Positions 1-64,000 of a stretch of 64,000 nt of DNA are shown here, piece by piece. Origin of the DNA: Pseudomonas frederiksbergensis (GTDB lineage: Bacteria > Pseudomonadota > Gammaproteobacteria > Pseudomonadales > Pseudomonadaceae); contig NZ_FNTF01000002.1 in the NCBI RefSeq assembly GCF_900105495.1, positions 4,642,501 to 4,706,500 on the forward strand. Reading direction: 5' to 3'. The notes under the pieces were generated by a model. The model was given only the letters and a program-made list of their open reading frames with translations, had not been told where the DNA came from and did not search any database. The position numbers and the translations under genes are program-made. The number at the start of each line of letters is the position of its first letter. Position 1 is the first letter of the stretch.

Positions 1-824
1 ACTGGTTGCCGCTTCTGGCCAGCGGCCAGGCCATAGGCTGCTTCTGCTTGACCGAGCCTCAGGCCGGCACCGAAGCACACAACCTGCGCACCCGCGCCGA
101 GCTGCATGATGGGCAGTGGGTGCTCAACGGTGCCAAGCAGTTCGTCAGTAACGGCGAGCGCGCCAAGCTGGCCATCGTTTTCGCCGTCACCGATCCGGAA
201 CAGGGCAAGAAGGGGCTGTCGGCCTTCCTGGTACCGACCGACAACCCTGGTTTCGTGGTCGACCGCCGTGAGCACAAAATGGGAATCAAGGCCTCGGATA
301 CCTGCGCAGTGACCCTGGACAATTGCATGATCCCCGAGGCTAACCTGCTGGGCGAACGCGGCAAGGGCCTGGCCATTGCCCTGTCCAACCTGGAAGGTGG
401 TCGCATTGGTATCGCCGCCCAGGCCTTGGGCATCGCCCGCGCCGCTTTCGAAGCCGCGCTGGGGTATGCCCGCGAACGCGTCCAATTCGGCAAGCCGATC
501 ATTGAACACCAAAGCGTATCCAACTTGCTCGCCGATATGCACACCCGGCTCAATGCCACCCGACTGCTGGTGCTGCATGCCGCACGCCTGAAAAGCGCCG
601 GGCAACAGTGTCTATCAGAAGCCTCGCAGGCCAAGCTGTTCGCCTCGGAAATGGCCGAGCGCGTCTGTTCCAGCGCCATGCAGATCCATGGCGGCTACGG
701 CTACCTGGAGGATTATCCGGTTGAGCGTTACTACCGCGATGCACGCATCACCCAGATCTACGAAGGCACCAGCGAGGTCCAACGCCTGTTGATCGCCCGC
801 GAGCTGGCCCACTACGCGCTCTGA
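1..824 (+). CDS. acyl-CoA dehydrogenase (5' end outside window)
   Basis: FAD-dependent acyl-CoA dehydrogenase; the family oxidises acyl-CoA thioesters to 2-enoyl-CoA and passes electrons to ETF. The open frame runs in from the window edge (first whole codon at base 3), so about the first 100 residues are missing. Visible landmarks are the flavin-contacting [11 protein letters not shown] segment, the middle beta-domain, and the C-terminal helical domain ending with [18 protein letters not shown]. The Glu of YEGT is at the catalytic-base position of short/medium-chain enzymes. Substrate cannot be told. A strong hairpin with a T-rich tail follows the stop, so this is the last gene of its transcript. 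Confidence 0.93.
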
Positions 825-830
825 GTCCCC

Positions 831-870
831 CGTCCGGACGCGCCTGCCGCGTCCGGACGCCCTCTTTTCT
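831..870 (+). terminator. intrinsic terminator after acyl-CoA dehydrogenase
   Basis: A perfect 12-bp stem CGTCCGGACGCG (831-842) / CGCGTCCGGACG (848-859) with a 5-nt loop is followed by CCCTCTTTTCT. It lies 7 bases after the stop codon. Confidence 0.75.
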
Positions 871-892
871 GCCCCTCCTTGTGGAGTTGCCC

Positions 893-2521
893 ATGCCCCG
901 CTTGCGCAATATTCCCATCAACCGCCGACTGTGGTTGATCCTGCTCACGTCCATCCTGATGCTGCTGATTCTTGCCGGCATGATGCTCAAGCAGAGCTAT
1001 GACAACCTGTATGCAGCCAAGGCGCTGAAAACCCGTCATGTGGTCGAGACGGCCAGCGGGATCCTGCGCCACTTCCAAAACCTGGAAGAACACGGGCTCA
1101 GTCGTGAACAGGCGCAGCAGCAGGCTATCGCGGTCATACGCGATCTGCGCTATGACCACGGGGACTACTTCTGGCTCGAAGACCTCGACACGCGCATGAT
1201 CCTGCATCCCAATGCCAAGCTTGAAGGCAAGCGCATGACAGGCACCCTCGACCCTGATGGCAAGGCGCTGTTCGACGAGATGGTGGCCGTGGCAAAACGC
1301 GACGGCTCAGGCCTGGTGAGTTACCGCTGGCCCAAGCCGGGTTCCGACGCGCCAGTGGAGAAGGTTTCCTACGTCGAACTGTTCAAGCCCTGGGGCTGGA
1401 TCGTCGGCTCGGGTATCTACATTGACGACGTGCAAGTCGAGTTCCGCCGCCAGCTGGTACACACCTTCGTCATCCTGATAATGATCACGCTGCTGCTCAG
1501 CGCGCTGATCCTGCTGATTGCCCGCAGCATCGCCTCGCCACTGGCGCAAGCGGTCGATGCCATGCAGAACATCGCCAGCGGCGATGCCGACCTGACCCGC
1601 AATCTGGACAGCCAGTGGCGCGACGAGCTCACTGCCCTCAACGTCCACTTCAACGTGTTCACCAACAAGCTACGCACGGTGATCGGCCAGTCTATGCAGA
1701 CCGCAGGCAGCCTGGACCAGGCCTCGCAATCACTCGCTGAGATTGCCAGCGATAGCCAGCGCCACAGCCAGCAACAGTCCCAGCAGATGGAGTTGGTGGC
1801 CACCGCCATTCACGAGGTTTCTTACGCCGTGCAGGAAGTGGCGAAGAACGCCGAACACGCCGCCAACGAAGTACGCCAGGCCGATGAGCAGGCACGCCAG
1901 GGTCAGCACAATATTGACAACAGCCTGAGCCAGATCGACCAGTTGTCCGAGACCATCGGCCAGGCTGTCGAGGTGATCCAGAGCCTGGCCCAGGAAAGCA
2001 CCCAGATCGGCAGTGTGCTGGAAGTCATTCGCGCCATCGCCGAGCAGACCAACCTGTTGGCGCTGAATGCCGCCATTGAGGCGGCGCGCGCTGGCGAACA
2101 GGGCCGCGGCTTCGCCGTGGTAGCAGACGAAGTGCGCCTGCTGGCCCAGCGCACTCAGCAGTCCATCGCACAGATCCAAGGCATGATCGAGCGCCTGCAG
2201 GGCAACTCGGAAGCGGCGGTGAAGGTCATCAATACCAGCAGCCAAGCCGCTCAACAAACCGTGGAACAGGCCCGCCGAACCGGTGAAAGCCTGCACCAGA
2301 TTCTCAGCGCGCTGCGCAATCTCACCGAACTGAACGCCTCGATCGCCAGCGCCACCCTGGAGCAGTCCCATGTGGTCGAGGACATCAACCAGAATGTCAC
2401 CCGTGCAGCTTCGCTGGCCCACGAAAATGCCCAGGCAGCAGGCCGGTCCAACGAGGCCAGCCAGCAACTGGGCCAACTGGCGGGTCAGCTGAATCGGCTG
2501 TTGGGGCAGTTTCGCGTATGA
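893..2521 (+). CDS. methyl-accepting chemotaxis protein with periplasmic Cache domain
   Basis: Transmembrane chemoreceptor of 542 residues. Order: first membrane helix (about 13-33), a periplasmic single-Cache-type sensor (about 35-180, with the [16 protein letters not shown] stretch typical of sCache_2), second helix (about 188-210), HAMP, then a long coiled-coil signalling domain. The conserved tip [20 protein letters not shown] and the [12 protein letters not shown] stretch that contact CheA/CheW are intact. The start is the ATG at 893, behind GTGGAG; the GTG at 881 is also in frame but is part of that ribosome-binding site. The stop overlaps the next gene in an ATGA. Ligand unknown; sCache_2 receptors often sense small organic acids. 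Confidence 0.93.
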
Positions 2522-3159
2522 AGGTGATGGCGCTACCTGTCGAACAAGGGCACCACTCGCGCTACCTGGAAACCCGCCACAAGGCTCTCGAGCTGTTCGC
2601 CAGGTGTGGCTTCAGCCGGGTAAGCATGCGCGACCTCGCCACTTATCTGGGGATCAATGTCGGCTCCATTTACAACCACATCGATAGCAAGGAAGCACTG
2701 TTGTTCGAGCTGATCGAGGAACTCTACGAACAGTTGCTTCACGGCGCCAGCCTGGTGAATCGTCGCAAATCCGCACCGGCGGTACGACTGCATGGCCTGC
2801 TTGAGGCGCACCTCCTGCTACACGAGCGCATGGGGGCGCATTTCCGCCTGGCAGAGTACGACCTCCATTGCCTGAGCAGCGAACAGCAGGCCTTGATCCT
2901 GACCCTGCGCCGACGCTACGAGGAGCACCTGGTGGAAACTATAGAGCAGCTCACCGGTAAACCGACCAATGCCACCCGGCGCGCCACCTTGAGCGGCATC
3001 GTGTCCCTCCTCAACCAACTGCCAGCCTGGGTTGGGGAGCCGCACGCAAGCAAGGGAGTACGCCGCAAGTTGCTGCATGACATGGTGATGAGTACCCTCC
3101 AGGGTGCGTTGCAGGCGACTCATACCTCAGGCTCTGAACTCTCGTCAAAGCCGGGCTAA
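2518..3159 (+). CDS. TetR-family transcriptional regulator
   Basis: 213-residue one-component regulator. Residues about 13-60 form the TetR helix-turn-helix ([19 protein letters not shown], then [20 protein letters not shown]); the rest is a helical ligand-binding and dimer domain like those of acyl-CoA-responsive TetR proteins. The ATG overlaps the chemoreceptor stop (ATGA), so translation is coupled and the two share an operon. It may control the neighbouring fatty-acid or amino-acid oxidation genes to its left; this is inference from position. A terminator follows. Confidence 0.88.
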
Positions 3160-3186
3160 TGGCCGGACGCTGAACATTAATCTCAT

Positions 3187-3235
3187 GCACAAAAAACGCC
3201 ACTCATTGAGTGGCGTTTTTTGTGAATCCTGGGGC
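3187..3235 (+). repeat. terminator hairpin, direct-repeat copy of the tRNA-Gly terminator region
   Basis: AACGCCACTCA / TGAGTGGCGTT hairpin flanked by A and T tracts terminates the TetR operon. The whole stretch, including GTGAATC outside the hairpin, recurs in the same orientation at 30978-31027 next to tRNA-Gly with only about four differences. It may be the far attachment-site copy of an island inserted at that tRNA. Confidence 0.7.
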
Positions 3236-3240
3236 CTTTC

Positions 3241-4176
3241 TCAAGTTCGGCGCAGGAGTGTATGAGGTGCCACACCAAAGGCCTTGCGAAAAGCATGACT
3301 GTAATGGGAAAAATCGGAGAATCCGAAATCCAGTGCAGCTTGGGAAATGCTGCGTACCTGGCCGCGCTCTATAGCCTCACGACTGGCGATCAGGCGCTCT
3401 TTCCAGATCTCCGCAACCGGCGTTTTCTGGTAACGGGCGAAAGCGCGCGTGACGGTTCGCGTGGACACATAATGCACTTGAGCGATGCGCTCGATCGACA
3501 GGTCCGGATCGGTCAGATTCTGCTGGATGTAGTTCATGATCCGACCATAAAGATCCAGCTCCTCATGGGTCGTCTTGAGATCCTGGAGTTCCAGGCTGAT
3601 CGCCAGAAGATCCAGCAAGGTGTTGGAGAAGCGGCTGGAAAGCCCCTCGTCTTGAAAGCTTGCAGGAATGCTCGCCGCTTGGTGCAACATCTCGCGCAAT
3701 GGAATCACCCCTGGACGGCGATCGTCCAGTACCACGGCTGTGCAGCCTGCAATACCTGGCAACCGCTGGCTGAGCAACTGTCTCGGAATGCGGACCAGGT
3801 GGTTTTCGGTACCACCCAGGCTGAATCGGAACGTCTGGGATGCGTCATAAAGAAACAAATTGTCCGCCGCCAGCGTTGCCCTGCGCCCTCCCTGCTCCAA
3901 TTCACCATAGCCTCGCCGGGTGAAACCCAGCCATAGATCTTCATCAGGACCACTGCGCAAATGCTGGGGCGAACGCTCCCAAAAATGCAGTGGCGAGGAC
4001 AGCGTACAGATCTCCAGCGGCCCCATGCCGTGCACCTCCAGCGCCCCGTCGAAATCGCTCTGCGTCAATGGTTTGCTGTCCGCCGCCAGGCAGTGACGGC
4101 ATACCACTTCTTTCCAGTAATCAAAGCGACGTGGAGCCGCAACGGCGAGGGTTGAATACTGATTGCTATGACTCAT
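3241..4176 (-). CDS. AraC/XylS-family regulator of the aldoxime-nitrile cluster (OxdR-like)
   Basis: 311-residue regulator with an N-terminal AraC-binding-like domain (about 30-190) and a C-terminal double helix-turn-helix (IERIAQVHYVSTRTVTRAFARY, then QAALDFGFSDFSHYSHAFRKAFG). The start is the ATG at 4176 behind GAGGTGA; a 26-codon upstream extension (to 4254) has no ribosome-binding site. It is divergent from the aldoxime genes. Two tandem direct-repeat operators of the AraC type lie in front of the small-ORF/oxdA and amidase genes and are its most likely targets. From memory, P. chlororaphis B23 has an AraC-type activator (OxdR) for its aldoxime dehydratase; equivalence here is inferred from position and domain type. 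Confidence 0.88.
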   Translation of the reverse strand: MSHSNQYSTLAVAAPRRFDYWKEVVCRHCLAADSKPLTQSDFDGALEVHGMGPLEICTLSSPLHFWERSPQHLRSGPDEDLWLGFTRRGYGELEQGGRRATLAADNLFLYDASQTFRFSLGGTENHLVRIPRQLLSQRLPGIAGCTAVVLDDRRPGVIPLREMLHQAASIPASFQDEGLSSRFSNTLLDLLAISLELQDLKTTHEELDLYGRIMNYIQQNLTDPDLSIERIAQVHYVSTRTVTRAFARYQKTPVAEIWKERLIASREAIERGQVRSISQAALDFGFSDFSHYSHAFRKAFGVAPHTLLRRT

Positions 4177-4408
4177 GGCATTCACCTCACGGCGGCAGCT
4201 GAACAATAAGGGTGACGGTAACGTTAGCTCCCTTTTTAGCAAATAGCAGGCCACTCCACTTTTGTACTGCCAAGGTTATGTGCGCCTGAAATATCAGACC
4301 CTTGCGCTCGGGAAGGGGCTGTCACACGGACGACTCCTGCCCATTATCGATACATGCATTCGGAGTGCGCGCACCAATTCAGCTCATCGTGATCCTGTAT
4401 TCAGGGCC

Positions 4409-4472
4409 TGTCCTTTCTAGCCAAACGGTTGTCCGTACGAGCCAAGCGTACCGTGCCGTCCCCGCCTAACTT
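4409..4472 (+). promoter_or_regulatory. oxd promoter with tandem AraC-type operator
   Basis: Two half-sites TGTCC-N6-GCCAA begin at 4409 and 4430, a 21-bp (two-turn) spacing typical of AraC/XylS operators. The last GCCAA ends at 4445, and a TAACTT candidate -10 box starts at 4467. The same arrangement with the same distances occurs at 6803-6866. The rest of the 340-bp divergent region (4177-4408) shows no gene. Confidence 0.75.
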
Positions 4473-4517
4473 CTACCCCACACCGTGCCCCTTCAACCAC
4501 AACTGATGAGGTGTCCC

Positions 4518-4709
4518 ATGCAACCGCCAGAGCAGCAGCGACAGTCCGATCCATCCTGGCTTTTGCAGAGGCGCGACTTGGCACCTGAAGAGTTCGCCAC
4601 CTACCTGTTAGAGCTGGGGACTCTGGTGCTGCAGCGTCGACTGGTTGCGCCAGCCGCAGCCACCCGCGCCCGTCGAAACGTTGAACAGATAACCGCGTAC
4701 CAAAAATAA
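4518..4709 (+). CDS. small ORF leading the aldoxime dehydratase operon
   Basis: 63-residue ORF whose ATG follows GAGG at 7-nt spacing, about 40 nt downstream of the predicted transcription start. It ends 16 nt before oxdA, so it would be the first translated gene of the oxd transcript. The product is Gln/Arg/Ala-rich, with a predicted amphipathic stretch (LAPEEFATYLLELGTLVLQR) and no signal peptide or cysteines. I do not recognise a family. It could be a real small protein, a translational lead-in for oxdA, or fortuitous. Confidence 0.5.
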   Translation: MQPPEQQRQSDPSWLLQRRDLAPEEFATYLLELGTLVLQRRLVAPAAATRARRNVEQITAYQK

Positions 4710-4725
4710 AACCAAGGAGTCCCCC

Positions 4726-5784
4726 ATGGAATCTGCGATCGATAAGCACCTCAAATGCCCGCGGACGTTGTCTCGTCGCGTCCCCGATGAATACCAGCCC
4801 CCCTTCCCCATGTGGGTTGGGCGCGCCGATGAGCAACTGGAACAGGTGGTGATGGGATATTTGGGAGTGCAATACCGCGGGGAGGACCAGCGTGCAGCGG
4901 CCCTGCACGCCATGCGCCACATCGCCGCGAGCCTGAGTCTGCCCGACGGCCCCCTGAGCCATGACCTGACCCACCACACCGACAACAGCGGTTACGACAA
5001 CCTGATGATCGTCGGGTACTGGAAAGACCCCGCCGCGTATTGCCGTTGGCTGCGCACGCCCGAGGTAAGCCAATGGTGGTCGTCAGAGGATCGCCTGAAC
5101 GACGGTCTCGGTTACTTTCGGGAGATCGTCGCGCCGCGGGCCGAGCAGTTCGAGACGCTGTATGGCTTTCGCGATGAGTTGCCCGGCGTTGGTGCCGTCA
5201 TGGACACCATCAGTGACGACATCGAAGAACACGGTTACTGGGGATCGATGCGGGACCGCTTCCCGATTTCCCAGACCGACTGGATGGCTCCTTCCGGCGA
5301 ACTGACGGTCATCGCAGGTGACCCGGCCAAAGGTGGGCGCGTGGTCGTGCAAGGCCACGACAATATCGCGCTGATCCGCTCCGGCCAGGACTGGGCGGAT
5401 GCCGGCGAAGAAGAAAGATCGCTCTATCTCAACGAAATTCTGCCGACGCTGCAGGCGGGTATGGATTTCCTTCGCGACAGTGGCAAGGACCTGGGTTGCT
5501 ACAGCAATCGCTTCGTGAATTACATCGACCTGGACGGCAATCTTCTGAACCTGAGTTACAACATCGGCCACTGGCGCTCCCTGGAAAAACTCGAGCGCTG
5601 GGCCGAATCGCATCCAACCCATCTGCGGATCTTCGTGACCTTCTTTCGGGTTGCTACCAGCCTGTCGAAGCTACGCCTCTATCACGAAGTCTCGGTATCC
5701 GACGCCAAGGATCAAGTGTTCGAGTACATCAACTGCCACCCGCAGACGGGCATGTTGCGTGACGCGGTAATCCCTAAAACCTGA
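4726..5784 (+). CDS. oxdA: aldoxime dehydratase (haem enzyme)
   Basis: Dehydrates aliphatic or aryl aldoximes to nitriles at a ferrous b-type haem, in the cytoplasm. The 352-residue product has the same length as OxdA of P. chlororaphis B23 and closely resembles it from memory. The proximal haem ligand His299 (SHPTHLRIF) and the catalytic distal His320 (RLYHEVS) fall at exactly the family positions, and the Ser of ALIRSGQDW corresponds to Ser219. The start follows CAAGGAG. It supplies the nitrile for the hydratase encoded downstream. A GC-rich hairpin and T tract after the stop separate it from the barrel protein, whose transcription must come from read-through or its own promoter. Confidence 0.96.
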   Translation: MESAIDKHLKCPRTLSRRVPDEYQPPFPMWVGRADEQLEQVVMGYLGVQYRGEDQRAAALHAMRHIAASLSLPDGPLSHDLTHHTDNSGYDNLMIVGYWKDPAAYCRWLRTPEVSQWWSSEDRLNDGLGYFREIVAPRAEQFETLYGFRDELPGVGAVMDTISDDIEEHGYWGSMRDRFPISQTDWMAPSGELTVIAGDPAKGGRVVVQGHDNIALIRSGQDWADAGEEERSLYLNEILPTLQAGMDFLRDSGKDLGCYSNRFVNYIDLDGNLLNLSYNIGHWRSLEKLERWAESHPTHLRIFVTFFRVATSLSKLRLYHEVSVSDAKDQVFEYINCHPQTGMLRDAVIPKT

Positions 5785-5864
5785 CGTCTGACGCTACCCG
5801 GCGTCCACGGGCGGACTTGATCCAAATTCCGCCCTGACACAGATCTCGCGTCCAAACAACTTTT

Positions 5865-5897
5865 GGCCCCCCAGCGCATGGGGTTGGGGGGCCTTTT
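5865..5897 (+). terminator. intrinsic terminator after oxdA
   Basis: GGCCCCCC (5865-5872) pairs with GGGGGGCC (5886-5893), followed by TTTT. It lies between oxdA and the barrel protein gene. Confidence 0.7.
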
Positions 5898-5912
5898 GTC
5901 AGGAAATCGATC

Positions 5913-6782
5913 ATGAAGTTGAGTCACTCTTTACTCGTGCTGTGCATGCTGCCCTTTGTCAAAAGCCAGGCCATCGAGATAGCTCCCGGTGATTTCGAAC
6001 CATTGCCGGCCGGCGCCAACGCCTTGCTGCTCTACTACCAGCACACCGACCGCTCGGATCTGTACCACAACGGCCACAAGGTATCCGACGACGCCAGGCT
6101 CAGTTCGGACATCGGCATCCTGCGGTATGTGCACGCCATCGGCCTGTCAGAAAACCTCTCATGGGAACCGCAGATTCTGTTGCCTTTCGGCCAGATGAAC
6201 GCCTCGGGAGATATCGGTGCCTTGGGCGATACCCGCGGCATCGGCGACCCGATCATCACCGCGCCGCTGAAGTGGACGCTGCCCACTGCGAACAAGGACA
6301 TCTTCGCTTTGGCACCCTACCTGTCCTTTCCGGTGGGGAGCTACGACAAAAACGATGCCCTGAACCTCGGCGAGAACCGCTGGCGCGCCACGCTACAGGC
6401 GGCGTACATCCACCATTTCTCCCCGAAATGGGCGCTGGACACGGTGGCCGAAGCCTCATGGGTGTCGGCCAACAATGACTTCGGCTCGACCGGGGCGAAG
6501 CTGGAAGAAAACACCCGCTACGAGTACCAGGCCGCCGTGCGCTACAACTGGACCCCGAGCACCACCTTCGCCGTGGGCGGCGGCTACATCACCGGCTCGG
6601 CGACCACCGTCAACGGTGTCGATCAGCACGACGGGGTCTCCACCTCCTACGGGCGTTTCACCGTCACGCACTTCATCGAACCCACGCTGCAGATTCAAGC
6701 CCAGATCGGCACCGACATCGAGGTCGAACAAGGCTTCAAGGAAGGCGCACGCCTGAACCTGCGCGTCTTGAAAGTGTTCTGA
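5913..6782 (+). CDS. outer-membrane beta-barrel protein, Phenol_MetA_deg-like
   Basis: 289-residue protein with an N-terminal signal peptide (MKLSHSLLVLCMLPFVKSQA) and alternating beta-strands to the C-terminus, which ends in the outer-membrane signature Phe (LRVLKVF). The GLGDTxGIGDP-like segment and overall pattern match the family once called 'protein involved in meta-pathway of phenol degradation', thought to be channels for hydrophobic or aromatic compounds. Its place between oxdA and the amidase suggests it admits aldoximes or nitriles; this is inference. The ribosome-binding site is AGGAAA. Confidence 0.82.
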   Translation: MKLSHSLLVLCMLPFVKSQAIEIAPGDFEPLPAGANALLLYYQHTDRSDLYHNGHKVSDDARLSSDIGILRYVHAIGLSENLSWEPQILLPFGQMNASGDIGALGDTRGIGDPIITAPLKWTLPTANKDIFALAPYLSFPVGSYDKNDALNLGENRWRATLQAAYIHHFSPKWALDTVAEASWVSANNDFGSTGAKLEENTRYEYQAAVRYNWTPSTTFAVGGGYITGSATTVNGVDQHDGVSTSYGRFTVTHFIEPTLQIQAQIGTDIEVEQGFKEGARLNLRVLKVF

Positions 6783-6802
6783 GCGCGCCACGCTTGGCAG
6801 AT

Positions 6803-6866
6803 TGTCCTTTTCAACCAAATGGCTGTCCTTCTCAGCCAAGCAAAGGTTGAGAGGGATGCCTAACTT
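6803..6866 (+). promoter_or_regulatory. amidase-nitrile hydratase promoter with tandem AraC-type operator
   Basis: Half-sites TGTCC-N6-ACCAA (6803) and TGTCC-N6-GCCAA (6824) are 21 bp apart, and TAACTT starts at 6861, 22 bases after the last GCCAA ends (6839). Sequence and spacing copy the oxd promoter at 4409-4472, so one regulator should switch both units. Confidence 0.75.
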
Positions 6867-6991
6867 GAACCCAGTTACCCACTCGATTGATGTCGCCCCA
6901 GGTGCCCGGCGCGAGGTGTTTTACGAACACCTTCGAACGCTCCCGTACTGACCGAGCCGTTGTCGATCACAGACAAAAGAATAGGAAAATC

Positions 6992-8506
6992 ATGGCCATT
7001 GTTCGCCCTACCCTCGACCAACTGCAAGACATCGCTGGCCGGCTGAATATGCAGCTGACCCATGAGCAGGCAGCGGAATACCTGGCACTTATGCAGCCAA
7101 GTTTCGAAGCCTATGACCTGGTCGACGAGTTGCCGGATTTCACCCCACCGGTGCGCTACGACCGCAGTTCCGGCTACCGCCCGTCTAACCCGCAAAACCT
7201 GCTCAACGCCTGGTATTACAGGACTGAAGTAAATGGTGCCCGTGAGGGCAAGCTTGTAGGCAAGACTGTTGCGCTCAAGGACAACATCTCCTTGGCTGGC
7301 GTCCCGATGATGAACGGCGCCTCAATCCTGGAAGGGTTTGTACCGTCGTTTGACGCAACCGTGGTGACCCGTTTGCTAGACGCCGGGACGACCATCCTGG
7401 GCAAGGCGACTTGTGAGCACTACTGCCTCTCCGGTGGCAGCCACACTTCTGATCCGGCGCCCGTACACAACCCATACCGGCACGGTTTCGCTGCCGGCGG
7501 ATCCTCCTCCGGAAGCGCTGCATTGGTGGCAGCCGGCGAGGTGGACCTGGCGGTTGGCGGCGATCAAGGCGGCTCGATCCGCATCCCTTCAGCGTTCTGC
7601 GGCACCTATGGCATGAAGCCGACCCACGGTCTGGTGCCCTACACCGGAATCATGGCGATCGAGGCCACCATCGACCATGCCGGTCCCATCACCCGCAACG
7701 TGCGTGACAATGCGCTGATGCTGGAAGTCATGGCCGGTGCCGACGGGCTCGATCCTCGTCAGGCCGCCCCTCAAGTCGACGCCTATTGCGACTATCTGGA
7801 GCGAGGTGTGAGCGGACTGCGGATCGGCATCCTGCAGGAAGGCTTCCAGCTGGCCAACCAGGATCCACGCGTTGCCGACAAGGTACGCGGCGCCATCGCC
7901 CGACTCGAAGCCTTGGGAGCTCGCGTCGAAGAGGTCTCCGTTCCCGAGCACAACCTGGCAGGTTCGCTGTGGCACCCCATCGGCTGCGAAGGCCTGACCA
8001 TGCAGATGATGCATGGCAATGGCGCAGGCTTTAACTGGAAGGGGCTCTACGACGTCGGTCTGCTGGATAAACAGGCCGGTTGGCGCGAACAAGCGGACGC
8101 ATTATCCGCATCGCTCAAGCTGTGCATGTTCGTCGGCCAGTACGGTCTGGAACGCTACAACGGTCGTTTCTACGCCAAGGCTCAGAACATCGCACGCTTC
8201 GCCCGGGCCGGTTACGACAAGGCACTGCAGACCTACGACCTGCTGGTCATGCCGACCGTGCCGATCATCGCCCAGCCCCACCCCGAACCCGATTGTTCGA
8301 TCACTGAGTACGTGGCCCGGGCACTGGAAATGATCGGTAACACCGCGCCGCAGGACATTACCGGCCATCCGGCCATGTCAATCCCGTGCGGTCTGGTGGA
8401 CGGCCTGCCCGTCGGGCTGATGTTCGTTGGCAAACACTATGCCGAAGGCACGATTTACCAGGCGGCGGCAGCGTTCGAGGCCGATGTCGACTGGAAGACG
8501 TTGTAA
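6992..8506 (+). CDS. amidase (amidase-signature family)
   Basis: Hydrolyses the amide made by nitrile hydratase to carboxylate and ammonia. The 504-residue product has the Ser-cisSer-Lys triad at Lys96 (VALKDN), Ser171 (GGSSSGSA) and Ser195 (GGDQGGSIR), the same numbering as nitrile-cluster amidases of Rhodococcus as I remember them. The start is the ATG at 6992 with AGGA upstream; an in-frame extension to 6887 adds 35 atypical residues and was not used. It lies 94 nt before the nitrile hydratase genes, in one transcription unit with them behind the AraC-type promoter. Confidence 0.95.
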
Positions 8507-8599
8507 GGCTGCCTCCCCCCAAACCTCCCGGACATCAATAAAAAACCGGGGACTGTTCTTCACTTTTTTGACCGTATTAAATCGATGAGGAGTTACACC

Positions 8600-9199
8600 A
8601 TGAGCGCCACTGTATCCCCAGCATCCACTTCGACGCCCGGCGAGCGGGCCTGGGCCTTGTTCAAGGTTATGAAAGACAAGGAACTGATTCCAGAGGGCTA
8701 TATCGAGCAGCTGACCGATTTGATGGAGCACCAATGGAGCCCGGAAAACGGCGCCCGTGTAGTCGCCAAGGCCTGGGTCGATCCACAGTTCCGGGAGCTG
8801 TTGCTCAGAGACGGTACTGCAGCGTGCGCGCAGTTCGGTTTCACCGGCCCGCAAGGCGAATACATCGTGGCCCTGGAGGATTTGCCCCTGCTGAAAAATG
8901 TCATCGTCTGCAGCCTGTGCTCTTGCACCAACTGGCCGGTCCTGGGGTTGCCGCCGGAGTGGTACAAGGGTTTTGAGTTCCGTGCACGCCTGGTTCGTGA
9001 AGGACGCACCGTGCTGCGTGAGATGGGCACAGAGTTGCCAAGCGATGTGATCGTCAAAGTCTGGGATACCAGCGCGGAAAGCCGCTACCTGGTCCTGCCC
9101 TTAAGGCCCGAAGGCTCCGAGCACATGAGTGAAGAAGAGCTTCAGAAACTGGTGACCAAGGATGTGCTGATCGGGGTTGCCCTGCCCCGCGTACGTTGA
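8600..9199 (+). CDS. nthA: nitrile hydratase alpha subunit, iron type
   Basis: Metal-binding subunit of nitrile hydratase (nitrile + water -> amide). The 199-residue product carries the claw motif VCSLCSCT at Cys104-Cys107-Ser108-Cys109; Ser rather than Thr after the first Cys marks the Fe(III) type, and in the family the last two cysteines are oxidised to sulfinic and sulfenic acids. The start ATG at 8600 follows GAGGAG; an ATG five codons earlier lies in that ribosome-binding site. Very similar, from memory, to the P. chlororaphis B23 subunit. The beta subunit and the activator follow. Confidence 0.97.
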   Translation: MSATVSPASTSTPGERAWALFKVMKDKELIPEGYIEQLTDLMEHQWSPENGARVVAKAWVDPQFRELLLRDGTAACAQFGFTGPQGEYIVALEDLPLLKNVIVCSLCSCTNWPVLGLPPEWYKGFEFRARLVREGRTVLREMGTELPSDVIVKVWDTSAESRYLVLPLRPEGSEHMSEEELQKLVTKDVLIGVALPRVR

Positions 9200-9240
9200 C
9201 CCAAAGACTCTTCATCTTCTAACTTTCGGAGGTTTTTATT

Positions 9241-9903
9241 ATGGATGGCTTTCACGATCTCGGTGGTTTTCAAGGCTTTGGCAAGGTTCCCCATGTCATC
9301 AATAGCCAGGATTACAAACAAGTCTTCAAACAGGAATGGGAGCACCTGGCTTACAGCCTGATGTTTATCGGTGCCGACCAGTTGAAAAAATTCAGCGTCG
9401 ATGAAATACGTCACGCCGTCGAACGACTCGATGTCCGCCAGCACGTTGGCACGCAATATTACGAACGCTACGTCATCGCCACGGCCACGTTGCTGGTCGA
9501 AACCGGCGTCATTACCCAGGAAGAACTCGATTTGGCATTGGGTTCAACCTTCAAATTGGCCAATCCTCCCCATGACAAGGGCCGCCCCGCCATCACTGGC
9601 CGCCCGCCATTTGAAGTGGGCGACCGGGTAGTGGTTCGCGACGAATACGTGGCCGGCCACGTGCGCATGCCGGCCTATGTGCGCGGCAAGGAAGGCATCG
9701 TCCGACACCGCACCTCGGAAAAATGGCCGTTCCCGGATGCCATCGGACACGGCGATTTGAGCGCAGCGCATCAGCCCACCTACCACGTTGAATTCCAGGT
9801 GAAGGATCTGTGGGGCGATGCTGCGGATGATGGTCTGGTGGTGGTCGACCTGTTCGAAAGCTACCTGGACAAGGCCGTCGATGCGAAAACGGTGGCCGCA
9901 TGA
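9241..9903 (+). CDS. nthB: nitrile hydratase beta subunit
   Basis: 220-residue partner that completes the alpha-beta active site. The N-terminus [16 protein letters not shown] and the C-terminal SH3-like region ([29 protein letters not shown]..., about 120-220) are family hallmarks; conserved Arg residues of the beta chain hydrogen-bond to the oxidised cysteines. A strong ribosome-binding site (CGGAGG) lies before the ATG. The stop overlaps the activator start (ATGA). Confidence 0.96.
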
Positions 9904-11123
9904 TTGACGGGGCCCTGTCGGGCCGGCTGCCGGTGACGGTCCTTTCGGGCTTCCTCGGCTCCGGCAAGACGACCCTGCTCAACCACATCCTGCGCAATCG
10001 CGCAGGCATGCGGGTGGCGGTCATCGTCAACGACATGAGCGAAGTCAACATCGACGCCGAGGACGTAGCGCGCAATGTGTCGCTGCACCGCGGCAGCGAT
10101 GAACTGGTCGAGATGAGCAACGGCTGCATTTGCTGCACGCTGCGCGCTGACCTGCTTGAGCAGATCAGCCTGCTGGCGCGTCAGCAGCGCTTCGATTACC
10201 TGCTGATCGAGTCCACCGGAATCTCCGAGCCGATGCCGGTCGCCGAGACCTTCGCCTTCCTCGACTCGCAAGGTTTCAGTCTGAGCGAACTGGCGCGGCT
10301 CGACACCTTGGTCACCGTCGTCGACGGTAGCAACTTCCAGGCGCTGTTGGCCTCGCGGGACACCGTTGGCGGCGAGGACGAAACGGGCACGCCATTACGC
10401 CACTTGTCCGATCTGCTGATCGAACAGGTGGAGTACGCCAACGTCATCCTCGTCAGCCGGTTGGACCTGATAGGCGAGAAAGGCTTTCTGGAACTGAGCG
10501 CCCTCCTCGCGGGCCTCAATCCGAAGGCGGAAATCCTGCCCATGACCCACGGTGCCGTCGATCTGTCGAAGATCCTCGACACTGGCCGCTTTGATTTGCC
10601 GAGTCTGGTGCAGTCACCCGGCTGGATGAAAAGCCTGGAAGCCAGTGACGAGCATCCACCCGAGTCGGACACCTATGGAATTGCTTCCTGGGTGTATCAG
10701 GAGCGTGCGCCATTCCATCCGCAACGGCTGCTGGAGTTCCTGCAGTTGCCCTGGCAAAACGGGCGACTACTGCGTTGCAAAGGCTACTTCTGGGTTGCCA
10801 GTCGGCATCTGGACATCGGCATGCTGGTGCAAAGTGGCGGGCAATTTCGTTGGGACTATGTCGGGCGCTGGTGGACATTCATCGCGCAATCACAATGGCC
10901 TCAGGATGACTATCGCCGCGGAGGGATAATGGCCAAATGGGACGAGATCACCGGGGATTGCCGGCAGGAAATCGTCTTCATCGGTCAGGGTCTCGACCTG
11001 GATATGTTGAAGCGGCAACTGGACGCCTGCCTGCTGACCCCGCAAGAGATCATGAAAGGTCCACAGACGTGGCCAACCTTGCCAGGCGCAACATCCTTCG
11101 ACCTCAAGGCATTGTCGCCCTGA
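9900..11123 (+). CDS. nitrile hydratase activator, G3E-family GTPase (P47K/CobW-like)
   Basis: 407-residue metallochaperone-type GTPase needed in this class for maturation of Fe-type nitrile hydratase. Walker A is [11 protein letters not shown] (about residues 18-28), the metal-binding CxCC motif is GCICC (about 75-79), an SKxD-type base motif is replaced by SRLD, and a C-terminal CobW domain follows. The ATG overlaps the beta-subunit stop, giving coupled translation. In P. chlororaphis B23 I recall nhpS and an acyl-CoA synthetase after this gene; neither is present here, and the cluster ends in non-coding or degraded sequence. Confidence 0.93.
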
Positions 11124-11492
11124 CCGCTCGGCAGTCTGCCTGGCAATGCACCACTTTAGCGAAGCCCGGCAAGCCTCGTTATAACCTTTGACTTCAATTT
11201 CACGGACTGAGAGGCGCTGACTCAGACATAAGAGCGGTGAATACCGTTGGTTCCCCGGCCGTGGCCAGACCCGACGCGCGGCTGACGGTTCGCCTATGAC
11301 CTTGAACGCCCAATGGCGCTCAACTGCAACAAATCACCGCGCTCGTTATGGACGCATAGCAAATGCGCAGAAGGAAAAATGTAGGGATATTCGGCATGAG
11401 ATAGAGGATGCGGCGGATCTAGAGATCACTGATTTCGGGCAGCCTCCTCAATCAGGAAGCAGAAACGTCTCGCCCCAGGACAGGACGTTAAG
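11124..11492. other. non-coding stretch after the nitrile cluster
   Basis: No gene I can support. A 70-codon ORF at 11296-11508 has neither a ribosome-binding site nor recognisable motifs. The stretch may be debris from loss of the distal cluster genes. Confidence 0.5.
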
Positions 11493-11626
11493 AGCTACGC
11501 AGTACTGACGTTTTAGGCAGGATTTCGATGTACGTTTTAACGCACAAGAAAAACGTGGTTGGTAGTTGTTTTCAGCAAAACTCGCTGGAGCAAAAAAGAA
11601 GCCGAAGCGTCTCTTTTCAACGCTTC
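11493..11626 (+). repeat. diverged direct copy of the sequence beside tRNA-Gly (copy A')
   Basis: About 135 bases align over their length with 30831-30966, including AGTACTGACGTTT, TGTACGTTTTAACGCAC and TTTTCAACGCTTC. The terminator hairpin that is intact in the right-hand copy (AGAGGC-CTAA-GCCTCT) is decayed here. Same orientation in both. Confidence 0.7.
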
Positions 11627-11666
11627 CGGTCGAGGATTGGGGCCTACTTTTCCTCGATCTGAATGC

Positions 11667-12110
11667 TCAATCTTCCCAGGCATCATCGTCACTCCTCTTA
11701 CCGCGCAAATCTGGCTGGATGACCTTGAGCTGGTCCAGCGCTTCGCGCAGGCTAGCGCCCTTGCAGGAGTTTCCATCAGCATCAAAATCTCCATTCGCCG
11801 TCGAGAGTCCGCGCCCCCACATACCAGTCATGCGCTTGCCAGAAGTTCAGCCGTTCAACGTCTTTAAGCAGTCGTTTTAGCTGTGCATCTTCGGGAACTG
11901 TCGGGCTTCCGTGGATCAACTTTAATAGGTCTGACTCATGGGCTTCTGCAAGTGATTCCGAATTCTTAGCCGAACCGGTTGGGATCGTCGCGGAGACACT
12001 GCATTCTTTGAGTCCGGCTTCATGGAGGGCGTACACGTCCTCTACGTCCGTCTGCACAGCGCCATCGAGCCATTCGTCAAAATCGGTCAGTGTGAGCCTA
12101 GCAAAACAGT
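11667..12110 (-). pseudogene. broken gene of unknown family
   Basis: The minus strand carries a coding-like frame (through ...ESDLLKLIHGSP... and ...NFWQAHDWYVGARTLDGE) which stops after 'WRF' at 11782. A one-base shift near 11785 continues coherently as GDFDADGNSCKGASLREAL to a TGA at 11667. No start codon with a ribosome-binding site is visible; reading back past GTG 12057 stays open to about 12110. Acidic and polar; possibly another orphan immunity-type gene given its neighbours, but I do not recognise it. Confidence 0.4.
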
Positions 12111-12191
12111 TGAAAGAACATAAGTGGTGTGAGGAAAAGTGAGTTTAGGTTTTTAATTGTCCAATACGAAAATTCATGTCGAGCGCGAGCA

Positions 12192-12400
12192 ACTCGAGAT
12201 TGAACGACCGCTTCTGGCCGATTTAGTGGCCTTTTGCGAAAGACGCATCTATCTGGATACGGTTACTCACGAACGTCTGCTTTTGGCCGATTGCTGCCTA
12301 TTTCGAAGGGGAGCAGTCGACCCAAAGCTGCCGGTTATGGAATTTCTCAGATGCTCAGAAGCAATCTGCAAATAGCCGCCTTCGGCCAACAGCAGTCCAA
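12192..12400 (+). repeat. cluster of Pseudomonas TGGCCGATT intergenic repeats
   Basis: GACCGCTTCTGGCCGATT (12210s) and CGTCTGCTTTTGGCCGATTG (12270s), the latter followed by a GGAGCAGTCGACCCAAAGCTGCCGG-type tail, are copies of a repeat common between Pseudomonas genes. Other copies are near 13487 and, inverted, at 21587-21650. The short ORFs across it are not genes. Confidence 0.55.
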
Positions 12401-12427
12401 CATCCAGCAAGGAATGCGCATGAATTG

Positions 12428-12865
12428 CTACTCCGTAACTTTAAGGCGGATTTGTGCACCATCTGGTAAATCGTCGATTTCCTTGGCAAGGTAGCCTGAA
12501 ATTGCCACCTATTCGTGAAGTGAGATTGTCGCCAGATTGCTCTCTTCATACTGCCCACCCAACACGGCAGGGATTTTCAGGCAATACCTGTATCCTGGGC
12601 GAAGCAGGCCAAGTCTATCCCTTGCCTGTTTGACCAATGTTTCCATGTACCAATCATGCAAAAAATCCTGGTTCTGAGAGAGAGCGTCAAGCTCCGCGCG
12701 ATCATTTGCGATACGATTGCAGTACAGATCTTCAGGACACAGGCGCCAATAGCTACCCGCTACATCTTTGATGATGAGGTTGCCAAAATCATTATCGCCA
12801 ACTACTTCTGCAGGTTTGATCCCGGCCCAACCCCACGCTTTTTCAATTTCTTCAATCAATTCCAT
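12428..12865 (-). pseudogene. Tdi1-type (GAD-like/DUF1851) immunity protein with in-frame amber codon
   Basis: Starts at ATG 12865 behind GTGAGG. The product (MELIEEIEKAWGW...) has the GAD-like N-terminus, the FGNLIIKDVAGSYWRLCPEDL segment and the C-terminal CLKIPAVLGGQYEESNLATIS motif of the T6SS immunity family Tdi1. A TAG at 12509-12511 stops translation at 118 residues, yet the same frame continues as VAISGYLAKEIDDLPDGAQI and seven more residues to a TAG at 12428, just what the family C-terminus looks like; the amber replaces an expected Tyr or similar residue. The full form would be 145 residues. No cognate toxin gene is in the window, so it is an orphan immunity gene, probably decaying. 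Confidence 0.75.
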
Positions 12866-13014
12866 AGAAGCCTCACTATCCTTGCGTTTTCCAATGCCAC
12901 TGTTATTACTCTTTTTGTTGCATATCATCCAGAGCGGGTGATGGTTTCTTTCTGCCTCTCGCGATGGGCAGAAAACGACCCAAAGCAGACGTCGAACACC
13001 AAATTTTATGCCGT

Positions 13015-13428
13015 TTAAAAATCGATTTTGCACCGTGCTTCAACGGCCTGTATTCGTAATGTCAGACCAGACTCGAAGCACATAACAAGGTGGTGATCTG
13101 GTTGGATGTTATCCGTCAGGTAAAAGGCTCGTGTCTCTGCGTTGGACTCCACGGCTCCGATCGAATGAATAACACTATCGTCGCCATCAATTGGGTAATC
13201 ATCCCGCCCACTTGATGAAAAGTAATCGACCTCATGGAAGCTGATAGTAATCTTGCGTGCTTCTTCGGTCGGCACCCAAGCTTCAGTCCGTCGAGTAAAG
13301 ATAAGTACTGCCGACCTATCCACGATGTCGTAATTAATGGTGCTGGCTTGGTAGAAGTTATGAAGGTCAAACGCACGGTGTTGAATCTCAACCTCAATAT
13401 GCCCGAATTCGAAACCATGAAATTGCAT
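13015..13428 (-). CDS. hypothetical protein, possible orphan immunity protein
   Basis: 137-residue ORF, predicted soluble, acidic and beta-rich, with no signal peptide. ATG at 13428, preceded only by a weak AGGG. It lies 149 nt upstream of the Tdi1-type gene on the same strand, and its size and base composition suit a polymorphic-toxin immunity gene, but no family is recognised. A real but unassigned gene is the most likely reading. Confidence 0.5.
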   Translation of the reverse strand: MQFHGFEFGHIEVEIQHRAFDLHNFYQASTINYDIVDRSAVLIFTRRTEAWVPTEEARKITISFHEVDYFSSSGRDDYPIDGDDSVIHSIGAVESNAETRAFYLTDNIQPDHHLVMCFESGLTLRIQAVEARCKIDF

Positions 13429-13616
13429 GGGTAAGCCCTAATGATCTACCGGTAGACGTGTATCGTACTGCATCGTCGCAATGACTGCTTTTGGCCGATT
13501 TCTGTCTGTCGCCAGCCTCACCGGTCGATTCCCGCCGCTTACAACTTTGGTATCTGGTTAGTCAGGTGCAATGCAAATAATGGGTCAGGTCGAACGCATA
13601 TAAGTAGTTAGGCCAG
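13429..13616. other. intergenic stretch with a TGGCCGATT repeat
   Basis: Contains ATGACTGCTTTTGGCCGATT near 13480-13500, the same repeat type as at 12192-12400. Nothing else recognised. Confidence 0.45.
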
Positions 13617-13853
13617 ATGCGACTTAGCAGATATCGATCACATCTTGACTTCAGCTCGGACCAATCCGGTACTTTGTACGAGGCCCTCTACCAAGCGATA
13701 ACGTCGTTGGCACAAGAATTTGAAGCAGGGCATTGGAAGACGGAAACAAAAGCTATCGGGCTTAAATCTCTAAACGAGGGCATTACGAAGCCGCCCTTGG
13801 GCCTGGACGTAATGTGCGAGTGTCGTCTTCCGACACATAAGCTTGCAGTGTGA
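13617..13853 (+). CDS. small hypothetical ORF
   Basis: 78-codon ORF (MRLSRYRSHLDFSSDQ...) without a clear ribosome-binding site and with no recognised motif. It lies between repeat-rich sequence and the DJ-1-like gene; possibly a fragment or not a gene. Confidence 0.2.
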   Translation: MRLSRYRSHLDFSSDQSGTLYEALYQAITSLAQEFEAGHWKTETKAIGLKSLNEGITKPPLGLDVMCECRLPTHKLAV

Positions 13854-13929
13854 CGGGATAGACGGTGGTGCTGGAGCCAAAGCAGCTCGCCCCCCAGCAC
13901 CTACGGCCCGGCTCGCCGGCCGCCCAGGA

Positions 13930-14643
13930 TTACTTCAGTTTCGCCAGCATGGCCACGGCGACTGCCTTGGCCGACTGTGGGTTCTGGCCGGAAATGACTT
14001 CGCGGTTTTCGATCACGTTCTCGCTCCATGGCTTGGCTTCGGAGAAGTTAGCACCGGCTGCTGTCAGGCCATCCTGTGGGAACAGTTTCATATGGCCACC
14101 GCCGAGGAAACCTTTGGCCTGCTCCTCTTCCGCGTCGGTGAAGGCGGTGACTTTGTAGCCCTTGTAAATCCAATTGGCTGGCGCTGCCGGCTGTTTGCCC
14201 GATTCCAGCGCGGAGACAAAACCGCGCGCATCCGGGATCGTCGACAACATGGCTATGGTGCCATGGCAGGTGAAGCCGGTGACCTTGCCTTTTTCATGGA
14301 AGTTGGTCAGCAGTTGGCCCAGTTGCTTGTCCTTCAGCAGATCCTGCATCGGGATATGGCCGCCAGGCACGAATACGGCATCGAACTTGTCGTAGCCGAT
14401 TTTCTGAACCTGCGCGAAGCTGATTGCCGGCGAGTCGCTCTTCGAGGTCAGCTTCAGCGTGGCCAGTAGCGCGAGACTTTCCTGACGGGCCTTTTCATCG
14501 CCGCCCCAGAAGCTCACGTCATTGGATTTCTGGTCCGCGGTTGGCGCCTTGCCGCTAGGGGTGGCAAATACGACGGTTTGACCCGCCGCGATGAAGGTCT
14601 GCACCGGTTGCATTAATTCGTTCAGGAAGAAACCTGTTTGCAT
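13930..14643 (-). CDS. DJ-1/PfpI-family protein, probably N-terminally truncated
   Basis: 237-residue member of the class-I glutamine-amidotransferase-like family (Hsp31/YDR533C branch: glyoxalase-, deglycase- or chaperone-like). The nucleophile Cys sits in the elbow FTCHGTIAML, preceded by the FVPGGHIPMQDL loop. Family members have about 15-45 more N-terminal residues (first beta strand, often a signal peptide). Upstream the matching frame reads GKV before the Met and another frame opens with an ATG then a quick stop, so a frameshift or deletion at the 5' end is likely. A strong hairpin separates it from the creatininase gene. Confidence 0.7.
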   Translation of the reverse strand: MQTGFFLNELMQPVQTFIAAGQTVVFATPSGKAPTADQKSNDVSFWGGDEKARQESLALLATLKLTSKSDSPAISFAQVQKIGYDKFDAVFVPGGHIPMQDLLKDKQLGQLLTNFHEKGKVTGFTCHGTIAMLSTIPDARGFVSALESGKQPAAPANWIYKGYKVTAFTDAEEEQAKGFLGGGHMKLFPQDGLTAAGANFSEAKPWSENVIENREVISGQNPQSAKAVAVAMLAKLK

Positions 14644-14707
14644 AACCTTGCCGTCAAGCGGGCATAAACGTCATGTTCAATCATGAAATCCCCTCAAACA
14701 GGACGCA

Positions 14708-14734
14708 CCAACGCCCGGTTCTACCGGGCGTTGG
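14708..14734 (-). terminator. bidirectional hairpin between creatininase and DJ-1 genes
   Basis: Perfect 11-bp stem CCAACGCCCGG / CCGGGCGTTGG with a 5-nt loop. No long T tract, so termination is probable rather than certain. Confidence 0.55.
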
Positions 14735-14755
14735 TCAAGTTGAGAAGCCGCAGGT

Positions 14756-15505
14756 TCAGCCAGGCATTGATTCGCGGCTGAAAGCGTCCAGCTCCCGCAC
14801 CAGGCTCTGCGCTGCCAACATCACCAGTTCACGACCTTTTTCTGGCGTCGCCAGCGCCGGATCCGAGCCCATACGGCCATCGGGATGGCGTGCGCGGAAG
14901 TCCATCGCTTCGCGGATCGGGCCCCAAGGGGCGATCTGCGGCGAGTATTCAGCCGATTTGATCGAATCCGGATAGGCCCATTGTGTGACCGCGATCTCGG
15001 ACGGCGTGGCGTGCACGCCGTGCCCCGTAGGGAACTGCTCGCGCGCAAGCTCCCCTACCCCCTCAAGGTCCCACCAATTGCACAACTTCAGCGCGAACCC
15101 TGCTGGGCGTCGAGCGAAGCTGGCTTCGGCGTAGAGCTCAGAGAACGCCGCCTCGATCGATGCAACGTTGCCACCGTGGCCATTGAGGAAGAGGATTTTT
15201 TCAAACCCGTGAGCGGCCAGCGAACGCACCCAATCTCCGATCGCCGCAATAAAGGTCGACGGACGCAGCGAGATGGTTCCAGGGAACCCAAGATGGTGCT
15301 GGGCCATGCCGATATTGAAGGTCGGTGCAATCAGGATGTCTGCGTTTTTTTGCGCTTCACCGGCGATGATTTCCGGGCACATCCAGTCGGTCCCCAGAAG
15401 ACCGGTTGGACCGTGTTGTTCGTTCGAACCGATAGGGATCACGATGGTGCGGCTGCGTTGAAGAAATTGACCGATCTCGGCCCAGGTCGACAGGTGTAAA
15501 AGCAT
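14756..15505 (-). CDS. creatininase-family amidohydrolase
   Basis: 249-residue member of the creatininase/FAPy-deformylase family of metal-dependent amide hydrolases. Landmarks are IPIGSNEQHGPTGLLGTDW (metal-binding Glu, His and Asp), LNGHGGN and GHGVHATPSEI. The start is ATG 15505; an in-frame extension to 15601 overlaps the transporter gene and was rejected. It follows the MFS gene and is co-transcribed with it; the divergent LysR gene probably regulates both. The substrate is likely a small cyclic amide or lactam imported by that transporter (inference). Confidence 0.9.
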   Translation of the reverse strand: MLLHLSTWAEIGQFLQRSRTIVIPIGSNEQHGPTGLLGTDWMCPEIIAGEAQKNADILIAPTFNIGMAQHHLGFPGTISLRPSTFIAAIGDWVRSLAAHGFEKILFLNGHGGNVASIEAAFSELYAEASFARRPAGFALKLCNWWDLEGVGELAREQFPTGHGVHATPSEIAVTQWAYPDSIKSAEYSPQIAPWGPIREAMDFRARHPDGRMGSDPALATPEKGRELVMLAAQSLVRELDAFSRESMPG

Positions 15506-15566
15506 TTGAGTTCTCACTTTTAAAGGGTTCCTTGCGGAACATGACAAAGGCGCGGGTGGCAACAGA

Positions 15567-16880
15567 TCAACCCGCACTGTATTCCGGAATCGCGCCGTCA
15601 CGGGTTTTCGGCTTGGTCGACAGGATCACCAACGCTGCGCACAAAAATACGCAACCCACGATAACGATGCCAAGATTCGCGCTGCCGGTTGCGGTTTTTG
15701 CCCAGCCGATCATGGCCGGCCCCCAGAAGCCGCCGGAAAGACCGATGGTATTAATCAAGGCAATGCCGCCCGCCGCCGCCTCGCCCTTGATGTGTTCAGA
15801 GGGCATCGCCCACAACACGGTGTAGGCCATAAACATCATGGCGGTTGCCAGGGTCAGCAGGGCCAGCGCGGCCATTAGATTGCCGTCGGCAAAGGGGTAC
15901 ACAAGCAGCAGGATCGCGCCGATCCCCGCAGGCACTGCACAGTGATAGCGTCTTTCACCGACACGGTCCGACCGGCGCCCTATCCAGTACATGCCGCAAG
16001 CGGCGGCGACATAGGGAATCGCGGCGTACCAACCCAGTTGCATGGTGTCGTTGACACCCTGGGCCTTGAGGATTGCCGGCAGCCAGAAACTCATGGCGTA
16101 GATCGAGAAGATGATGCAGAAATAGGCGCTGGCGAGAATGTAGATTTTCGGGTCGCGCAACACCGCACGGAACGAATGGACACGCCCGGTCGATTCACCC
16201 AGCTCACTGGCCAGCAAGGCCTTTTCTTCATGGCTCAGCCAGCGCGCCTCAGCGGGTCGATTGGAAAGGATGAAGAAGGTCAGCACACCAAGGAAGACAC
16301 ACGGCAAGCCTTCAATCAAGAACATCCACTGCCAGCCGGCCAGACCGCCAACGCCTTCGAACGTGGTGATCAACCACGCAGACAGTGGGCCGCCTACAAT
16401 GCCGCCAATGGGGCCGGCGATAAACACGATCGCAATGGCCCGCGCCATACGTTTCGGACCGTACCAGCAGGACAGGTAATAAATCATGCCCGGTGCAAAA
16501 CCGGCTTCGAACACCCCCAGCAGAAAGCGCATGGCGTAAAACATCGGCACGTTGCGCACGAACAACATGCAGGCCGAGGTGATACCCCAACACACCAGAA
16601 TACGGCTGAAGGTTTTCCGTGCGCCGACCTTCGGCAGCATCAGGTTGCTCGGCAATTCGAACAATACATACCCCAGAAAGAAAATACCGGCGCCCGCGCC
16701 ATAGGCCGCATCGGAAAGCCCAAGGTCATTTTGCATCTGCAGTTTGGCAAAGCCGACGTTGATCCGGTCCAGATACGCAAATACATAACAGATGAACAGG
16801 AGTGGCAGCAGCCGCCAGTTGAGCTTGCGGTAAAGGGCTGAAATGGCATCACTTCGTGCCGGCGTCTGAAGAATTGACAT
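15567..16880 (-). CDS. MFS transporter, anion:cation symporter (ACS) family
   Basis: 437-residue permease with 12 predicted helices. [20 protein letters not shown] near the N-terminus is the ACS (tartrate/phthalate/glucarate-type) hallmark; the first cytoplasmic loop reads PKVGARKTF. It imports an organic anion by proton symport. First gene of the MFS-creatininase unit, 139 bp from the divergent LysR gene, the usual layout for LysR control. Confidence 0.92.
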
Positions 16881-17019
16881 GCGAATCTCCCGTTATTCTT
16901 GTTGGTCTGCGTTCGTCCCCAAGAATGTTGCACCGGCACCTCAGGACCAGCAAGAGCAACTAAGTTCGTGTAGTGTTGCTCTACAGGCAACGCTACGTCT
17001 CTGGAGAGAGTTCCCCGGC

Positions 17020-17952
17020 ATGCGCGAAATCAATCAACAACGGCTGCGGTATTTTCATGAGGTGCTGACGCACGGATCCATTCGTGGCGCGGCCGACAGC
17101 ATCAATACGTCGCCCTCGGTCATCACACGCCAGATCAAGCTGCTAGAAGAGGAAATCGGCGCAAAACTGTTCGAGCGCCAGGCACGTGGTGTTCAGCCCA
17201 CTGAGGCCGCGGCGCACCTGCTGGAGTTCTGGCGCGGCTATCGTTCGCACCAGGAGAAACTCGAAGATCAGTTGCAAGCGATCAAGGGCCTGCAGCAAGG
17301 CCATGTGCGCGTCGTCATCAGCGAAGGCTATGTCGATGCGTTGGTCGACAACGTGCTCGCGCCGTTCTGCAAGCAGTACCCCAAGCTTGATGTGCGGCTG
17401 GACATCCTGCCCGTCGACGACGTCCTCAACGAAGTCGCCGAAAACCGTGCGCACATCGGCCTTGCGTACAATCCGCCGCCGCATCCGCACATCGACTATC
17501 GCGCGACGTTTTCGCAACCGGTGATGCTGTTGGTTCGCCCGGATCATCCATTGGCATTGCGAGGCGCGGCGGCAACCGTCGAGGATATCCTCGCCTGCCA
17601 ACTGGTCCTGACGCCCACGACATTCGGTATCGGTCATGCGATCAAGATGCTCGAGTATGCCGAGAAAATCGAGATCCGCCCGGTACTCGTCAGCAACTCC
17701 CTCGCGGCGCTCAAGCGCATGGTGGAGGACGGCGGTTTTGCTTCGTTGCTCGGCGAATTCGCGGCCTATCGGGAAATCGCCAACGGCAGCCTGGCGGCGG
17801 TATCGATCGACCATCCGTTGCTTCTTGGGGTTGAAGCAAAACTGTTGGTGAAATCCGGTCGACCGTTGGCCGCCCCTGCTCAAGAGCTGCTGAACTGGAT
17901 GTTGCAGCGCTTGCCGATGTTTGCGTCTGGTACAGGAGTGTCGAGTGCCTGA
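17020..17952 (+). CDS. LysR-family regulator
   Basis: 310 residues: N-terminal winged helix (about 1-60, [30 protein letters not shown]) and a two-lobed effector domain (about 90-295). The start ATG 17020 gives a normal LysR N-terminus; the frame is open upstream to 16879 but that extension is not LysR-like. It is divergent from MFS-creatininase. Its last ~60 codons have a damaged paralogue at 25309-25503. Confidence 0.93.
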
Positions 17953-18225
17953 CCTGAGCCCCGCCCGTTCGGCGCCTGGACCCGGCCGCTTGCGCAACCA
18001 GCCCCCCTTATCAACCGCCGCCAGTGCCGGCTATGCGCAAAGCGAAGCCGCGACCTCCATTCTGGTCAGCACCGTGCTGTCGATCGTGACGTTCTCCTTT
18101 GCGATCTACCTGATTGATGGCGGGCTTGCCGCTGCTTGCCTGCGGGCTCGCGCAGGCGCCGGGCGGAAATCGCTGCGGCGGCAGAGGCGTTGAATAAACG
18201 CACTGGAGGCTGATACCACCACCAT
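17953..18225. other. intergenic stretch after LysR
   Basis: No supported gene; a 90-codon ORF here lacks a ribosome-binding site and family features. Confidence 0.4.
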
Positions 18226-18256
18226 AAAAAACGGGACGCCAAGCGTCCCGTTTTTG
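18226..18256 (+). terminator. intrinsic terminator
   Basis: AAAAAACGGGACGC / GCGTCCCGTTTTT hairpin with A and T tracts on both sides, able to act on either strand. Confidence 0.75.
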
Positions 18257-18353
18257 CGAAAACAGATAGCACAAACAACAAGCAACCTGTCGCGAGGGCG
18301 CTCGCTCTCGCTGGCCTGCGCAGCAGGCCCATCTGTTGAACCCGTTTCGCCGC

Positions 18354-18625
18354 TCAGTGGAAACAATCCTCCTCACCACAGGTCAGCGACCGACGCCAGC
18401 GTCTCGACCAAAAAACCGCCAGGGTTTCGGCCGTAGCTTCTGGGTCCACGGAAAACAGCCTGCTGGAGGTACGCGGGGGGGCTTTGATATCGGCGTTTGA
18501 TGGGAAGTGGAAGTCGAGGGCGCGATCGGCGGCTTCGTTGAGTTTTTTTGAATCGGGTTCGTAGGGGACACTGGATCGGTGTCTGGTGGGTTGGGCGTGG
18601 CGCACGCGTAGGTAACGACGCAAGG
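18354..18625 (-). pseudogene. DUF3077/DUF6124-like small protein, frameshifted
   Basis: The minus strand carries pieces of a small protein family widespread in Pseudomonas. One frame reads TPNPPDTDPVSP (18600s), the next PYEPDSKKLNEAADRALDFH through PRTSSRLFSVDPEATAETLA (about 18560-18420), and a third VETLASVADLW then stop (about 18385). Two frameshifts and a lost C-terminal third make it a remnant. Family function is unknown to me. Confidence 0.6.
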
Positions 18626-18737
18626 CGCTGGAACCGTTAGGACGTAACACCGAGTGACGGGGGCCTTGAAACCTGTTTAAGACATCAAACGTCGGGCGAA
18701 TATATCTTGGCTGAAATCGATCGCGTCGGGTCTGACG

Positions 18738-18770
18738 CCATCGGGGGCAAGCCCGCTCCCACAGGGAGAT
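18738..18770. repeat. REP-like element
   Basis: CATCGGGGGCAAGCCCGCTCCCACAGGG-type Pseudomonas REP sequence, single copy. The surrounding 18626-19002 shows no gene. Confidence 0.5.
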
Positions 18771-19002
18771 GTGGCGAATTCGAGGTCTCGGGGTGGCAAT
18801 CGGTATGTCCGACATCGGGTTCGCAACCCATTGATTACATTACGTATCAACTGAAATGCGCGTCAGCGGCATTATCACAAGCGTGCTCTACCTTTAGATT
18901 TGGCAGGAATTTTGTGTCTTCAGCGGCGACTCGACTTGACTTGTTTATCAGAGAACCAGATGACGACGCCGATTTATTTATGACGTAACCAAGGTGTCTC
19001 TC

Positions 19003-19497
19003 ATGATTCAGAGCATTATGAAAACTGCTAGCCTGACCACCCTTCTTGTCGCGTGTGCAACAGTGTCGCTCGTTCAAGCGCAACCCTTGCCGCTCGGCGA
19101 ACCCGGGGCTTTGCATAATGAAGACGTGGAGTGGCGCAACTTTCCAGCGTTCCCGAAAGAAGTGAAGCTGGCAGTTCTTGTCGGTGCCCCTAGTAAGCCT
19201 GGCCCATACGTTGTGCGAGTCAAAGTGCCTAACGGCATTAAATTAATGCCCCATACACACCCTGAAGACCGTATCTACACCGTAATGTCCGGTGTGTTTT
19301 ATATTGGTTTCGGGTCTGTATTTGATCCAGACAAGTTAGTGGCTTACGGCCCTGGCAGTGTTGTAGTACTCCCGGCCAATACACCGCATTTTCATTGGGC
19401 CAAGTCAGGAGAGTACATCTCTCAAGTGTATGGAACAGGTCCGTTAGGTCTTGAGTATATTGATAGTCATGACGACCCTCGTAATTCGACAAAATAA
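19003..19497 (+). CDS. secreted cupin-domain protein
   Basis: 164 residues with an N-terminal signal peptide (MIQSIMKTASLTTLLVACAT...VQAQ) and a single cupin fold. LMPHTHPEDRIYTVMSGVFYIGFG supplies the first motif (His, His, Glu-type ligands) and VVVLPANTPHFHWAKSGEY the second. Likely a metal-binding periplasmic protein of unknown substrate. ATG 19003 follows AAGG at 8 nt; ATG 19018 is an alternative. AT-richer than neighbours and isolated between remnants. Confidence 0.8.
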   Translation: MIQSIMKTASLTTLLVACATVSLVQAQPLPLGEPGALHNEDVEWRNFPAFPKEVKLAVLVGAPSKPGPYVVRVKVPNGIKLMPHTHPEDRIYTVMSGVFYIGFGSVFDPDKLVAYGPGSVVVLPANTPHFHWAKSGEYISQVYGTGPLGLEYIDSHDDPRNSTK

Positions 19498-19502
19498 GGA
19501 AC

Positions 19503-19727
19503 CTGCACGGTGGGTCCTATCGAACGGCTGCAGATCAGCCAGGTGGGCAAAAGGCGACACGCGGACACCCACCTTCGAACTACCGATCTGCGCACTCACC
19601 CCATCGACCGTCTCAAGCAGCGACTCGCAATCGGTGCACCACCGTAACGGTCTTCACGTGTGTTGAAGCCGCCGTTGATGAACTGTTCAAACAGATACCC
19701 GTTACCGGCATGAATTTCGAGACTCAA
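19503..19727 (-). pseudogene. old yellow enzyme (NADH:flavin oxidoreductase) fragment
   Basis: The minus strand reads LEIHAGNGYLFEQFINGGFN followed by TREDRYGGAPI, the unmistakable OYE barrel segment with the His-Asn pair, then shifts one base and continues LLETVDGVSAQIGSSKVGVR and VSP. Only about 75 of some 360 residues remain, with both ends missing and one internal frameshift. Confidence 0.7.
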
Positions 19728-19762
19728 AAAGTGATGACATTTAGTGATTCCTCCGCGTGACT

Positions 19763-20190
19763 TCAGGAATGTGACGGGAAGTACGGCAGAACGTACTCGC
19801 CGAGTTCGTCGAGGATTTCGCCATAGGGTTGACGGCTGACCTTGGGGTTGAGCGCGATATGCGAGACACCGGCAGATTGCGCTTGTTCCAGGTAATTGAG
19901 CAGGCCGTTGCGCCCCGCCCGGAAGCCACCTTGGATGCGCTGGAATGGCTGATCCGGGTTGTCGCTGAGATCGAAATAACCACCCAGACCCAACGTTTTG
20001 AAGGCATTGCGCTTCTCTGCCTCATGCACGGTGGCGTGCCAACTCTCGCCCAACGATGCCAACCGTTCTGGGCTTTGAACGCCGGCAAGATAGCCATCAA
20101 GGTAGGGTCAGTGTCAAAGCTGGCGACGCCTTGATCATGCGTATCGACAAAGCGGGCCTCATACGCACTGAGCTTTAAAAGCTATAAACA
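19763..20190 (-). pseudogene. luciferase-like flavin monooxygenase, C-terminal fragment with frameshift
   Basis: The C-terminal 99 codons are open (GESWHATVHEAEKRNAF ... AGVSHIALNPKVSRQPYGEI), matching LLM-class flavin-dependent oxidoreductases. Just upstream a one-base shift near 20105 joins DGYLAGVQSPERL to YEARFVDTHDQGVASFDTDP in another frame. The N-terminal two thirds are absent. It lies head-to-tail with the OYE fragment, suggesting a lost flavoenzyme cluster. Confidence 0.65.
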
Positions 20191-20284
20191 ACCTCCTACA
20201 CTGCTGAACACCCGCTCACACCGTATCTGCGCAGCCTCGCTTTCCTGCCGGCCTCTGCATCGCCCTCACATTAGGATCACCGAC

Positions 20285-21427
20285 ATGCGCCTGTCCGATT
20301 TTATTCTTGAGAACCTTGAGCCGATTCTGCAGGCCTGGGAAGATTTCGCCAGAACCATTGAGACGCCGGGTGCGGACCTCGATAGTGAAGCTCTGCGAGA
20401 TCATGCCGAACAGATGTTGCGGGCAATTGTAAGTGACCTGCGAACAAAGCAGACGAAGCGAGAGCAAGCGGCCAAGTCTCAAGGCCAAGCCCCTTCAGAT
20501 GATGAAGAAACCGCAGCTGAAACGCATGCAATGACGCGGCTAATGGCAGGTTTCACGATCGATCAAATGGTGTCGGAATATCGAGCACTAAGAACGAGTG
20601 TCGTCAGTCAGTGGATGAGGCAAGTGAAGGATGGCACGCCGATTAATGTCGACGACATGACCCGATTCCATGAGGCCATCGATCAGGCTCTCGCCGAATC
20701 CATTGCCAGTTACTCACGCGCGGTGGAGGCGTCACGCAACGTATTTTTAGGCATTCTCGGCCACGACCTGCGCACCCCGCTTGGAGCAATCTTGCTGGGT
20801 GCCGATATGTTGAGGCGCTCAGAAGGGGCCGGAGCCCGGGCTACCAAGGTTGCCAATCAGATATATACAAGCGTGCGGCGAGCGAGCCAAATTGTTGGAG
20901 ACCTACTTGATTTAACACGCTGCCAAATGGGCCCAGGCATTCCTGTCAAAACGACGGATCTAGATCTCTCGCACGTTTGCGAACGTGTTGTCGAAGAAAT
21001 CCGAGCGTCTCATCCAGAGGCGATTGTCTTGTTCGACGCGAAGACTCCAGTTCAAGGGCAATTCGATGGCGCCAGAATGGAACAAGTCTTCTCGAATGTA
21101 ATCAGCAACGCTGTACAGCATGGAGATAATCAACTCCCTATCAAGGTGGAGTTAGAGACCTCAGAAGACTGCGCTATTTTTACCGTCCATAACAGTGGAG
21201 AGCCCATACCAGAGGACGTTCTCCCGTTTATATTTAACCCTATGGGTCGTTTCTCTCAGCGATCTGCAATTGATCACGGGCCGACAGAGGGGCTGGGCTT
21301 GGGCCTGTTCATCGCGTCAGAGATCGTGGCATCACATAACGGTTCAATCGATGTCAGTTCTGACTCAAGTGGAGGCACCACTTTTCTAGTCAAGCTTCCA
21401 ATAACTGAATCGCCCCAGCTTAAGTAG
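20285..21427 (+). CDS. sensor histidine kinase with RsbRD-like N-terminus
   Basis: 380-residue soluble kinase without membrane helices. Residues about 1-140 are helical and resemble RsbRD N-terminal sensory domains; HisKA has the phosphoacceptor His160 in GILGHDLRTPLGA; the HATPase domain carries N (NVISNAVQHG), a diverged G1 region and G2 (GLGLGLFIASEIV). No response regulator is adjacent, so it is an orphan. Its place among remnants suggests it arrived with the accessory region. Confidence 0.88.
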   Translation: MRLSDFILENLEPILQAWEDFARTIETPGADLDSEALRDHAEQMLRAIVSDLRTKQTKREQAAKSQGQAPSDDEETAAETHAMTRLMAGFTIDQMVSEYRALRTSVVSQWMRQVKDGTPINVDDMTRFHEAIDQALAESIASYSRAVEASRNVFLGILGHDLRTPLGAILLGADMLRRSEGAGARATKVANQIYTSVRRASQIVGDLLDLTRCQMGPGIPVKTTDLDLSHVCERVVEEIRASHPEAIVLFDAKTPVQGQFDGARMEQVFSNVISNAVQHGDNQLPIKVELETSEDCAIFTVHNSGEPIPEDVLPFIFNPMGRFSQRSAIDHGPTEGLGLGLFIASEIVASHNGSIDVSSDSSGGTTFLVKLPITESPQLK

Positions 21428-21682
21428 ACACTTTACCGCGGGTCACCCAACAGATTTGTGTCGATTGAAGCCTCAAATATTAGGGGCGTTAGTCGTATCC
21501 CGGATTGGATTTAAAACCATCACCCCATCCCACTATCAATGTTTAACTTGTCGCCAACCCCAAACCACATATCTGAGGGTGGCGAAAGGAAAAAATCGAC
21601 CCATAGCTGCCGGTGAGCACCGACAGAAATCGGCCAGAAGCGGACGGTGGACGGTGGACGGAGCGATAGCAAATGAGTAGCT
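21428..21682. repeat. intergenic stretch with an inverted TGGCCGATT-type repeat
   Basis: GACCCATAGCTGCCGGTGAG ... CAGAAATCGGCCAGAAGCGG (about 21587-21650) is the inverted form of the repeat near 12192 and 13487, followed by a short GGACGGTGGAC duplication. No gene. Confidence 0.5.
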
Positions 21683-21799
21683 ATGCTTGGTCTACTGCCG
21701 AAACTGATTGAGCCGATTGTTATCCACCAAGCCCGTGAAGGCGTTATTACCCCACTTGGGGTCCAATTAGAGTCAGGCCCAAAGAGGAGTCCGCCATGA
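21683..21799 (+). CDS. 38-codon ORF coupled to the DUF6632 gene
   Basis: Short ORF (MLGLLPKLIEPIVIHQAREG...) whose TGA overlaps the ATG of the next gene (ATGA). The initiation region is weak. It could be a lead-in ORF or the end of a degraded gene. Confidence 0.25.
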   Translation: MLGLLPKLIEPIVIHQAREGVITPLGVQLESGPKRSPP

Positions 21800-22200
21800 C
21801 CTTAGTCGATCGCCTCAGGTATTTACGTGTCGTTCTAATTTTGGCTGGCCTCGCCTGCCTTGCTCTCTACCCACTTATGTTGTTCTGGCCGTCCGGCTGG
21901 GCCTGGCACGTCGGTCACTCGGACTACCCGATGATGATCGTTGGCATCTACGCCACACTTGGCGTGTTCTTGATCCTGGCCGCACGTGATCCATTAGCCA
22001 ATCTGAGCCTGATCTGGTTCACCGTGTGGTCTAGCGCCGTACACGGAGCAATCATGGCCGTCCAGACGGTCACCCAACCGGGGCAAATGGGGCACTTGGC
22101 AGGTGACGTGCCGGCGCTCTTCATCGTGACGGTTGCCTTGGCCATCTTGACGCCCCGCTCGCAATTGGCCGCTCGGCCCGGGACACACAAACGGGCCTGA
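21796..22200 (+). CDS. DUF6632-like four-helix membrane protein
   Basis: 134 residues with four predicted membrane helices (about 10-30, 44-62, 68-90, 100-120) and no charged residues inside them. The pattern (RYLRVVLILAGLACLALYPL, then HSDYPMMIVGIYATLGVFLI) fits a small bacterial membrane family listed as DUF6632; function unknown. AGAGGAG lies just before the ATG. Confidence 0.75.
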   Translation: MTLVDRLRYLRVVLILAGLACLALYPLMLFWPSGWAWHVGHSDYPMMIVGIYATLGVFLILAARDPLANLSLIWFTVWSSAVHGAIMAVQTVTQPGQMGHLAGDVPALFIVTVALAILTPRSQLAARPGTHKRA

Positions 22201-22275
22201 GAGCAGGCATGAAACTACTTCCATCCCGGGTATGCTCACTTGCAAGGCCAGCGCGTCAACGTTAAGGTCTGCGTC

Positions 22276-22347
22276 ATGACTACGCCACGCATCGAATCGA
22301 CCACAACCTTCACGACCGCCACAGGCGGGTCGTGGGAGGTTGTGTGA
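22276..22347 (+). CDS. threonine-rich leader peptide
   Basis: 23-codon ORF, ATG behind AAGG at 9 nt. Its core reads ESTTTFTTATGG: eight Thr in 23 residues, six of them within residues 9-16. The Thr codons lie in the 5' arm of the first hairpin of an attenuator (next entry). The layout is that of E. coli thrL, but the gene behind it is not a threonine-pathway gene. Confidence 0.65.
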   Translation: MTTPRIESTTTFTTATGGSWEVV

Positions 22348-22403
22348 GTTAAAACAACGCATAACCCCGAAGACCCGCCAGTGATGGACCGGGTCTTTTT
22401 TTT
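22302..22403 (+). promoter_or_regulatory. transcription attenuator (1:2, 2:3, 3:4 alternatives)
   Basis: Segment 1 (22302-22320, CACAACC...CACGACCGCC) pairs with segment 2 (22324-22344, GGCGGGTCGTGG...GGTTGTG). Segment 2's GGCGGGTC (22324-22331) is also perfectly complementary to GACCCGCC (22372-22379) in segment 3. Segment 3 AGACCCG (22371-22377) pairs with segment 4 CGGGTCT (22390-22396), followed by eight T: an intrinsic terminator. Stalling on the leader's Thr codons would cover segment 1, free segment 2 to hold segment 3, and allow read-through. Confidence 0.7.
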
Positions 22404-22441
22404 GCCCCCGGATTTATTGGCACAAACGTAAGGAAACGCAC

Positions 22442-22960
22442 ATGTATGCACTACTGATTCTCGACATGCAGGTAGGGCTCGTTCACGGCCCGGACAGGCC
22501 CTGGGGCCGTGAAGCGCTTCTCGATACATTGAACAGGCTAATCAGAAACGCACGGGAGGCCGGCGCCCCAATCTTTCTCGCTCGCCACCTGGGTCCGGCC
22601 GGATCTCCTATTGAGCCGGGCAGTCCGCTCACCGAGCTTGTCCCAGAGTTGCAGCTAATGGGTGACGAAGTGATTTTTGAGAAAAATCGTCCCAACGCCT
22701 TTGTGGCGACCGGGTTGGCCGGTCAGCTACGCGAACGCGACTGTGAAGGCATCGTCGTGACAGGAATGAAAACTCAATACTGCGTAGACAGTACTTGCCG
22801 TGCTGCCCGCGATTTAGGTTTCGATGCTGTACTCATCGCCGATGGACATACCTGCTCTGATACTCCAACGCTTAATGCAAAGGCCATCATTGCCCACCAC
22901 AATGCAACCTTGGCGGGGCCATTCTGCCGAGTCGTTCAGGCTGAGGAATGGAGTTTTTAG
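22442..22960 (+). CDS. isochorismatase-family cysteine hydrolase
   Basis: 172-residue hydrolase of the isochorismatase/nicotinamidase fold. The triad is Asp8 (LLILDMQ), Lys81 (IFEKNRPNAF) and Cys114 (GMKTQYCVDST), with the usual cis-peptide VVTGM before it. It cleaves an amide, ureide or enol-ether bond in an unidentified small molecule. It starts 39 nt after the attenuator's T run with AAGGA upstream, so the attenuator controls it directly. A hairpin (22971-22997) follows. Confidence 0.9.
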   Translation: MYALLILDMQVGLVHGPDRPWGREALLDTLNRLIRNAREAGAPIFLARHLGPAGSPIEPGSPLTELVPELQLMGDEVIFEKNRPNAFVATGLAGQLRERDCEGIVVTGMKTQYCVDSTCRAARDLGFDAVLIADGHTCSDTPTLNAKAIIAHHNATLAGPFCRVVQAEEWSF

Positions 22961-22970
22961 GACACTCCCC

Positions 22971-22997
22971 TGATCGACCCAAGCCAAGGGTCGATCA
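22971..22997 (+). terminator. hairpin after the isochorismatase-fold gene
   Basis: TGATCGACCC / GGTCGATCA stem with an 8-nt loop; no T tract. Confidence 0.45.
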
Positions 22998-23089
22998 GAC
23001 CGCGTGGGTGCCGACGCGACGGCTGATATCTTATCCGCGCACCAGATCGCGTCCGATCGACGCTGAGCCCATCAAGGAAGATAAAAACA

Positions 23090-23467
23090 ATGAAAATACT
23101 ATTCATCGCTTCGCTAGGAATTTTATCGCTGACTCAAACTTCAATAGGCTTCGCGGATAATGCCAATGGAAAAAATCTCTATCTACAGCGATGCAGCATG
23201 TGCCACGGAACAGATCTCAAGGCAACAGGACCACTGGCCAATAAAAGCAATCCGCCTACGCCTGATCTAACAACGTCCGCTTTCAAAAAGCGATTGAATG
23301 ATTATCCGGGCGTGATTGTCTCTTCGATAATACTTCGCCCAAATGGCGACTTGATTCCAAGAACCTTGCGTGAGAATGGTGTAAAGCTTTTGCCGCACTC
23401 ATGGAGCGTTAAGGATCTGCGCGATTTGAATCAATACATGGGTGGTGTGATTTCACAAAAACGATGA
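23090..23467 (+). CDS. periplasmic c-type cytochrome, single haem
   Basis: 125 residues: signal peptide (about 1-22), then haem motif CSMCH (Cys35, Cys38, His39) in NLYLQRCSMCHGTDL, typical of cytochrome-c-class mono-haem domains. An axial Met is probably near the C-terminus (QYMGGVISQ). No oxidase or dehydrogenase partner is adjacent, and the next gene is an IS remnant, so a partner may have been lost. The ribosome-binding site is AAGGAAG. Confidence 0.82.
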   Translation: MKILFIASLGILSLTQTSIGFADNANGKNLYLQRCSMCHGTDLKATGPLANKSNPPTPDLTTSAFKKRLNDYPGVIVSSIILRPNGDLIPRTLRENGVKLLPHSWSVKDLRDLNQYMGGVISQKR

Positions 23468-23539
23468 CCTTTAAAGTGCCTGGTCCTGTCGCCAGCGCTT
23501 GACTCTGTCCCTTGGGGCAACCCCTACCCTGCCTTGTCC

Positions 23540-24866
23540 ATTTCAGGTTCCGCCGTCAGCGGATAAGGCAATCCATGAATATGTTATCGCTGGTCAGAAA
23601 AAAACAGCCAAGCGCACTGCGTTGCCGGCAGAGTTTCCACGCACGCTGATCCATCACGAACCGGACAACACCTACTGCCCATGTGGCTGCGCACTGAAAC
23701 GTATCGGTGAAGACGTCAGCGAGAAGCTGGACTACACGCCCGGCGTGTTTACCGTTGAACGCCATGTCCGTGACACATGGGTATGCGATGACTGCGAAAC
23801 GCTGATCCAGGTACCCGTTCCGGCGCAGGTCATCGACAAGGGCATCCCGACCGTAGGGTTGCTAGCCCACGTCATGATCGCGAAGTTTGCTGACCATCTG
23901 CCTCTTTACCGTCAGGAATCGATTTTCGGTCGAGCTGGCTTGGCGATTCCACGTTCAACTTTGGCTCAATGGGTTGGCGTGACTGGCTTGCAGTTACAGC
24001 CTCTGGTGGATGCGTTGCGGGACGTAGTGCTCGGGCAGCAGGTTATCCATGTCGATGAAACACCCGTGCAGATGCTCGTTCCAGGCTCAAAGAAAACCCA
24101 CCGTTCTTATGTTTGAGCCTACGCCACCAGCCAGTTCTCGGACTTGGCAGCGGTGGTTTACGACTTCAGCCCCAGCCGCGCCGGAGAACATGCACGTAAC
24201 TTCCTGCAAGACTCGAAGGGCAAGCTGGTGTGCGACGATTTTGGCGGCTACAAAGCCAGTTTTGAACTCGGCTTCACCGAGATCGGTTGCATGGCCCATG
24301 CGCGGCGCAAGTTTTTTGAGCTGCACGCCACCAACAAGAGCCAGCCCGCCGAACAGGCCCTGCGTTATATCCAGTTGCTTTACGAAATCGAACGTGAAGT
24401 CTACGACCTAGAGCCGGATTTACGGCGCCGAAAACGGCAAGAAAAAGCGGTACCGGTGATGGATATGCTGCATGCTTGGATGATTGCCCAGCGTGATCTC
24501 GTGCCTGAAGGCTCAGCCATCAGCAGAGCATTGGATTACAGCCTGAAACGCTGGGCAGCGCTGTCGCGCTACCTTGATGACGGGACCGTACCCATTGACA
24601 ATAATTGGGCAGAGAACCAGATCCGGCCGTGGGCTCTTGGACGCAAGAACTGGCTCTTCGCAGGATCGCTACGCAGCGGACAACGGGCGGCGGCGATCAT
24701 GAGCCTGATCCAATCGGCGCGGCTCAACGGGCATGAACCGTATGCTTATTTGAAGGACGTCCTTACGCGCCTGCCGACGCAGCGAGCGAGTGAGATTACG
24801 CAACTGCTGCCGCATAGCTGGACTCCCGCCTAATAACGTAAGCTGGGAATGTACGGATGCTCACGT
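23540..24866 (+). mobile_element. IS66-family insertion sequence, left-truncated
   Basis: Holds a broken tnpC only; tnpA and tnpB and the left end are gone. The probable right terminal repeat is at 24847-24866 (reading inward GTGAGCATCCGTACATTCCC), shortly after the tnpC stop. No matching left repeat upstream. The left junction is somewhere near 23500-23570. Confidence 0.75.
23570..24833 (+). pseudogene. IS66 transposase TnpC, N-terminally truncated, with nonsense codon
   Basis: Zinc-binding region (NTYCPCGCALKRIGEDVSEK, then WVCDDCETL), DDE residues in VIHVDETPVQML, LVCDDFGGYKA and NNWAENQIRPWALGRKNWLF, and the IS66 C-terminal tail are all visible. Translation breaks at TGA 24114-24116, in the same frame on both sides (RSYV * AYATSQFSD), where the family normally has Trp (TGG -> TGA). 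Roughly the first 100 residues are missing. Non-functional. Confidence 0.88.
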
Positions 24867-24891
24867 TGAAACTCCACATGGAAGACTTGGA

Positions 24892-25257
24892 ATGACTCGA
24901 ATTATTGAAATCCTGATGTACACCTTAAAGCCAGGATCGGGATTGGACTTTCATCAAATAATGCAGAATGTAAGTGTTCCGCTTCACCTAGAAGCTGGCA
25001 TAGATGTCGTTTCTTATGGCAGCTCATTACATGATTGTGACAGCTATCACCTGATTCGTTCCTATGAAAGCGAGAGCCATCGCCAAGTATCTCAAGATGT
25101 TTTTTACGCAAGCGATGCCTGGAAACAGGGCCCGAGAGAAGACATTATCAGTCGGATTGAAATCAGTACAACGACAGTTATGGCGCTCGCTCAAGACGTA
25201 ATTGATGCCATCAGAGCTTCCGTAGATCTATCTAGAGCCGAAGCTCGATCCGCGTAG
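24892..25257 (+). CDS. NIPSNAP-family protein
   Basis: 121-residue ferredoxin-like fold protein (MTRIIEILMYTLKPGSG...; IDVVSYGSSLHDCDSYHLIRSY) of the NIPSNAP/dimeric alpha-beta-barrel group; members bind or process small hydrophobic ligands, with no assured reaction. ATG 24892 is chosen because the reading frame upstream of it belongs to IS66 end sequence. It begins only 26 bp beyond the IS end, so the promoter may come from the IS. Confidence 0.72.
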   Translation: MTRIIEILMYTLKPGSGLDFHQIMQNVSVPLHLEAGIDVVSYGSSLHDCDSYHLIRSYESESHRQVSQDVFYASDAWKQGPREDIISRIEISTTTVMALAQDVIDAIRASVDLSRAEARSA

Positions 25258-25308
25258 CTGACATCGACAAAGGCAGACCCCGTAGCCTTAAACACGGGGA
25301 TCAGGAAG

Positions 25309-25503
25309 ATGTGTTGGCCGGACGGTTACGCCTATCGCGAGGTTGCAATGGGAAGTTTGGTAGCCGTTCCTATCGACTATTCGATATTTCTAAGCGTTGA
25401 GGCAAAACTATTGGTGAAATCCGGACGGCCGCTGACTGTTCCCGCTCAAGAGCCGCTGAATTGGATGTTGCAGCGCCCGCCAATGTTTGCCTCGGACAAA
25501 TAA
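25309..25503 (+). pseudogene. C-terminal fragment of a LysR regulator
   Basis: About 55 codons (AYREVAMGSLVAVPIDYSIF, then [20 protein letters not shown]) match the C-terminus of the intact LysR at 17020-17952 ([40 protein letters not shown]), with high nucleotide similarity as well. The rest of the gene is missing. A terminator hairpin follows at 25525. Confidence 0.75.
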
Positions 25504-25524
25504 GCACAATGCCTGGCGTCTCCA

Positions 25525-25561
25525 AAATAACCCGGAGCCTGATGTAGACTCCGGGTTTTCT
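25525..25561 (+). terminator. intrinsic terminator
   Basis: AACCCGGAG...CTCCGGGTT stem followed by TTCTGT, just after the LysR remnant. Confidence 0.6.
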
Positions 25562-25699
25562 GTGAACTGATTAGTCAATAATTAGCTGGCTTTATCCTTC
25601 GGGCCGAACGATCTATCTGAATTGAGCGCGACTGGTGAGGTTACTCCGCAAGTGTGACCTTCGCAGTGTGAGTCCTGCGCGCGCGCATGATTCGGAAGG

Positions 25700-26386
25700 C
25701 TAAGAAACGTCCTGAAGTCGACTGAGCAATAGGCCGGAAATAGTCGCGCCAGCCATCTGGGCAAAGCCGATAAAGCCCGCCGCCAGCCCTGCGCGATTCG
25801 GGTTGGGAATCACCGCGCCCGCGACCGCCCCCGGCAAGACCATGCCCGCGCCCAAAGTCAGCACCATCTTTGGCAGCATTAGACCAATCACTGATGGGCC
25901 AATAAGTTCATGAAATACCAGGACCAGGCTGGCGCCGACCGCAACTAGGCTGGTGCCGATACCCACGATTTTTTCCGGACCAAACTTCATGATGGTACGG
26001 TTGGTAAAGATCGCGCCAGCGATCATCCCCGAAACGATGCCGCCGAAAACTAGGCCATACTGGGTCGGGCTCAAGCCGAGTTGACCAACAAACACTCGCG
26101 AGGAAGCGGCGATAAAGCAGAACATCGCGCCGTAGGTGCAGGCAATGGCAATGGAAAAGCTGCGCAAGGATGAGCCTTTAAGTAACAGGGCGTAGTTGCT
26201 CAGAAGCGTTTTTAACCGACCCGCTTGTGGGTCGCGTTGCAAATTGGTCTCCTTGTAGAACAGCGAGGCGATCAGTGCAAGCGCGCCAAACAATACAGTC
26301 GCGAACACAACCGCGCGCCACCCTCCGGCGTGGGTAGCGATCAGTCCACCAAGCGCCGGTGAGAGCATGATTGCACGTGGTGACAA
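25700..26386 (-). pseudogene. Bcr/CflA-type MFS drug transporter, N-terminal part lost
   Basis: About 220 residues corresponding to the C-terminal two thirds of a Bcr/CflA drug-resistance permease (PALGGLIATHAGGWRAVVFA..., FCFIAASSRVFVGQLGLSPT). The first four or five helices are missing, and the sequence upstream (26387-26818) does not encode them. Probably non-functional. Confidence 0.72.
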
Positions 26387-26818
26387 TATGTTGCTCGGCG
26401 AAACAGGATGTCGAATTTACCAGGTTCATCAGTTAAAACCCGCATGACGCAATTCGGATCGCCGACATGTGCATGCAGAGTCCGCCAATAAATCGACCGC
26501 AGTCGAACGACCCGACCTAGCCTTCTTCGGTCATCAACCGTTACCAACGCTCCTTCCTGGGCTTGGCACCAAAGGCGACGGTGTCCACCTGATTTGAACT
26601 GACTAACAAAGTTGGATGATTACTCATCTATGCCTGAGCGTCCTGATTTCTGTTTTCGACAGGGCTTAGGTCGTTGAACTTCAGTCTGAATACTGAATGT
26701 ACTCGTCGATGCCTGCGTGAAGCCCATCAAGGTCGTTACATTTTCAGATAGATTGCTGTAGGACGTTTCGCTAAAAGCAAAACGCGCCGTAGGATCTGTC
26801 CTTACGTCACGGGGGCTA
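26387..26818. other. intergenic, no supported gene
   Basis: Short ORFs on the minus strand (26341-26547, 26620-26847) have no ribosome-binding sites or known motifs. The stretch probably includes degraded sequence upstream of the transporter remnant. Confidence 0.4.
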
Positions 26819-27574
26819 TCAGCCAAATCCCACCACTCGTTGTTCATGCAACTGCTGCAACATTGACAATCCGTTATTGAAGAACTCCGGTGATTCGGTC
26901 ATTCCCGCCTCGCCTGCCAATGCTTGCAAATGCGCCCGTCCATCCAACCTGGGGAATTGCTCGATGCGTTGCAACAATCGAAAGGCCCAAGGGCTCAAGC
27001 TAGAAAATTTCACACTGAAGTCCAGATCACGACGCACCAACAGCAAAGTTGGCTGATCCAGCGGCGCATCGGGCTGAAAATCCGGCCCCACCAACTGCAC
27101 CGGCCAGACATACGCCAACGGCCACGCCAATGACGAGACCTGTAACGGACTATCCAACAACGACTCGCTTTCACCGGATAACAATGGCTCGGCCTCGGAC
27201 TGTTGCAAAGCCATTTCCACCCATTCGTAGTGCGCAAGCTCCACCATAAACGGTGGCCACGACCCACCGGCCAGTGCTGCAGGCTCAGAGGCGAGAAACT
27301 CCACGAACTCCTCAGCGATCTCGCCGAATTTCGGCGTGTGAGCTCGGTAGTCACGCAGGAAAATCCGCACCAGTGCCCGCCACTGTTGGTCACCGAGGAT
27401 CTTCACCAGCACCGGAAAAGTGCCGCTGATCAACGTCGACAGGTTGGCGAATACTAGGTCGCGATAAATCTGCGCCCGCGCCGGGTCCATCTCGGGTGGT
27501 GGCGCGCAGTGGTCGGGATCGCGCAGGTAGAGGCCCATGCTGTTTTGCTGCTCGTGCAGTGAACGTTTAGGCAC
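26819..27574 (-). CDS. DUF2063 protein, partner of the MNIO (DUF692) enzyme
   Basis: 251 residues; N-terminal DUF2063 'putative DNA-binding' domain ([20 protein letters not shown], then [20 protein letters not shown]) and a C-terminal domain as in HvfC/BufC proteins, which deliver precursor peptides to the DUF692 enzyme. The GTG start at 27574 overlaps the DUF692 stop by 8 nt, so the two are translationally coupled. No DNA-binding role need be assumed. Confidence 0.87.
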
Positions 27575-28424
27575 AGTTCATCTCCCCAACCTGCAAATGG
27601 CGAATGGTGTCCAGTTCGGCAATTAATTCGGAAAATGCCGGGAAGTTGAAGTCCCGCTCCAGCAAAGTCGGTTGCGCACCAAACCGGGCGTAGGCCTCAG
27701 CCAGCAACGACCACACCGCCGGTTTGACTGAGGCGCCATGGGTATCGATTTTCAAAGTGTCCGACTGATCGAAGTGTCCAGCGATGTGCATGGCCACCAC
27801 GCGCCCGGCATCGATGCCGGCCAGGAATGCATGTGGATCGAAGCCGTGGTTGATCGAATTGACGTAGACGTTGTTGACGTCCAGCAACAGGTCGCAATCG
27901 GCCTCGCGCAGCACCGCATTGGTGAACGTTACTTCGTCCATGTCCTGTTGTGGCACGGCGTAATAGGAGACGTTTTCCACCGCCAGCCGACGGCCGAGAA
28001 TGTCCTGGGCCTGACGGATGCGAGCGGCGACGTGATGCACTGCCTCTTCGGTAAAGGGTAGCGGCAACAGATCGTAGAGATGACCGTCGTCGCTGCAGTA
28101 ACTTAAATGCTCGCTGTATAGCGGCACGTTGTAGTGATCCAGGAAACCCCTCACTTCTTGCACAAAACCGATATCTAGCGGCGACGGCCCGCCCAGTGAA
28201 AGCGACAAGCCATGACACGACAACGGATAACGCTCGGCCAATCTGCGTAACGCTGCGCCATGGGCACCGCCAATGCCGATCCAGTTTTCCGGCGCGACTT
28301 CGAGAAAGTCGAAATGACCGGCCGGAGCAGCCAATAGGTCATTCATTAAACCGCGTCGCAAGCCGAGCCCGGCGCTGGCTTTGGCTTTGGCTTTGGCTTT
28401 GGCGCAAGAGATGAGGGTGTGCAT
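27567..28424 (-). CDS. DUF692 / MNIO-family multinuclear iron oxidative enzyme
   Basis: 285-residue TIM-barrel protein of the family (MbnB, TglH, BufB/HvfB) that uses two or three iron ions to modify Cys or Asp residues of RiPP precursor peptides. Putative ligand-bearing motifs are intact: [56 protein letters not shown] and LERDFNFP. The N-terminus carries an Ala-Lys run ([10 protein letters not shown]) encoded by a hexanucleotide repeat. It is followed by its DUF2063 partner, but no cysteine-containing precursor peptide gene is evident on either side. Confidence 0.9.
28377..28400 (-). repeat. hexanucleotide tandem repeat in the DUF692 gene
   Basis: Four GGCTTT units (+ strand), read as Ala-Lys pairs near codon 10 of the DUF692 gene. 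Copy-number change would alter the number of AK pairs without a frameshift. Confidence 0.85.
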
Positions 28425-28567
28425 GGTATCGATCTCAAAGTTATCGGTACGGGCTCACAGTTAACCGTAACCGTGTATCGGCCCTGTGTTGCGCACCGCT
28501 GGAAAACCGCAGGACTTGTATCGCCGGCGGGTTTGTACACATTGCGGTACAGCCCCGCCGGTGCGCG

Positions 28568-29902
28568 TTACGCCAAGTCGTACTTCTCGCGCACAAAATG
28601 GCCGATGCCGATGCGATCCAGCACAATCATCGGGCACAGGAACGTCACGCGCACGGTGCCCGGCAAGCGACTGATATCGATGGAGCCGGTAATCGTGGCG
28701 CGGTTGAGCACTTCGTCATAAGGCAAGCCGGTGACGGCAGCCGCACGCTGCAAGCCGTTTTCGACCGCAATGTTAAGGTTTTCGCCACTGCCAATGAACG
28801 TGATCGGCCCGCTCTGCTCGATCTCGTGCTGGCCCCAGCGCTCACCCAGCTCGCGGACTTTCTGAAGCTGCCTGGCATTCATCGGCCGAGCCATGGGCGG
28901 CAAGTCGTCGAGGTTTTGCAGCAGGATAGGCCCTTCCAGCGTCAGGTTCTTCACCACTTCCACCACCACTTCGGTTTCCCCGGAGCAGTCGGTGGCATGC
29001 CCGGCGATCTCGCCATTGCCCTGCTGGGCGTGCATGTCGCCCATGTACACGCCGGCGCCTGGCACTTTGACCGGGCAGATCAACACGCACCCCTCGCGGA
29101 TCGAGTTGGTGTCCATGTGACCGTCAGTCTTGGCCGCGTGCAATTCTTCGCGGGTCATGCCGAAACGGTGCGGCGCGCCGATCAGGTACTGGCCGAAATC
29201 GGCGCAGTTGTGCGAGTCGGGCAAATCACGGGACGGCGTGGTGCCGATGTTGCCGAGGAATGGCCGCATGTGCGCCGCCACTCCGGGAATGTCTGCGCGC
29301 GCCAGGGACAGGATCGAATGTTGCGCGGCGAATTCCGGCAACGCCGACATCTCGGCTGCGTTACCGGCCAGTTGATTGGCGACGTCCTGATTGACGGTAA
29401 GGCTGACCTGATTCTGCGCATCGAACACGATCACATAGCCATGGCTGAAGCGAAACGCGCTGACCTCTGCGCCACAGGTGTTACAGCGAATCGAATCCTC
29501 GCCAATGCCTTCGACATGGCTGGCTGGATGTTCGGTGCCGCACTTGGCGCAGAATTTGGAGACGAACGGATCGCCGTGGTAGCGACCTTCAACGAAGCTC
29601 ATCACCCCGGACGAAGTGGCCAGCGAGGTGACGCGCATGCGTTTGATCTTGATCGCCACCGCGTCGCCGATTTCCGCACCGGCAATGGCCACCGGTTGCG
29701 TCACTTCATGGCCACCCTCGAAGGCCGGCGTGATCATCGGCCCCCAACAGCCCGGCGGTGTACCGGTGATCAAGGTGCCGCCGTCGGCCAGTGGCCCGAG
29801 CATCGGCTGGCTTGGGCCGATGATGCCGTTGGTGTAGTGATCGACCCGTAGGCGATGGACCGGCGTGGCATTGAGACTGGTTTCAGGCACAAATGTTGTC
29901 AT
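28568..29902 (-). CDS. acetamidase/formamidase family protein
   Basis: 444-residue FmdA/AmdA-type hydrolase converting formamide or acetamide to the acid and ammonia. It contains the GxHxxTGP-like substrate region, a zinc-ribbon-like insertion FCAKCGTEHP ... RCNTCGAEV in the middle (about residues 120-150), and the conserved GDMHAQQGNGEIAGHATDCS block. The start is ATG 29902. It could receive amides from the same nitrogen-scavenging lifestyle as the nitrile cluster 17 kb away (inference). The DUF692 start is 143 nt downstream. Confidence 0.92.
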   Translation of the reverse strand: MTTFVPETSLNATPVHRLRVDHYTNGIIGPSQPMLGPLADGGTLITGTPPGCWGPMITPAFEGGHEVTQPVAIAGAEIGDAVAIKIKRMRVTSLATSSGVMSFVEGRYHGDPFVSKFCAKCGTEHPASHVEGIGEDSIRCNTCGAEVSAFRFSHGYVIVFDAQNQVSLTVNQDVANQLAGNAAEMSALPEFAAQHSILSLARADIPGVAAHMRPFLGNIGTTPSRDLPDSHNCADFGQYLIGAPHRFGMTREELHAAKTDGHMDTNSIREGCVLICPVKVPGAGVYMGDMHAQQGNGEIAGHATDCSGETEVVVEVVKNLTLEGPILLQNLDDLPPMARPMNARQLQKVRELGERWGQHEIEQSGPITFIGSGENLNIAVENGLQRAAAVTGLPYDEVLNRATITGSIDISRLPGTVRVTFLCPMIVLDRIGIGHFVREKYDLA

Positions 29903-30001
29903 TGTGGTCCCCTTGACCGCATCAGGCGCGGAACAGAGTCAGGAGCGAACGGCCGTCGATGAATGCGGCCAAGGAAGGTGGCCTGCATAGTTCAGCGCAG
30001 A

Positions 30002-30083
30002 TTTGTATCTGGTCTGTGTTCGACCATGCGCCTGAGTTATAGGGACTGTATCGAGAGTCCGGTTAGATACAGAGAGATACAAA
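30002..30083. promoter_or_regulatory. palindromic TGTATC/GATACA box array upstream of formamidase
   Basis: TTTGTATC (30002), CTGTATC (30046), GATACAG (30066) and GATACAAA (30076) form nested inverted repeats 100-180 bp upstream of the formamidase start. Such TGTATC boxes recall operators of MocR/GntR-type regulators; no such gene is in the window. Confidence 0.5.
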
Positions 30084-30099
30084 CCTATGGTCAACACCT

Positions 30100-30180
30100 T
30101 GTCGGAGCTGGCTTGCCCGCGAGGCGGCCGGGACACGTTGCACCTTCGGCGGCTGATACACCGCCCATGTGGGCAAGTCA
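30100..30180. repeat. degenerate REP-like sequence
   Basis: GGAGCTGGCTTGCCCGCGAGGCGGCC ... CGCCCATGTGGGCAAG resembles a decayed Pseudomonas REP pair. The remainder of 29903-30334 shows no gene. Confidence 0.35.
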
Positions 30181-30334
30181 AATCGTAGAGCTAAGCAGGT
30201 GAACTCAGCGCAAAGTCCTGGCCATCTCCGTACGCTGGGTGGGGGGCATCGCTCAGTAAGCGTTCTTATCCACCTGATCGATTGGAATAGCGCCTCGACG
30301 ATACTCGGTGTTGCTCATTGCTGGGGCGCTCTTA

Positions 30335-30427
30335 TACGTATTATCTAGTATCCAATCATGGAAAACTTGGGCCAGTGGAGAGAGCTGCCTGTGTCGCAGG
30401 GAAACCAGGTACTCACCCTTATCCGTT
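30335..30427 (-). pseudogene. C-terminal scrap of a GcvA-like LysR regulator
   Basis: The minus strand reads KGEYLVSLRHRQLSPLAQVF then HDWIL, the typical last segment of GcvA-type LysR proteins. About 30 codons only. Confidence 0.5.
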
Positions 30428-30618
30428 TTACCCAGGCCGCCACCGAGCTGTTCCTCACGCAAAGCGCAGTGAGTAAGCAGATGCATGCCTTGGAAGAAAG
30501 CCTGGAGATGCCGCTGTTCGAAAGGAAACCGAATGGTGTCGCGCTGACCACGGCTGGTGAAGAATTGCTCTCAACGGTCGACGTCGTACTTGAGAGGTTG
30601 CACCACAGCGTCCGGCTA
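30426..30618 (+). pseudogene. N-terminal scrap of a LysR regulator
   Basis: The plus strand reads FTQAATELFLTQSAVSKQMH then LEESLEMPLFERKPNGVALT, the winged-helix domain of a GcvA-type LysR. It begins without its first ~25 residues and loses similarity after about 60 codons. It abuts the inverted C-terminal scrap, so one gene seems to have been broken and inverted. Confidence 0.6.
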
Positions 30619-30830
30619 CCGGCGGCGACCAGAATGGAGCATCTTCAGTTGTTTGCGTGGAAGCGAATCGTGCTCTGTCCGGCCCAAAATGGTGATTGCT
30701 ATGGGCAGGATGCCGTTGATAACTGATGCCGTCGCTACTCCTGTCAGTTGAACCGGCGCTCCGAGAAGGGTGAAGTATAGGAAGGCTTCTCAGTGTAGCG
30801 AATTCGCTTCTGTGAACGCACGATCAATGA

Positions 30831-30966
30831 GCAACGTAGTACTGACGTTTCAGCCAGGACCTCGACGTACGTTTTAACGTACAAGAAAAGCATGGCTGGT
30901 AGTAATTTTCAGCAGAACTCGGCGGAACAAAAAAAGAGGCCTAAGCCTCTATTTTCAACGCTTCGT
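30831..30966 (+). repeat. sequence beside tRNA-Gly, direct copy of 11493-11626 (copy A)
   Basis: Contains the perfect palindrome GTACGTTTTAACGTAC and an intact hairpin AGAGGC-CTAA-GCCTCT with A/T tracts at 30928-30954. The diverged copy at 11493-11626 has the same orientation. Confidence 0.7.
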
Positions 30967-30977
30967 GTAAATATCAC

Positions 30978-31021
30978 GCACAAAAAAACGCCACTCATAG
31001 AGTGGCGTTTTTTGTGAATCT
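30978..31021 (-). terminator. terminator of tRNA-Gly
   Basis: AACGCCACTC-TATG-GAGTGGCGTT-type hairpin (as read on the minus strand) with flanking T and A tracts, directly after the tRNA 3' end. Repeated at 3187-3235. Confidence 0.8.
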
Positions 31022-31097
<76 letters not shown>

Positions 31098-31159
31098 GTC
31101 TTGGTGTGGCGCATTCTATAGATTCCAGAAGCCCCGTCAACCCCTTGATTCAAAAAAGT

Positions 31160-31720
31160 TTATTTCTTTTCCACGTCGGTCTTCAGATGCGGCCAGGCAG
31201 CCCGCAAATACTGGACCATGGACCACAACGTCAGGCCCGCGGATATCAGCAGCAAGGCGTAACCCAGCAGTACCCAGAACGTGAAATCCGACGGATTGGC
31301 CAGCAGGATCACCAGCGCCAGCATTTGCGCGGCGGTTTTCCATTTGCCCAGGTTAGACACCGCGACGTGAGCGCGGGCGCCGAGTTCGGCCATCCACTCG
31401 CGAAGTGCCGAAACGACAATCTCGCGACCGATGATCACGGCGGCCGGCAGCGTGAGCCACAGGTTACCGTGTTCTTGCACCAGCAATACCAGCGCAACGG
31501 CGACCATCAGCTTGTCAGCCACGGGATCAAGGAAAGCCCCGAACGGCGTACTTTGTTCCAGTCGGCGGGCCAGATACCCGTCCAGCCAGTCTGTGGCAGC
31601 GGCAAATGCGAACACCGAGGCGGACGCCAGGTAGCTCCATTGATACGGCAGGTAGAACAGCAAAATGAAGATCGGAATGAGCAGGACGCGTAGTACGGTA
31701 ATCAGATTAGGGATATTCAT
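31160..31720 (-). CDS. pgsA: CDP-diacylglycerol--glycerol-3-phosphate 3-phosphatidyltransferase
   Basis: Makes phosphatidylglycerol-phosphate in the inner membrane. 186 residues, multiple helices, with the CDP-alcohol phosphotransferase motif [20 protein letters not shown] followed by LDPVADK, all Asp residues present. The start is ATG 31720 ([11 protein letters not shown]); GTG 31726 is an alternative. Downstream of uvrC and before tRNA-Gly in the standard Pseudomonas order. Confidence 0.97.
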
Positions 31721-31752
31721 CGGCACAACTGGCTACGAGGTGAGGGGGCATT

Positions 31753-33576
31753 CTACTCGCTGTGCAGATTGGCATAAATCAACTCTGCGAGCTTTTTACT
31801 GATCCCGGGTGCTTTGGCGATCTCTTCGATGCTGGCACGAGACAGCTCCTGCAATCCACCAAAATGTTTCAACAAATCGCGGCGACGTGTCGGCCCGACA
31901 CCGGCAACGCCCTCAAGCGTAGACGTGCGGCGGGTTTTGCCACGACGGGCGCGGTGCCCGGTAATCGCGAAACGGTGAGCTTCGTCGCGTATCTGCTGGA
32001 TCAAATGCAGCGCGGGGGAATCACCGCGCAAGGTGAATTCGTGGGCAGCATCGTTCAGGTACAGGGTTTCGAAACCGGCCTTGCGCGTGGCGCCCTTGGC
32101 GACGCCCAGCAGAATCAGATCAGGCACGGCCAATTCATTGAGCACGTCGCGGGCCATGGACAGCTGTCCCTTGCCACCGTCCACCAGCAAGATGTCCGGC
32201 AGCTTGCCCTCCCCGTCCTTCAGTTTGCTGAAGCGCCGGGTCAGGGCCTGATGCATCGCGGCGTAGTCATCGCCCGGGGTGACGCCTTCAATGTTGTAGC
32301 GACGGTAGTCGGACTTGATCGGACCTTCGGGGCCGAACACCACACAAGAAGCCACGGTCGCTTCGCCGCTGGAGTGACTGATGTCGTAACACTCCAGGCG
32401 CTGTGGCGGTTCGTCCAGGTTCAGCACTTCCGCCAGCGCATCGAAACGTGCAGCAACGTGTTGACGGTTAGCCAGTCGCGCTCCAAGTGCCTGCTCGGCA
32501 TTGGTGACCGCCAACTGTTGCCAGCGTGCTCGCGTACCACGAACCCTATGACTGATGGTCAATTCGCGACCACGCAGTTCATCAATGGCCGCGATCAGGG
32601 TCGGAAAGTCTTCGTGAACCACGTTGACGATCAGTTCGCTCGGCAGGTCGCGCTCGGGACTGCTGATGAAGTACTGGCCGAGAAACGCCGCCATGACTTC
32701 AGAAACGTCCTCTTCAATACCCACCTGCGGAAAGAAGTTCTTGCTCCCCAACACCCGCCCGCCCCGCACACTGATCAAATGAACGCAGGCACCACCTGGA
32801 TTGACGAACGCTGCGATCACGTCGACGTCGCCCGTCCCGCCTTCCATGCTTTGCTGGTCCTGGACCCGGCGCAGTAATGAAATCTGATCCCGCAGCTCAG
32901 CCGCACGCTCAAACTCGAGGTTGATCGCCGCCTCTTCCATGGCAGCGGACAACTCGTCCGTCAGCGCATTGCTGCGCCCCTCAAGGAACATTACCGAGTG
33001 CCGGACGTCTTCGGCATACACTTCGGGCTCCACCAATCCGACACAGGGCGCCTTGCAACGTTTGATCTGGTATTGCAGACAAGGACGCGTACGGTTCTTG
33101 TAATAGCTGTCTTCGCACTGGCGAACGAAAAACGTCTTCTGCAGCAGGCTCAGGCTTTCACGAATGGCGCCGGCGCTGGGATAAGGGCCGAAATACTTGC
33201 CCTTGGCCTTTTTTGCACCGCGGTGGATGCTCAAGCGAGGGAACTGGCCATCCGAGAGAAAGACATAAGGGTAGGATTTATCGTCGCGCAGCAGGATGTT
33301 GTAGGGCGGACGCCATTCCTTGATCAGCGTCTGCTCAAGCAACAAGGCTTCAGTTTCATTGGCCGTAATCGTCGTTTCGACCTGAGCGATACGAGCGACC
33401 AGGGCCGCAGTCTTGGGCGCAAGACCGGATTTGCGGAAGTAACTCGACAGGCGATTCTTGAGGTTCTTGGCCTTGCCGACATAGAGCAGGCGTGCCTCGC
33501 TGTCGAACATGCGATACACACCGGGACGCCCACTGACCGTCGACAGAAAGGCGCTTGGATCGAAGACTTCAGTCAT
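31753..33576 (-). CDS. uvrC: excinuclease ABC subunit C
   Basis: Makes both incisions in nucleotide excision repair with UvrAB. 607 residues: GIY-YIG domain ([20 protein letters not shown], about 15-95), Cys-rich region ([17 protein letters not shown]), UVR domain (about 205-240), RNase-H-like nuclease with DGGKGQL, and tandem HhH. ATG 33576 fits the family N-terminus ([11 protein letters not shown]); the open frame to 33702 is not used. It begins just after gacA, 2 nt apart, the well-known gacA-uvrC operon. Confidence 0.98.
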
Positions 33577-33578
33577 TT

Positions 33579-34220
33579 TCAGAGGCTGGCATCGACCATG
33601 CCGTGACGAACCGCCAACAGCGTCAACTCGACATCGCTGCTGATCGAAAGCTTCTCGAAAATGCGGTAACGGTAAGTGTTGACGGTTTTTGGCGACAGAC
33701 ACAGCTTGTCGGAAATGATCTGGACCTTCTGACAGCCGACAATCATCAGCGCGATCTGGATTTCCCGCTCCGACAAGGCATCGAAAGGTGAATCATTGGT
33801 CGGCTGGAAGGATTTGATCGCCAGTTGTTGCGCGATCTGCGGGCTGATGTAGCGCTGCCCGGCAAACACCAGGCGGATGGCCTGGACCATTTCCGGCAAC
33901 CCGGCGCCCTTGGTCAGATAGCCCGCGGCACCGGCCTGCAACAACCGGGTCGGAAACGGATCTTCTTCGCACACGGTGACCGCGACGACTTTGATATCCG
34001 GGTGACTGCGCAATAATTTGCGCGTGGCTTCAAGACCGCCGATACCGGGCATCTTGACGTCCATCAGGACCACATCGGGTTTCAACTCACGCGCCTTGAG
34101 CAGGGATTCTTCGCCTGACTCAGCCTGGCCGACTACTTGCAGGCCATCGATGTCAGCCAGCATTCGTGTAATGCCTGTACGAACGAGATCATGGTCATCG
34201 ACTACTAGCACCCTAATCAA
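33579..34220 (-). CDS. gacA: response regulator GacA
   Basis: Output half of the GacS/GacA system that switches on RsmX/Y/Z small RNAs and thus secondary metabolism, exoenzymes and biofilm. REC domain with Asp54 in [10 protein letters not shown] and a C-terminal LuxR helix-turn-helix ([20 protein letters not shown] ... [19 protein letters not shown]). The start is TTG 34220 with AGGTG at 6-7 nt, giving exactly 213 residues as in other pseudomonads; upstream ATG-like extensions (to 34301) are not supported. Confidence 0.98.
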
Positions 34221-34346
34221 GCAGACACCTCGCGATATGGTCTTATTGGGTTGCCGACACCTTAGCAAAAAGCAACTGGCAGACCTAGCGGCAAGCGTCA
34301 TATAAAAAGTTTCAATACATCTTGAAAGGCTTGCCGTATGCGTGTT

Positions 34347-34790
34347 TCAGCCAGGCGAGGCGTTGATATCACGCTGCATTCTCAGGAAACACTCGTCCGT
34401 GCCGACTACCTTGAGGCCCTTTCTCGCATACAACGCTTGCGCAGGATTATTTTCAAAAACCGTCAAGCGCAATGCCGGACGCCGCTCCTTGCACGCCATG
34501 GCGAATACCTGATCAATCGTCCAGGAACCGGCGCCCTGCCCTCGAAACGCTTCAATGACATGCAACTCGCGGATGTACAGGGCTTTGGCGTCACGACTCA
34601 GGCTGACGAAGCCTAGCAAGGTCTCATTGCGCACAATCAACCAGTTTTCGCGCCCTGCCCAGCCAACATCAAAACCTTCGTCCTGCCACAGCAGATCGTG
34701 CTGAATGTAATAGCGCAGCATGTTTTTTCGGGTCAGTTCACGAGCGAAGGCGAGGTCCCGGTGCGTCGCCGGGCGTAATTCGAATGCCAT
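34347..34790 (-). CDS. GNAT-family N-acetyltransferase
   Basis: 147 residues with acetyl-CoA loop EAFRGQGAGSWTIDQVF and the C-terminal NNPAQALYARKGLKVVG motif. ATG 34790 follows GAGGAGG and shares one base with the stop of the upstream hydrolase, so the two are coupled. Acceptor unknown. Confidence 0.88.
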   Translation of the reverse strand: MAFELRPATHRDLAFARELTRKNMLRYYIQHDLLWQDEGFDVGWAGRENWLIVRNETLLGFVSLSRDAKALYIRELHVIEAFRGQGAGSWTIDQVFAMACKERRPALRLTVFENNPAQALYARKGLKVVGTDECFLRMQRDINASPG

Positions 34791-35548
34791 CAAGCCTCCT
34801 CGACAGTCACTATTTGCCCCTGCCAACCCTCAGCATCGCGGCGAGCCACGACCATCAGGTTGCCTGTACCCGGTGCGGCCGCAATCAGCGAACCGCCCGA
34901 CGCCCAGATCGCGCTGCGTCCTGCCGATTCCCAGCCCCCCGTCGCACCGCCATGGTTGGCCATCAGGACCGCCATCGAATGATGGCTGGCGTAGCCTTGT
35001 AACAAAGCGGTATCCGGGGCGTAGCCGTTTTCCGTGATCAGCACGCCCGCCGCATAGAGACCGGCACCTTGCTGCGCCGCCGCGGCGGCATGACTGGGAT
35101 GGGAGAAATCCGCGCACACCGCCAACGCGACCGTATCGGCACCTACGGTCAGGGTCGGACCGCCGGTTCCCGGTGCAAATGCCACCTCCTCGCCTGGATG
35201 CAGATGTTGCTTGCTGTAGATCCCGAGCGATCCATCAGCGCCCAACACCAGCGCGCCAATCAATACGGGCGAATCCTCCGACAGGCGAATCGGCATCCCG
35301 ACGACAGCCGTCACACCGACTTCCCGAGCGAGATCCCGTAGCGGTTGCAGAACCCTGGCGTCTGGCGCAATGGCCAATTCAGCCGCAAGTCCACGCTCGT
35401 ACCCGGTCAGGGACAACTCCGGGAACACCAGCAATTGCACGCCCTGCTCAGCAGCAACCTGCATGAAGCGCTGGTGCCACACAATGTTTGCAGCAAGGTC
35501 ACCGGCGATGGAGATCGATTGAGCAGCGGCGATGATCAGTGGCGTCAT
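34790..35548 (-). CDS. carbon-nitrogen hydrolase (nitrilase superfamily)
   Basis: 252 residues with the Glu-Lys-Cys triad visible as FPELSLTGY (Glu44), KQHLHPGEE (Lys about 114) and AVCADFSHPSHA (Cys about 149). The family hydrolyses amides, carbamoyl amides or nitriles. The short form and the Asp after Cys suit an amidohydrolase such as an omega-amidase or carbamoylase rather than a true nitrilase. It is not part of the aldoxime cluster by position or operators. Confidence 0.87.
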   Translation of the reverse strand: MTPLIIAAAQSISIAGDLAANIVWHQRFMQVAAEQGVQLLVFPELSLTGYERGLAAELAIAPDARVLQPLRDLAREVGVTAVVGMPIRLSEDSPVLIGALVLGADGSLGIYSKQHLHPGEEVAFAPGTGGPTLTVGADTVALAVCADFSHPSHAAAAAQQGAGLYAAGVLITENGYAPDTALLQGYASHHSMAVLMANHGGATGGWESAGRSAIWASGGSLIAAAPGTGNLMVVARRDAEGWQGQIVTVEEA

Positions 35549-35653
35549 GGTTCGTCCTTGTGACGTTCATGTATGTGAAGCACAAAGTGTGTCACAACCG
35601 GCGACGCACTCAAGCGATAGAAAATGCCGTCGGCGATCGATAGCATTTTCTGA

Positions 35654-35683
35654 TTGAAACCACGTACCGGCCTCGCGTAAGCT
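35654..35683 (+). promoter_or_regulatory. candidate promoter of the DAHP synthase leader
   Basis: TTGAAA (35654-35659), 18-bp spacer, TAAGCT (35678-35683), placing the start just before the leader ribosome-binding site (GGAGAAAG). Confidence 0.45.
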
Positions 35684-35707
35684 CGGCGCACTTATCGGAG
35701 AAAGACC

Positions 35708-35836
35708 ATGTCCAGCACCCTCTCACAGCTTCGTACCGTCAGCGCCCTGCGCTCGGTGGCGGCTGCCCGGGTGAATGACGTTTGTGCTCCGGTCAGCTTT
35801 TATTTTGGGTATTGGTTTAGCCACTGGCGCGCCTGA
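35708..35836 (+). CDS. aromatic-rich leader peptide 1
   Basis: 42-codon ORF behind GGAG. The last third reads SFYFGYWFSHWRA: three Phe, two Tyr and two Trp within ten codons, then TGA. It sits 47 nt before a strong intrinsic terminator, the arrangement of a ribosome-controlled attenuator sensing aromatic amino acids, upstream of the first enzyme of their synthesis. Confidence 0.75.
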   Translation: MSSTLSQLRTVSALRSVAAARVNDVCAPVSFYFGYWFSHWRA

Positions 35837-35883
35837 TACCCACACGGCGCCCACTTTAAACGGGTCGCCACCAGAGATTTCTC

Positions 35884-35922
35884 AACCCCCGGTCGGCTTC
35901 CCGACCGGGGGTTTTGTTTTTT
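35884..35922 (+). terminator. attenuator terminator before DAHP synthase
   Basis: Perfect 13-bp stem AACCCCCGGTCGG (35884-35896) / CCGACCGGGGGTT (35901-35913) with CTTC loop, then GTTTTGTTTTTT reaching 35922. Confidence 0.85.
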
Positions 35923-35971
35923 CAGCCCCGCACATTTTTAGCGACACACCAGACAACCAGAGGATTCAACA

Positions 35972-36124
35972 ATGAACTACGCCACTTATTACCGTTACGA
36001 CAGTTTTTCCGCCTGGCGATTTAGCAGCCTCCGCTCGGGACAGCCTGCCGCCTCCGATCGGTCACCCACAGGTGGCAAGCACACACACGCAGCCAATCCG
36101 GCCAATTGTCGAACACCCCAGTAG
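35972..36124 (+). CDS. aromatic-rich leader ORF 2
   Basis: 50-codon ORF with AGAGGA at proper distance, located after the terminator and 48 nt before the DAHP synthase gene. Residues 3-17 read YATYYRYDSFSAWRF: four Tyr, two Phe, one Trp. The remainder is polar. A second aromatic-sensing step, perhaps acting on translation of the enzyme gene, is the simplest idea. Confidence 0.6.
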   Translation: MNYATYYRYDSFSAWRFSSLRSGQPAASDRSPTGGKHTHAANPANCRTPQ

Positions 36125-36172
36125 GGCCGAGCGCGCGGGAACGAACCCGCCGCCAGCCCAGGAAGCCCGAAT

Positions 36173-37261
36173 ATGAACTCGTCCGTCTCTGCTCTGCCGC
36201 TGTCCACCTTGAGCCCTGCCAATGAAGCGCTGACCCTGCGTCTGCCCAGCTCATTGCAACTCAAACAGCAACTGCCTCTCAGCAACGTCCTGACCCAGCA
36301 AGTCGCCGCCCACCGCCAAGCGGTTCGCGCGATCCTCAATGGTGAAGATTCCCGTCTGCTGGTCATCGTCGGCCCCTGCTCGATTCACGATCCTCAGTCC
36401 GCCCTCGAATACGCCGGCAACCTCGCCCGCCTCGCCGCCGACGTCAGCGATGAAATGCTGCTGGTGATGCGCGCCTACGTCGAAAAACCCCGCACCACCG
36501 TTGGCTGGAAAGGCCTGACCTACGATCCTCATCTGGATGGCAGCGATGACATGGCCGGCGGTTTGACGTTGTCCCGCGAGTTGATGCGCGAAATGCTCCG
36601 CCTGGGATTGCCGATTGCCACCGAACTGCTGCAACCGATGGCTGCTGGCTACTTCGACGATCTGCTGAGCTGGGTTGCCATTGGCGCCCGCACCACCGAA
36701 TCGCAGATCCATCGTGAAATGGCCAGTGGCCTGAGCATGCCGGTCGGCTTCAAGAACGGCACCGATGGTGGTGTCGGTGTGGCCAGCGACGCCATGCGCT
36801 CTGCCGCTCACCCGCATCGCCATTTCGGTGTCGACAGCCAGGGTCACCCGGCAATCATTCAGACACCGGGCAACCCCGACACCCACCTGGTACTGCGTGG
36901 CGGACACCGCGGACCGAACTACGACCGCGACAGCGTCGCTCGGGTGAACAGCGACTTGATCAAACTGAAGATCCCGGCCCGGATCATGGTCGACTGCAGC
37001 CATGCCAACAGCGGCAAAGACCCGTTGCGTCAGCCGGCGGTGTTTAACGATGTGCTTGAACAGCGCCTGCAAGGCGATCGATCACTGATCGGCATGATGA
37101 TCGAGAGTCACCTGTTCGAAGGCTGCCAATCGCTGGGCCCGTCCATGCGTTACGGCGTGTCAGTCACGGACGGTTGCCTTGGCTGGAGCGCAACAGAACT
37201 GTTGCTGCGCCAGGCAACCGATCGGCTCAGAGCTCGGAACAGGGATCAACAATCGGCGTGA
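36173..37261 (+). CDS. 3-deoxy-7-phosphoheptulonate (DAHP) synthase, class I
   Basis: Condenses PEP and erythrose-4-phosphate, the entry step of the shikimate pathway. 362 residues of the AroF/G/H type: VGPCSIHDP (metal-binding Cys), VYVEKPRTTVGWKG-like loop (MRAYVEKPRTTVGWKG), ATELLQPM, GFKNGTDG, LRGGHRGPNY, VDCSHANSGKD and ESHLFEG are all present. Its best match from memory is the PA1750-type enzyme. Feedback specificity (Tyr, Phe or Trp) cannot be read with certainty. Two aromatic leader ORFs and a terminator precede it. Confidence 0.96.
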   Translation: MNSSVSALPLSTLSPANEALTLRLPSSLQLKQQLPLSNVLTQQVAAHRQAVRAILNGEDSRLLVIVGPCSIHDPQSALEYAGNLARLAADVSDEMLLVMRAYVEKPRTTVGWKGLTYDPHLDGSDDMAGGLTLSRELMREMLRLGLPIATELLQPMAAGYFDDLLSWVAIGARTTESQIHREMASGLSMPVGFKNGTDGGVGVASDAMRSAAHPHRHFGVDSQGHPAIIQTPGNPDTHLVLRGGHRGPNYDRDSVARVNSDLIKLKIPARIMVDCSHANSGKDPLRQPAVFNDVLEQRLQGDRSLIGMMIESHLFEGCQSLGPSMRYGVSVTDGCLGWSATELLLRQATDRLRARNRDQQSA

Positions 37262-37273
37262 GCCACACACCCA

Positions 37274-37304
37274 ACGTCCAGCCCTCACATTGAGGGCCGG
37301 ACGT
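37274..37304 (+). terminator. hairpin after DAHP synthase
   Basis: ACGTCCAGCCCTC / GAGGGCCGGACGT stem (one mismatch) with ACATT loop, no T tract. Confidence 0.5.
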
Positions 37305-37552
37305 CGGAATCGAGACACGACTCACAGGCAAAGGGTGTTGCCGAAGTAGGCCATTGCTGAAAAATCCTCTGTTACAGATCAAAAGATGTCCAAATATTCC
37401 GAACGAGACCTCATCCACTTTCGAACTTTCGTACATTTTCTATTCCGTTTTCATCAGGTTACAGCGGCTTCTTCATACAACGCCGAACAGCGGGTGTGCA
37501 TTAGAGTGAGCCCATCAACACACCTCTGAACGACTGCGAAAAAGGAAAGAAC

Positions 37553-38434
37553 ATGCTACGGAATGCAACTACTCAGTATCCGATTCTGTTGGTCCACGGG
37601 CTGTTCGGCTTCGACCGCATCGGCAAGATCGAACTCTTTCATGACGTCAAGCAGGCACTTCGAAGTGCAGGCGCAAGAGTATTTATCCCGCACTTGTCGG
37701 CTACCCATAGCAATGAAGTCCGCGGCGACCAACTTCTGGCGCAAATCGAACGCGTACTGGAGGGAACCGGTGCGAACAAAGTCAACCTGATCGGCCACAG
37801 CCAGGGCGCACTCGCTGCACGTTATGCGGCGGCGGCAGCGCCGCAAATAATTGCTTCGGTAACCTCCGTCAGCGGACCGAATCACGGTTCGGAACTGGCC
37901 GACTTCTTGCGCAAGGCGCTGACGCCCGGGCGCCTGCCGGAACACGTTGCCTCGACAGTCGCAACGTTGTTTGCAGACTTTCTATCGTTGCTCAGCGGCC
38001 ACAGTCACCTGCCGCAGAACGCCATCGCCGCACTGAATGCCCTGACCACCGAAGGCGTGGGCGCGTTCAACGACAAATATCCCCAGGGGTTGCCGAAAAC
38101 CTGGGGTGGCAAGGGTCGCGAACTGGTCGACGGTGTGCGTTATTACTCCTGGAGCGGCACCTTGCAGGGCGACCTCCTCGACAAAGGACTTGATGCACTG
38201 AGTCCGTTGCACGGGTTCCTCCGCGCCTTTTCCCACTACTTCACCACCGAAGCCGAGCAGAACGATGGCCTGGTTGGCCGCTATAGCTCCCATTTGGGCA
38301 AAGTCATCCGGTCCGACTACCCGCTGGATCATCTGGACAGCCTCAACCAGACCGTCGGTCCGCGGCACAAGGGCATCGACCCGATTGTCTTGTATGTGCA
38401 GCATGCAGAGCGTCTGAGAAATGCCGGCTTATAA
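37553..38434 (+). CDS. triacylglycerol lipase, family I-like, no signal peptide
   Basis: 293-residue alpha/beta hydrolase. PILLVHGLFGFD supplies the oxyanion hole, IGHSQGALAARY the nucleophile Ser, and C-terminal Asp (QNDGLVGRYSSHLG) and His (DYPLDHLD) complete the triad, as in Pseudomonas family I.1/I.2 lipases, which usually need a Lif chaperone. No signal peptide precedes the catalytic domain and no lif gene follows, so export would need another route or the enzyme is intracellular. AAAGGAAAG lies upstream of the ATG. Confidence 0.9.
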   Translation: MLRNATTQYPILLVHGLFGFDRIGKIELFHDVKQALRSAGARVFIPHLSATHSNEVRGDQLLAQIERVLEGTGANKVNLIGHSQGALAARYAAAAAPQIIASVTSVSGPNHGSELADFLRKALTPGRLPEHVASTVATLFADFLSLLSGHSHLPQNAIAALNALTTEGVGAFNDKYPQGLPKTWGGKGRELVDGVRYYSWSGTLQGDLLDKGLDALSPLHGFLRAFSHYFTTEAEQNDGLVGRYSSHLGKVIRSDYPLDHLDSLNQTVGPRHKGIDPIVLYVQHAERLRNAGL

Positions 38435-38542
38435 AGGAACACCGTGCCGGCCTGCATAATATGGACGGAACTTTGAGAAGAAATAGACCACTGAATCCGG
38501 TAGGCTCCGCACTTTACTGAACATTGAAAGGAGTATTTCACC

Positions 38543-38824
38543 ATGGCTAAAGCCACTGCCCGTCACATCCTCGTTGCCAGCGAAGCCAAGTGCAACGAAT
38601 TGAAAGCTCAAATCGAAGGCGGCGCTGATTTCGCCGAAGTCGCCAAAGCCAACTCCACTTGCCCATCCAGCCGCCAGGGCGGTGATCTGGGTTCGTTCGG
38701 TCCAGGCCAGATGGTCAAGGAATTCGACGCCGTGGTATTCAGCGCACCGATCAACGTGGTGCAAGGCCCGGTCAAGACCCAGTTCGGTTACCACCTGCTG
38801 GAAGTGACCAGCCGCCAGGACTGA
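38543..38824 (+). CDS. ppiC: parvulin-type peptidyl-prolyl isomerase
   Basis: 93-residue stand-alone parvulin like E. coli PpiC, cytoplasmic. ARHILVAS, FAEVAKANSTCPSSRQGGDL, GSFGPGQMVKEFD and FGYHLLEVTSR mark the fold with its active-site Cys and His residues. A hairpin follows. A second copy of the family is at 54438-54713. Confidence 0.95.
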   Translation: MAKATARHILVASEAKCNELKAQIEGGADFAEVAKANSTCPSSRQGGDLGSFGPGQMVKEFDAVVFSAPINVVQGPVKTQFGYHLLEVTSRQD

Positions 38825-38845
38825 TCAGCCTTTAAGTTTCTGCAT

Positions 38846-38871
38846 AACGGCCCGCCTTCTGGTGGGCCGTT
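38846..38871 (+). terminator. hairpin after ppiC
   Basis: AACGGCCCGCC-TTCT-GGTGGGCCGTT, followed by GTGTTT. Confidence 0.6.
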
Positions 38872-38958
38872 GTGTTTGGGATACGTGATACGGGTGGCGA
38901 GGGACGCGCCGCTAGCGTACAAATTGCGGTTACTGACCACCCGGCTCTAAGGCTGACA

Positions 38959-40827
38959 ATGCGACTGGCGTTCCCTACTTTATTGTTCACGGCCGTGGCT
39001 CTGTTGTTGAGCGTCACCGGCGTGACCGCAGCACCGCAACATGCGTTGACCGTGTACGGTGAACCGGCAAAGTATCCTGCCGGCTTTAGTCATTTTGCCT
39101 ACACAAACCCGCAAGCCCCCAAGGGCGGCACAATGCGCCGCTCGGCCGTCGAAATCGGTCATTTCGATCATATGTTGCCCTACATCGATAAAGGCATTGG
39201 CGTCACACAGGTCGACGGCCTGCTTTACTCGCCCCTTGCCCAGCGTTCGCTGGATGAGCCTTACACCGTGTACGGCCTGGTGGCCCAGAAGATGGAGCGC
39301 TCGGATGACGGTTTGTCCCTGCGCTTCTACCTCAATCCCAAGGCCCGTTTCGCCGACGGCAAACCGATCACGGCCGAAGATGTGCGCTACACCTTTGACC
39401 TGTTGATGACCCAGGGCAGCCTGCGTTATCGCACCCAATTTGCCGACGTCAAAGGCGTCGAAGTGGAATCACCGCTAACGGTTCGGTTCGACTTTAAAAG
39501 CAATGAAAACCGTACCCTCCCCCTTGATATCGCGACCTTGCCGGTGTTTCCCGAGCATTGGTGGAAGACTCGTGACTTCGCCAATGGCGGCGGTTACGAG
39601 CCACCGTTGGGCAGCGGCCCCTACAGGGTAGGCAAGGTCGACTCCGGTCGCAGCATCACCTTCAAGCGCAATGCCGATTGGTGGGGCAAGGATCTACCGG
39701 TCAGCCGCGGCCTCTACAATTTCGATCATTTCAGTATCGAGTACTTCGGCGATACCGACGTCGCCCGCCAGGTGCTGCGCGGCGGTGCCTACGACTACAA
39801 CCGGGAATTCTCCGCCACCGCTTACTCCATCGGCTACGAAGGCCCGGCCCTCAGTGACGGGCGTCTGCAAAAGGCGCACCTGGCAACCCAAGCCCCGCAA
39901 CCGGCTCAGGGCTTTGTGTTCAACTTGCAAAACCCGCTGTTCCAGGACCGTCGAGTGCGTCAGGCGCTGGCCATGCTCTGGGATTTCGAGTGGAGCAACC
40001 GGCAGATGATGCGCGACATGTACATCCGCCAGCAGAGTTACTTTTCCAACACCGACCTCGCCGCCCGACACCTGCCGGACGCCGGCGAACTGGCGATTCT
40101 CGAACCGCTGCGCGGGCAGGTCCCCGACGAGGTGTTCAGCCAGGTTTTCCAGGCTCCGAAAACCGATGGCAGTGGCGTGATACGCGACAAACAATTGCAG
40201 GCACTCGATTTGCTCGGACAGGCCGGCTGGAAACCCGATGGCGATCGACTGGTCAACGCCGAAGGCCAGTCTTTGAGTTTCACTTTCCTGGTCAGCCAGA
40301 ACGGCATGGACCGATTGCTGTTGCCGTATAAACGCACCCTGAAACAGATCGGCATCGACATGAACATTCGCCGCATCGACTCCTCCCAGTACGTGAATCG
40401 CCTGATGAGCCGCGACTACGACATGATTGTCACCGGCTACCCGGTCACGACGTCGCCCGGAGGTGAACTGCTCAATTACTTCGGCTCGGTCTCGGCCAAC
40501 GACCCTGGCGCCAATAACTACATGGTGTTGAAAAATCCAGCGGTCGACACATTGATCGCCGGACTGATTCGCGCCACCACCCAACCCGAAATGCTGCGCT
40601 ACGCCCACGCGCTGGACCGGGTGCTGCAATGGAATTACTACTGGATTCCCAACTATTACCCGCCGGGCAGCTCCACCGTGTGGTGGAATCGTTTCGGCAG
40701 GCCCAACGAGCAAGCCAGCAATGACGAAGCCATCGAGAGCTGGTGGGAAATCAGCACCACGCCGCTGACCAATCAACAGATGACCGCTGAGCAAATCAGC
40801 CGTGGCAGACCCGGAGGGCCGCACTGA
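38959..40827 (+). CDS. yejA: peptide ABC transporter substrate-binding protein
   Basis: 622-residue periplasmic SBP of family 5 with a signal peptide ([25 protein letters not shown]). The [23 protein letters not shown] opening is typical of YejA, the oligopeptide binder of the YejABEF importer. ATG 38959 behind AAGG is used; the ORF is open to 38872 but that adds a hydrophilic stretch before the signal. Its TGA overlaps the yejB ATG. Confidence 0.94.
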
Positions 40828-41888
40828 TGTGGGCTTACATACTGCGGCGTCTGCTGCTGATCATTCCGACGCTGGTGATCATTCTTCTGGTCAACTTCAT
40901 CATCGTCCAGGCCGCGCCGGGCGGCCCGGTGGAACAGGCCATCGCGCAGTTGCAAGGCATCGGCGGCGCGGGTGTCGGCGGCGGTTCCGGCGAACGCATG
41001 TCCGGCACCTCCCGATCCAGTCGCGGCCTCGACCCGCAACTGATCAAGGACATCGAAAAGCAATACGGCTTCGACAAGCCGGCGCATGAGCGCCTGTGGC
41101 TGATGCTCACCAGTTACGCGCGCCTGGACTTCGGCAAGAGCTTTTTCCGTGGGGTGACCGTCACCGACCTGATCCTGGAAAAAATGCCGGTGACCATTTC
41201 CCTCGGGCTCTGGGCAACGCTGATCACCTACCTGGTGTCGATCCCTCTGGGTATCCGCAAGGCCGTGCACCACGGCAGCCATTTCGATATCTGGAGCAGC
41301 ACCGCGATCGTCATCGGCTACGCCATGCCGGCGTTCCTGTTCGCCATGTTCCTGATCGTGGTCTTCGCCGGTGGCACTTCGCTAAACTGGTTCCCGGTGC
41401 GCGGGCTGGTCTCGGACAACTTCGACTCGCTGTCGACCGTGGGCAAAATCGCCGATTACTTCTGGCACCTGGTCTTGCCGGTGACAGCGCTGGTGGTCGG
41501 CGGGTTCGCCACGCTGACCATTTTGACCAAGAACTCCTTTCTCAATGAAATCACGCGCCAGTACGTGGTCACCGCCCGGGCCAAAGGTCTGAGTGAACGC
41601 CAAGTGCTTTACGGTCACGTGTTTCGCAACGCCATGCTGCTGGTGGTCTCGGGGATTCCCCAAGCGTTCATCAGCGTATTTTTCGCCGGCTCCCTGCTGA
41701 TCGAAGTGATTTTCTCCCTCGACGGCTTGGGTCGCATGAGTTACGAAGCCGCGGTTTCCCGGGACTATCCGGTGGTATTCGGTTCGCTGTTCATCTTCAC
41801 GCTGTTCGGTCTCTTGATAAAACTGGTCGGCGACCTGTGCTACACCCTCGTCGACCCGCGTATCGACTTCGCCGCGAGGAACGCCTGA
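40827..41888 (+). CDS. yejB: peptide ABC transporter permease
   Basis: 353-residue inner-membrane permease with six helices, an N-terminal [20 protein letters not shown] segment and the permease EAA-type loop near [20 protein letters not shown]. It pairs with YejE to form the channel. It overlaps yejA and yejE by one base each. Confidence 0.95.
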
Positions 41889-42906
41889 TGTTCAAGCTCT
41901 CGCCGTTAGGTCGTCGTCGTTTCGAACGCTTCAAGAAAAACCGGCGCGGCTGGTGGTCGCTGTGGCTGTTTGTCGGCCTGTTCCTGTTGACCCTCGGTGG
42001 CGAGCTGATCGCCAACGACAAACCGCTGATCGTCAGCTACCAGGGCTCACTCTACTTCCCGGTTCTGAAGCGTCATACCGAACAGGAGTTTGGCGGACAG
42101 CTGCCCTTCCAGGCCGACTACCGCAGTGACTATGTACAGAAGCTGATTCACCAGGGCGGTGGCTGGATGTTGTTCCCGCCAATCCCCTTCAGCGACGACA
42201 CGCCGAACTATGACCTCAATCAACCCGCGCCCAGCCCTCCGACGAAGGTCAACTGGCTGGGCACCGACGACCAGGCGCGGGACGTGTTGGCCCGAGTGAT
42301 TTTCGGTGCGCGGGTGTCAATCCTGTTTGCCTTGATGCTGACCTTTGTCAGCGCACTGATCGGCATCGCTGCCGGCGCCCTGCAAGGCTATTACGGCGGC
42401 TGGGTCGACCTGATCGGTCAACGGTTGCTGGAAGTTTGGTCGGGACTGCCGGTGCTGTACCTGCTGATCATCCTGTCGGGTTTTGTCGAGCCCAATTTCT
42501 GGTGGCTGCTGGGGATCATGGCGCTGTTTTCCTGGCTGGCCCTGGTGGATGTGGTGCGCGCCGAGTTTCTCCGGGGACGCAATCTGGAATACGTCAAAGC
42601 CGCCCGGGCGTTGGGCCTGACCGACCGTAAAGTCATCGTCCGGCACATCCTGCCTAACGCAATGAACGCGACCCTGAGTTACCTGCCGTTCATTCTGACC
42701 GGGGCGATCTCGACCCTCACAGCGCTGGACTTCCTCGGTTTCGGCATGCCTGCCGGCAGTGCATCGCTGGGCGAGTTGATCGGTCAGGGCAAACAGAATC
42801 TGCAAGCGCCGTGGCTGGGTTTGACGGCGTTTTTTACCCTGGCGCTGATTCTTTCTTTACTGGTGTTTATCGGGGAGGCGTTACGTGACGCTTTCGATCC
42901 ACGATC

Positions 42907-42910
<4 letters not shown>
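41888..42910 (+). CDS. yejE: peptide ABC transporter permease
   Basis: 340-residue second permease with an OppC-N-like first helix, a periplasmic region (DYRSDYVQKLIHQGGGWMLF) and the coupling loop KAARALGLTDRKVIVRHILP. ATG 41888 shares its A with the yejB stop; the open frame to 41837 is not used. Confidence 0.95.
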
Positions 42911-44504
<1,594 letters not shown>

Positions 44505-44508
<4 letters not shown>

Positions 44509-45920
44509 ACACCACCGAAAGCCTCAAGGACTACCAGCGCGTTCGCCTTCTGGCCATCCGTTCGTTGTTCGAGATCATCGAGCAGTCCAGTGAAGGCACG
44601 GTGATTGTCGACCGCGATGCGAACATCGTCTGGATGAACGAGCGCTATGCCCGGCGCTTCGGCCTGGAATCGGCGGAAGTGGCGATCGGCAAGGCCTGCG
44701 AAAGCGTGATCCCCGGCAGTCTGTTGCGCGAGGTGGTGCGCACCGGTCGGCCGATCCTGCTCGATATGCAGGACACCCCCAAAGAACCGCTGGTGGTGAT
44801 GCGCCTGCCGATTCATGACGATGCTGGCGTGGTGATCGGCGCCATCGGGTTTGCGCTGTTCGATGAATTGCGCAGCCTCTCGCCGATGCTCAAGCGCTAC
44901 ATGAGCATGCAGGAAGAACTGGCGTCCACCCGTTCGCTGTTGCGAGCGCGGCAGACCAAGTACAACTTCGCGCACTTTATCGGCACCAGCGCCGCCAGCC
45001 TCGAAGTCAAGCGCCGTGCCCGACGCAGCGCCAGCGCGGAATCCCCAGTGTTGCTGCTGGGTGAAACCGGCACCGGTAAAGAGCTGCTGGCTCAGGCGAT
45101 CCATGGGGCTTCGCCGCGTGCGCACAAAGCCTTTGTCAGCATCAACAGCGCGGCGATTCCCGAATCGTTGCTGGAAGCGGAATTCTTCGGCACCGCGCCA
45201 GGCGCGTTTACCGGTGCTGATCGCAAGGGCCGTGCCGGCAAGTTGCAGATCGCCCAGGGCGGCACCTTGTTTCTCGATGAAATCGGCGACATGCCGCTGC
45301 CCCTGCAAAGCAAACTGCTGCGGGTACTGCAGGAGAAAGAATTCGAGCCGGTGGGGTCCAACGAAGTGATCCAGAGCGATGTGCGAGTAATTGCCGCGAC
45401 CTCCACGGATCTGGAAGCGGCGATCAAACGCGGCGAGTTTCGCGCCGATCTGTATTACCGCCTCAACGTGCTGCCAATCCAGGTCCCGCCGCTGCGTGAT
45501 CGACTCGATGACCTGCCGGCCCTCAGTGAAGCGATTCTGGAGGAGCTGCGCAGTCAGCACGAATTGAACCGCGAAGCCTTGGAACTGTTGGGTCAACATG
45601 CCTGGCCGGGGAACATTCGCGAGCTGCGCAACGTGCTGGAGCGGGCGGCGCTGCTCAGTGATGACTTGATGCTGAATGCCACAGATATCCGAGCGGCGAT
45701 TGGTACGTTTACGCCGGTAGAGCGCGCGGCGCCTGTCACGATTGAGCCGGTTGCTCAGGAGACGTTCAGTGCGGCTCGGGAGCGGTTTGATCGGCAGTTG
45801 ATTGAAGCGGCCCTCGCGCAATGCGGCGGGAAGGTGGTTGAAGCGGCGGCGCGGTTGGGGTTGGGGCGGTCGACGTTGTACAAGAAGATGGTGGCGTTGG
45901 GGATTGCAGAGTCTCTGTAA
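44505..45920 (+). CDS. sigma-54-dependent activator (PAS-AAA-Fis), likely regulator of 3-hydroxybutyrate operon
   Basis: 471 residues: N-terminal PAS domain (about 25-130, EQSSEGTVIVDRDANIVWMN), AAA+ domain with Walker A GETGTGKE, GAFTGA loop for sigma-54 contact, Walker B TLFLDEIGD and the arginine-finger region, then a Fis-type helix-turn-helix (VVEAAARLGLGRSTLYKKMV). The ATG overlaps yejF (ATGA), but the probable target is the GntP-bdhA-aacS operon just downstream, which has a sigma-54 promoter; P. aeruginosa HbcR regulates an equivalent set as I recall. Confidence 0.93.
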
Positions 45921-45926
45921 CGAGAC
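45911..45926. promoter_or_regulatory. inverted repeat GTCTC-N6-GAGAC, candidate activator site 1
   Basis: Perfect 5-bp arms around six bases, spanning the stop codon of the activator gene. An identical-armed copy lies at 46056-46071. Confidence 0.5.
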
Positions 45927-45955
45927 ACAAATCTCCATCTATAGAATGACCTTCA

Positions 45956-46031
45956 CGAGCAGGCTCGCTCCCACATTTGACCGTGTTCTTGCGCGCAACT
46001 CAGTCAACCTGTGGGAGCGAGCCTGCTCGCG
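45956..46031. repeat. REPIN
   Basis: Inverted pair CGAGCAGGCTCGCTCCCAC (45956) and GTGGGAGCGAGCCTGCTCGC (46011) around a 36-bp spacer, between the two candidate activator sites. Confidence 0.85.
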
Positions 46032-46055
46032 AAGAGGCCTTCAAAATCGACACAC

Positions 46056-46071
46056 GTCTCCGAATAGAGAC
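46056..46071. promoter_or_regulatory. inverted repeat GTCTC-N6-GAGAC, candidate activator site 2
   Basis: Same arms and spacing as 45911-45926. It ends 63 bp before the -24 element, a usual distance for a sigma-54 enhancer. Confidence 0.55.
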
Positions 46072-46134
46072 AACAACCTCAAGCGCGTCATGAAAACCTG
46101 AAAAAAATCCATATATTTCAATGCCTTAATCATC

Positions 46135-46150
46135 TGGCACGAAACTCGCT
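46135..46150 (+). promoter_or_regulatory. sigma-54 (-24/-12) promoter
   Basis: TGGCACGAAACTCGCT matches TGGCAC-N5-TTGC with one change (CTCGC), GG and GC at the required spacing. It is 58 nt upstream of the GntP permease ATG. Confidence 0.75.
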
Positions 46151-46207
46151 AAAGCCCTCTCCCACAACAGTTCCACCCTACAAAAATAACAATCCAGGAG
46201 ACACACC

Positions 46208-47599
46208 ATGAGTGTGATCATTGCCTTGGCAGCCCTCACGCTGCTAATGCTCGCGGCCTACCGTGGCTACAGCGTTATCCTCTTTGCCCCGATTGCCGCC
46301 CTCGGCGCCGTGCTGCTCACCGACCCTTCCGCCGTCGCCCCCGCCTTCACCGGGGTGTTCATGGAGAAAATGGTCGGTTTCATCAAACTGTATTTCCCGG
46401 TGTTCCTGCTCGGTGCAGTGTTCGGCAAGCTGATCGAGTTGTCGGGCTTCTCCCGCTCCATCGTCGCTGCGGCGATTCGCCTGCTCGGCACCCGTCAGGC
46501 GATGCTGGTGATCGTGCTGGTCTGCGCCCTGCTGACTTACGGCGGCGTGTCGCTGTTCGTGGTGGTGTTCGCGGTCTACCCGTTTGCTGCCGAAATGTTC
46601 CGCCAGAGCAATATTCCCAAGCGCCTGATCCCGGCGACCATCGCCCTCGGCGCGTTCTCTTTCACCATGGACGCCCTGCCCGGCACCCCGCAGATCCAGA
46701 ACATCATCCCCAGCACTTTCTTCAACACCACCGCCTGGGCCGCGCCCTGGCTGGGCCTGATCGGCTCGATCTTCGTGGTCTGCGCCGGCATGCTGTTTCT
46801 GCAACGCCAGCGCAACAAGGCCCAGCGCACAGGTGAAGGTTATGGCACCGAACTGCGCAACGAGCCGGAAACCGCTGCCGACATCAAACTGCCTAATCCG
46901 TGGATTGCTGTGTCGCCGCTGCTGGCGGTGGGCATCATGAACCTGCTGTTTACCCAGTGGATTCCACAATGGTACGGCAAGACCCACAGCCTCGCGCTGC
47001 CGGGCATGGCCGCGCCGGTGACCACTGAAATTGCCAAGCTGACGGCGATCTGGGCCGTTCAGGCAGCCTTGCTGGTCGGCATCCTTATGGTGCTGGTGTT
47101 CGGCTTCCAGGCGATTCGCGGCAAGTTGGCCGAAGGCAGTCGAAGTGCGGTCAGCGGTTCGTTGCTGGCGGCGATGAACACCGCGTCGGAATATGGATTC
47201 GGCGCAGTGATCGCCTCGTTGCCAGGCTTCCTGGTGCTGGCTGACTGGCTCAAAAGCATTCCCAACCCGCTGGTCAACGAAGCGATCACCGTGACCCTGC
47301 TGGCCGGTATCACCGGTTCTGCGTCGGGCGGTATGAGCATTGCGCTGGCGGCCATGGCCAATGACTTCATCGCAGCGGCCCACGCCGCCAACATCCCCCT
47401 GGAAGTGCTGCACCGGGTGGCGGCGATGGCCAGTGGCGGCATGGACACCCTGCCGCATAACGGCGCGGTGATTACCTTGCTGGCGGTCACCGGCCTGACC
47501 CATCGCGAAGCCTACAAAGACATTTTCTGTATTACGCTGATCAAGACCCTGGCAGTTTTTGTGGTGATCGGTGTTTTCTACGCCACTGGCATTGTGTGA
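46208..47599 (+). CDS. GntP-family permease, likely for 3-hydroxybutyrate
   Basis: 463-residue transporter with about 12-14 helices; features of the gluconate:H+ symporter family include PIAALGAVL, SGFSRSIVAAAIRLLG and SGGMDTLPHNGAVITLL. The operon context (3-hydroxybutyrate dehydrogenase, acetoacetate-CoA ligase, sigma-54 activator) points to short hydroxy- or keto-acids rather than gluconate. The start follows CCAGGAG. Confidence 0.93.
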   Translation: MSVIIALAALTLLMLAAYRGYSVILFAPIAALGAVLLTDPSAVAPAFTGVFMEKMVGFIKLYFPVFLLGAVFGKLIELSGFSRSIVAAAIRLLGTRQAMLVIVLVCALLTYGGVSLFVVVFAVYPFAAEMFRQSNIPKRLIPATIALGAFSFTMDALPGTPQIQNIIPSTFFNTTAWAAPWLGLIGSIFVVCAGMLFLQRQRNKAQRTGEGYGTELRNEPETAADIKLPNPWIAVSPLLAVGIMNLLFTQWIPQWYGKTHSLALPGMAAPVTTEIAKLTAIWAVQAALLVGILMVLVFGFQAIRGKLAEGSRSAVSGSLLAAMNTASEYGFGAVIASLPGFLVLADWLKSIPNPLVNEAITVTLLAGITGSASGGMSIALAAMANDFIAAAHAANIPLEVLHRVAAMASGGMDTLPHNGAVITLLAVTGLTHREAYKDIFCITLIKTLAVFVVIGVFYATGIV

Positions 47600-47606
47600 G
47601 GTATTC

Positions 47607-48380
47607 ATGACAACTCTTTCGGGCAAGACTGCACTGGTCACCGGGTCCACCAGCGGCATCGGCTTAGGGATAGCCCTCAGCCTGGCCAAGGCTGGCGCCA
47701 ATCTGATCCTCAACGGTTTCGGTGATGCGTCCAAGGTAATCGCCGAGGTTGAACAATTCGGCGGCAAGGTCGGCCATCACCCGGCTGACGTGAGCAACCC
47801 TGAGCAGATCGCCGACATGATCGCCTACGCCGAGCGTGAGTTCGGCGGCGTGGACATCCTGGTCAACAATGCCGGCATCCAGCACGTGGCGCCGCTGGAA
47901 GAGTTCCCGGTGGAGCGCTGGGATTCGATCATTGCGATCAACCTGTCGTCGGTATTCCACAGCTCCCGTTTGAGCCTGCCAGGCATGCGCGCCAAAGGCT
48001 GGGGACGGATCATCAATATCGCTTCGGTGCACGGCCAGGTCGGGTCGGTGGGCAAGGCAGCCTATGTGGCAGCCAAGCATGGGGTGATCGGTTTGACCAA
48101 AGTGGTCGGGCTGGAAACGGCCACCACCAATGTCACCTGCAACGCCATCTGCCCGGGTTGGGTGCTGACGCCTCTGGTGCAAAAACAGATTGATGACCGC
48201 ATCGCCAAAGGCATCGACCCGCAACAGGCGCAGCATGATTTGCTGGCCGAGAAGCAGCCTTCCCTGGAGTTTGTAACGCCGCCACAATTGGGCGAACTGG
48301 TGCTGTTCTTGTGCAGCGAGGCCGGTAGCCAGGTGCGTGGCGCGGCGTGGAATATTGATGGTGGGTGGTTGGCGCAGTAA
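47607..48380 (+). CDS. bdhA: 3-hydroxybutyrate dehydrogenase
   Basis: Oxidises D-3-hydroxybutyrate to acetoacetate with NAD+. 257-residue short-chain dehydrogenase: TGSTSGIGLGIA cofactor loop, NNAGIQHVAPLEEFP, catalytic Ser-Tyr-Lys (SVHGQVGSVGKAAYVAAKHG) and the BdhA-type C-terminus (AWNIDGGWLAQ). ATG 47607 behind GAGG, 7 nt after the permease stop. Confidence 0.96.
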   Translation: MTTLSGKTALVTGSTSGIGLGIALSLAKAGANLILNGFGDASKVIAEVEQFGGKVGHHPADVSNPEQIADMIAYAEREFGGVDILVNNAGIQHVAPLEEFPVERWDSIIAINLSSVFHSSRLSLPGMRAKGWGRIINIASVHGQVGSVGKAAYVAAKHGVIGLTKVVGLETATTNVTCNAICPGWVLTPLVQKQIDDRIAKGIDPQQAQHDLLAEKQPSLEFVTPPQLGELVLFLCSEAGSQVRGAAWNIDGGWLAQ

Positions 48381-48393
48381 CCAACCGGACCCT

Positions 48394-48501
48394 GATCGTT
48401 CCCACGCTCTGCGTGGGAATGCAGCCCGGGACGCTCTGCGTCCCAAGAGCCGAACGCGGAGCGTCCGCTGAGGCATTCCCACGCAGAGCGTGGGAACGAT
48501 C
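48394..48501. repeat. 108-bp palindromic Pseudomonas repeat inside the operon
   Basis: Outer arms of 29 bp (48394-48422 and 48473-48501, CGTTCCCACGCTCTGCGTGG type) are perfect inverted copies; inner parts carry GGGACGCTCTGCGTCCC and CGGAGCGTCCGC motifs. It fills almost all of the bdhA-aacS gap. Confidence 0.9.
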
Positions 48502-48532
48502 TGAACGAGAGAGCAACAAGAAGAGGCAAGCC

Positions 48533-50488
<1,956 letters not shown>

Positions 50489-50503
50489 ACGCCGGGGATC
50501 TAC

Positions 50504-50593
50504 TGTGGGAGCGAGCCTGCTCGCGAAAGCGGTGTGTCAGTCGACATCAATACTGACTGACCCGCAGCCATCGCGAGCAGGCTCGCTCCCACA
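50504..50593. repeat. REPIN
   Basis: TGTGGGAGCGAGCCTGCTCG (50504) and its inverse CGAGCAGGCTCGCTCCCACA (50574) flank a 48-bp spacer between convergent genes. Confidence 0.88.
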
Positions 50594-50604
50594 TGGGATT
50601 TATG

Positions 50605-51714
50605 TCAGTCCATTAATCCCCATTCACCCGGTGGTGCGGGGGATTGCGGTGACGCCTCGGCGTGCAGCTTCAGCCGTAGACGCAAATTGTTCACTGAATC
50701 CGCATACTTCAACGCTTCCTCCTCATTGATCGCCCCCTCGACGACCAATGCGTAAAGCGCTCCGTCGAACGTCTGCATCCCCAGCTCCACAGACTTCTCC
50801 ATGATCCCCTTGAGTTCGGATAACTCATTGCGCCGGATCAGATCGCCGACGGTTGGCGTGCCAATCATCACTTCCACCGCCGCCCGTCGCTGACCATCCC
50901 GGGTGTGCACCAACCGTTGGGACACGAATGCCTTGAGGTTGTTGCCCAGGTCGTGAAGCAGCTGTGTCCGCCGTTCCTCGGGGAAAAAGTTGATGATGCG
51001 GTCCAGCGCCTGATGGGCGTTGTGGGCATGCAGGGTGGAAATCACCAGATGACCGGTATCGGCAAACGCCAGTGCATGCTCCATCGTTTCGCGGTCACGG
51101 ATTTCGCCGATCAGCACCACGTCCGGTGCCTGGCGCAGGGTGTTCTTCAATGCGGCGTGAAAACTGCGGGTATCGACGCCGACCTCGCGCTGGTTGATGA
51201 TCGATTTCTTGTGCCGATGGATGTATTCGACCGGGTCTTCGATGGTGATGATGTGGCCACTGCTGTGGCGATTGCGGTAGTCGATCAATGCCGCCAGCGA
51301 GGTAGACTTGCCCGAGCCGGTAGCGCCGACGAATAGCATCAGTCCTTGTTTGAGCATCACCGTCTCGAGCAGTACCGGCGGTAGTTTTAAGTTTTCGAAA
51401 CGCGGAATGTCGAGCTTGATGTTGCGCGCCACGATTGACACATCGTTGCGTTGTTTGAAGATATTGACCCGAAAGCGTCCGATGCCGGCCAAGGAAATCG
51501 CCAGGTTCATCTCCAGTTCCCGATCGAACTCAAGACGCTGTTCGGCGTCCATGATGGACGCGGCAATGGCCGCGACTTCTCCCGGCTTGAACGGCTGATC
51601 AGCCAAGGGTTTAAGCACACCCTCGAAGCGTGCGCTGGGTGGCGCACCGGTGGACAGATAAAGATCGGAGCCATTCTGGCTGGCCAGGAGCCCTAACAGT
51701 GCATCGATTTCCAT
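50605..51714 (-). CDS. PilT/PilU-family type IV pilus retraction-type ATPase
   Basis: 369-residue hexameric ATPase: N-terminal PAS-like domain, Walker A GATGSGKSTS, Asp box IEDPVEYIHRH, Walker B VLIGEIRDRETMEHAL and His box STLHAHNAHQALDRI. Closest from memory to PilU, but diverged and without the pilT neighbour, so probably an extra paralogue. ATG 51714 gives the family N-terminus MEIDALLGLLASQNGSDLY; the open frame to 51846 overlaps the divergent kinase. Confidence 0.9.
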   Translation of the reverse strand: MEIDALLGLLASQNGSDLYLSTGAPPSARFEGVLKPLADQPFKPGEVAAIAASIMDAEQRLEFDRELEMNLAISLAGIGRFRVNIFKQRNDVSIVARNIKLDIPRFENLKLPPVLLETVMLKQGLMLFVGATGSGKSTSLAALIDYRNRHSSGHIITIEDPVEYIHRHKKSIINQREVGVDTRSFHAALKNTLRQAPDVVLIGEIRDRETMEHALAFADTGHLVISTLHAHNAHQALDRIINFFPEERRTQLLHDLGNNLKAFVSQRLVHTRDGQRRAAVEVMIGTPTVGDLIRRNELSELKGIMEKSVELGMQTFDGALYALVVEGAINEEEALKYADSVNNLRLRLKLHAEASPQSPAPPGEWGLMD

Positions 51715-51833
51715 GGCAAAAAGCACCCGCGAAGCATTCAATGAACAAAAATGACCCAAATGGATCAGCCAGCATCTACTGCGGTACAAGGATAGTCGAC
51801 ACCGCCACACCGACTTAAGTGCAGGACATCTTG

Positions 51834-54371
51834 ATGAACGCAACACCGACCGGCAGCGATGCCCAGGCCTTGATTGCCCGACTGGACTGGAGACTCAGCC
51901 CACTGGGCGCTGCCAGTACCTGGCCGCAAAGCCTGCGCACCGCCGTGGATATCGTGATTCATTCGCCGATGCCCATGCTGTTGCTGTGGGGGCCGCAGCT
52001 CACCCAGATCTACAACGACGGCTTCGCCCTGCTGTCCGGCAGCAAACATCCACATGCTTTCGGACAACCGACACACCTGGTCTGGCCAGAGTTAAAAGAC
52101 TTTACCGACCCCATTTACAGCGCCGTCCTACAAGGACAGGTACGGACCTACAGCGAACAGCGCTTCACCTTGCAGCGTAATGGCCAGGATTCCGACTTCT
52201 GGCTGGACCTGACCTACAGCCCCATCCGCGATGAAAGCGCCCAGGTCGCCGGGATTCTGGTTACCGCCATCGAAACCAACGAGCGCCGACGCATCGCCCT
52301 CGAACTCGAGCAGCGTTCGGCTGCCAGCCTCAAGGCCCAGCACGAAACCGAGGAACGCCTGCAACTGGCCCTCGCGGCCACCGACGCCGTGGGCACCTGG
52401 GACTGGGACATCAACGAAGACCGTTTCATCGCCGACGCTCACTTCGCCCAGTTACACGGTATCGACCCGCTGCTCGCCAATCAGTTGCCCATCAGCGCCT
52501 ACCTTCAAGGCGTGCACCCGCAAGACCGCGCCATGGTCGCCCGCAGCATCAAGCACTCCATCACCCACGGCACCGAGTACGCCGAGGAATATCGCCTGCT
52601 GCAAGCCGACGGTCAGTTGCGCTGGGTGTTTGCCCGGGGTCGTTGCTACAAGGACCACCATGGACGGCCAATCCGCTTCCTCGGCGCAGCCCTGGACCTG
52701 ACCGAACGTAAACATACAGAACAAGCCTTGCGGCAAAGTCAGACCGAGCTGCAACTGATCATCAACGCCATGCCGATCCTGATCAGCTACGTGGACAGCG
52801 AGGAACGCTTTCGCCTGAACAATGCGGCCTACCTCGACTGGTACGGGCTGACGCCTCAGGAGCTCTTTGGCAAAACCATCCGCGAAGTACTGGGTGAAGA
52901 AGCCTATGCCTTGCGCGCCGAATACATCGCACAGGCACTGTCCGGCAAGCCTTGTTGTTTCAGTATCAGCACCCCGCACCGTGACGGCAGCATCCGCCAT
53001 GCCCTGATGAACTACTTGCCGCGCCACGGCGCGGATGGCGCGGTCAATGGTTTCTATATCTTTGTGATTGACGAAACCGAGCGCAAACAGACCGAAGAAG
53101 CCCTGCGCAATCTCAACGAAACCCTTGAGGAACGAGTCGCCGCCCGCACTCAACAATTGGCGCAAGCCAACCAGCGACTGCAGAACGAGATGTTCGAACG
53201 CGAACGGGCCGAAGAGGCGTTGCGCCATGCCCAGAAGATGGAAGCCCTCGGCCAGCTTACCGGCGGCATCGCCCATGACTTCAACAATATGCTCACCGGA
53301 ATTATCGGCAGCCTCGACTTGATGCAGCGCTACATCGCCGACGGGCGCGCCGCCGAGGTAGGGCGTTTCAGCGAGGCGGCAGTGTCCTCGGCCAACCGCG
53401 CCGCCGCCCTGACCCATCGCCTGCTGGCGTTTTCCCGGCGCCAGTCACTGGACCGCAGGCCGCTGAACGCCAATGATCTGATCCACTCCCTGGAAGACCT
53501 GCTCAGTCGGACCACGGGCGATCACATCGAGCTCAAACTGCAACTGGCCGATGACGTCTGGCCGGTCAGCACCGACGTCAGCCAGCTGGAAAACGGCCTG
53601 CTCAATCTGGTGATCAACGCCCGGGACGCCATGCCCGACGGCGGCGAGTTGCGGATCGAAACCGCCAACGTGTACCTCGACAGCAGTGACATCAACACCC
53701 TGGAACCGGTCAAGGCCGGGGATTATCTGATGATTGCCGTCAGCGACAATGGCACCGGCATGACCCCGTCGGTGCTGGCCAAGGCCTTCGACCCATTCTT
53801 CACCACCAAACCCATCGGCCAGGGCACCGGTCTTGGGTTGTCGATGATCTATGGTTTTGCCCAGCAGTCGGGCGGGCATGTCAGCCTGTTCAGCTTGCCG
53901 GGTCAGGGCACCAGCGTTCGTCTGTACCTGCCGCGGCTGCACAACGCAGAGCCCGAAAACGTCTTGATGCCGGTCACCAGCGAAGCCCCGGCCGCGATTG
54001 CCGGTGAAACCGTGGTGTTGGTGGAGGACGACCCGGCAGTGCGCATGCTGGTGCTCGATCTGCTCAAGGAGTTGGGTTATCACGCCCATGAAGCCGAAGA
54101 CGCGAAGACCGCCCTGCCCCTGCTGGAATCCGACCTGCGGATCGATTTGCTGGTCACCGATGTCGGGCTTCCGGGCATGAACGGTCGGCAACTGGCAGAG
54201 ATTGCCCGCCAGCACCGCCCTGAGCTCAAAGTGCTGTTCATGACCGGTTATGCGGAAAAAGCCGCCGAGCGCCAGGGCTTCCTGGAGGAAGGCATGGACA
54301 TGGTGGCCAAGCCGTTTTCCATTGACCTGATGGCCAACAAGATTCGCGCGATGATCGGCCAACCGGACTGA
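51834..54371 (+). CDS. hybrid sensor histidine kinase (PAS repeats, kinase, receiver)
   Basis: 845-residue cytoplasmic hybrid kinase: an N-terminal sensory domain (about 20-160), two more PAS domains (about 185-300 and 310-430), coiled coil, HisKA with His in [19 protein letters not shown], HATPase ([25 protein letters not shown]) and a C-terminal receiver with Asp in [16 protein letters not shown] 51834 behind AGGA. No separate response regulator is adjacent, so it signals through its own receiver or an unlinked partner. Confidence 0.94.
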
Positions 54372-54437
54372 GTTCAGGCATAATCGCGCGCCTCACGCTG
54401 GCACCCACATAGCCACCACCGTTGCAAGGTACTGCGA

Positions 54438-54713
54438 ATGAAAGCTCAAGCCCGCCATATTCTGGTGAAAACCTCGGAAGAAGCCGAACAGCTCAAACAA
54501 CGCATCGCCAAGGGTGAAGCCTTCGATGTGCTGGCCAAGAAGTATTCCACCTGCCCGTCCGGCAAGCGCGGCGGCGACCTGGGTGAAGTGCGGCCCGGGC
54601 AGATGGTCGGGGTTATCGATGCGGTGATTTTCAAAAAACCATTGCGGGTGGTGCATGGCCCGATCAAGAGCAAGTTTGGCTATCACCTGGTGCAGGTGTT
54701 TTACCGGGATTGA
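54438..54713 (+). CDS. second stand-alone parvulin-type peptidyl-prolyl isomerase
   Basis: 91 residues (MKAQARHILVKTSEEAEQL...), with FDVLAKKYSTCPSGKRGGDL and GYHLVQVFYRD. Same family as the 38543 gene, but with a more basic surface. Translation is probably initiated at ATG 54438 behind AAGG. Confidence 0.93.
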   Translation: MKAQARHILVKTSEEAEQLKQRIAKGEAFDVLAKKYSTCPSGKRGGDLGEVRPGQMVGVIDAVIFKKPLRVVHGPIKSKFGYHLVQVFYRD

Positions 54714-54730
54714 TCGGTTGGCTGAGGGCC

Positions 54731-54762
54731 CTGTGGCGAGGGGGCTTGCCCCCTCGCCACAG
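54731..54762. repeat. REP hairpin between convergent genes
   Basis: CTGTGGCGAGGGGG-CTTG-CCCCCTCGCCACAG perfect stem, followed by a half copy; may terminate from both sides. Confidence 0.8.
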
Positions 54763-54788
54763 AATCCCCTCGCCACAGGGATTGCATT

Positions 54789-55724
54789 TCAGTTTTTCGG
54801 AATAAGTGCTCCCGGCACCTGAATCACCCGACTCGCCAACCGATGCCCTGCTTCAGCCGCCTCAACCGGGCTGCCTCCTTTCAGGCGACTGGCCAGATAC
54901 GCTGCGCTGAACGAATCCCCCGCCGCCGTGGTGTCCACCACTCGCTCGACCACCTGCGCCGGCACTTCAAACGACTCGCCATCACAACGAATCAAACACG
55001 CCTCGGCACCACGCTTGAGTACCACTTCAGGCGTGCCAATCTGCTCGTATGCGGCAAACACCGCCTCACAATCGGAAAAATCAAACAGCGCCTGCTCGTC
55101 ATCAACGGTCAGCAACGCCAGGTCAACATACGGCAGAACGCTGCGATAGGCCGCCCGTGCCTCCTCGATCGATGCCCACAAACGTGGTCGGTAGTTGTTG
55201 TCGAACACGATCCGCGCATCCCGCTGCCGGGCTTCGACCAGGGTTTCGAACAACTTCTCCCGACCTTGCGCACCGAGTACCGCCAGGGTGATGCCGCTGA
55301 AATACAGCACATCGTAATCCGGCAGTGCCGCCAGGATCGGCGCGGCAGCCGGGGTGGTGAAACAGTCGCGGACGGCCGCCTCGTTGCGCCAGTAAAGAAA
55401 ACGCCGCTCGCCGGCAGCGTCAGTCTGGATGCAATACAAACCGGGCAAGCGGCCGGGCAAGCGCTGGACCATATCAAGCCCGATGTTTTCATCAGCCCAG
55501 CTCTGGCACATGGCATCGCTGAAACTGTCGTCACCCAGGGCGGTGACGTAATCCACCATGCCGCCCTCGCCCAACTCCCGGGACAGGTAAACCGCCGTGT
55601 TCAAGGTATCGCCACCGAAACTCTGTTGCAGACTGCCGTCGGCGCGTTGCTGCAACTCGATCATGCACTCGCCGATCAGGGCGATACGCGGGGTGTTGGG
55701 GCCGAGGGTGCTGATGGTGTTCAT
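54789..55724 (-). CDS. PfkB-family sugar/keto-sugar kinase
   Basis: 311-residue ribokinase-fold kinase similar to 2-dehydro-3-deoxygluconokinase (KdgK). Sugar-binding GGDTLNTAVYLSRE near the N-terminus, and the catalytic loop DTTAAGDSFSAAYL with its Asp base. In this locus it lies after a DSD1-like deaminase, so its substrate may be a 2-keto product of amino-acid breakdown rather than KDG; unresolved. A REPIN separates it from the deaminase. Confidence 0.88.
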   Translation of the reverse strand: MNTISTLGPNTPRIALIGECMIELQQRADGSLQQSFGGDTLNTAVYLSRELGEGGMVDYVTALGDDSFSDAMCQSWADENIGLDMVQRLPGRLPGLYCIQTDAAGERRFLYWRNEAAVRDCFTTPAAAPILAALPDYDVLYFSGITLAVLGAQGREKLFETLVEARQRDARIVFDNNYRPRLWASIEEARAAYRSVLPYVDLALLTVDDEQALFDFSDCEAVFAAYEQIGTPEVVLKRGAEACLIRCDGESFEVPAQVVERVVDTTAAGDSFSAAYLASRLKGGSPVEAAEAGHRLASRVIQVPGALIPKN

Positions 55725-55770
55725 TGTTTTTGTAGTCTCTGGTGTTTCTGTGTTGTCTGGCCGGCCGTCA

Positions 55771-55841
55771 TCGCGAGCAGGCTCACTCCCACAGGATTTG
55801 TGGACACTGAAGATCCAATGTGGGAGCGAGCCTGCTCGCGA
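55771..55841. repeat. REPIN
   Basis: TCGCGAGCAGGCTCACTCCC (55771) and inverse GGGAGCGAGCCTGCTCGCGA (55822), between kinase and deaminase genes. Confidence 0.88.
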
Positions 55842-55864
55842 TGGCCGCGCCGCGATCTGGAGCC

Positions 55865-57082
55865 TTAGAAACAGGTTTCCATGGTTTCGATGACATTCAG
55901 CTGCTCATCCACCAGACACCCGATACGCCACTTGTCGAACGTCAGGCACGGGTGCGAAGTGCCAAAGGAAATAATGTCCCCCACCCGCAACTCAACCCCC
56001 GGCGCCACGGTCATGAACGCATGCTGGTCCATCACTGCTGTCACCTTGCAGGCGCTGACGTCGTCGCCCGTCGCCGGCACCACGCCCGCCTTGTAACGCA
56101 ACAGCGGCACCGGTAACCCAGCGTCGTAGGCCACGTCGCGTTTACCCAGGGCGATCACCGCAAAGCCCGGTTCCGGCAACGACTGCACATGCGCCCAGAC
56201 TTCCATCGCCGGGCGCAGGCCTTCGTGCAGGTCGCTGCGGCGGTCGAGTACGCAGCATTGCGCTTCTTTGTAGATGCCATGGTCGTGAGCCACGTAGCTG
56301 CCGGGACGCAGCACACTGAGGAAACGCCCGCCAGCGTTCTGCGCTTCGAAGGATTCAGCGATCAGGTCATACCAGGCCGAACCCGATGCCGTGATGATCG
56401 GCTTGGGAATGGCGAACGCGCCGCTGTCCTGCAACTGCACGGCCAGACGCACCAAAGAATCAGCGAATGCACGAATACCACTCACCGCGTGATCGCCGTG
56501 AATCACCCCTTCGTAACCTTCGATCCCGGTCAGTGCCAGGGCAGGTTGTGCAGCAATGGCGTTGGCCAGCGCGACCACTTCGTCTTCCGTGCGGCAACCA
56601 CAACGACCGCCGACCACGCCGTACTCGATCATCACGTTCAAGCGCACACCGCGGGAGGCGAAATACGCGCCCAGGTCAGCGACGTTGTCCGGGTGATCGA
56701 CCATGCAATAGAAATCGAAGGCAGGGTCTGTCAGCAGATCAGCGATCAGTGCCATGTTCGGCGTACCGACCAGTTGGTTGGCCATCAGCACCCGATGCAC
56801 GCCGTGGGCGTAAGCCGCACGAGTCTGGGTGGCACTGGCCAGGGTGATGCCCCAGGCACCGGCATCCAGTTGGCGGCGAAACAGCGCCGGGGTCATGCTG
56901 GTTTTACCGTGGGGGGCGAGTTCGGCGCCGCTGTTGCTGACAAAGTCCTGCATCCAGCGAATGTTGTGTTCCAACGCGTCGCGGTGCAGCACCAGCGCAG
57001 GCAGGCTGACATCGCGCACCAGATTGGCGCCTGTGTGGGCAAAGCCCTTTTCCACGGTGGCAGTATTTTTCACAGAAAACAT
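55865..57082 (-). CDS. PLP-dependent amino-acid deaminase, DSD1 (D-serine/D-threonine dehydratase) type
   Basis: 405-residue fold-type III PLP enzyme (alanine-racemase N-domain plus DSD1 C-domain). The PLP Lys is Lys60 in LAPHGKTSMTP; the C-terminal metal-binding His and Cys are in FGTSHPCLTFDKW. Such enzymes deaminate D-serine, D-threonine or 3-hydroxy amino acids to 2-keto acids through an enamine, which explains the RidA gene next door. ATG 57082 behind GAGGAG; the longer open frame (57157) overlaps iclR. Confidence 0.9.
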   Translation of the reverse strand: MFSVKNTATVEKGFAHTGANLVRDVSLPALVLHRDALEHNIRWMQDFVSNSGAELAPHGKTSMTPALFRRQLDAGAWGITLASATQTRAAYAHGVHRVLMANQLVGTPNMALIADLLTDPAFDFYCMVDHPDNVADLGAYFASRGVRLNVMIEYGVVGGRCGCRTEDEVVALANAIAAQPALALTGIEGYEGVIHGDHAVSGIRAFADSLVRLAVQLQDSGAFAIPKPIITASGSAWYDLIAESFEAQNAGGRFLSVLRPGSYVAHDHGIYKEAQCCVLDRRSDLHEGLRPAMEVWAHVQSLPEPGFAVIALGKRDVAYDAGLPVPLLRYKAGVVPATGDDVSACKVTAVMDQHAFMTVAPGVELRVGDIISFGTSHPCLTFDKWRIGCLVDEQLNVIETMETCF

Positions 57083-57122
57083 ACTCGAACTCCTCACATT
57101 CGCGGCCGCAGGGCAGCCGCTG

Positions 57123-57902
57123 TTATTCGTTGATGCGACGGGCCAGGCTGTTGGCACTGTCGATCAGCACCCGGCGGTAGTCGTTGTAGTTGTTCTTGGC
57201 ATCAGCCCGTGGGGCGACGATGCACAGGGTCGCAATGGCCACGCCGTTCGGGTCTTTGACCGGGGCGGCGAAGCAATGGGTAAAGGTGTCCGCGACGCTA
57301 TCGAAAGAGAAGAAGCCATCGATAGCGGCTTGACGGATTTCACCGAGAAACTGCTCCAACGGCAGACGCTCGCCGTTAGGCAAGATGAAGTCGTCGTGAT
57401 CAATCAGGTCGACGATTTCCTGGTCGCTCAAGTGCGCCAGCAGCAGGCGCCCGGAAGCGGTCCAGGGGATCGGCGCGTTCTCGCCGATGTCCGAGGAAAT
57501 GCGGAAATGCCGCTCGCCCTCTTTCATCAAGGCCACGGTGTATTTGCGCCCGTTGAGCAGGCACATCTGCGCGGTTTCGCGGGTCTGGCTGACGATCTCC
57601 TGCAAGGCGTGATCGGCCTCGCGGGTCAGGTCGAAATGGCGTAAATGTGCCTGTCCGAGGAAGTACAGCTGACGGCCGAGGTAGACGTGACCGTCCTTGC
57701 CCACGGCCTCCAGAATCCGTCGCTCCAGCAGGGAAGCAACCAATTCGTAGACAGTGGATTTCGGGCTGCCGATGCCGCTGGCGATTTCGTTCGGGCGCAG
57801 GGGCTTGCCGACTTCCTTGAGGAAATCGAGGATATCGAACGCCCGGTCCAGACCGCGAGCCCGGCGCTTGATGGTGTCTTCGGTCATTTCATTGGTTCCC
57901 AT
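57123..57902 (-). CDS. IclR-family regulator
   Basis: 259 residues: N-terminal winged helix (RAFDILDFLKEVGKPLRPNE, SPKSTVYELVASLLERRILE) and GAF-like effector domain (about 90-255). ATG 57902 gives five extra residues relative to ATG 57887 (MTEDTIKRR), which has a better-placed GGGA and may be the true start. Lies within the locus between RidA and deaminase, on the same strand, and is its likely local regulator. Confidence 0.9.
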   Translation of the reverse strand: MGTNEMTEDTIKRRARGLDRAFDILDFLKEVGKPLRPNEIASGIGSPKSTVYELVASLLERRILEAVGKDGHVYLGRQLYFLGQAHLRHFDLTREADHALQEIVSQTRETAQMCLLNGRKYTVALMKEGERHFRISSDIGENAPIPWTASGRLLLAHLSDQEIVDLIDHDDFILPNGERLPLEQFLGEIRQAAIDGFFSFDSVADTFTHCFAAPVKDPNGVAIATLCIVAPRADAKNNYNDYRRVLIDSANSLARRINE

Positions 57903-57952
57903 AAAAGTGCCGGGAGTTTAACCAGAGTGCAGCGACGACCGTTAGGCCGTCT

Positions 57953-58016
57953 TCGCGGGCAAGCCACGCTCCCACATTAGATTGCATTCCCCTGTGGGAG
58001 CGTGGCTTGCCCGCGA
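57953..58016. repeat. REPIN of a second subtype
   Basis: TCGCGGGCAAGCCACGCTCC (57953) and inverse GGAGCGTGGCTTGCCCGCGA (57997), separating ridA and iclR. The GCGTGGCTTGCC core differs from the GCGAGCCTGCTC type found elsewhere in the window. Confidence 0.85.
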
Positions 58017-58030
58017 TGGCGCGACTCGGT

Positions 58031-58420
58031 TCAGGCCTTTTTCTTGTACGCGATGCAATCGATCTCGACCTTGCAATCGACCATCATGTTCGCCTGCACA
58101 CAGGCTCGGGCCGGTGCGTGTTCGCTTTTGAAGTATTCGGAGAACACCTTATTGAAACTCCAGAAATCCCGCGGGTCTTCCAGCCACACACCGGTGCGCA
58201 CTACGTCTTCGAGGCCGTAACCTGCCTCTTCGAGAATCGCGATCAGGTTCTTCATGGTCTGGTGAGTCTGTTCGACGATGCCACCCACAATGATTTCGCC
58301 ATCCAGCGCCGGTACTTGCCCGGACACATGCAGCCAGCCATCGGCTTCAACGGCGCGGGCGAAAGGTCGGGGCTGGCCGCCACCGGCGGTGCTGCCGGTG
58401 CCGTAACGAGTAATGCTCAT
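58031..58420 (-). CDS. RidA-family (YjgF/YER057c/UK114) protein
   Basis: 129 residues; deaminase of reactive enamines/imines such as 2-aminoacrylate. RPFARAVEADGWLHVSGQVP and the C-terminal ARACVQANMMVDCKVEIDCI include the conserved Arg that binds the substrate carboxylate. The start is ATG 58420 after a good GGAG. It sits between the ABC importer and the PLP deaminase, whose enamine product it would hydrolyse. Confidence 0.92.
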   Translation of the reverse strand: MSITRYGTGSTAGGGQPRPFARAVEADGWLHVSGQVPALDGEIIVGGIVEQTHQTMKNLIAILEEAGYGLEDVVRTGVWLEDPRDFWSFNKVFSEYFKSEHAPARACVQANMMVDCKVEIDCIAYKKKA

Positions 58421-58464
58421 GAGTGTTTCTCCTGGTTGAAAAGTGAAAATGCTTTTGAAAAAAA

Positions 58465-59256
58465 TCAGAACCGCGTGTTCTTGAGAAACTCCGCCAGACG
58501 CGGTGATTGCGGGCGTTCGAACAGTTCCTTGGGTGGCCCCTGCTCTTCGATCCGCCCCTGATTCATGAAAACGATCTTGTCCGAAACCTCGAAAGCGAAG
58601 CGCATTTCGTGGGTCACCAACAGCATGGTCATGCCGTCCTCGGCCAGGCCTTTGATCACGCTCAGCACTTCGCCCACCAGTTCCGGGTCGAGGGCCGAAG
58701 TGACTTCGTCGAACAGCATCAAACTCGGGTTCATCGCAATCGCCCGGGCAATCGCCACACGCTGCTGCTGACCACCGGACAACTGACCGGGATAGTGATC
58801 GCGGCGTTCCAGCAAGCCGACCCGCTCCAGCCATTTTTCCGCCAGGGCCACCGCTTCATCCTTGTGCAGCTTTTTGACCTTGAGCAAACCGAGGGTGACG
58901 TTCTGCAACGCCGTGAGGTGCGGAAACAGGTTGAATTGCTGGAACGCCATGCCGGTCATGGCCCGATGCCGCGCGATGACTTTTTCCGCGTGACGCACGC
59001 GCTTGCCGTTGACCTCGTCATAACCGATGGACTCGCCATCAAGCATGATCTGCCCGCCCTGGAACTCTTCGAGCATGTTCACGCAACGCAGCAGCGTGGT
59101 CTTGCCCGAGCCACTGGAACCGATCAGCGTGACGACGTTGCCGCGCTGCATGCTCAGGTCAACGCCCTTGAGCACTTCGAGCTCGCCGTACTTTTTGTGC
59201 AACCCGCGAATGTCCAGCAGGGGCTGATCGTTGTGAGCGTTATTAGATGGAGTCAT
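58465..59256 (-). CDS. polar amino-acid ABC transporter ATPase
   Basis: 263 residues, GlnQ/HisP type: Walker [14 protein letters not shown], signature [14 protein letters not shown], Walker [21 protein letters not shown], His switch VTHEMRFA. The ATG overlaps the stop of the upstream permease (ATGA). Confidence 0.95.
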
Positions 59257-59915
59257 GGCAAGGCCACCCGCTTTTCAATGTGCCGGCCGAGTAATTCGAT
59301 GGCGTAGTTGATGACGAAAAACAGCAATCCGGCGAACAGGTAAAACTCGAGGGTCATGAAGGTCCGGGCGATGATCTGTTGCGTGCTGAGTAGCAATTCA
59401 GCAACCCCGATCACCGACAGCAGCGTCGAAGCCTTGACGATCTCGGTGGACGAGTTGACCCAGGTCGGCAAGATTTGCCGCAACGCCTGAGGCAGCAACA
59501 CGTAGCCCAAAGACTGAAAGAACGTCAGGCCGATGGCCTTGCTCGCTTCCATCTGACCACTGGGCAGCGCTTGCAACGCGCCGCGCACAATCTCGGCGAC
59601 GTGGGAGCCGCAGAACAGCGTCAGCCCCAACGCGCCCGCCTGAAAGGCACCGATCTGCCAGCCCAGCGCCGGCGCCATGTAAAAGCAGGCGAGCACCAAT
59701 ACAAACACCGGCGTGCCGCGAATGATGTCGACGTAAAACCGAAACGGCGCGCGCATCCAGAATTTGCCGTAGGTCAGCACCAGGCCGGCGACGATGCCGA
59801 CCATCGTGCCCAGCAGAATCGCCAGGGCCGAGACCTGCACACTGGTCAAAAAGCCTTGCCACAACACTTCCCGGGCAACCCATAACTCATGCAACCAACT
59901 GGGGGATTCGTACAT
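59253..59915 (-). CDS. amino-acid ABC transporter permease (HisM/GlnP type)
   Basis: 220 residues, five helices; the coupling-loop motif is [27 protein letters not shown]-like (residues about 130-155). Forms the channel with the 59925 gene product. Confidence 0.94.
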
Positions 59916-59924
59916 GTGGGCCTC

Positions 59925-60587
59925 CTATCGGCGAATCGCCAGACGCTGTTCGAGGTAGCGCAGCATCATGGCAATGAGGTAACAGGCCGCCACATAGAGC
60001 GCGGTGGTCACCAGCCAGGTTTCAATCACCCGGTAGCTCTCGACATTGATCTTGCGTGCGTAATAGGTCAGTTCCGGCACGGCAATCGCCGCGGCCAGCG
60101 AAGTGTCCTTGAACAGCGAAATGAAGTTGTTCGACAAGGCCGGCAGCACATTGCGCAGCATCACCGGCACGGTGATGTACGCCTTGACCTGCCACTCGCC
60201 CAGACCGATCGCCAACCCGGCTTCGCGCAGGCCTTTGGGAATGCTCAACAGCCCAGCGCGGAACACTTCGGTCAGGTAGGCCCCGGCATACAGCGACAGG
60301 GTGATGATGAACGACGGGATCTTGTCCAGACGAATGCCCAGACTGGGCAAGGCGAAGTAGATCAACAGAATCAACACCAGAATCGGCGTGTTCCGGATCA
60401 CCGTCACATACACCGACGCCAGCACCCGCAATGCGCGGTGCTTTGACAGCAAAGCAAACGCCATCATCAGGCCGATCACGCAACCGATGGCGATCGACAC
60501 CAGCGCCAGCTCAAGGCCCAGACCGAGCCCCGCCAGCAAGGTGTCGAAATCGCGCCACACGGCGGCAAAATTCAACTGATAGTTCAT
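59925..60587 (-). CDS. amino-acid ABC transporter permease (HisQ type)
   Basis: 220 residues, five helices; coupling loop KGLREAGLAIGLGEWQVKAY. ATG 60587 (MNYQLNFAAVW) is preferred over TTG 60596. Nine-base gap to the next permease. Confidence 0.94.
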   Translation of the reverse strand: MNYQLNFAAVWRDFDTLLAGLGLGLELALVSIAIGCVIGLMMAFALLSKHRALRVLASVYVTVIRNTPILVLILLIYFALPSLGIRLDKIPSFIITLSLYAGAYLTEVFRAGLLSIPKGLREAGLAIGLGEWQVKAYITVPVMLRNVLPALSNNFISLFKDTSLAAAIAVPELTYYARKINVESYRVIETWLVTTALYVAACYLIAMMLRYLEQRLAIRR

Positions 60588-60639
60588 GGTCAGCAATACC
60601 TTGAGCGGGGCGATACATCACCGTCCCGCTCTCACAGGA

Positions 60640-61488
60640 TCATTTGAATTCGACAGGGAAACCGATCGTAGGTGTTGGAAGGTCTACACCGAACCACTGT
60701 TTGAACGACGCGGCATACGTCGGGAACTCAACGCCTGTCATGCCTTCATGCAGGACGGTATTGACGAAGTTCAGCCAGTCCTGGTCGCCGCGCTTGACCG
60801 CGCAGGCGTAGGTTTGCGGGCTCCAGGCATACGCCGGGCTGCGATAGCGCCCCTGGTTCTGCACCATCAGGTATTTCACCGACGACTGATCGGTCGCAGC
60901 GGCGTCGGCACGGCCGGAGTTCACCGCCTGATACATCAGGTCCACGCTGTCGTACTGATCGACCTTGGCCTTGGGCAAGGCCTGATGCACCAGTTCTTCG
61001 GCGTACACGTTCTGCAACACCGCCACGGTCACACTGTCGCCGGCGGCTTTCAGGTCTTCGATTTCCTTGTACTTGCTGTTGGCCGGCAACAGCAGGCCGA
61101 CGCCTTCGCGGTAGTACGGCAGCGTGAACGCCACTTGCTGGGCGCGGCTGGCGGTGACGGTAATGAACTGACAGCTCATGTCGACCTTGTCGGTCAGCAG
61201 GTTGGGAATTCGCGCATCGGACGACTGCACCACGAACTCGACTTTGCTCGGATCGTTGAACAACCCCTTGGCCACCATCCGCGCGATATCGATATCAAAA
61301 CCCTGCAACTTGCCATCCGCTCCCTGGAAGTGCCACGGCGCATTGGTACTGCCCGTGCCCACAATCAGTTTCCCGCGGGCCAGCACGTTATCGAGCTTGC
61401 TGTCCGCCGCCTGGGCCACGCCCATGACAGCAGCCGAAGCCGCGAAAACAAAAACACACGCTTTAAACAAGGAAGGTCGGCGATGCAT
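60640..61488 (-). CDS. amino-acid ABC transporter substrate-binding protein
   Basis: 282 residues with signal peptide (MHRRPSLFKACVFVFAASAA...AQA) and the SBP family-3 fold (GKLIVGTGSTNAPWHFQGAD, LQGFDIDIARMVAKGLF). First gene of the importer unit; ATG 61488 behind GGAG. The ligand is probably a polar or D-amino acid in view of the deaminase downstream (inference). Confidence 0.94.
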   Translation of the reverse strand: MHRRPSLFKACVFVFAASAAVMGVAQAADSKLDNVLARGKLIVGTGSTNAPWHFQGADGKLQGFDIDIARMVAKGLFNDPSKVEFVVQSSDARIPNLLTDKVDMSCQFITVTASRAQQVAFTLPYYREGVGLLLPANSKYKEIEDLKAAGDSVTVAVLQNVYAEELVHQALPKAKVDQYDSVDLMYQAVNSGRADAAATDQSSVKYLMVQNQGRYRSPAYAWSPQTYACAVKRGDQDWLNFVNTVLHEGMTGVEFPTYAASFKQWFGVDLPTPTIGFPVEFK

Positions 61489-61497
61489 GGCAAGCAC

Positions 61498-61894
61498 TCC
61501 AGGGTGATGTTTATTCCGCTATACCGGATGTTGGTATGTAACAACGGAATAGACAGCAGAAAGTGTGCCACAGGATCGGCAGAAAATCCTGGGTTATGGA
61601 AAATCCAGTTGATTCAGTTGGTTAGAAAAAACGGCTTGGACTATCTCGCACGACTCCTGGCAATGCGTTCGCTACCGAACGCAACCCATTGGGAAGTAAC
61701 GCCACATTCAGGTGCATCTGTGTGCTGGATACAGACGCCGCGAGGCTCTTTGCTGCAAGTGACCGCTCATCGGATATACGGCCTTACCTGTCAGAAGTGA
61801 CAGTTGTGGAATGCCTATTCGAATTGCCTAATTACTCAGCACCTCAATGCGGTGCCCCCCCTAAAAACGAACGATTCCGAAAAGGATTTTTGCA
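61498..61894. other. promoter-side intergenic stretch
   Basis: Between divergent genes; a 72-codon ORF (61689-61907) has no supporting evidence. No clear operator found. Confidence 0.4.
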
Positions 61895-62299
61895 ATGGCT
61901 AATTTGATTAAGAACGGTGACTTTTCTCAGCAAGGCAATGAGTGGACGGCGACCAATTCAGATAACGTGCGCTATGTAACGGGTCATTGCATTATCGGTT
62001 ACCCGGATTCAATCAGTCAGGACGTCCTCACCGGTCCCGGCGCCGGCGGACAGTTCATGCTGTCCGCAAGAATGAAAACGCTCCCCAGCTCTGCTGCCCG
62101 GATTCAAGTGCAGCCACTTCCCACAGGCGAGCCGGTTTACCTTGACCTCCATGGCAATCAAGACTGGACAGTATTATCCAAAAAATTCGAGGTCCAGATC
62201 TCAACGATCAAGTTCAAAGTCACACTGGAAGCTAATGATGGTGATTCCGGCACTTTGGGCTCTTATTTCGGCGATGTGACGTTATCGAAGCTTCTCTAG
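61895..62299 (+). CDS. hypothetical protein, jelly-roll/CBM-like
   Basis: 134 residues, no signal peptide, beta-rich. NLIKNGDFSQQGNEWTATNS at the N-terminus resembles the start of carbohydrate-binding jelly-roll domains, and the C-terminal GSYFGDVTLSKLL fits the last strand. Strong AAGGA before ATG. Cytoplasmic, or secreted without a classical signal; function unknown. Confidence 0.65.
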   Translation: MANLIKNGDFSQQGNEWTATNSDNVRYVTGHCIIGYPDSISQDVLTGPGAGGQFMLSARMKTLPSSAARIQVQPLPTGEPVYLDLHGNQDWTVLSKKFEVQISTIKFKVTLEANDGDSGTLGSYFGDVTLSKLL

Positions 62300-62402
62300 T
62301 ACACCGCGGAGGCCTGACACGTGAGTTATCGCATGGCGAGGACTCGCGTTATGTTTCGCCTGAACACGCCGCCGATGTATCCCAAGAGGAAGGTGTTTTT
62401 TA

Positions 62403-62833
62403 ATGAACTCGACAGCCCCCCACTCAACGCTGGCCCCGGTCTATCGCAAGGCCTTGAAAACCTGGCGCCCAGTGATCCTGTACTTCGGCAGTGAACACTG
62501 TCCCGCCTGCGAAATGGCCGGACCGGTGTTTCGCCAGATTGCCGAGCCGTATCGGCATCACGCGCAGATCTACATGCTGACCACCAGCGAGTCCCCCGGC
62601 ACCCGGACGTCACCGGCACACCCACCGTGCTGTTTTACAAGGAGGGAAAGCTGCTGAAGAAGCTCAAGGGAATCGGCACCGAGCAAACCCTGCAAGAAGA
62701 CTTCGCCAGGCACATTGGCAAGGTCAAACCCAGATACGTAGCTCGCAAACCGAGCCATGACCTGGCCTGGTTGCATCAAACTCTGCGGACTTTGTGCACC
62801 GTACCTCGGGCACGTCTGGTGGGCAGGGCTTGA
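62403..62833 (+). pseudogene. thioredoxin-fold protein with frameshift in a C tract
   Basis: The first frame runs from ATG 62403 (good AGGAAGG) through LYFGSEHCPACEMAGPVFRQ, the thioredoxin active site with CPAC. After TTSESP, the coherent continuation HPDVTGTPTVLFYKEGKLLK is in another frame, to the stop at 62833. One extra C in the CCCCC run at 62592-62596 would restore it. The intact form would be about 143 residues with a basic tail. Either a true mutation, a switchable tract or a sequence error. Confidence 0.7.
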
Positions 62834-62900
62834 GTTGTCTGTCGCCGGATTGAGCGCTTTCGCGAGCAAGCCCGCGAAAGCCCCTCAAATCCGGCGAGAA

Positions 62901-64000
62901 TTACCCGTCGATACGCGCCAGCAACACACGTGTGACCCGCCGCTCTTCAATCGCCACCACGGTCATCCGCCAGCCTTCCCACTCATGGCTGTCACCGATC
63001 ATCGGCAGGCGATCCAGCAAGCTCACCACCAGCCCGGCCAGAGTCTGATAGTCGTCGGTGGGTTCTGCCGCAAATCCGGTCCGCTGTCGCACGCGCGCCA
63101 GGTTCAACGCGCCGCTGACCATGAATCCACCCTTCTGCTCGACCACATCCGGGCCCTCGATTTCGCTGGCGTCAGGTAACTCGCCGGCAATCGATTCGAG
63201 AATGTCGGTCATGGTCAACACACCGACGAAGTCACCGAATTCATTGACCACAAACGCAATGTGCGTCGAGGCTTTGCGCATCTGCTCCAGGGCATTGAGG
63301 ATCGAGTAACTGTCCAGCAAGTTGATGGTCTTGCGCGCTAACTGCTCAAGACCGGGCGAGTGGCCGGCCAGGTGCTCCTTGAGCAATTCCTTCTTGTGCA
63401 CGAAGCCCAGCGGCTCATCCACGGCGCCATCGCGAATCAGTGGCAGGCGTGAATAGGACGAATGCATCAGGCGCGTGCGAATGGCCTCGGCATTGTCGGA
63501 CAGGTCGATGTAGTCGACGTCAGCGCGCACGGTCATCAAGGTGCGGATCGGCCGCTCGGCGAGTTGCAGCACACCGCTGATCATCACTCGCTCACGACGA
63601 TCGAACAGTTCTGCGCTCGGCGCTTCACCGTTGTCCAGCATGTCGGCAATCTCCTCGCCGACCTCCTCCGCCGCCAGCTTGCGGCCACCGAGCAAACGCA
63701 GCACGGCGTGGGCCGTGCGCTCACGCATCGGTCGCAGGCCCTGCAAGGATTTCTTGCGGCGAGCCCGGGCGATCTGGTTGAAGACCTCGATCAGGATCGA
63801 GAAGCCGATGGCCGCGTACAGGTAACCCTTCGGTATATGGAACCCCAGGCCTTCAGCGGTCAGCGCAAAACCGATCATCATCAGGAAGCCCAGACACAGC
63901 ATGATCACCGTCGGGTGTTCGTTGACGAAACGGGTCAGCGGCTTGCTGGCGACGATCATCAGGCCGATGGAAATAATCACGGCGATCATCATCACCGCCA
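62901..64000 (-). CDS. TerC/CorC-type membrane protein with CBS domains (start outside window)
   Basis: At least 364 residues visible: C-terminal part of the membrane domain (IAVIISIGLMIVASKPLTRF, then IMLCLGFLMMIGFALTAEGL), two CBS domains (about residues 145-265 of the visible part) and the CorC_HlyC transporter-associated domain (FMVSGALNLARVRQRTGF) at the end. Similar to E. coli YegH/YoaE. A role in metal-ion or membrane stress homeostasis is usually proposed. The reading frame stays open to the window edge, so the N-terminal membrane helices lie beyond it. Confidence 0.92.
   Translation of the reverse strand, partial: AVMMIAVIISIGLMIVASKPLTRFVNEHPTVIMLCLGFLMMIGFALTAEGLGFHIPKGYLYAAIGFSILIEVFNQIARARRKKSLQGLRPMRERTAHAVLRLLGGRKLAAEEVGEEIADMLDNGEAPSAELFDRRERVMISGVLQLAERPIRTLMTVRADVDYIDLSDNAEAIRTRLMHSSYSRLPLIRDGAVDEPLGFVHKKELLKEHLAGHSPGLEQLARKTINLLDSYSILNALEQMRKASTHIAFVVNEFGDFVGVLTMTDILESIAGELPDASEIEGPDVVEQKGGFMVSGALNLARVRQRTGFAAEPTDDYQTLAGLVVSLLDRLPMIGDSHEWEGWRMTVVAIEERRVTRVLLARIDG

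Follow-up and report, generated by a model that had tools for sequence, protein, structure and literature searches.

A putative threonine-codon attenuator conserved with a stand-alone isochorismatase-fold hydrolase in Pseudomonas and other beta- and gamma-proteobacteria

A single hydrolase gene within a 64,000-nucleotide stretch of the Pseudomonas frederiksbergensis genome (hereafter the window) is preceded by a leader that very probably acts as a ribosome-mediated transcription attenuator reading the charging of tRNA-Thr, judging by the layout and conservation of its sequence. Attenuators are textbook devices of biosynthetic operons; the one described here sits on single enzymes in changing gene neighborhoods, and in a sister family the sensed amino acid has apparently been swapped.

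Anatomy of the leader and its promoter

The following elements, all on the plus strand, were located in the window, with the type of evidence given in parentheses.

22240–22245, plus strand: predicted −35 box TTGCAA (best sigma70-type pair within 45 nt upstream, spacer 17)
22263–22268, plus strand: predicted −10 box TAAGGT, 7 nt 5′ of the leader ATG (sequence)
22276–22347, plus strand: leader peptide ORF MTTPRIESTTTFTTATGGSWEVV and stop codon (sequence)
22297–22323, plus strand: control codons, STTTFTTAT (sequence, codon conservation)
22303–22320, plus strand: segment 1, partner of segment 2 (folding, alignment)
22324–22343, plus strand: segment 2, in which GGCGGGTC (22324–22331) is the partner of segment 3 (complementarity, alignment)
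22370–22379, plus strand: segment 3, in which GACCCGCC (22372–22379) is the partner of segment 2 (complementarity, alignment)
22386–22397, plus strand: segment 4, the 3′ arm of the intrinsic terminator (folding, alignment)
22396–22403, plus strand: U-tract, eight T (sequence)
22405–22421, plus strand: segment 5, complementary to 22377–22393, i.e., the terminator loop and the first part of segment 4 (covariation, permutation)
22430–22435, plus strand: Shine-Dalgarno (SD) sequence AAGGAA of the hydrolase, segment 6 (duplex energies, accessibility)
22442–22960, plus strand: isochorismatase-fold cysteine hydrolase, 172 aa (Pfam PF00857)

Read directly, the leader ORF has 23 codons, 8 of which specify Thr. 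Its run of control codons is accompanied by the structures expected of an operon attenuator, namely the 2:3 antiterminator, a perfect 8-bp duplex (22324–22331 with 22372–22379), and the 3:4 terminator, which are mutually exclusive, plus hairpin 1:2. Folding of 22270–22405, a check proposed in the first-pass annotation of this DNA, predicted hairpins 1:2 and 3:4 at a minimum free energy of −51 kcal/mol (z −3.43; none of 200 shuffles as good). That annotation had placed the leader ORF, segments 1 to 4, the terminator and the hydrolase where direct reading also finds them; its position for the hydrolase after the terminator stands, but its gap of 39 nt does not, because 38 nt are counted between the U-tract and the hydrolase ATG (22442). 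The promoter at 22240–22268 abutting the leader ATG, segment 5 and the wider leader family go beyond what had been annotated.

The abutting promoter is a general feature: the −10 box of the best −35/−10 pair lies 6 to 7 nt before the leader ATG in 82 of 87 leader-bearing loci (6 nt, n = 47; 7 nt, n = 35), compared with 11.6% of 1,728 random ATGs of those loci. From this spacing, the predicted +1 coincides with or adjoins the A of the leader ATG, and translation from a leaderless 5′ end is probable. Alternatively, in the window, AAGG of the promoter could act as an SD sequence if transcription began further upstream.

The leader is conserved together with the hydrolase

A DNA search with 22230–22450 produced matches in 36 of the 199 genomes of the window's genus that form our genus sample, and a Thr-rich leader was found 5′ of the same hydrolase in all 30 loci fetched from that search; at least 80 loci were obtained when the hydrolase alignment was run against named genomes. 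Five partially matching loci were excluded, and 105 loci were examined in total, with the Thr leader defined as an ATG-started ORF of 10 to 50 codons that contains at least 4 Thr in 8 residues and lies 70 to 260 nt upstream. Such a leader is present in 87 of the 105 loci (86 distinct, L003 being the same as L033), from the genera Pseudomonas, Delftia, Burkholderia, Paraburkholderia, Andreprevotia, Vogesella, Silvimonas, Pseudogulbenkiania, Serratia, Rouxiella, Winslowiella, Ewingella, and Shewanella. It was not found in the other 18, i.e., L031, L068, 2 Aeromonas loci and 14 distant homologues (35% to 43% identical) from Rhizobium, Bacillota and an acidobacterium. L031 (P. helleri) is missing the Thr run and L068/L220 (L068 being P. 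batumici) has no leader, with the hydrolase ORF kept in each case. A plasmid collection contained 59 records with a hydrolase homologue, and all 5 that were read (2 from Pantoea and 1 each from Duffyella, Burkholderia, and Paraburkholderia) carry the Thr leader.

A profile search of the 199 genus genomes, which found hydrolase genes independently of any RNA model, recovered 77 copies of the subfamily in 75 genomes (241 to 314 bits) and a separate group of 61 paralogues (119 to 148 bits). Covariance model R2, which was trained on Thr leaders together with the Met leaders described below and includes several training leaders that precede the hydrolase, returned 111 strong (56 to 108 bits) and 21 weaker (32 to 40 bits) matches at E ≤ 1e-5. 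A strong match lies at most 260 nt upstream of 75 of the 77 subfamily copies, whereas no match of either strength lies there in the 61 paralogues; the 2 remaining copies are G015 (L221), with terminator-like remnants, and G079, with no leader. At E ≤ 0.01, a class-wide search gave matches in 50 of 369 genomes, and none of the 11 loci inspected from other genomes in this search had a Thr leader before this hydrolase. Inspected model matches of about 20 to 44 bits resembled plain terminators, remnants or other low scorers and were excluded from the counts.

The search for leader and hairpins at homologous genes, which the first-pass annotation had called for, thus supports its reading (75 of 77 genus copies; 87 of 105 loci). 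The annotation had also named the observation that would count against it, a hydrolase lacking the leader; this arrangement exists in apparent losses (L031, L068, and one G015 copy), the 2 Aeromonas loci, the 14 distant homologues and the paralogues, but not elsewhere. Its alternative suggestion that the leader was captured from elsewhere fares worse, since across beta- and gamma-proteobacteria the leader stays with the hydrolase even where the neighbors change, and this co-conservation speaks against chance occurrence or recent capture. Leader remnants with no hydrolase behind them were seen in L204, L198, L222, and L228; in L198, the next ORF is transposase-like by eye.

Control codons and a methionine sister family

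Control codons were analyzed in 33 non-redundant leaders chosen from the 87 and aligned on the last Thr of the run. At each of the 5 codons before this anchor, Thr is found in 23 to 30 of the 33 leaders, and the third base of the Thr codons varies (ACC 130, ACG 37, ACT 19, ACA 13); as all four synonyms are in use, the amino acid is conserved, not the bases alone. The number of Thr per leader ranges from 4 to 10 across all 87, and the Thr run is mostly followed by Ala. Within the peptide, conservation is highest in this run and in the Gly-Gly that encodes segment 2.

The same scaffold also precedes other genes. The 36 strong R2 matches that are not located before the hydrolase comprise 28 before a gene for a GNAT acetyltransferase (as identified by Pfam), 2 before a gene for an MFS transporter (MFS_1, E 3e-31) and 6 that look like remnants or degenerate copies. 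The two MFS leaders, in a genome that we take to be P. batumici, are identical (MNIFFVTTTTTTTTTAIGGPRGGCAL) and contain nine Thr codons. The 24 GNAT leaders that were read resemble MxxxxRMNMMCSSMTASGGP or MxxxNxVSMMRPLMTAFGGP, with 2 to 4 internal Met, and the −10 box lies 6 nt before the ATG in 23 of them. Among 12 aligned Met leaders, one pair of helix 1:2 is U-A (10 leaders) or U-G (2 leaders); 13 of 18 Thr leaders have C-G at this pair. The scaffold RNA was found upstream of 28 of 63 GNAT homologues scoring at least 198 bits; among the 35 without the RNA, 20 were fetched and none of the 19 readable ones had a Met leader. As only 28 of the 63 keep it, some lineages can do without this control. 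The codon-swapped family and the conservation of the Thr leader with the hydrolase together lend good support to the earlier claim that the level of charged tRNA-Thr would control the enzyme.

Two further leader types were noted in the course of these searches. At L119:1477–1660, a Lys/Thr-leader candidate with a similar terminator precedes a gene for a semialdehyde dehydrogenase (PF01118; asd-like by eye), and the same arrangement before a gene asd-like by eye occurs on the minus strand of L240 (leader at 1504 of the reverse complement); the 2 leader peptides, MIRLTINKRTMKTKTLLAGSRLSVRV and MIRSIKRTTKTKRLPAGLPDCLRA, respectively, possibly belong to a Lys/Thr attenuator from a different family within the class. 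In L201, L205, L206, and L207, weak model matches from four genomes, a Thr/Ala-rich ORF and a terminator lie about 150 nt before a gene that is CheR-like by eye.

Two additional pairings may couple termination to translation

Covariation was assessed after aligning 51 of the 87 leader-bearing loci; here, helix 1:2 receives modest support (0.102 versus 0.083 ± 0.006 in shuffles). Covariation of helices 2:3 (83.8% of cells paired) and 3:4 (84.0%) is not above that of shuffles in this alignment, because both helices are nearly invariant. By contrast with shuffles, a signal emerged for an added helix between the GCCAG-containing top of the terminator and a CTGGC-like stretch after the U-tract, i.e., segment 5: 36 cells are changed on both sides versus 15.7 ± 3.5, and the covariation score is 0.251 versus 0.145 ± 0.013 (0 of 500 shuffles as high). 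In many loci, this helix reaches into segment 4, which makes the 4:5 pairing an alternative to the terminator.

Segment 5 is also often complementary to the SD sequence of the downstream gene, with matching changes across loci, as in GTGTTTCTCC/GGAGAAACAC (L084), GTTCTCC/GGAGAAC (L082), and GTGTCGCT/AGCGACAC (L054). In 33 representatives, the native pairs are more stable than those formed after exchange of partners, both for 4:5 (mean −22.4 versus −18.3 ± 0.5 kcal/mol) and for 5:6 (−12.9 versus −10.1 ± 0.4 kcal/mol), each beating all 10,000 partner permutations, while for the control pair 4:6, 8,247 of 10,000 cross-species permutations were as good. When segment 5 itself was shuffled, 4:5 was in the best 5% in 27 of the 33 but 5:6 in only 17. 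The 5:6 duplex takes in at least 3 of the 4 SD core bases in 25 of 33, and with segment 3 occupied by segment 2, predicted SD accessibility goes up by more than 0.1 in 17 and down in 1. In 11 Met leaders, 105 of 10,000 permutations were as good for 4:5, 34 for 5:6, and 5,596 for the control; versus shuffles, 4:5 was in the best 5% in 5 of the 11 and 5:6 in 6. Equilibrium folding of masked states revealed no SD difference (19 of 33 higher; Wilcoxon p 0.90) and was dropped as proof of an SD switch; the SD layer would therefore need co-transcriptional trapping. In the window, the 4:5 hairpin has −16.4 kcal/mol, the 5:6 duplex is weak (−5.8 kcal/mol; 48.5% of shuffles as good) and the SD sequence is open in both states (accessibility 0.92 versus 0.95). 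Overall, the two extra pairings suggest coupled control of termination and translation, with an SD layer that is weak in the window.

The hydrolase and its changing neighborhood

The gene product belongs to Pfam PF00857 (E 4e-34), and all 8 aligned homologues share residues D8, K81, and C114, bearing out the first-pass assignment of a D8-K81-C114 hydrolase with the isochorismatase fold. In NCBIfam, it stays below the cut-off of every listed model, as do the homologues searched, and the equivalog cut-offs for biuret hydrolase (56 of 370 bits), RutB (30.6 of 378), and nicotinamidase (25.8 of 174) were not reached. The structure model (pLDDT 79.5) matches PA1677 (8cib, 33% identity), PP1826 (4h17, 29%), and others including 2a67, and among the closest solved structures are those of biuret hydrolase and nicotinamidase, along with one deposited as N-carbamoylsarcosine amidase; no substrate assignment followed from the PDB, Pfam and NCBIfam searches. 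An anti-phage defense family was considered and rejected, as PADLOC gave no match for the hydrolase, the GNAT acetyltransferase or the MFS transporter.

The distribution of the subfamily is patchy (75 of 199 genus genomes), and its context changes. Among the BLAST clusters of flanking genes in 62 loci, none occurs in more than 10 loci and two reach that number, all in Pseudomonas, so an operon with a neighbor conserved throughout was discarded. The upstream cluster (L059, L070, L071, L072, L075, and L077 to L081) consists of a divergent gene about 1.5 kb from the hydrolase, and the one member tested, that of L077, was identified as a serine/threonine transporter (TIGR00814; score 543 bits, cut-off 525.8); the downstream cluster is a D-2-hydroxyacid dehydrogenase in L077. 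Being on the opposite strand, the transporter does not share a transcript with the hydrolase, but its proximity hints that threonine metabolism may matter in that Pseudomonas clade.

Several other features were noted in the window. An IS66 transposase at 23499–24833 is split into 2 ORFs (23499–24116 and 24144–24833, PF03050 in both), and members of the same ORF cluster are also near the hydrolase in L040, L043, and L045. The minus strand carries a gene for an MbnB/TglH/ChrH-type RiPP-modifying enzyme (PF05114) adjoining that for a DUF2063 protein (26819–28424) and one for an acetamidase/formamidase family protein (28568–29902, PF03069). The Pseudomonas sRNA P15 (RF00627, 126 bits) is located on the plus strand at 35794–35911.

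Proposed mechanism and possible roles

We propose that the transcript begins with the AUG of the 23-codon leader or immediately beside it. With ample Thr-tRNA, the ribosome would reach the stop codon and cover segment 2, allowing 3:4 to form and transcription to terminate in the U-tract. With Thr-tRNA in short supply, it would stall on the Thr codons and cover segment 1, so that 2:3 forms and transcription reads through into the hydrolase gene. In a second layer, found in many relatives and weakly in the window, the freed segment 4 would probably pair with segment 5, which could otherwise pair with the hydrolase SD sequence; the 4:5 pairing would thereby open the read-through mRNA for translation. 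The regulated gene is a self-contained unit, for which we prefer a role in removing or scavenging a compound that lowers Thr-tRNA charging. More broadly, and tentatively, leaderless six-segment switches with exchangeable Thr or Met codons may sense the loss of one charged tRNA and activate stand-alone detoxification genes (cysteine hydrolase, GNAT acetyltransferase and MFS efflux) at the levels of termination and SD accessibility, as an induced defense against amino-acid antimetabolites or aminoacyl-tRNA synthetase inhibitors of competitors. Defense against Thr-tRNA depletion is the speculative part of this proposal.

The closest competitor keeps Thr-tRNA attenuation and differs only in the enzyme, which could serve ordinary metabolism by freeing threonine or a precursor from an amide. 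This is a real possibility, though less likely than not: classical attenuators guard the supply of the amino acid that they sense, the fold hydrolyzes amides (the biuret hydrolase, nicotinamidase and N-carbamoylsarcosine amidase entry mentioned above), and the serine/threonine transporter cluster, found in 10 of 62 loci, all 10 from Pseudomonas, speaks for threonine supply rather than defense. We nevertheless favor defense because the regulated genes form a hydrolase, acetyltransferase and transporter set, the hydrolase is restricted to 75 of 199 genus genomes and its neighborhood changes, with no neighbor cluster beyond 10 of 62 loci. That same set, the usual repertoire of resistance, would also suit a leader that senses the stalling of ribosomes by an antibiotic, with the hydrolase inactivating the drug. 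Phenicols stall ribosomes at Thr/Ala/Ser contexts, and the Thr run is mostly followed by Ala; yet a drug leader needs one stall site rather than 4 to 10 Thr codons, and the Met sister family does not fit the Thr/Ala/Ser rule, which makes this reading unlikely.

Two explanations that deny any sensing fare worse still. The ORF might encode a translated small protein followed by the plain terminator of an upstream unit, and a terminator alone would indeed be common. Against this very improbable reading stand the promoter abutting the leader, the concentration of peptide conservation in the Thr run and the segment 2-encoding Gly-Gly, and the swap of codons to Met in the sister family. Hardly any weight remains for the view that the leader was captured by chance from a threonine operon and is functionless now. 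It does resemble thrL in design, and leader remnants that lack the gene do occur (L204, L222, and L228), but Thr codons and scaffold accompany the same gene in 75 of 77 copies and across beta- and gamma-proteobacteria, and the threonine leader family RF00506 gives no match at this locus.

If the defense reading, which we prefer, is correct, uncharged tRNA may serve as an alarm for an inhibitor, and the substrates of the hydrolase and the acetyltransferase could be sought among compounds that deplete Thr-tRNA or Met-tRNA. It would also add a switch, driven by the ribosome, in which control of termination and of translation are coupled.

Comparison with known systems

No Rfam family matches 22276–22403 at gathering scores, Thr_leader (RF00506) being absent there and having no hit above cut-off in the same genome. 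Matches to mir-3817, mir-3047, and IRES_Bip were all below gathering scores and rejected; the sub-threshold microRNA matches we take as chance. The E. coli thrL design invoked in the first-pass annotation therefore applies to the mechanism but not to the family. As in the E. coli thr attenuator, a Thr-rich leader peptide, alternative hairpins and an intrinsic terminator precede the regulated gene, but this is a single hydrolase gene instead of thrABC; unlike thrL, which has Ile codons in its run, the Thr run here has none, the leader is predicted to be leaderless, and segments 5 and 6 are added. Sinorhizobium trpL is a leaderless attenuator leader and thus shares the position of the ORF at the transcript 5′ end (predicted here), with a different amino acid and different genes. 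The Bacillus trp leader, controlled by TRAP, likewise combines termination with SD sequestration, as its read-through mRNA can also hide the trpE SD sequence, but there the signal is sensed by a protein and here, we infer, by the ribosome. The enzyme shares its fold and D-K-C residues with the PF00857 members PA1677 (8cib), PP1826 (4h17), and 2a67, at 29% to 33% identity. The mechanism class is thus known, and what would be new are the target genes, the codon swap on one scaffold and the added segments.
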